This document shows positions 1 to 22,408 of a DNA stretch of 22,408 nucleotides, in pieces. Position 1 is the first letter of the stretch. Every line of letters starts with the position of its first letter. The stretch is from a virus. The notes under the pieces were generated by a model, which did no database searches, was not told the origin of the DNA, and was given only the letters and a program-made list of their open reading frames with translations. The translations under genes were made by a program, and so were the position numbers. The DNA lies in the IMG/VR virus record IMGVR_UViG_3300030329_005225, positions 1 through 22,408 of that record. The stretch is one strand, 5' to 3'.

Positions 1-2
1 GG

Positions 3-392
3 GGAGCCCGCCAACGGGGGAGGGGCCCCGAGCTGCCGATCATCAACCCCGGCACCTTGGCCCCAACCATCGACCCCTCCGAATTCGATCGCGAGCAATA
101 CCTTCGCTGGGAGATCGGGCGCCTCGCGCTGGCGGTAGAGCGCGGCGATCTGAAGTCGGTAGCCTATGGAACCGCCCTCAAGACCATGCGGACCGCTCAC
201 GCGGAGCTGTCCGCGCTGCTTCTCGCCCGAGACGCCGATCCCGCGGAGCTGACCGAGGAGGAATTGCGCGAGCATCTCGAAGCGAAGGCCCGCAGCATGC
301 CTGCGCCGCATTTGGAGATTTTCGTCCGCGTGTACCTCGAAGATCGGCCTACGCTGGAGCTGCGCCCGCGGCTGCGTGCGGTCGGTGAGTAG
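3..392 (+). CDS. Terminase small subunit-like protein (5' end outside window)
   Basis: The reading frame is open from the left edge, so the start probably lies upstream. An internal TTG at 57 has no ribosome binding site and is an unlikely start. The visible 129 residues are mostly charged helix: an N-terminal stretch ending in PTIDPSEFDREQYLRWEIGR, then a Glu/Arg/Ala-rich helical segment. No helix-turn-helix is obvious. The only support for a terminase small subunit (which recognises phage DNA and presents it to the motor) is position: it overlaps the start of a clear large terminase. Small subunits diverge too fast to recognise by eye, so another packaging accessory protein is possible. Confidence is good that it is coding, moderate on role. 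Confidence 0.5.
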   Translation, partial: GARQRGRGPELPIINPGTLAPTIDPSEFDREQYLRWEIGRLALAVERGDLKSVAYGTALKTMRTAHAELSALLLARDADPAELTEEELREHLEAKARSMPAPHLEIFVRVYLEDRPTLELRPRLRAVGE

Positions 393-1791
393 AGCTGACC
401 CCTTCTCGACGTCGGCCGACCGCGGCGAGCGGTACGCGATCGACTATGCGCGGCCCACCCGTCCCCAGCTCGCTTACCTCACCTCGCGGGAGCGCTATCT
501 GTGCTGGCGCGGTGGAAACACGATCGGCAAGACGTGGGCGATCGGCCTCGATATCGCGCACATGCTCCGCGGTACTTCGCCATTCCGGCCTCGACCGCCT
601 GGCCCCGTTGAGATTCTTCTGAGCGGGTACAGCTTCGCGCAAATGGACTCGGTCTGCCGGGCCGTCTGGGAGTGGCTACCGCGCGAGGAGGTCGATCCGA
701 AAGTCGAGTATGTCAAGGGCGGCGGATTCACCGGCTACAAGATCCCGCGGGTGCCCCTGGTCCGCGGGCCCGGCGAAGGATCGATCCTTCGGCTGGCTAC
801 CTATGGTCAGGGCGGTCAACGGGTCATGGGTATGCAGGTCGACGGCGCCTATCTAGACGAACCGCCGCCGGAGAACGTGTACTCCGAGACGATCCCGCGC
901 CTCAATGAACGCGGCGGGCTGTTCCGGGCCGGCTTTACTCCGACGCCGGAGTCACCGCCGCTCGAATACATGCAGGACGAGATCAAAGCGGGCCGGCTCG
1001 CGGAGCTGGTGACCCCGTACACTCAGGAAAATGTAACGATCTACGGTGGGATCGTACCGATCCCGCGCAAGACGCAGGCCGAAATCGATGAGCAGATTAG
1101 CCGATACCTACCCGACGAACGCGAAATGCGACGTACCGGCGACTGGTTCCCCAAACGGTCCGGCCGTTGGATGTGGGCGATCACCGACGGGCTGATCCTC
1201 GACTCCGATCCGCTCGACGATGGCCGCCACTGGTTCCTCGCTGTCGGCGTGGACCATGGAACGGAACCCGGCAAACAGTATGCGGGCCTGGTCGCCACCG
1301 ATGGTGAGCGGGTTGTGGTCCTCGATGAGGTCTGGCGGCCCGGGGTCCAGACCACGACCCAGGAGGACGCCCACGATCTCCTGTCTATGCTCAAGCGTAA
1401 CGGCCTGGTGTGGACCGACATAGACGCTTGGGTGGGAGATCGCCGGACAAACCGAAACTACTTTGGCGTGCGGAAGTGCAACACCGATCTGACCGTCGAG
1501 ATCGCCAAGCAATTGGGCATCTCACGGGAGCGGGCGGTATCTCGTGGGCTCCGGATCTCGGTTCCGTCGAAGGGCCGCGGGTCGGTCCGGCGCGGGTTTC
1601 AGTTGATCAACACGCTCGCCAAAGCCGGCAAATTCCACATTATGCGGAGGTGTGAGGGGTTCCGAGACGGCGCGGACAAGTGGGAAGGAGATCCTCGGTC
1701 CAGCCTGAAAGATCCCCTAGACGGCGTCCGCTACGCGGTCGAACGCTTCCGCGACGATCGCCGGCTCCGGCTGACACACTCTGCCGCCTGA
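376..1791 (+). CDS. Terminase large subunit (packaging ATPase and nuclease)
   Basis: This is the ATP-driven motor that packs and cuts phage DNA at the portal. The N-terminal ATPase domain shows a Walker A loop GGNTIGKT (residues 46-53) and a Walker B strand VDGAYLDE ending at D161/E162. The C-terminal RNase H-like nuclease domain shows the expected acids: D293 in VGVDHG, D317/E318 in VVVLDEV, and D449 in DPLDGVRYAVE. Length (471 residues) is normal for the family. The GTG at 376 overlaps the preceding gene by 17 bases; a second in-frame GTG at 385 overlaps by 8 and is equally possible. All catalytic residues are present, so it should be functional. It is followed by a short gap with a palindrome, the first break in the operon. 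Confidence 0.95.
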   Translation: MRSVSRADPFSTSADRGERYAIDYARPTRPQLAYLTSRERYLCWRGGNTIGKTWAIGLDIAHMLRGTSPFRPRPPGPVEILLSGYSFAQMDSVCRAVWEWLPREEVDPKVEYVKGGGFTGYKIPRVPLVRGPGEGSILRLATYGQGGQRVMGMQVDGAYLDEPPPENVYSETIPRLNERGGLFRAGFTPTPESPPLEYMQDEIKAGRLAELVTPYTQENVTIYGGIVPIPRKTQAEIDEQISRYLPDEREMRRTGDWFPKRSGRWMWAITDGLILDSDPLDDGRHWFLAVGVDHGTEPGKQYAGLVATDGERVVVLDEVWRPGVQTTTQEDAHDLLSMLKRNGLVWTDIDAWVGDRRTNRNYFGVRKCNTDLTVEIAKQLGISRERAVSRGLRISVPSKGRGSVRRGFQLINTLAKAGKFHIMRRCEGFRDGADKWEGDPRSSLKDPLDGVRYAVERFRDDRRLRLTHSAA

Positions 1792-1795
1792 CGCA

Positions 1796-1815
1796 AGGTA
1801 CGCAATTGCGTACCT
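1796..1815. repeat. Perfect 20-bp palindrome after terminase large subunit
   Basis: The sequence AGGTACGCAATTGCGTACCT reads identically on both strands and begins 5 bases after the terminase stop. It has no loop or T-run, so a dimeric protein's binding site is a better reading than an intrinsic terminator. It lies in the 58-base gap before the portal gene. Function is not known. Confidence 0.75.
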
Positions 1816-1824
1816 GGCTCGGCC

Positions 1825-1840
1825 GTGCCTGCCGTGGCAC
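1825..1840. repeat. Short inverted repeat upstream of portal start
   Basis: GTGCC and GGCAC arms flank a 6-base centre, 10 bases downstream of the larger palindrome and 9 bases before the portal GTG. In mRNA it could form a small hairpin that covers the weak portal ribosome binding region. A 5-bp stem is short and could be chance. Confidence 0.35.
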
Positions 1841-1849
1841 TGATCCGGG

Positions 1850-3334
1850 GTGGGCACTTCTCCGCACCATTTCCGCGCTCCGCCGGTCCCTGTCGATCCG
1901 TCCGAGGCGGCGCGGTGGCGCGAGACCCGCCGACGGGAGCGCCTCCTGTCGGGCACGTGGCAATCCGACCTAGAGGGCACGCTCCGCGCCCATTTCGGCC
2001 GCACCCGTCGCGCCATCATGGGCCGGAAGTCGATGGCGAGGAACCCCTTCCGGCGTCTGTGTGAGCAGCTCGCCGCAAACTACCTCGAAGGCGTGCGGGT
2101 CGAGCACCGTACCCAGGCCGGCCTCGCCGGATTCCTGGGCGCCCTCGACGGTGCCCCGGGCCTCCTGGAGCGCCTCGGGGTCTGGTCTTTTATGGTCGAC
2201 GTTCAACAGCGGATCGTGGGCCTCCGCGAAATGCTGGTCAAGGTCGAGCAGGACCGCGCCACCGGCGAATTGTATCTCCGCGACGTCCGGCCAGATTGCG
2301 TCCAGCTCGAAGCGAGGCCGGACCGGCCAGAGCTTCCGACCGTTTACCGCGAGCTCCGCTGGCGCGTCCTTGCCGACGGTCGGGGTGTCTGGGCGTGGGA
2401 CGTGTACGACGTCACCGATCCCCGCTTCCCGGCCTATCGGGTCGTCGAGGCGGGCCTGGCTGGCCATGACGGGCCCACCCTCGCCGCGCTGGAAGGGTCC
2501 GCCTACCCCTACCGCTACACCCAGGGCGACCGGGCCGGGCTTCCCTTCCTGCCGGCGGTCCTGTACCACGCGCGGCGGACGGGCCGGCTGTGGGATCCTT
2601 ACCGCGAAGTCGAAGCCGTAGAAGCTACCATGGACGTGGCCGCGGCCTATACCTTTCTTCAGCATGGCCTATTCCGCGCGTCGTACCCGATCCGCTGGGT
2701 CCATGGCGCGATGCTGGCCGGTGCCGCCGTCGAGGGCGACGGATCCGAGGCGCGCATGGCGATCCCGACGGATCCCACGTCCCTGGCGCTGCTGGTCAAG
2801 GACCCGACGGCCGACACGGTACAAACCGGCCAATGGGGCCCGGGCGTCGACCCGGTACAGCTACAGATGGCCGTCGAGAAGCTAGAGGCCGCCCTGTCGA
2901 GCTTCGACGGCCTCGACGTCGGGCCCGTTCTCCGCGGTAGTAGCAACCCGATGAGCGCTGAAGCGTTGACGATCTCGCGGCAGACCAAGCGCGAGGCCCA
3001 GCAGCGGTACGGGCGCGTCCTCGAACCCTCCGACGTCGCGCTGGTCGAGCTGATCGCGGTGATGTCCAACCTCACGGGAGCCGCGCCTCCGGTACCGGAG
3101 CAGGGGTACACGGTCGAACACCGGCTTCTCCCGCTGTCCCCGGCGGAGCGCCGCGAGCGCCGCGAGCACAACACCTACCGCCTCAAGGAGGGGTTGATGT
3201 CGCGCGTCGACGCTTACATCGACGAACACCCCGGCACGTCGCGCGAGGAGGCCGAGGTGGCCCTGGTCCGCGTGGCGGAGGAACAGGCGCGCCTGGCGGC
3301 CGCTGCACCGATTGTGGAGATCCCTGATGCCTGA
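1850..3334 (+). CDS. Portal protein
   Basis: The portal forms the ring at one capsid vertex through which DNA enters and leaves, binding terminase and then the neck proteins. The 494-residue length fits siphovirus portals. It has a helical N-terminus with the segment MARNPFRRLCEQLAANYLEG, a beta-rich middle with tryptophan-rich strands (RELRWRVLADGRGVWAWDVYDV), and a C-terminal helical part containing SSNPMSAEALTISRQTKREA. That last segment resembles the stem/crown helix region of Mu gp29- and SPP1-type portals. Position between terminase and scaffold/capsid supports the call. The start is GTG at 1850 with only a weak GGGG upstream; no better in-frame start is evident. Its end overlaps the next gene by 8 bases. 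Confidence 0.85.
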   Translation: MGTSPHHFRAPPVPVDPSEAARWRETRRRERLLSGTWQSDLEGTLRAHFGRTRRAIMGRKSMARNPFRRLCEQLAANYLEGVRVEHRTQAGLAGFLGALDGAPGLLERLGVWSFMVDVQQRIVGLREMLVKVEQDRATGELYLRDVRPDCVQLEARPDRPELPTVYRELRWRVLADGRGVWAWDVYDVTDPRFPAYRVVEAGLAGHDGPTLAALEGSAYPYRYTQGDRAGLPFLPAVLYHARRTGRLWDPYREVEAVEATMDVAAAYTFLQHGLFRASYPIRWVHGAMLAGAAVEGDGSEARMAIPTDPTSLALLVKDPTADTVQTGQWGPGVDPVQLQMAVEKLEAALSSFDGLDVGPVLRGSSNPMSAEALTISRQTKREAQQRYGRVLEPSDVALVELIAVMSNLTGAAPPVPEQGYTVEHRLLPLSPAERRERREHNTYRLKEGLMSRVDAYIDEHPGTSREEAEVALVRVAEEQARLAAAAPIVEIPDA

Positions 3335-3929
3335 CGTGACGATCGACTCCAAGGAGCTGGCCACCCTGCGAAAGCTCGCGGCCCAGGCTGAGGCCTACCA
3401 GGAGCAGCTCGGGACCGTACAAAGCCAATTCGACACCTTCCGCGCTGAGTCGTCTGCGGCGATTGAGGCCGCGCGCTCCGAGGAGCGTGCCGGGTTTGCG
3501 CGGGAGCGGGCCTTCTCCGACGCCGGGATCAAGTCGGAGCGGATCCAGCGCCTCTTCTCGCTTGAGTTCGAGGAGCAGCGCGCCGACGGCGTGGCCGATT
3601 TCGCAACCTGGATGCAGGGCATCCGAGACGCGGAGCCCGAAGCGCGGCCCGAGGTCCTCGCGCCCTTCCTGCCGCAGGCGCCGCCGGCCTCGGGGGAGGT
3701 ACCCCGTCACTCTGAAAGGGGAGCCCAGTACCAGGGGGGACCGTCTCGGGTCCTGAACCATGCCCCCGTCGGTCCGGCCAGCTCGCCCGACGCGGGCGGA
3801 GTCTTCACCGCGGAGTCGATCCGCGGGATGTCCGCCGCGGAGTTTTCCGCCGCGATCCCCACCCTGTCGAAGCTGATTCCAGGCCTCGACAATTTCCACC
3901 CTCCGGGCGCAACGTCCGAGAATAACTGA
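3327..3929 (+). CDS. Capsid assembly scaffold protein
   Basis: Scaffolds guide capsid subunits into a procapsid and are then removed. The 200-residue product is acidic and mostly helical: a Glu/Ala-rich coiled-coil-like stretch over about residues 8-60 (KELATLRKLAAQAEAYQEQL and following), then a Pro/Gly/Ser-rich middle (about 115-155) and a final short helix. That layout and the place just before the capsid gene fit a scaffold. The ATG at 3327 was chosen over an upstream TTG at 3312 because GGAGA (3316-3320) is well spaced ahead of it. I see no serine protease triad or prohead protease fused to it, and no separate protease gene nearby. The main alternative is a minor capsid protein. Confidence 0.7.
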   Translation: MPDVTIDSKELATLRKLAAQAEAYQEQLGTVQSQFDTFRAESSAAIEAARSEERAGFARERAFSDAGIKSERIQRLFSLEFEEQRADGVADFATWMQGIRDAEPEARPEVLAPFLPQAPPASGEVPRHSERGAQYQGGPSRVLNHAPVGPASSPDAGGVFTAESIRGMSAAEFSAAIPTLSKLIPGLDNFHPPGATSENN

Positions 3930-3938
3930 GGTTTTCAC

Positions 3939-4865
3939 ATGCCTATCAATACCGGCGCCGTCCCCGGCTCGAACGCACTCACCACTGAGGTCGCGATCCA
4001 GTTCGCGGGCTTGATGCTCGGCGACCGTTCCAACCTGCGGAACCATCCGGCACTCCTCAACCTCAACGCCTACGGCTTTGGCCGGGTCGGTAGCGGATCC
4101 GGCACCTACCAGTGGCCGATCTTCGACTGGGACCGCGGAGCCCTGACCGCCTATGCGGAGGGCGTCACCATCACCGAAGACACCCTGTCCTCTCTCCAGC
4201 GGCAGCTCGCCGCGGCCCGTTACGGCGGTATGAACGCCGTGACCGATGATATGCGGGCCGTCGATCCCACGGGCAGCCTGGCCCCGATGCGCTTTATGAT
4301 GCACGGTGTCGCGAAGGCGGCGCAGACCTTGACCGACCTGATCGCCAAGCTGACTACCGGCTGGTCCTCGCAGGTCGGGACCACGGCGGTCGCGATGACG
4401 CACGACACCTTCATCGCGGCGAAGAAGGCGCTGATTCAGAATTCTGTGCCCGGGCCTTACATGCTGGTCTGGCACCAGGACCAGCACGCCGACTGGATCG
4501 ACGATCTCGAAGCTCGAACCGGCGTGACGCAATGGCGGCCCGCAACGGCCGAACAGATGCGCCTCCGCGGGCCCGGCTTCCAAGGTTCCTACGACGGCGT
4601 CGACATCTTCACCACCGACAAGGTTGCCGACTCCGGCGGCGACTGGGTCGGGCAGATGATCGGCGGCGGCGCGATCGCGTTCGGTGAGCAGGAGATCGTC
4701 GCGCCCGAGGACGCGAACATCCTTTTCCACCTCGGGCCGATCCTCGTCGAAGCCGAGCGGACCGCCTCTGACTCCGTGTCTTCGGTCTATACGTCGTATC
4801 GCGTCGGTGTGATCGAGGTTGAGGACGGCCGGGGCTGCGGGCTCCTGTCGGTGAAGGCCCCCTGA
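3939..4865 (+). CDS. Major capsid protein, HK97-type
   Basis: The protein builds the icosahedral head. It has 308 residues, a usual size for HK97-fold capsid proteins without a long N-terminal delta domain. Visible traits include an N-terminal arm, an aromatic segment YQWPIFDWDRGALTAYAEGV followed by TITEDT (about residues 64-90, like an E-loop/strand region), a long spine-like helix near residues 115-140, and mixed alpha/beta segments ending in SVYTSYRVGVIEVEDGRG, typical of the A and P domains. A TGAGG ribosome binding site precedes the ATG. It sits between scaffold and connector genes, and its stop overlaps the next start (TGATG). No decoration gene is obvious. Confidence 0.88.
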   Translation: MPINTGAVPGSNALTTEVAIQFAGLMLGDRSNLRNHPALLNLNAYGFGRVGSGSGTYQWPIFDWDRGALTAYAEGVTITEDTLSSLQRQLAAARYGGMNAVTDDMRAVDPTGSLAPMRFMMHGVAKAAQTLTDLIAKLTTGWSSQVGTTAVAMTHDTFIAAKKALIQNSVPGPYMLVWHQDQHADWIDDLEARTGVTQWRPATAEQMRLRGPGFQGSYDGVDIFTTDKVADSGGDWVGQMIGGGAIAFGEQEIVAPEDANILFHLGPILVEAERTASDSVSSVYTSYRVGVIEVEDGRGCGLLSVKAP

Positions 4866-5536
4866 TGGCGGTGCGGCGTAAATCGTCGAAGGCGGCGGCG
4901 GCCTCTCCGGGCGCTGGCCTTTCCAGGGACGCAGCGCGGCCGACAGCTCCCCAGGAGCTTCTACGGCTTGAGCCTCGGCCATGGTTCACCCTTCTTCATC
5001 ACATCGCCCAGTGGGACGTGTTCACGGTGGGCGATGGGTTGACGGTAGCGCCGCGCCTTGTGGAGTTTTACTACCAGGCCGGTGTCAGCGGCGTTGTGCA
5101 GTTGCGGAAGCAGCTAAGCGGCGACGCTACATCCGCCCTGGCCTGGAAGGGTCGCCAGGGATGGCGCGAGATCGCCGGCGCGGATTCTCGGACCGTGGTG
5201 GCCTTCGGCGCTGAGGTCCGCGGATACGTCGGCGTGTACGACGGCCATAAGGGCCCGATCCATGTGCCGCGATGGCGGCGGCCTCTCCGCCTTCCCGGCC
5301 GCGTCCGGTGGGAGTACGACACCGAGGGCCGGGTGGCCTTCGCGGCCTCTCTCGTCGACTCCGGCGAGATCGCGCCGATGTTGCCCCACGTCGGCCGCGC
5401 GCTTGCGCTCACCCTTCGCGGCCAGCGGGACAAATACTCCAGCCGCCGAGACGCCCGAAACGACGCCCGCGCCGATATCTACTCGGCCAAGCTCGAAGCC
5501 CTTGAGGCCTACATGGCCGCCCGGGCCGCGGCATAA
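4865..5536 (+). CDS. Unknown head-region protein
   Basis: This 223-residue product is not recognised. It begins with a basic, alanine-rich tail (MAVRRKSSKAAAASPGAG), has an aromatic/beta-like middle (PWFTLLHHIAQWDVFTVGDG), and ends with an Arg/Ala-rich helix (SRRDARNDARADIYSAKLEA). The gene is joined to its neighbours by single-base overlaps (TGATG before, TAATG after), so it is clearly part of the structural operon. Between capsid and head-tail adaptor genes, a head decoration, head-closure or DNA-contacting minor head role is plausible; the basic ends would suit nucleic acid or capsid contact. This is inference from place and composition only. Confidence 0.6.
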   Translation: MAVRRKSSKAAAASPGAGLSRDAARPTAPQELLRLEPRPWFTLLHHIAQWDVFTVGDGLTVAPRLVEFYYQAGVSGVVQLRKQLSGDATSALAWKGRQGWREIAGADSRTVVAFGAEVRGYVGVYDGHKGPIHVPRWRRPLRLPGRVRWEYDTEGRVAFAASLVDSGEIAPMLPHVGRALALTLRGQRDKYSSRRDARNDARADIYSAKLEALEAYMAARAAA

Positions 5537-6291
5537 TGGCGGATCCCCTCGTCTACTCTGCGAGGTTTGCGGGCCCGGCGTTCCTCCGCCGCGGCTCCGC
5601 CTCCCTCGTGCGGGCCCCGGTCTACCACGCCGGGGCCCTCGTGGTGCCCAGCGCGGCTACGGTGTCGCTTCTCAAGCCCGACGGGGTGGCGATCTTCTCG
5701 GGCCGTGCGGCGTCCGTCGTCGACTCGGTGATGGAGTACACGATCCCGGCGGCGGATCTGCCGTCTACGCTCGACCTGGCGGAGGGCTACCGCCTTGAGT
5801 GGCTAATGACGGTCGGCGGGGTCGCCTTCGACCCTCGCCAAGGTGCGATCGTCGGCCGCTCCGCGCTGCATCCGGTGGCCACCGACGCGGATCTGGTGGA
5901 GCTGGAATCCGCCTTAGACCGCCTCCGGCCGTCGGCGTGGTCGTCGTACCAGTCGAAGCTCGACGCAGCCTGGAAGGACATTGCCAAGCGCCTCCGCCGG
6001 GAGGGAAACCGGCCCAATTTGATCCTTGAGCCGGAGGAGCTGCGGGACGCTCACCGGTTCCACGCGTTGGCGCTGATCTTCGCGGATTTTGCTACGAACG
6101 CCGACCCCGAAGCCGGGTATCTCGAAAAGTCGAAATTCTACGGCCGCCAATATGCGGCGGAGTGGGCTGGCATTGAATTCGCATACGATACCGACGACGA
6201 CGGCGATCGGGACACGACTAAGACGGCCACCCCTCCGCTATTCCTGACCTCGGGCGCCTATGACAACATCGCCGATCGGTGGTCCTGGTGA
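5536..6291 (+). CDS. Head-tail adaptor/connector-like protein
   Basis: This 251-residue protein probably belongs to the neck that links portal to tail. The first ~110 residues look beta-rich (short hydrophobic strands such as GALVVPSAATVSLLKPDGVA). The second half is helical and acidic, with DADLVELESALDRL, then a helix pair around residues 130-200, and an unusual Asp-rich stretch YDTDDDGDRD near the C-terminus. A helical domain following the capsid gene matches gp6/gp15-type connector proteins of HK97-like and SPP1-like phages in layout. The fusion with an N-terminal beta domain is less usual. The start overlaps the preceding stop (TAATG). Confidence 0.5.
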   Translation: MADPLVYSARFAGPAFLRRGSASLVRAPVYHAGALVVPSAATVSLLKPDGVAIFSGRAASVVDSVMEYTIPAADLPSTLDLAEGYRLEWLMTVGGVAFDPRQGAIVGRSALHPVATDADLVELESALDRLRPSAWSSYQSKLDAAWKDIAKRLRREGNRPNLILEPEELRDAHRFHALALIFADFATNADPEAGYLEKSKFYGRQYAAEWAGIEFAYDTDDDGDRDTTKTATPPLFLTSGAYDNIADRWSW

Positions 6292-6725
6292 CCCTCGCCG
6301 GCATCCGTCAAGCCGTCGCGGGCCGGGTCTCGGGCTGGTCCGGCTGGTCTCAATCGACCTGGTATTGGCAGGCGTTTGGCCTGGTCCCCGGTAGCCGAAA
6401 GCACAAGCACTTCTCCGTGGGCGTCGAACGCACCGACGCCCAGCCGGGGCGCCAGCGGTCCGACTCCGGCGCCCTCTGCCGCTCGGTGCTGGTTCTGCGC
6501 TTCGCCTACACCTTCCGCGGGTCCGACGCCGTGACCGACGGCGACGCCGCCCTGGGCGCCGCTCAGGAGCTGATCGAGCGGATCATGGTGCAAGGCGGCG
6601 GCTGGCCTACCTCCGAGCTTCAGATCCAGATCCGCGGCCTCCAGGTCGGCTTGCTCGACAGCACACACACCGAGCAGATCGGCGAGATCCAGTTCTCCGT
6701 CCTCCACTACCTCGACCTCGAATAG
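6288..6725 (+). CDS. Tail terminator / tail completion protein
   Basis: This 145-residue protein probably caps the growing tail tube and joins it to the head. It starts with AGIRQAVAGRVSGWSGWSQS, has a strand-rich core including RSVLVLRFAYTFRGSD, a central helix (AALGAAQELIERIM), and a C-terminal strand pattern with Gln/Glu-Ile repeats (LQIQIRGLQVG, IGEIQFSVLHYLDLE). The alternating alpha/beta pattern and location directly before the tail tube gene fit the gpU/gp17-type terminator family. The GTG at 6288, overlapping the previous stop as GTGA, was preferred over an in-frame GTG at 6279 because four-base overlaps are common in this operon. Confidence 0.6.
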   Translation: MTLAGIRQAVAGRVSGWSGWSQSTWYWQAFGLVPGSRKHKHFSVGVERTDAQPGRQRSDSGALCRSVLVLRFAYTFRGSDAVTDGDAALGAAQELIERIMVQGGGWPTSELQIQIRGLQVGLLDSTHTEQIGEIQFSVLHYLDLE

Positions 6726-6736
6726 GAGCGATCCCC

Positions 6737-7207
6737 ATGGCATCCCCACGAATTCCCCGCGATGGTACGATCACCGTAGAAGACGACTCCGGAACCCCAA
6801 TTTCGTACACAGTCCTGTACGAGGACGGCGACTACAAAGGGCCGGAGATGATGGAGGACCAGTCTGACATCGCGGAGTTCTACGATCGTCAGGAGCTGTA
6901 CGCGATCCGGAAGACCCAGCGGAAGTCTGCGGCGTTTTCGTTCTCCGCCCATCTTACCGACGTCGAGGGCTGGAAGCTCAAGGACGCGTTTTCTAAAACG
7001 GGCGCCTATTCCTCCGGCGTCTCGACTTCCGCGAGCTACGGCGACGTGTGGACGGTCAAGGTGACGTGGACCGACGGCACCCTTTCGCAGGTCCTGCCCC
7101 ATTGCCATGGCAAGGTGACCTTCTCCGAGGGTGAGCCGGGCAAGGTTGAAGTCTCCGGTACCGTCTTCTTCTTCACCGCCGCCGAGGTGGCGGCGCTGAC
7201 CTCATGA
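6737..7207 (+). CDS. Major tail tube protein
   Basis: The 156-residue product is predicted to form the hexameric rings of the tail tube. It is almost wholly beta-stranded, beginning MASPRIPRDGTITVEDDSG and continuing with strands such as AAFSFSAHLTDVEGW, WTVKVTWTDG and KVTFSEGEPGKVEVSGTVFF. A "GEPGKVEVSGTVFF" type ending is typical of tube proteins. AGGAG at 6724-6728 lies 8 bases before the ATG, one of the stronger initiation sites here, as expected for an abundant virion protein. It precedes the tail assembly chaperone genes, which supports the call. Confidence 0.8.
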   Translation: MASPRIPRDGTITVEDDSGTPISYTVLYEDGDYKGPEMMEDQSDIAEFYDRQELYAIRKTQRKSAAFSFSAHLTDVEGWKLKDAFSKTGAYSSGVSTSASYGDVWTVKVTWTDGTLSQVLPHCHGKVTFSEGEPGKVEVSGTVFFFTAAEVAALTS

Positions 7208-7635
7208 TCGAGGATCTCCCGCGCGAGGATACCGCCGAGGAGGCGGATCCGACGGTTCCGGACTATCTGGAGATCGTCGGCCGTCGCATGCCGGCCATGC
7301 TCCCGCCCTCTGTCGCCGTCCGTGAGGAGCTTGCGGATCTCTGGGTCCGCAAGTCCGAGCTCCACGCGTCGAGGATTGCGGGGGCGTTCCTGGGCACCTG
7401 CTGCCCTTCCTTGGCGGCTCAGGCTGGCGTCACTCTCCGCGGCTGCGGTTTCGATCTCTTCGTGTTCGGCGGCGGCGTCTACGACTACTTGAGATCCAAG
7501 GGGCTGACCCGGATCGAGGTGTTCCAGGCGTCGCTACCATTTCGTGATGCGGTCCTGGTCGCCCTCTTCCCGCGGGAGTCGGAGGTGTCGGCGCAGGTGG
7601 ATTTTATCGAAGCCGGCGGGGGCGGCTCGACCTGA
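7204..7635 (+). CDS. Tail assembly chaperone, first frame (G-like)
   Basis: The 143-residue protein lies between tail tube and tape measure, the usual place of the tail assembly chaperone that coats the tape measure before tube polymerisation. It starts by ATGA overlap with the tube gene. The N-terminus is acidic (IEDLPREDTAEEADPTVPD), followed by helices and a Cys/Gly segment (GTCCPSLAAQAGVTLRGCG), and the end is Gly-rich (EAGGGGST). It is followed by a short ORF in the -1 frame whose product resembles the T part of G/GT pairs. The sequence alone cannot show whether the two are joined by frameshifting or made separately via the TGATG overlap. Confidence 0.7.
   Translation: MIEDLPREDTAEEADPTVPDYLEIVGRRMPAMLPPSVAVREELADLWVRKSELHASRIAGAFLGTCCPSLAAQAGVTLRGCGFDLFVFGGGVYDYLRSKGLTRIEVFQASLPFRDAVLVALFPRESEVSAQVDFIEAGGGGST
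7617..7623 (+). other. Possible -1 ribosomal frameshift site
   Basis: In the frame of the first chaperone ORF the codons read GGC GGG GGC, giving CGGGGGC in heptamer position, 10 bases before the stop. It misses the XXXYYYZ rule at the first base but contains a G5 run. The -1 frame is open from 7548 to 7745, so a slip here would fuse the two chaperone parts. This is a candidate only. Confidence 0.3.
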
Positions 7636-7745
7636 TGGCCTTGCGGCTCTGCCGGCGGTGGAATCGGGAGCCCGGGTGGTTCCGCGGTCTACCCCGGGCC
7701 CGTCAGATCGAAGTCCTCGCCGAGCTGAACCTGGGAGCGGAGTAA
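7635..7745 (+). CDS. Tail assembly chaperone, second frame (T-like, 36 aa)
   Basis: This small ORF runs from the ATG in TGATG at the end of the first chaperone part to a TAA overlapping the next start. It encodes 36 residues, starting MALRLCRRWNREPGWFRGLP and continuing with an acidic helix (RQIEVLAELNLG). The pattern Trp-x-x-x-Pro-x-Trp-Phe followed by a short helix is characteristic of the C-terminal part of gpGT-type chaperones, which binds the tape measure. Its frame is -1 relative to the upstream ORF, as in lambda. It may be an extension produced by frameshifting rather than an independent protein. Removing it would leave an otherwise unexplained 109-base gap in a gapless operon. Confidence 0.65.
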   Translation: MALRLCRRWNREPGWFRGLPRARQIEVLAELNLGAE

Positions 7746-8086
7746 TGCCAACCGGCCTCAAGCTGGACACCGATGTTCGCGGGATGTCTGCGGGCCTGGC
7801 CAACCGTGCCGAGGACCGGACCCCGGCGGTGATGCTTCGGTATTTACAACCCGCCTTCGACCGAGCCCGGCGCCTGTGGCCGGTCAAGTCGGGAGAATCC
7901 CGGGATCTGCTCTACATGGCCGATATCCGCGTCGAGAACGGCGAGATCGTCGCGGAGCTGGGTAACCGTGCCTGGTATGCGTACTATATCCGCCGCGGAA
8001 AGACCGCCCGGAACCTGATGATCAAGGCGTCGGATCAGGCGGCCGATCGGATCGTGTCCAACCTCGGTGATGAGCTGGTGCGCTGA
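7745..8086 (+). CDS. Minor tail/neck protein, HK97 gp10-like
   Basis: The 113-residue product starts at the ATG in TAATG; the frame is open further upstream, but that part overlaps the chaperone genes. It has an early helix, then PVKSGESRDLLYMADIRVENG and ELGNRAWYAYYIRRGKTARN, and a C-terminal helix ending IVSNLGDELVR. The order (residues for a grafted arginine/serine turn, a strand pair, then AWYAYYI and a final helix) resembles HK97 gp10-type proteins, which act at the head-tail or tail-completion interface. That family usually sits before the tail tube, so a position between chaperone and tape measure is unusual. The assignment is tentative. Confidence 0.5.
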   Translation: MPTGLKLDTDVRGMSAGLANRAEDRTPAVMLRYLQPAFDRARRLWPVKSGESRDLLYMADIRVENGEIVAELGNRAWYAYYIRRGKTARNLMIKASDQAADRIVSNLGDELVR

Positions 8087-10344
8087 TGGCGGTGTCCAAG
8101 GACATTCGGATCCGGATCCTCGCGGAGGCCAAGGAATTCGCGAAGGGTATGCGGGAGGTGCCCAAAACCACCGAGCGGCAGGTGGGTATCGCTACGCGGG
8201 CGTTTATCAAGGAGATGACCAAGGCCGAGGCGGCGTCGGCGAAGGCGGCCCAACGCGCCGCGGCCAAACAGGCGGCCGCACACAAGAAAGCGGCGAAGGC
8301 CTCCGCGGAGAGCTGGAAAAAGTTCGGGGCGGGCATCGCGGCCGCCGGGGCCGCGGTCGCTGCTGCCGGGGCCGCGGTCGCCCGGATGGGCCAGCATGTG
8401 GCCGATCTTCGAAACGATCTGATCGACGCGAGCACACGGACCGGAATTGCCGCCGCCACCCTCGGCGGGCTCCGTCTCGCCGCGGAGGGCAGCGGTCAGG
8501 CGTTCGACAGCCTTTTACCGGCGCTGGACAAGCTCCCCAGCCGCATGGCAGACGTCGCCAAGGGCACCGGCCCCACCGCGGAGGCGTTCCAGCGCCTCGG
8601 CGTCGAAGCCCAGATCGATGGCAAACTGAGACCGGCCGACGATGTTCTGCGGGATCTCCTCGCGAGCCTCTCCGACGTCGAGGATCCCACGACCCGGGCC
8701 GCGCTGGCTACTCAGGCGTTCGGCAAATCCGGCGGCAAGCTCCTACAAGCCCTTGGCGATACCTCCAGCTTGGAAGCGTTCGTTCGACTGTCTGACGAAT
8801 TCGGGGTGGGGGTCGGTGAGGAGGCAGCCCAGGCGAGTGGAGACTGGCAACGGGCGGTGACGGAGCTGGGCTTGGTCTTCGACGGTCTACAGGCCCGCCT
8901 CGTCGGCTCCGATGGAATCATCAACGCGATCGAGCAGTTCACCGTTGCCACGGTATTCGTAGCGGAGGTGGGCGGTGCGGCGATCGTCGCGTACGGTGCC
9001 CAGCTCGAAAAGCTCGCCACCGCCTGGCGCGGCCTGCTGTCGGGCGACCTGCCGCAAGACGCCTCCGATCTATTCGTGTTCAAGACGCCGATCGAAGCGG
9101 TGTCGGCGGCGATCGAGACGGCGCGAGGTTCGGCCGCGGACAGCGCGGAGACATTCCGCGAGCTGCGAGACACGACGAGAGACGCGGCCGCCGGGATGGC
9201 GGAGGCCGCGGAGGCTCAGCGGAAGATCGATGCCGACTTCAGGGCGAAGCCGAAGGACACAACCGAAGCCGACGCGGCGAAGGCGGCCCAACGGCGAGCG
9301 AAGGCGGCCGCGGCCGAGAGGTCGGCCACCGCGGCGCGTCAGCGTCAGGACGACGCGGCCCGGATCGCCTTGCTACGCGAGGAGGCCGATCTTGTCTCCG
9401 CCTCCGCGACCCTTGAGGGCATCCAGGCGGACAACCTCGCCCGGCGCGTAGCCGAAACCGGCCAATTGGTCGATCAGGAGCGCGCGATCAACCTTGAGAT
9501 CGAGGCGCGCCTGGCCGGTGTGGCGGCGGAGCTGGATCGCGCGGTAGCCCAGGGCCTTGACCAGGGCGAGGCAGCGCTGGCCCTTGAGGAAGCGATCACG
9601 GTGGCGGAGCTGGAGCGGGTCCGCCGGGTTTCGGAGGCTCGGGGCCAAGCTCACGCAACCCGGATGATGGAGATCCAGTCTCAGTTCGAGGCTACCCAGC
9701 GAATGGCGGCGGGCTGGATGTCCGCGATCGACACTCTGGCCACGTTCGAGGTCAACCGCCGGTCTGATGCGCTCAGGAGCATCCAGGACCGCTACACACG
9801 CCAACAAGACGACCTCAGCGCGTCCGAGAAGCGCGCCCTCCGCCGTCGATACGCGGAGGAAGCCCGGGCGATGCAGCGGGCGTTCGTCGCCATGAAGACG
9901 GCGCGGATATCGGAGGTGGCGATGTCTACCGCCGTCGCGGTGATCCAAGCCCTGGCCGTTCTCGGCCCGGTCGCCGGTCCGATCGCTGCGGCTGGCATCG
10001 CTGCCGCCGGAGCTGCCCAGGCTGCGGTCATCGCAGCACAAAAGGCGCCCACCTACCATACGGGCGGGATCGTCGGTCCACCGGCCGACGGCCTCCAGCC
10101 TGGCGAGCGGTCGATCGTTGCCCAGGATGGCGAGGGCGTCCTGACCCGGTCCGGCGTGGATGCGGCGGGCGGTCCGGCCGGTGTGGCGGCGCTCAATGCC
10201 GGCGCCGCGCCCAGCTCCGCGCCCACCGTGGTCCAGTTCCGCCTACGCCATAGCGTCCTCGATCAGGTGATGGTCGAGCGCGACCAACGGGCCGGGGCGC
10301 GCAACCTCCGCCGCAACCCCTACCGCCCGGGCACATTGCGATGA
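8086..10344 (+). CDS. Tape measure protein
   Basis: This is the 752-residue rod that sets tail length and is ejected with the DNA. The N-terminal ~80 residues are Ala/Lys-rich helix, followed by an Ala/Gly hydrophobic stretch (about 80-104) that includes a tandem repeat. Next comes a globular part with DLRNDLIDASTRTGIAAATL and KLPSRMADVAKGTGPTAEAF, typical of phage tape measures, then long coiled coil with many Arg/Glu/Ala (about 340-600). Near the C-terminus is a hydrophobic segment (IQALAVLGPVAGPIAAAGIA), then HTGGIVG from residue 658 and GEGVLTRSGV, a common tape measure ending. From the known ~0.15 nm per residue, a tail of about 110 nm is expected. The start overlaps the previous stop (TGATG). 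Confidence 0.9.
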   Translation: MAVSKDIRIRILAEAKEFAKGMREVPKTTERQVGIATRAFIKEMTKAEAASAKAAQRAAAKQAAAHKKAAKASAESWKKFGAGIAAAGAAVAAAGAAVARMGQHVADLRNDLIDASTRTGIAAATLGGLRLAAEGSGQAFDSLLPALDKLPSRMADVAKGTGPTAEAFQRLGVEAQIDGKLRPADDVLRDLLASLSDVEDPTTRAALATQAFGKSGGKLLQALGDTSSLEAFVRLSDEFGVGVGEEAAQASGDWQRAVTELGLVFDGLQARLVGSDGIINAIEQFTVATVFVAEVGGAAIVAYGAQLEKLATAWRGLLSGDLPQDASDLFVFKTPIEAVSAAIETARGSAADSAETFRELRDTTRDAAAGMAEAAEAQRKIDADFRAKPKDTTEADAAKAAQRRAKAAAAERSATAARQRQDDAARIALLREEADLVSASATLEGIQADNLARRVAETGQLVDQERAINLEIEARLAGVAAELDRAVAQGLDQGEAALALEEAITVAELERVRRVSEARGQAHATRMMEIQSQFEATQRMAAGWMSAIDTLATFEVNRRSDALRSIQDRYTRQQDDLSASEKRALRRRYAEEARAMQRAFVAMKTARISEVAMSTAVAVIQALAVLGPVAGPIAAAGIAAAGAAQAAVIAAQKAPTYHTGGIVGPPADGLQPGERSIVAQDGEGVLTRSGVDAAGGPAGVAALNAGAAPSSAPTVVQFRLRHSVLDQVMVERDQRAGARNLRRNPYRPGTLR
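8341..8382 (+). repeat. Two-copy 21-bp tandem repeat in tape measure gene
   Basis: Two adjacent 21-base units (8341-8361 and 8362-8382) differ at two silent positions and each encode AAGAAVA. Silent differences suggest an old duplication kept under protein-level selection. In-frame gain or loss would slightly change the hydrophobic helix. Confidence 0.7.
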
Positions 10345-13300
10345 CCGAAAAAGTCCCCGCCGCTCTGTCCGGCCTCGTCGTCCTGGATCCCGGGTTCGCC
10401 CACGGAAACATCGCCGGCGAAACGGTGACCCAACGGGGGCCGGAGCCAGATCAACCCCAGCCGGACGCGTCGAACGCCGGTTATCTGGAGCTACAGCAGG
10501 GCGGATCCGACGTGACCGCCACCTCCTACACGGTCCAGGCCTCGAAGGCCGGCGCCGCCGGTGCCAATGATCGGGCCGGTCGGTATATCTGGCGCAAAAG
10601 CACCGAAACGGCCGCCACGGACTTCCGCGGGTGGCTTCCCTACCGCACCCCGAGCCGGTTTCGGGCGCTGGCGCACACCACCGCCGGCGTAGGCATGCGG
10701 GCCCCAACCGCGATCCGGCTTCCGGATCATACGCTGGTGGTGGTCTACGCGGACCGACCCGCGGCCCAGCTCCGCGTCGCGCGCCTGCTGCCGGGTGCCG
10801 CGTCTTGGACGATCTCCTCGGTGAGGCCTCAGCCCCTCTCACCGACGATAGGCCACGGATACGATATTGTCGGCGCCCTGGTGATGGTGCCCCGGCGCCG
10901 CGGTGGCGTCCGTCTGCTGCTGCCCCACCTGACCGTCGAGGGGGTCGACGTCTCCGGTGCGGAGGTCTGGGCGATCCAGGTCTGGTATTCCGATGATAAC
11001 GGCGCGACCTGGGCGGAGTCGGCCGCGTCGATCTCCGGGTTCTCGCTGCCCTATACAGCAGATCCGGCGACTATGTCCGCGGTGTACCATGACGGATACA
11101 TCACACTGGCGATAGCGGCCGTGGTGCCGTCCAGTGGTAGCGAGTGGTGGCACCTGGTGAGCCGTGATCTTCTCGCCAGTGTCGAGGAGATCGAGCATTA
11201 CCCGGCCTCTACCCATGACGTCGGACGGCCGGATCTACACGTTTTGCCCTCGGGCGCTGTCCTCTGGGTCTACCTCGACGGCCTCCGCGTCAAGTACGCG
11301 ACCCAAGACCATAGCGATGCCAAGATCGTAGACGCGGACGACTACAACACCGCGCTCGGCGGCTCGGTGTCGAACTGTGATCGGTTTGCCTCGACCGTCG
11401 GCATCGACGGGCGGCTGTACGCCGCCCAGCTCCTGCAATCGTCGGACCGCCTCGACTTGGTGGTGGTCGATCTTTCCGATCCCTCGGTCCAGGTCGAGAC
11501 CGACGACACCTACCGAAACCGTGGCCTTCTCAGGACGGGCGACGCTTCTGAGCGCCTTTTTGCGGCGTACACCGCCCGCGCGGCCTGTATGGTCGCCGGC
11601 CTTGGGCGCCTGCACCTCATTTGCCAAGCCGACTCCACGGGACCGGCCGACGAGAGCTTGTACCACCTCGAATTCGGGGGGCCGTCGAGTCTGGAGTGGT
11701 CGCCCTACGGGGTCGACTTCATCCGGACGGGTACCGGCGACGATGGCGCGATCTATCTGCCGATCTCGCTGCCGTCGGCCTGGGCTGGGCTTACGGTGAT
11801 CGCGTTGGGGTCGCCAACGGCAACGATCGACGCGGACGGGCTCCGCCTCATCGGCGGATCGATGGCGACCTACTCGATCCAGCAGGATTACCCCGGCGAT
11901 CGGCCTAATCGCGTGATCGGTCCGTTCGGCGTCGATGTTGTGAGCGGGGGCGCGTTTTCGACCAGTCAGGCCGAGACCGGCGTGGCCCTCGTCTTTGACG
12001 ACGGCACCAACCACTATGAGGGCTGGCTCCAGCTCATGGGCGGCGCGGCGCAGGTGGTAGACCGCCACGGGGCGGCCGTCCTGGGCACCCTGACCGGTTG
12101 GGCCGCCGACCGGCGGGAGTACGTGATCGAGACCAACCGATCGGGGTCCTCCGCGCCGTGGTTCCGGGCGTGGATGCGAGCGGATCAGCATGACGGGCGG
12201 TGGACGGAGATCGGAGGCGGTCAGCTCACGGCGTCCGCCTCCACCGGTGCCGTGGACCATGTCCGCTGGGGTCTGCTGTCCTCCGGCGGCTCCCGTGAGG
12301 TCGTGTGGGAGGCCATGCCGATCTCGGGCTTCGTCGACCATGGCCGACCGCGGGCGGCTGACCTGGGCGCGTCCTGGTGGCCCTCGGGGCTTACTGGGCG
12401 CCCCTTCCACCCAGCCCCCGCATACCTCGACGACGGGCGGACCCTCCGCGCTCGTGGCGGCTCCGCCCTCGTCGGCGACGTGTGGACCGTCGGCACCCGG
12501 TACGAGTTCGGCCTTCAGAACCTGGATCCCCAGCAGTCGGCGTCCCCGGCGGTAGCCTGGGAGACGACGGAGACCGGCGGGATCGGCGGTTCCGACTACC
12601 TCATTCCCTGGAACTTCGATCTACAACCGCGGCGCGTCCTCTCCGGGTCGGTCGGTGTCTACCTGGGCGGCGTCGGGCAGCGGCTCCACCACCTCGAAGG
12701 CTACGACGGGGCGACCTGGGCCACCCTGGCGACCATCGACGCGGCCGACGGCCTCGCCGGTTTGTCCTTCAGCCGATCCGGCGACGTGATCACCGCGTCG
12801 GGCGGCATCGCGGCCGACCGATGGATCGAACTGGACGAATTGGTCGGTGGGTTTGCGGTTCTGGACGTTGGCGGCTCGCCCGTCGCGCGGCCGATTCTCG
12901 CCAACGGGGCGGGGGTGTGGGGCCCCTCCGGCGGGCCCCAGGTCTGGGTCCGTCTCGGGGGCGGCGTTGCCCTGCTCCCCGCGTCCGGCCTCTGCGACAT
13001 TGTCCGGCCCTCTGTCGCGGTCCTCGTACATGACGTGACCATCGGCTATCAGCGGTGGCGCCTTCGGGTGCCCAAAGATCAGACCACCACGGACGACCGA
13101 TACAAGATCGGCGTCTGCCTGGTCGGGCCGTTTCTCGCGTTCTCTCCGCGCGTCTCCCGCGGGCGGAAGCTGTCGGCCGCGCCCAACGTCGAGATCGCCG
13201 AGGGCCGGTCTGGGCGCCGTACAGCGACCGAGCGCGGCCCGATGCGGCGCCGGGTCTCGCTGCCGTTTCTCGCTGTGGACGGGTCCAGCATTGGCGGCTC

Positions 13301-13598
13301 GAACCCCACGCCGGATCATATCGCGCCCAGGGCCGGCTATGCGGCGGTCGGCGCCGTTAATGACGCCACCCTGGCATCGGCCGTCCTCCGGCGGACGGTG
13401 GGCCCGCTCCATCCGGTGTACTACGTCGCGCGATTGCCGACGCCCGGGCCTGGCGTGACGGTACAGCATGCCGTGGGCGCCTGGGCCGGCCTCTATGGGC
13501 GGATCGTCTCGAAGTTTACGGCGAAGGCGGTGCTCGGCGAGGAAGGCGAGAGCGAGCTTCTCGCGATCGACGCGCTGGTGATTGAGGAGGAGCTTTAG
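10341..13598 (+). CDS. Large tail protein with sialidase-type Asp-box
   Basis: At 1085 residues this is the largest protein in the window. About residues 100-430 look like a beta-propeller: repeated short strands with aromatic residues, and one clear Asp-box SDDNGATW (residues 217-224), the motif on propeller blades of sialidases and related glycan-binding proteins. Around 730-850 there is a carbohydrate-binding-like beta-sandwich with HHLEGYDGATWATLATID. The last ~200 residues, including RWRLRVPKDQTTTDDRYKIG, look like a virion-attachment domain. It lies between tape measure and hub genes, where distal tail proteins sit, so it probably contacts host surface sugars. I see no confirmed catalytic Arg triad or Tyr/Glu pair, so binding rather than cleavage is the safer reading. 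It starts by ATGA overlap. Confidence 0.6.
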   Translation: MTEKVPAALSGLVVLDPGFAHGNIAGETVTQRGPEPDQPQPDASNAGYLELQQGGSDVTATSYTVQASKAGAAGANDRAGRYIWRKSTETAATDFRGWLPYRTPSRFRALAHTTAGVGMRAPTAIRLPDHTLVVVYADRPAAQLRVARLLPGAASWTISSVRPQPLSPTIGHGYDIVGALVMVPRRRGGVRLLLPHLTVEGVDVSGAEVWAIQVWYSDDNGATWAESAASISGFSLPYTADPATMSAVYHDGYITLAIAAVVPSSGSEWWHLVSRDLLASVEEIEHYPASTHDVGRPDLHVLPSGAVLWVYLDGLRVKYATQDHSDAKIVDADDYNTALGGSVSNCDRFASTVGIDGRLYAAQLLQSSDRLDLVVVDLSDPSVQVETDDTYRNRGLLRTGDASERLFAAYTARAACMVAGLGRLHLICQADSTGPADESLYHLEFGGPSSLEWSPYGVDFIRTGTGDDGAIYLPISLPSAWAGLTVIALGSPTATIDADGLRLIGGSMATYSIQQDYPGDRPNRVIGPFGVDVVSGGAFSTSQAETGVALVFDDGTNHYEGWLQLMGGAAQVVDRHGAAVLGTLTGWAADRREYVIETNRSGSSAPWFRAWMRADQHDGRWTEIGGGQLTASASTGAVDHVRWGLLSSGGSREVVWEAMPISGFVDHGRPRAADLGASWWPSGLTGRPFHPAPAYLDDGRTLRARGGSALVGDVWTVGTRYEFGLQNLDPQQSASPAVAWETTETGGIGGSDYLIPWNFDLQPRRVLSGSVGVYLGGVGQRLHHLEGYDGATWATLATIDAADGLAGLSFSRSGDVITASGGIAADRWIELDELVGGFAVLDVGGSPVARPILANGAGVWGPSGGPQVWVRLGGGVALLPASGLCDIVRPSVAVLVHDVTIGYQRWRLRVPKDQTTTDDRYKIGVCLVGPFLAFSPRVSRGRKLSAAPNVEIAEGRSGRRTATERGPMRRRVSLPFLAVDGSSIGGSNPTPDHIAPRAGYAAVGAVNDATLASAVLRRTVGPLHPVYYVARLPTPGPGVTVQHAVGAWAGLYGRIVSKFTAKAVLGEEGESELLAIDALVIEEEL

Positions 13599-13600
13599 CC

Positions 13601-15301
13601 GTGGGCCGGTACACCCGCGCGGATCTGCTCCCGCCTGCGCGGCTGGTGTGGCTCGTGGAGCTGACCCTCCGCGGCCGCGTGTACCGGTTCGCGTCCGAGC
13701 CGGTCGCGGTCGACAGCGACGCGGGGCCCCTGCTCTTCCTGGAGGGGTTGAGCCCGATCAAATTCGCGGAGGAGAGCGGGCCGGAGGATCTCGGCGTCGG
13801 TGAACGCGATGTCGGGATCCAGGTCCTATTTGGGGTCGGCGCGGACCCCGGCGCGCTCGGGTGGGCCGCGCTCGCTGAGGGTGGCCACGATCTGGGCGAC
13901 GCCCGGGGGGAGGTCTCCCTGATACGTCAAGGGGACCCGTTCGAACGGCGCGAGGTGGTCCTGGCTGGCCGGCTGATCCGTCCGGAGTACGGCGCGCGAG
14001 CTGAGCCCGTCCGCTTCTCGGTCGTCGAGGAGCCAACCGAGGACCGCGGACAGGTTCCGACGGATCGCGAGGTGGTCGGCGTCGATACCTGGCCGGGCTC
14101 CGGCGTCCTGGTCGCGTCGGATTCGGCCAAGGGCCAACAGTACCCCCTGGTCATCGGCCAACCTGGCACCATACTCGGCTCGGATACGGCGGATCTCTTC
14201 CCTGGCGTTCCTGGGCTTCTCGTCCGGATCTCCCAGACCGGCGACAACAGCAGCACCGACGCGGAGCTGGTGATCGCGCGTGGCCATATCGCAGCCTGTA
14301 CGGCCGGGGCCGCAGCCGTCCGCGTCTACAATGTCAGCAAGTACGACCCGGGATCGCTGGTCAAGTACGACCAGACCTACCCCTGTACCGCTGGTGTGGA
14401 CGCCTTCGGTCAACAGGTCACGAAGGTGACCGTGCCCGGGACCGGGATTACCGGCCTGCTCGTCGAAGACGGCGACGAGATCCACGCGTCGATCATCGCC
14501 GGCGGCGGCGCCATCTACGACGGCCGACCGGCGCGGGATGCTGTAGACGTGATCCGGTATTTGCTCGGGCTGTCTACCCTCCGGCTTCCGGCGCTTGTCC
14601 CCCATGTGGAGGAGCGGCTCCGCGGGTACAAATTCGACTTCTTCACCAATGAATCCGCCTCACCCTGGGAGATCTTGCGCCAGGATGTCCTCCCCTGGCT
14701 TCCGGTCTCGTTGATGTTTGGCGACGGCGGCGCGGAGTTGGTGTTCTGGGACTTCGACGCGACCGAAGCCGACGCGATCGACGTGATCAACCCCTCGACC
14801 CGAGGCGGCCAGCGGGCCGGGCCGGTCAAGTTTTCCGACGCGTCGAAGCTGTACAACCAGCTCCGGATCCGGTTTGCGAGGCGGTCCGACTCCGGCGCCT
14901 ATCTGCGCGAGCTGACCATGGGCCCGCTGCGCTCCGAAGCCTCCGATCGGTACATTGTCGATCCGTACGCGGTGGAGTCCTACAGCCGTCACCAGGGGCC
15001 GCGGGGCGAGCCGCTTGTGGGCACCCCGCTCGAAGCATCGACGATCGACGATCCGGCCACCGCGGCCGCCGTCCTCCGGTGGCGTCTTCGCCTCCATGGG
15101 TCGACGCGTCGCCGGTTGTCCTACCTCCTTCCGCAAGAATACCAATACCTCCGGCCGGGCGATGTGGTCCTGGTGACCGACGGCGAGGTGGCCCTGGACC
15201 GCGCCCTATGTCACGTCCGGCGGGTGGAGCGCGGCCCGGGCGATGTGCAGATCGAGCTGGCGACCGTGCCGAATTTCATTCGGACAGCTCCGGGGGCATG
15301 A
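13601..15301 (+). CDS. Baseplate hub / tail tip protein
   Basis: The 566-residue protein probably forms the hub at the tail tip. The N-terminus (RLVWLVELTLRGRVYRFASE) is strand-rich like the first domain of gp27-type hubs. The middle contains further beta segments and a region with DVIRYLLGLSTLRLPALVPH. The C-terminus has the recognisable hub layout: YNQLRIRFARRSDSG, then LRWRLRLHGSTRRRLSYLLP, and finally YLRPGDVVLVTDGEVALDRA with a strand pair, as in hub proteins where "PGDxVxVTD" precedes the last strands. AGGAG-like sequence lies ahead of the GTG at 13601, two bases after the previous stop. With its neighbour it would make the host-contact end of the tail. Confidence 0.65.
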   Translation: MGRYTRADLLPPARLVWLVELTLRGRVYRFASEPVAVDSDAGPLLFLEGLSPIKFAEESGPEDLGVGERDVGIQVLFGVGADPGALGWAALAEGGHDLGDARGEVSLIRQGDPFERREVVLAGRLIRPEYGARAEPVRFSVVEEPTEDRGQVPTDREVVGVDTWPGSGVLVASDSAKGQQYPLVIGQPGTILGSDTADLFPGVPGLLVRISQTGDNSSTDAELVIARGHIAACTAGAAAVRVYNVSKYDPGSLVKYDQTYPCTAGVDAFGQQVTKVTVPGTGITGLLVEDGDEIHASIIAGGGAIYDGRPARDAVDVIRYLLGLSTLRLPALVPHVEERLRGYKFDFFTNESASPWEILRQDVLPWLPVSLMFGDGGAELVFWDFDATEADAIDVINPSTRGGQRAGPVKFSDASKLYNQLRIRFARRSDSGAYLRELTMGPLRSEASDRYIVDPYAVESYSRHQGPRGEPLVGTPLEASTIDDPATAAAVLRWRLRLHGSTRRRLSYLLPQEYQYLRPGDVVLVTDGEVALDRALCHVRRVERGPGDVQIELATVPNFIRTAPGA

Positions 15302-15930
15302 TGGGCCGGATCCCTACCCTCGAAGGCGTGCGCGCCGCGGTCATCGCCTCCGGCGGCGTCTGGTTCTGGACTCCGTCGAAGCCGTGGAACGCTAACCTGC
15401 TAGCGCTGCGGACTCCGAGCCGTGAGGCCAACCGCTTCGACGATGCGATCTGCTGGGCCTGCCACGACGACGACGGCCGCGCGCTCTGGAGGGTCTGGAA
15501 AGCTACGACCGACCCGGGGACCTTCCAACTGTCAAGGGGGACGACTTCCAAAGGGGGAGCCGCGGTCCTCGCGCCTGGCCAGTACCGATCGACGCACACG
15601 ATCCGCGATCACGGGTCCAGCAACCCCTACCCGGCGATCTGTCATCGGTACGACGTGCCCGATCTCCCCGTCTACCGGGACTACAACGCGGACAACCGGA
15701 TCGATCTCGACGGGCCGATCTACCGAAACGGCCGCGGGATCAATGTCCACCGGGCCAGCGCCTACCGCGAAAGCACGCAGGTGGATCGGTGGTCCGCCGG
15801 CTGCATCGTCCATGCCGCCCCCGACACCTTCGACGAAATGATGGTTCTTGCCCGTCTTTCGGCCGCGGCCTGGGGCAACCGATTCACCTTGACCCTTCTC
15901 CACTGGCCCTCGATGATCTGGAGTACATGA
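15298..15930 (+). CDS. Cell-wall enzyme with L,D-transpeptidase-like motif; probable endolysin
   Basis: The 210-residue protein carries GINVHRAS (H151) and RWSAGCIVH (C169). This His and Ser-Ala-Gly-Cys pair is arranged as in YkuD-type L,D-transpeptidases and a related phage/bacterial family of about this size. Other family-like segments are KATTDPGTFQL and APGQYRSTH. A loop DYNADNRID (D128, N130, D132, D136) matches the EF-hand/dockerin calcium pattern. No signal peptide or membrane segment is seen, so it would act in the virion or need a holin for export. ATGATG gives two in-frame starts, 15298 (overlapping the hub stop) and 15301. A lysis or entry role is inferred from motif and from the neighbouring membrane proteins; a lysozyme or amidase is not seen elsewhere here. 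Confidence 0.6.
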   Translation: MMGRIPTLEGVRAAVIASGGVWFWTPSKPWNANLLALRTPSREANRFDDAICWACHDDDGRALWRVWKATTDPGTFQLSRGTTSKGGAAVLAPGQYRSTHTIRDHGSSNPYPAICHRYDVPDLPVYRDYNADNRIDLDGPIYRNGRGINVHRASAYRESTQVDRWSAGCIVHAAPDTFDEMMVLARLSAAAWGNRFTLTLLHWPSMIWST

Positions 15931-16292
15931 TGGCAGCCACCGACCATAGCGCCCTCGCCCCCCAATTCGGCCAAACGGCCGTCAAGGCGGTGACCTTGAA
16001 CGCTACCGCCGCAAATTCTCGCGAAATCAAGCCGCCGGGGTGGGCTCGGCGGGTCTCGATCCGGCTGAAGACGTCCGCCGGTGCCGATGAGGCCGGCGCG
16101 GTGGCATGCGAGGGCACCGACGGCGCGGCTATCGACGCCGATCACATGCCGATCGCCTCGGGTGAGTGCTTCACGTTTACCGCGTCGGTGTTCGGGAAGG
16201 CCTCCGCCGACGGCGGATCCTTCTTCGTCGTTGCCGACGGTGCCAGCTCCGTGGCCCATGTCATGTACGAAGCTGAGCCGAGGGGGTCCTGA
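15927..16292 (+). CDS. Unknown small beta-rich protein (possible virion decoration)
   Basis: The 121-residue product is not recognised. It has a mixed strand pattern (VKAVTLNATAANSREIKPPG, RRVSIRLKTSAGADEAGAV, GECFTFTASVFGKASADGG, FFVVADGASSVAHVMYEAEP) and resembles small beta-sandwich proteins that phages use as decorations or fibre bases. It starts at ATGATG (15927 or 15930), just like the gene before it, and ends in a TGATG overlap with a fibre-like gene. No signal peptide or membrane segment is present. Place in the operon suggests a structural role; a link to receptor binding through the next gene is inference. Confidence 0.5.
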   Translation: MMAATDHSALAPQFGQTAVKAVTLNATAANSREIKPPGWARRVSIRLKTSAGADEAGAVACEGTDGAAIDADHMPIASGECFTFTASVFGKASADGGSFFVVADGASSVAHVMYEAEPRGS

Positions 16293-17080
16293 TGGCCGGC
16301 GCAAAGGGTTCGCCCTCTACAGGCGGCGGCGGCGGCGGAGGAGGAGGAACGCCCGCAGCATGGACAACGCTCCGCGAAGTTGATTTCCGAGTGGATACCA
16401 CCGCGTCCTCGGGCGCTGTGACCTCGGTGGGTCCACACACGATCTACGCGGCCGACGGTGTAACGGCGAAGGCCACCGTCCAGGCGCATACGTCCGGCTC
16501 CTTCTCGCTGAGCTGGAGCACGTCGACCGGGATCGAGGTCGTGACGACGTCCACCCGCTGGGTGGGGGTTCCGATCGACCTGACCGGGATCAACGTCGAG
16601 AACGATCTGTGGCTCGTTGATGTCGTGTTTGAGGTGTCGTCCATGAACACGTCAACCGTGTGCATATGCGCCCTTGGTACCGCGCTCAATGGTAACGCTA
16701 CCGAGAATTGCGGCGTCCGCGTCGATCGGCCCGGGGCGTCGTCCTATGTCCTGAAGACCCGGTACTGGGATGGCTCGGCGACGAACGGATCATCCGAGGC
16801 GGCCGCGTCGAGTCTGTACGGGGCGATCAGCCTTCAAATTGTCCCCCGCGGTAATTGGGCCTGGACGTCGGTCTTCGCGGAGAACAGCGGGGCCTATCTG
16901 ACAGCCCAGCAGGGCCGCGACGGCTCGACCTACTACGGCGGCCAACCTGGTTTTAAGAGTATGTCCGCGTCAACCACGGTGACGGGTCAGTATTCCGCAG
17001 GTTCAACCTATATTATCTGGGGCGGAACCGGCGGCGGAACCACCCGCTTGCTAGCCTATCGGGTGAGGAGGTTCCAGTGA
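16292..17080 (+). CDS. Putative tail fibre / lectin-like protein with poly-glycine linker
   Basis: This 262-residue protein begins with a short Ser/Lys/Gly head, then nine consecutive glycines (residues 11-19), then an all-beta domain with concanavalin-like aromatic/Ser/Thr strands (TSGSFSLSWSTSTGIEVVTT, DLWLVDVVFEVSSMNTST, YVLKTRYWDGSATNG, WAWTSVFAENSGAYLTAQQG) and an ending GGTTRLLAYRVRRFQ. A flexible glycine hinge before a jelly-roll lectin-like domain is common in phage receptor-binding proteins. The segment KTRYWDGS followed by an IVPRGNWAWTS strand fits a glycan-binding face. Its start overlaps the previous stop (TGATG). Receptor-binding function is inferred, not shown. Confidence 0.5.
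   Translation: MAGAKGSPSTGGGGGGGGGTPAAWTTLREVDFRVDTTASSGAVTSVGPHTIYAADGVTAKATVQAHTSGSFSLSWSTSTGIEVVTTSTRWVGVPIDLTGINVENDLWLVDVVFEVSSMNTSTVCICALGTALNGNATENCGVRVDRPGASSYVLKTRYWDGSATNGSSEAAASSLYGAISLQIVPRGNWAWTSVFAENSGAYLTAQQGRDGSTYYGGQPGFKSMSASTTVTGQYSAGSTYIIWGGTGGGTTRLLAYRVRRFQ
16322..16348 (+). repeat. Triplet repeat (GGC)5(GGA)4 encoding poly-glycine
   Basis: Five GGC followed by four GGA codons give nine glycines near the N-terminus of the fibre-like protein. Triplet slippage here would change hinge length without shifting frame, a possible source of variation. Confidence 0.8.
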
Positions 17081-17307
17081 GCATCGAAGCACCGGCCGCC
17101 GAGGTCCAGACAGTAAACCGCGGTCTCTGGCCTACGTACAACGTCGTTCGCGTCGTGGTCGAGCTGCCCGAAGCCGACGCCCGGGCCCTCGTCGATGAGG
17201 CCACCGCCCGGGCTGACCTTTACGCGGCCACCGCGCGAGGGGTGGCCGACCCTGTAGCGGCGGCCATTCAGGCGGCCCTCGACTCCGGCGCCATCGAGAT
17301 CCCGTGA
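17077..17307 (+). CDS. Small unknown protein (76 aa)
   Basis: The 76-residue product is not recognised. It has an N-terminal strand-like part (AEVQTVNRGLWPTYNVVRVV) and an alanine-rich acidic C-terminal helix pair. It starts by GTGA overlap with the fibre-like gene and leads directly into the membrane protein cassette, so it belongs to the same message. There is no signal peptide, metal motif or membrane segment. It could be a fibre assembly chaperone, since such genes are often small and directly follow fibre genes, but this is a guess from position. Confidence 0.5.
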   Translation: MSIEAPAAEVQTVNRGLWPTYNVVRVVVELPEADARALVDEATARADLYAATARGVADPVAAAIQAALDSGAIEIP

Positions 17308-17570
17308 TGTGGGCGAAGCTCGCCAGCTCCAAGACGGCGATCTTGGGAGCCGGGGCGGCGTCGGCTCCGCTCGTCGTCCTCGCGGTCTGGGCACTGTGCA
17401 AGGCCGGGGGGCTGGCCATGTCCCCGGCGGATCTTGACCTGCTGACGGCGATAGCCACGTGGGGCGCTGCGGGCGGCGCTGTCGGCTCCGGCGCCAACAG
17501 CCTCCGCCACGTCGGCGAGGGTTGGCGGACAGCTCCAGCGGCCGCCGAGGGCGCAGTGGGGGCATCGTGA
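17307..17570 (+). CDS. Small membrane protein, holin candidate
   Basis: The 87-residue protein (from ATG 17307) starts MWAKLASSKTAILGAG and has two hydrophobic stretches: about residues 11-36 (SAPLVVLAVWALCKAGG) and about 42-65 (LLTAIATWGAAGGAVGSG). Small size, two likely membrane spans, and a place after an endolysin candidate and before spanin-like proteins fit a holin, which would permeabilise the inner membrane and time lysis. A GTG at 17304 is also in frame directly before the ATG. The double-start arrangement could in principle give two products, but a two-residue difference is not the usual holin/antiholin pattern. The call rests on topology and position. Confidence 0.5.
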   Translation: MWAKLASSKTAILGAGAASAPLVVLAVWALCKAGGLAMSPADLDLLTAIATWGAAGGAVGSGANSLRHVGEGWRTAPAAAEGAVGAS

Positions 17571-18010
17571 CGACACTGACCTGGATCTTGGTGGCCATCG
17601 TGGCGGCCGGAGCCGGCCTCGGCGGCGGCGTCCTCCTTGGTCGGGGCCAGCAGACCCCAGATCAGGGGGCCGAAACGGCCCAGGCCATCGCGGATCAGAC
17701 CTTGGCGATCTCGGAGCTCGCGGAAAAGGTCGGGGCCCCGGTCACGCTTGACGCCGAGACCCGGCAAGCTCTCGCGGTGGACGGCCTGGCCGGCTGCGCT
17801 GACCCTTCGGCGTCTCTGACACTCCCCTGTGTGTGGGATCGGTGCGTCTCGGTCCTCCAGAGCGACGCAGGACGGGCCGAGGGCTGTTCCCAGCTCCTGG
17901 AGGACGTCCGCCTACGGGCCATCGTCGGAGCCTGTCAGGCGGAGCCAGGAGGCCCCATAGACTGGGCGTGTGTCTCGGCGTGGACCGAAGCCGGGCGGGA
18001 GCTGGACTGA
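17567..18010 (+). CDS. Membrane-anchored cysteine-rich protein, spanin-like candidate
   Basis: The 147-residue protein has a clear N-terminal membrane anchor (WILVAIVAAGAGLGGGVLLG, residues 6-25), a short helical region (about 36-56) and a C-terminal domain with six cysteines at 77, 88, 93, 107, 123 and 135. An inner-membrane anchor followed by a helical periplasmic stretch is the plan of inner-membrane spanins, and a cysteine-rich C-terminus would form disulfides in the oxidising periplasm. Spanins usually have a longer coiled coil and few cysteines, so this is only a layout match. It starts by GTGA overlap. A different secreted regulator of lysis or superinfection is possible. Confidence 0.5.
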   Translation: MTTLTWILVAIVAAGAGLGGGVLLGRGQQTPDQGAETAQAIADQTLAISELAEKVGAPVTLDAETRQALAVDGLAGCADPSASLTLPCVWDRCVSVLQSDAGRAEGCSQLLEDVRLRAIVGACQAEPGGPIDWACVSAWTEAGRELD

Positions 18011-18402
18011 TGGCGGAAGAATTGATGGTCGACTTGATGCTGGAGGCCATGGGCGGCGGCGCCGTCGGCGGAGCCCTTGGCGGTACGGTCACGGTGGCCG
18101 GCCTCGGCGAGGTCGTCCGCCGCTACATCGTCCGGCCGAAAATCGACGAGCTGCGGGCGGATCTCGGCGGCCGGTTAGCGAGCCTCGAAACCTCATTAAC
18201 GGCGATCGAGGGTCGCCAAGGAGCCGACGATGTCCGACACGAGAGAACCGACGGGCGCCTGGATGCCATCGCCGAGAAGCTCCAGCTCCTGCAGGAGGTC
18301 GTCGGGCAGTCGACGATCAAACACGACGCCCTCGCCGATACCCTCCGGGAGATCCGGCGCGACGTCCGAGAGCTACGGGCGGTATCTGCGGCGGATCGAT
18401 GA
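18010..18402 (+). CDS. Membrane-associated coiled-coil protein (lysis cassette)
   Basis: The 130-residue protein has a glycine/alanine-rich hydrophobic N-terminus (about residues 8-34, GGGAVGGALGGTVTVAGLG), a basic stretch (EVVRRYIVRPKIDELRAD), then heptad-like helix to the end (LASLETSLTAIEG, DAIAEKLQLLQEVVG, TLREIRRDVRELRA). This resembles small phage hemolysin XhlA-like or outer-leaflet lysis accessory proteins that pair a membrane segment with a coiled coil. No lipobox is seen. The start in TGATG is chosen because the frame is open far upstream inside the previous gene. It is the last gene of the rightward operon; its stop is 4 bases from the stop of a leftward gene. Confidence 0.5.
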   Translation: MAEELMVDLMLEAMGGGAVGGALGGTVTVAGLGEVVRRYIVRPKIDELRADLGGRLASLETSLTAIEGRQGADDVRHERTDGRLDAIAEKLQLLQEVVGQSTIKHDALADTLREIRRDVRELRAVSAADR

Positions 18403-18406
18403 GGCG

Positions 18407-18607
18407 TTAGGCCGGGCCCTTGCCGTCGTGGCGTAGGGCCTCCTGGGCCATCTCCAGGGCGGCCAGAAGCAGTCGATCGACTGCGGCGGCTCTGCCGATC
18501 CCTTGGGTCTCCGCCCATGCGTCGACGGCGGCCAAGGTGGACGGCTGGATCTTGGTGTCGAGTCGAGCCGATCGGCCGGTCGGCGGGCGTCCGCGTCCGC
18601 GCTTCAT
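18407..18607 (-). CDS. Ribbon-helix-helix DNA-binding protein
   Basis: The 66-residue product starts with a basic tail (MKRGRGRPPTGRSARLD) and then shows the Arc/MetJ/CopG pattern: a short strand (TKIQPS), helix A (TLAAVDAWAETQG), a turn, and helix B (RAAAVDRLLLAALEMAQ). Such proteins bind DNA operators as dimers through the strand. It is the best DNA-binding candidate in the leftward group and could bind the palindromes upstream of that group, or be an antitoxin-type regulator. No toxin gene is visible beside it. The start ATG at 18607 overlaps the previous stop (ATGA); the frame is open further upstream but without a better start. Its stop lies 4 bases from the late operon's last stop. Confidence 0.65.
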   Translation of the reverse strand: MKRGRGRPPTGRSARLDTKIQPSTLAAVDAWAETQGIGRAAAVDRLLLAALEMAQEALRHDGKGPA

Positions 18608-18873
18608 GGTGACACCGTCCGGAGGAGCATCGCGAAGGCCACCGCCGCGATCCGGTCGGGCTCGGCAACGGTCAAGGTGTGGCATCGCCACCCGTCGTTC
18701 GCCATTTCGGCGAGGGTGGCCCCCATATCGTCCAGCGAGGCGAGGGCGTCAGCCAAGACGTTAGCGCCGTCGGCGGTGACGTAGCAGAGGAGGTCCGCGG
18801 CGGCGCATTGGGCCTCGGTGGCGTATGCGCTGCCCATGCTGGCGGCGCCGGTGAAGGTTTCGGGGGTGCTCAT
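18604..18873 (-). CDS. Unknown small leftward protein (89 aa)
   Basis: The 89-residue product is not recognised. It is alanine-rich and mostly helical, with MSTPETFTGAASMGSAYATE at the start, two cysteines (AAQCAAADLLCYV; the residues are Q-C and L-C) and an acidic middle helix (LADALASLDDMGATLAEMAN). It has no signal peptide or membrane segment. AGGAG (complement of 18879-18883) lies 5 bases before the ATG, a strong site. It is followed by ATGA overlap with the ribbon-helix-helix gene, so the two are co-translated. A role as host-takeover or regulatory factor is a guess from place. Confidence 0.55.
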   Translation of the reverse strand: MSTPETFTGAASMGSAYATEAQCAAADLLCYVTADGANVLADALASLDDMGATLAEMANDGWRCHTLTVAEPDRIAAVAFAMLLRTVSP

Positions 18874-18907
18874 GGTTGCTCCTGTGGTGCCGCGGACCGG
18901 CGGTGGT

Positions 18908-18923
18908 GGGCCCCGAGGGGCCC
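18908..18923. repeat. GC-rich inverted repeat between leftward genes
   Basis: GGGCCCC and GGGGCCC flank GA. It lies in the 71-base gap between two leftward genes, 35 bases upstream of the second start. No T-run follows on the minus strand, so it is not a standard terminator; it might be an mRNA processing or pausing hairpin, or just GC bias. Confidence 0.35.
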
Positions 18924-18944
18924 CGGTGGGGGCTACGCGGTGGC

Positions 18945-19349
18945 CTAGAATGGGATCTCGAACTCACAGCAATCGGCGTCCTTGTGGCTGACAGCGCCGC
19001 ACAACGCACACTCACAGACCGGGATCCCCTTCGGGCTTAGGTGCCACCCGGAATCCGCCGGCACATAGGCGCCGTTTGAATCGATCGCGTACCAATGCGT
19101 GGCCGGATCCGCCTTGTCGGCGGCCCTCATCGCATCCACAAGGCCGCCGAAGGTGTCGTGACTGCTTGCTACCACATGCACGTGTTCAACACAGCGATCC
19201 CACTTGGCATAGGTGTTCCGGGTGCCGTGGATAAAGACGGGAAACGCCACCGGCTGGGCCGGGGCGCACATCGCCTCCCATAGCGCCGCGTGGTGGGCTT
19301 TTCGGGCTTGGTGGGCGTTCTTTCCGGAGATGGTCCGCGTGGTGATCAT
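18945..19349 (-). CDS. Unknown protein with cysteine-rich C-terminus
   Basis: The 134-residue protein is not recognised. The start ATG at 19349 is preceded by GAGGG and was chosen over an upstream in-frame start, as the intervening part is low-complexity. It has a basic helix (SGKNAHQARKAHHAALWEAM), then a strand/helix region with HVHVVASSHDTFGGLVDAM, and a cysteine cluster near the C-terminus (C112, C114, C117, C127, C128, with nearby histidines). That pattern (CxCxxC...CC) suggests a bound metal, probably zinc. The WYAIDSNGAYVPAD segment is unusual. It might be a host-targeting or DNA/RNA-binding protein. Confidence 0.5.
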   Translation of the reverse strand: MITTRTISGKNAHQARKAHHAALWEAMCAPAQPVAFPVFIHGTRNTYAKWDRCVEHVHVVASSHDTFGGLVDAMRAADKADPATHWYAIDSNGAYVPADSGWHLSPKGIPVCECALCGAVSHKDADCCEFEIPF

Positions 19350-19378
19350 GGTGGTGTCCCTCGGTGGTGGGTGGTGGG

Positions 19379-19558
19379 CTACGCAGGCGGCCGGATAGAA
19401 TCGAGAAGGCGCCGCGCTTCCTCGAGGTCGGCCGCGGTGAGGCTGCCCCGGTGAGATCTCCACTCCAGCGCGCCAAGTTGGCGCTGGGCGGGGTGGGCCC
19501 AGTCGATCAGCGTTCGAATTTCACAGACGATAGAGTGGAATTCGCAAGTGTCGATCAT
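19379..19558 (-). CDS. Small unknown leftward protein (59 aa)
   Basis: The product has 59 residues: MIDTCEFHSIVCEIRTLIDW, a linker, and a C-terminal helix (LTAADLEEARRLLDSIR). It is not recognised. The ATG at 19558 has GAGG upstream and a leader resembling that of the next gene (both have CACCGAGG and ACACC before ATGATC). An in-frame GTG at 19615 would lengthen it by 19 residues but lies inside an operator-like palindrome. It is the first gene of the leftward group, so it sits directly downstream of the regulatory region. Confidence 0.5.
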   Translation of the reverse strand: MIDTCEFHSIVCEIRTLIDWAHPAQRQLGALEWRSHRGSLTAADLEEARRLLDSIRPPA

Positions 19559-19604
19559 GGTGTCGTCCTCGGTGTCGGCGGCTTCATCGCCCCCCGACAC
19601 CAAT

Positions 19605-19628
19605 ACATTAGCCACCGGTGGTTAATGT
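19605..19628. promoter_or_regulatory. Operator-like 24-bp near-palindrome
   Basis: The half ACATTAGCCACC is the reverse complement of GGTGGTTAATGT except at one base. It lies 47 bases upstream of the first small leftward gene. A dimeric regulator, possibly the ribbon-helix-helix protein, may bind here. Confidence 0.6.
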
Positions 19629-19668
19629 GTCCAGGAGAATATGCCACCGGCGGAAAATAAGTCCCGAG

Positions 19669-19850
19669 CTGTGCCCGGACCTGTGCCAGCCCGAGGGCCG
19701 CCCTGTGCCATATCGCCGGGCACAAAAAACACATACCGCCAGATAACCAAGGTTATTCGGTGGTTCTTCTGGTGGCCCTAACTTCTTCGCCAAGTGAGGA
19801 CGATTCAGGAACACCGCGGGATCTCGCGAGCTGTGCCCGTCATGTGTGCC
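19669..19850. repeat. Repeated CTGTGCC motifs, possible integrase arm sites
   Basis: CTGTGCCC occurs at 19669 and 19831, CTGTGCCA at 19681 and 19703, and TTGTGCCC in inverse at 19718-19725. TGTGCC occurs again at 19845-19850, inside the integrase 3' end. A 13-base block CGAGCTGTGCCCG is repeated at 19665 and 19827. Short direct and inverted repeats next to a tyrosine integrase resemble attP arm-type sites; the core is not identifiable without the host junction. Confidence 0.45.
19735..19764. promoter_or_regulatory. Operator-like palindrome, 14-base arms
   Basis: ACCGCCAGATAACC and GGTTATTCGGTGGT flank AA; 11 of 14 arm positions pair, with a perfect ATAACC/GGTTAT core. It differs in sequence from the other palindrome, so a second regulator or an integrase/excisionase site is possible. 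Confidence 0.55.
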
Positions 19851-20973
19851 GGCGCAGCGCGATCACCTTCCCGGCGGGTAGCGCGCCGAGACCGGAGCGG
19901 GCGGCGGCGTCGGACAGCGCGCCGTCTCGGGCCTGGGCATAGTCGCGAGCCGCGACGGCGTACCGGTGCCCCATGATCTGCTCGTAGGTCAGGACCGCCA
20001 CCCCGGCCTCTAGGAGCTGGGTAGAGACCATCCGGCGGAGGGCGTGCGGGCTGAAGCGTGGCACCCCGGCGGCATCGCACGCGACGTAGAGCGGAACCCG
20101 GCTCCGGCTCCAGGCTGCCGAGGTGCTCCTGGCCACGCCGATCACGTACCGGTGAGGGGCGACCAGCGCGCACACGATCGCGGCCGCGCGGAGCCCGTCG
20201 AGGAGAGCGCGATCGACGATGGGCACCCGACGCGGGCCGGTCTTCCCCTCGACCTGTAGCCACCCCCGGCCCAGGTCGACATCGGACCAGCGTAGGCCGG
20301 CGATCTCGCCGTACCGGCACCCCGTGGCGGCGAGTAGTCGAACGAGGGTCCAGACCCAAGGATGGCGGCAGGTCTCCAGCTCTGCCAGGACGGCCGCCAC
20401 CTCGCCGATCGTCGGTGTGTAGACCGGTCGGCGCTTCGCGTCGATCCGCAGCCGTGGGAGCGCGCGATCGAGGTAGCCCAGCTCGGTGGCCCAGCGCTCG
20501 GCCTGCCGGAGAACCCCCAGATCGGCCCGGATGGTCATCGAAGCGAGGCCGGAGCCGTCGCGGTACCGGCGGAGGGTCGCCGAGGTCAGCGCGTGGAGCT
20601 GCACAGCGCCGATCACGCGGTCGAGCCGGCGCAGGGCTCCCCGCTTGGCTTCCCACGTCCGCTGGTGGATCTCTCCGCGCTCGTACCGGTCTCTCTGAGC
20701 CCGTCCCCACCCCCTGAGCAGCTCCCCGACGGTCCGCGGTAGGTCGGCGCCCGGATCCTTCTCCGCGTCGGCCTCCGGGTCGGCGAGGAGCCGGTGGGCG
20801 GTCCGCTCCGCGTCGCGCTTCGACGCCCACCCGGCCCAAAGCGTGCGCCCATGGTAGCGCACCCTCCAGTACCAGAGCCCGCTCCGCGGGCCTCGAACGA
20901 CGGACAGACCACGTACGGAGGACGACGGGCGACGGGGCGGCATGGGCTCACCTAGGCGGGCGGGAACCTCCAT
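19840..20973 (-). CDS. int: Tyrosine site-specific recombinase (integrase)
   Basis: The 377-residue enzyme integrates the phage genome by recombination between attP and attB. The N-terminal part (about 20-75) is an arm-binding-like region (SGLWYWRVRYHGRTLWAGWA), followed by a SAM-like core-binding helical domain (about 80-170). The catalytic domain has all six residues: R220 (TGCRYGEIAGLRW), K244 (VEGKTGPRRVPI), H310 and R313 (PHALRRM), H336 (MGHRY) and Y345 (ARDYAQ). Length is normal. The chosen ATG at 20973 overlaps the methyltransferase stop (TGATG). In-frame alternatives are GTG 20976 and ATG 20943, the latter with AGGTGAG ahead of it. The gene ends next to the repeat-rich region that may hold attP. 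Confidence 0.93.
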   Translation of the reverse strand: MEVPARLGEPMPPRRPSSSVRGLSVVRGPRSGLWYWRVRYHGRTLWAGWASKRDAERTAHRLLADPEADAEKDPGADLPRTVGELLRGWGRAQRDRYERGEIHQRTWEAKRGALRRLDRVIGAVQLHALTSATLRRYRDGSGLASMTIRADLGVLRQAERWATELGYLDRALPRLRIDAKRRPVYTPTIGEVAAVLAELETCRHPWVWTLVRLLAATGCRYGEIAGLRWSDVDLGRGWLQVEGKTGPRRVPIVDRALLDGLRAAAIVCALVAPHRYVIGVARSTSAAWSRSRVPLYVACDAAGVPRFSPHALRRMVSTQLLEAGVAVLTYEQIMGHRYAVAARDYAQARDGALSDAAARSGLGALPAGKVIALRRHT

Positions 20974-21842
20974 CACATCACATCGCCGCGTTCGGTGAAC
21001 AGTTCGCGGATCACGTGCCCAATTACGGCGGCCGCGGGAGGGACTACCGAATTTCCTAGAGCTCGGATCCGGGCGGGTCGGTCGGGCACCCGTCCACGTC
21101 GGTCCAACCGGCCGGAAAGCCCATGAACGCCTCGCACCACCACGGGCAGAGAGGGCCGGGCGTTGGTCCAGGGCGGGTGCCCCGGATCGCCTCGTTCAAC
21201 GGCCGACCCGTTGATCGGCTCTGGGTCGCGGGCGAGCTGGCCGCAGACTTCCAATCGCGCGAGATGAGTGTGGGCAGCAATCCGCACACCGCGGTCGCCA
21301 GCCCGTCTCCACTCCGCGCCGATAGGCCGGCGACATTGTAATTGCCCTTCGCCGTCAACGTAGGCAACGACGAAAAGCCGCGATCGCCGGTGAAGGGCGC
21401 CAACGTCAGAGGCTCGCACGCGAATTGGCACGCTGGAATACCCGACGGCCCAGAGAGAGCGCCGCAGCTCGGGCAGGTAGGAACGCCAGGAGTGGAAGAC
21501 GTTTTCGACCACAACGAGAGCTGGACGGGTCTCATCGATGATCCTTCGCATTTCCCACCAAAGTCCAGACCGCGGAGCGTGTAGGCCCTCCTGTTTCCCG
21601 GCTGCGCTTAGATCGGTACACGGGAACCCGCCGACCACCAGATCGGCGGGTGGGAGGTTGTGAGCGCCGACGGTCCGCACGTCGTCGAACCTTGGCACGT
21701 GGGGCCAGTGCTTCGCGAGGACCCGCCGACAAAAGGGATCGGCCTCGACCTGGTAGACAATTTGGCCCAGGGAATCGGGCTCGAGCCCGTTGATACCGTG
21801 CTCGAGCCCGCCGATCCCAGAAAAAATTGACCCGATCCGCAT
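20973..21842 (-). CDS. DNA cytosine-5 methyltransferase
   Basis: The 289-residue enzyme transfers a methyl group from S-adenosylmethionine to cytosine C5. Motif I is SIFSGIGGLEHG (residues 5-16), motif IV is GGFPCTDLSAAG with catalytic C75, motif VI is VVVENV (E113), motif VIII is near RRSR (152-155), and motif X is RIRALGNSVVPP (258-269). The target-recognition region between them is short (about 165-240). No restriction nuclease lies alongside, so it is an orphan methyltransferase, a common phage means to protect its own DNA or alter gene expression. It starts at ATG 21842 (GTG 21845 also in frame) in TGATG overlap with the helix-turn-helix gene, and is translationally joined to integrase. 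Confidence 0.93.
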   Translation of the reverse strand: MRIGSIFSGIGGLEHGINGLEPDSLGQIVYQVEADPFCRRVLAKHWPHVPRFDDVRTVGAHNLPPADLVVGGFPCTDLSAAGKQEGLHAPRSGLWWEMRRIIDETRPALVVVENVFHSWRSYLPELRRSLWAVGYSSVPIRVRASDVGALHRRSRLFVVAYVDGEGQLQCRRPIGAEWRRAGDRGVRIAAHTHLARLEVCGQLARDPEPINGSAVERGDPGHPPWTNARPSLPVVVRGVHGLSGRLDRRGRVPDRPARIRALGNSVVPPAAAVIGHVIRELFTERGDVM

Positions 21843-22099
21843 CACACCACATCGCCCACCCGCCTGGCCCAGCGCGAGCCGCCAACGGCGCGCGGCCTCG
21901 GCGTGACCTCGGCTCCGGCCTGGTAGGCCTCGGCGGCATCGACCACCGATCCCCAGCGGTAGGTCGTGCGGCTACCGATGGTCAGACCGCGGAGGCCTGC
22001 GACGATGGCGCGCACGGTCTCCCGTCGTACCTGGAGCTCCCGCGCGGCCTGGGCTACCGTTACGCGGTTGTCAGGGCCCAGCGGAGCCCGGGCGGTCAT
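21842..22099 (-). CDS. Excisionase-like helix-turn-helix protein
   Basis: The 85-residue product has a helix-turn-helix over about residues 13-35 (VTVAQAARELQVRRETVRAI), then a strand-like turn (LRGLTIGSRTTYRWGSVVDA) and helix (AAEAYQAGAE), with a basic C-terminus. The order HTH then a "wing" with R-W/Y resembles AlpA/MerR-like excisionase and DNA-binding proteins that bend DNA at att sites. It is upstream of integrase in the same overlapping operon, separated by the methyltransferase, so directionality control or promoter regulation are both reasonable. It starts at ATG 22099 in ATGA overlap with the preceding gene. Confidence 0.55.
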   Translation of the reverse strand: MTARAPLGPDNRVTVAQAARELQVRRETVRAIVAGLRGLTIGSRTTYRWGSVVDAAEAYQAGAEVTPRPRAVGGSRWARRVGDVV

Positions 22100-22408
22100 G
22101 CTGCGCCCTCGGCGGCCAGTACGAACACCGGAAGACGGCGCCCTCCGGTCCCGGGCACGACGCCGGACCGCTCGACAAGGCCGGACCGCTCCAGCTCGCG
22201 GAGGGCCCGGCGGACAGACTGAAGGGTCAGCCCGGTCAGCGGGACCAGCTCCGGCGCAGAAGCTCCGCCACCGCGGAGGATCGACGCGACCCGAGACCGT
22301 GCCCCGGTGAGGCCGTCGATCGTCAGTCGCTTGACGCCCCAGGCCGCATACGAGACGCCGCGGCGGGTCTCGAGCGTCCGGAGGTAGTCGCGCTTCGTCA
22401 GTCCCTCT
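22096..22408 (-). CDS. Winged helix-turn-helix protein (5' end outside window)
   Basis: The frame is open from the right edge to TGA at 22096, giving 103 residues of the C-terminal part. It reads EGLTKRDYLRTLETRRGVSY at the edge and ends with a wHTH: LTGLTLQSVRRALRELERSG followed by LVERSGVVPGTGGRRLPVFV, where the two-strand wing follows the recognition helix. This is like MarR/GntR/replication-initiator type winged domains. It overlaps the next gene by ATGA, so it is part of the methyltransferase/integrase operon. The missing N-terminus prevents a closer call; regulator or replication protein are both possible. Confidence 0.6.
   Translation of the reverse strand, partial: EGLTKRDYLRTLETRRGVSYAAWGVKRLTIDGLTGARSRVASILRGGGASAPELVPLTGLTLQSVRRALRELERSGLVERSGVVPGTGGRRLPVFVLAAEGAA

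Follow-up and report, generated by a model that had tools for sequence, protein, structure and literature searches.

The window, the whole stretch of DNA analysed here, comprises 22,408 bases (68% GC) of the IMG/VR virus record IMGVR_UViG_3300030329_005225. The genes and features around the G/T pair are listed in Table 1. The pair follows the tail tube gene, whose identity is position-based, and the tape measure gene lies one gene past T. The same gene order around G/T was found by tblastn in the relatives examined. No PHROG match was obtained for the product of the gene upstream of G, and its structure model was too poor for use (pLDDT 44). The gp10-like gene matched phrog_5 with an E value of 0.017, using a query N-terminally longer than the gene, and PF04883 with an E value of 0.17, which is under the cut-off of that family. 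By tblastn, a gp10/neck-like gene separates T from the tape measure gene in nine distinct relatives as well as in the window.

Two minus-strand ORFs, one integrase-like (19840-20976) and one DNA-cytosine-methyltransferase-like (20973-21845), were recognized by eye and suggest a temperate phage. A tRNA search of the window found none. Genome contigs scanned with the capsid protein and the tape measure alignment gave no match, and therefore no host or prophage was assigned.

Table 1. Features of the G/T locus and its neighbours in the window.
Feature	Position	Strand	Basis or remark
Major tail protein candidate, upstream neighbour of G	6737..7207	+	Named from gene order alone; ORF kept ahead of G in relatives
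G, predicted tail assembly chaperone, 143 aa, 0-frame product	7204..7635	+	Precedes T frame, two genes ahead of tape measure gene; resembles G of relatives
GGAGGTG, Shine-Dalgarno-like element	7581..7587	+	11 bases upstream of slip heptamer; putative stimulator
Slip heptamer G GAT TTT, predicted -1 frameshift site	7599..7605	+	Aligned with in-frame heptamers of relatives
6-base spacer	7606..7611	+	Between heptamer and predicted stem
5' arm of predicted 10-bp stem	7612..7621	+	Fold prediction
3' arm of predicted 10-bp stem	7647..7656	+	Fold prediction
T extension, -1 frame after slip, 46 residues + TAA (predicted)	7605..7745	+	-1-frame translation
36-codon ORF, ATG to TAA, portion of T 3' of in-frame ATG	7635..7745	+	Possible minor free T via TGATG reinitiation
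gp10-like gene, 113 aa, weakly tail-completion/neck (HK97 gp10)-like	7745..8086	+	Joined to T by TAATG
Tape measure protein	8086..10344	+	phrog_8462, E 1.4e-24

Coding signal of the 36-codon ORF

An earlier note on this DNA had taken the 36-codon ORF, in the -1 frame of G, for the second part of a two-part tail assembly chaperone. The ORF is present as claimed, and the -1 frame open from 7548, the CGGGGGC sequence at 7617-7623 and the TGATG overlap were all described correctly. The open frame itself was rejected as evidence because the -1 frame was open for at least 29 codons at 3126 of 4911 in-gene positions (64%).

The GC content by codon position of 7636-7743, read in the T frame, was 0.75/0.53/0.83, resembling that of the other genes of the genome. 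Upstream of the ATG (7548-7634), the coding pattern was carried by the G frame. When thresholds were taken from the observed T values, a T-like pattern was present in 983 of 4962 true-frame scan windows and in 0 of 9924 wrong-frame ones. By tblastn, the 36 residues matched eight distinct contigs (E 4.5e-6 to 0.004, 33-48% identity) among the loci collected at that stage, a small database searched with composition correction and filter off. The Trp/Pro/Trp-Phe pattern, previously pointed out as typical of GT-type tails, recurs as PGWF in L067 and L068, PGWY in L071, and PSWW in L057. The ORF was judged to be coding because of this codon-position pattern and the conservation of the protein. It is genuine and conserved, and it forms the last part of a chaperone tail predicted to be encoded through a frameshift, not a free-standing gene.

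Collection of relatives

Direct searches with G, T, the terminase, the major capsid protein, the upstream tail gene, and the proteins at the portal and tail-hub positions returned nothing close; the best matches were weak, at 22-28% identity, and T gave none better than E 0.7. The relatives came solely via tape measure and tail-protein alignments. A match of the tape measure protein to two phages (three records) provided an alignment, whose scan yielded L010, and further scans with a tape measure alignment and a tail-protein alignment brought the total to 23 distinct metagenomic phage contigs with the module. Duplicates were removed, namely L055 and L073 (identical to L010), L066 (L057), L070 (L060), L074 (L054), L075 (L058), L076 (L059), L078 (L050), and L001 (the window). 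L082 stops before G, and L061 was left out of the junction comparison. The near-identical pairs L062/L063 and L067/L068 were retained, so that the 23 contigs do not equal 23 independent events. Counts over 24 loci refer to these 23 relatives plus the window.

The T frame and the slip heptamer in relatives

T occupies the -1 frame with respect to G in 23/23 relatives. The conservation of this frame, proposed earlier as a check, was thus borne out, and relatives lacking the downstream ORF, which had been named as the adverse outcome, were not encountered.

In-frame heptamers were searched for in the last 120 bases of G inside the open T frame. The relatives contain GGGTTTC (seven loci), GGGTTTT (five), GGATTTC (four), GGGAAAC (four), GGGAAAT (one), and TTTTTTC (one), with none in L081; 18 of the 23 are strict X XXY YYZ heptamers, and four are GGATTTC. 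The heptamer was found at the same aligned place, or at most one codon from it, in 22/23 relatives. In protein alignments of 17 and of 23 loci, the heptamers share one G column (D-F, G-F, or G-N), which corresponds to the D-F of GAT TTT in the window. The canonical heptamer of L079 sits one codon downstream, adjoining GGT TTT. The offset of the window GGATTTT from the G stop (-34) equals that of the heptamers in L067, L068, and L071. In-frame GGR(TTT/AAA)N sites are rare in the window (4 in 5574 codon positions), and the heptamer in Table 1 is among them. The third base is T in all 17 loci whose heptamer has GAT or GGT before the Phe codon, compared with a background in the same 23 G genes of 30 GAT among 143 Asp codons and 38 GGT among 294 Gly codons; these 17 loci are related and hence do not count as 17 independent events.

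The window heptamer departs from the strict X XXY YYZ pattern, with the Phe codon TTT re-pairing in full. The -1 reading after the predicted slip is Y-R-S-R-R-G-R-L-D-L-M-..., in which G-R-L-D, ahead of the ATG, is common to L067, L068, and L071. A T-like ORF in the -1 frame was also observed in L081 (L081:4236-4583); no canonical or TTT/AAA heptamer was found at that junction.

Start codons in the T frame

No ATG, GTG, or TTG was present in the T frame from the frame opening to ~44 bases past the G stop in 9/24 loci (L059, L062-L065, L069, L077, L080, and L081). A start codon at most 10 bases from the G stop was present in the T frame of six loci (the window, L067, L068, L071, L079, and L083). 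The window ATG is therefore not a family feature, and the TGATG start has no counterpart in most relatives. The G stop of L060 (4118-4120) and that of L056 (4111-4113) are located 88 and 91 bases, respectively, past the heptamer start, inside T. Judged from these coordinates, fusion is needed to make T at both loci. The two frames of G and T overlap across much of T in this pair. Because the T frame has no start or the G stop is deep within T, T would be made only as a fusion in many members of the family.

L083 has TAATG at the junction, and L067 and L068 have an ATG at +5; in all three, a canonical G GGA AAC is also present farther upstream. At the position of the L067 ATG, L071 has TTG. The Met at the junction can be an ordinary variable residue, to judge by this difference. 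In the window genome, the TGATG is an ordinary gene junction, since one-base stop/start overlaps are also present at 4865, 5536, 7745, 8086, and 16292.

Shine-Dalgarno-like element and downstream stem

The GGAGGTG element has the strongest anti-Shine-Dalgarno pairing in the window G gene (-13.3 kcal/mol), with 0/343 control positions as good, as scored with a standard 16S tail that may not be that of the host. This comparison was extended to 23 sites (the window and 22 relatives, L081 without a heptamer being left out). GGAGG was present at 14/23 sites, compared with 45 of 2048 control positions (2.2%), and the Shine-Dalgarno-like element ranked first in its own gene at 15/23 sites and not at the other eight.

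Among 300 nearby 50-base windows, four folded as well as or better than the predicted window stem. However, it did not fold better than shuffled versions of its own sequence (z +1.03 and -0.01), and it is therefore treated as a putative stem that is likely to form. A common bulged hairpin, also beginning 6 bases past the heptamer, was predicted for 11 relatives; the window stem is different and longer. In the hairpin of these relatives, 93.2% of pair cells were kept, and 2/500 shuffles were as good. Covariation was modest, with 2/12 pairs changed on both sides and 43/500 shuffles as good. The shuffle z values for six of the 11 relatives ranged from -1.31 to -3.25. The RNAalifold consensus adds a small stem that takes in the heptamer, and this stem was set aside.

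Profile and fold comparisons

Neither G nor T of the window matched any Pfam or PHROG family. G proteins of 17/24 loci gave no PHROG match at E 0.1; in Pfam, only one of them had a match, a weak one to DUF7426 (E 0.046). For the T parts of 10/24 loci, the best PHROG match had E 0.18, and every Pfam match was under its cut-off. The structure model of G (pLDDT 88) had a best PDB match of E 0.16 and a best VIA-align Z of 3.1. In BFVD, the best match (E 0.0048) was an uncharacterised protein from a marine virus; among the 50 BFVD matches listed, five were named tail assembly chaperone, and none of these was significant. The fold searches of PDB and BFVD thus gave no match identifying G.

Comparison with known frameshift systems

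The slip heptamer of phage lambda is G GGA AAG, and that of the window is GGATTTT. Both share a basic arrangement: G is followed, upstream of the tape measure gene, by a short -1-frame T domain, with fusion by -1 slippage close to the end of G, which in the window is predicted. The window differs from lambda by the Shine-Dalgarno-like element and the predicted stem at the site, by the extra gp10-like gene before the tape measure gene, and by G and T proteins that match no described family. The E. coli dnaX cassette consists of a Shine-Dalgarno sequence, A AAA AAG, and a hairpin. The window resembles it in having a Shine-Dalgarno element ~10 bases upstream, a slip site, and a stem a few bases downstream, and it differs in gene, heptamer, and outcome. 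Phage DSL-LC06, MT836035.1, and Idiomarinaceae phage 1N2-2 have distant major capsid or tape measure similarity to the window. All three have, by eye, a -1-frame T directly after G, with the heptamer A AAA AAC (DSL-LC06 and MT836035) or A AAA AAG (1N2-2) in place of GGATTTT. Their tape measure gene directly follows T, whereas in the window the gp10-like gene lies between the two. A review covers the G/GT mechanism and what the two proteins do (PMC5009743).

The window heptamer has a precedent outside phages. One study describes GGAUUUU as a functional -1 site of pea enation mosaic virus that deviates from X XXY YYZ and permits, in the -1 frame, three pairs in the A site and one in the P site (PMC4737148). 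In the same source, changing GGAUUUU to GGGUUUU gave 112% of wild-type shifting, mutation of the U run reduced shifting to near background, and blocking of P-site re-pairing left 36-40% (PMC4737148). The RNA2 site of this virus has the identical heptamer and frame, and a structure follows it after a short spacer (PMC4737148). It differs from the window in operating on eukaryotic ribosomes, in unrelated genes, and in a stop codon 3 bases past the site (PMC5009743); the two would work alike and are not related. PMC11050907 refers to G_GAU_UUU as a typical -1 motif. The PRFect authors state that the three-three motif is missing in most of their frameshift overlaps, and their backward sites include a motif named twoonefour (PMC10885494). 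Going by the motif name alone, GGATTTT could be a twoonefour site. In a phage tail assembly chaperone cluster, two genes are reported to shift at 6-7% (PMC3711429). In the literature on GGAUUUU shifting and on GGATTT/GGGTTT tail assembly, in which subscription papers were thinly covered, no report of the chaperone family of the window was found.

Proposed mechanism and alternatives

The window pair belongs to the known G/GT kind of tail chaperones, and a -1 programmed frameshift in the 3' end of G very probably yields G and GT. In this mechanism, ribosomes on G would traverse the GGAGGTG element and pause at GAT TTT while facing the stem 6 bases on, and some of them would slip by -1. The majority would terminate at 7635 and release G, whereas the shifted minority would add 46 T residues up to the TAA at 7743-7745, producing GT of 134 + 46 = 180 aa; the extension is close to the ~45 residues predicted in the earlier note. 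If the pair acts like that of lambda, numerous G and a few GT molecules would bind to the tape measure protein and bring in tail tube subunits, G presumably contacting the tape measure protein and T the tail tube protein. The sequence comparisons establish that T is coding and kept in the -1 frame, that the heptamers fall at one aligned place, and that a start is often absent. They suggest slippage, predicted for a minority of ribosomes, and possible stimulation by the Shine-Dalgarno-like element and the stem. The chaperone function of G/GT is suggested by gene order and by the predicted frameshift itself. Several observations speak against this explanation: re-pairing of the Asp-tRNA on GGA is poor, L081 has T without a heptamer, the window does have a junction ATG, the window stem does not exceed its shuffles, the hairpin of the relatives covaries only modestly, the Shine-Dalgarno-like element is not top-ranked at eight sites, and the fold searches of G gave no significant match. 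GGATTTT is also not a strict X XXY YYZ site, and the GGAUUUU studied experimentally comes from a eukaryotic virus, in which shifting fell to 36-40% once P-site re-pairing was blocked.

The two-part chaperone using the -1 frame, as put forward in the earlier note, was upheld; its slip site, and reinitiation at TGATG as the main route, were not. Slippage at CGGGGGC is very improbable. This sequence is a G-rich run in the correct frame and near the stop; however, the aligned heptamers of the relatives are farther upstream and correspond to GGATTTT, and 11 aligned relatives have CGGAGGC, CGACGGC, CAGCGGC, CAGGGGC, or GAGCGGC at its offset. It also overlaps the predicted stem in the window, and it was rejected. 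Even less probable, to the point of being nearly negligible, is that the ORF is spurious or that 7636-7745 forms the start of the gp10-like gene. The gp10-like frame is indeed open from 7508 to 8086, but over the T stretch its codon-position GC is 0.83/0.75/0.53, unlike coding sequence, and T is conserved in its own frame.

It is improbable, though less so than slippage at CGGGGGC, that T is a separate 36-aa protein made by termination-reinitiation at TGATG from 7635, with no fusion. The TGATG of the window, the one-base overlaps at its other junctions, the TAATG of L083, and the ATG at +5 in L067 and L068 would all fit such a split chaperone. However, the six loci with a nearby start are outnumbered by those without one, nine of them having none in frame at all; L083, L067, and L068 also hold their canonical heptamer; and the -1 frame is conserved 5' of the ATG (GRLD). 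The GeneTack authors regard a co-located stop and start as the signature of coupling (PMC3711429), and this signature is missing from most of the family. Reinitiation was therefore not retained as the main route, given also that TGATG and TAATG are common at other junctions. Free T may arise by reinitiation as a secondary product, and a minor amount of it alongside GT would be compatible with the frameshift. That both routes operate in the window, the non-standard GGATTTT cassette giving GT and TGATG additionally releasing a free 36-residue T, so that T would be tuned independently of the frameshift, is rather unlikely but the least improbable of the alternatives. The cassette and TGATG do occur together in the window, as do a canonical heptamer and TAATG in L083, and the GeneTack paper reports that coupling and recoding may share one gene pair (PMC3711429). 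Against this stands the lack of a conserved start, exemplified by the TTG of L071.

Significance of the family and its sister group

The -1 frameshift in G, as favoured here, adds to the tail chaperones a family that is missing from Pfam and PHROGs. Its heptamers differ (GGGTTTY, GGATTTY, and GGGAAAY) at a near-constant position, and many are flanked by a Shine-Dalgarno-like element and a stem. Because GGATTTY breaks the usual rule, they form a natural series for weighing P-site re-pairing on bacterial ribosomes. For annotation, this indicates merging the short T ORF with G instead of listing a separate 36-codon gene.

A sister group (L005-L009, L042-L044, L046-L049, L052, and L053) has a related tape measure protein and a different G/T pair. 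In each of the 14 loci listed, which represent 12 distinct contigs, T was in the +1 (or -2) frame relative to G. In 11/11 contigs checked, an in-frame TTT with C or T as the next base was found 33-87 bases before the G stop, and this sequence is a candidate +1 shift site.
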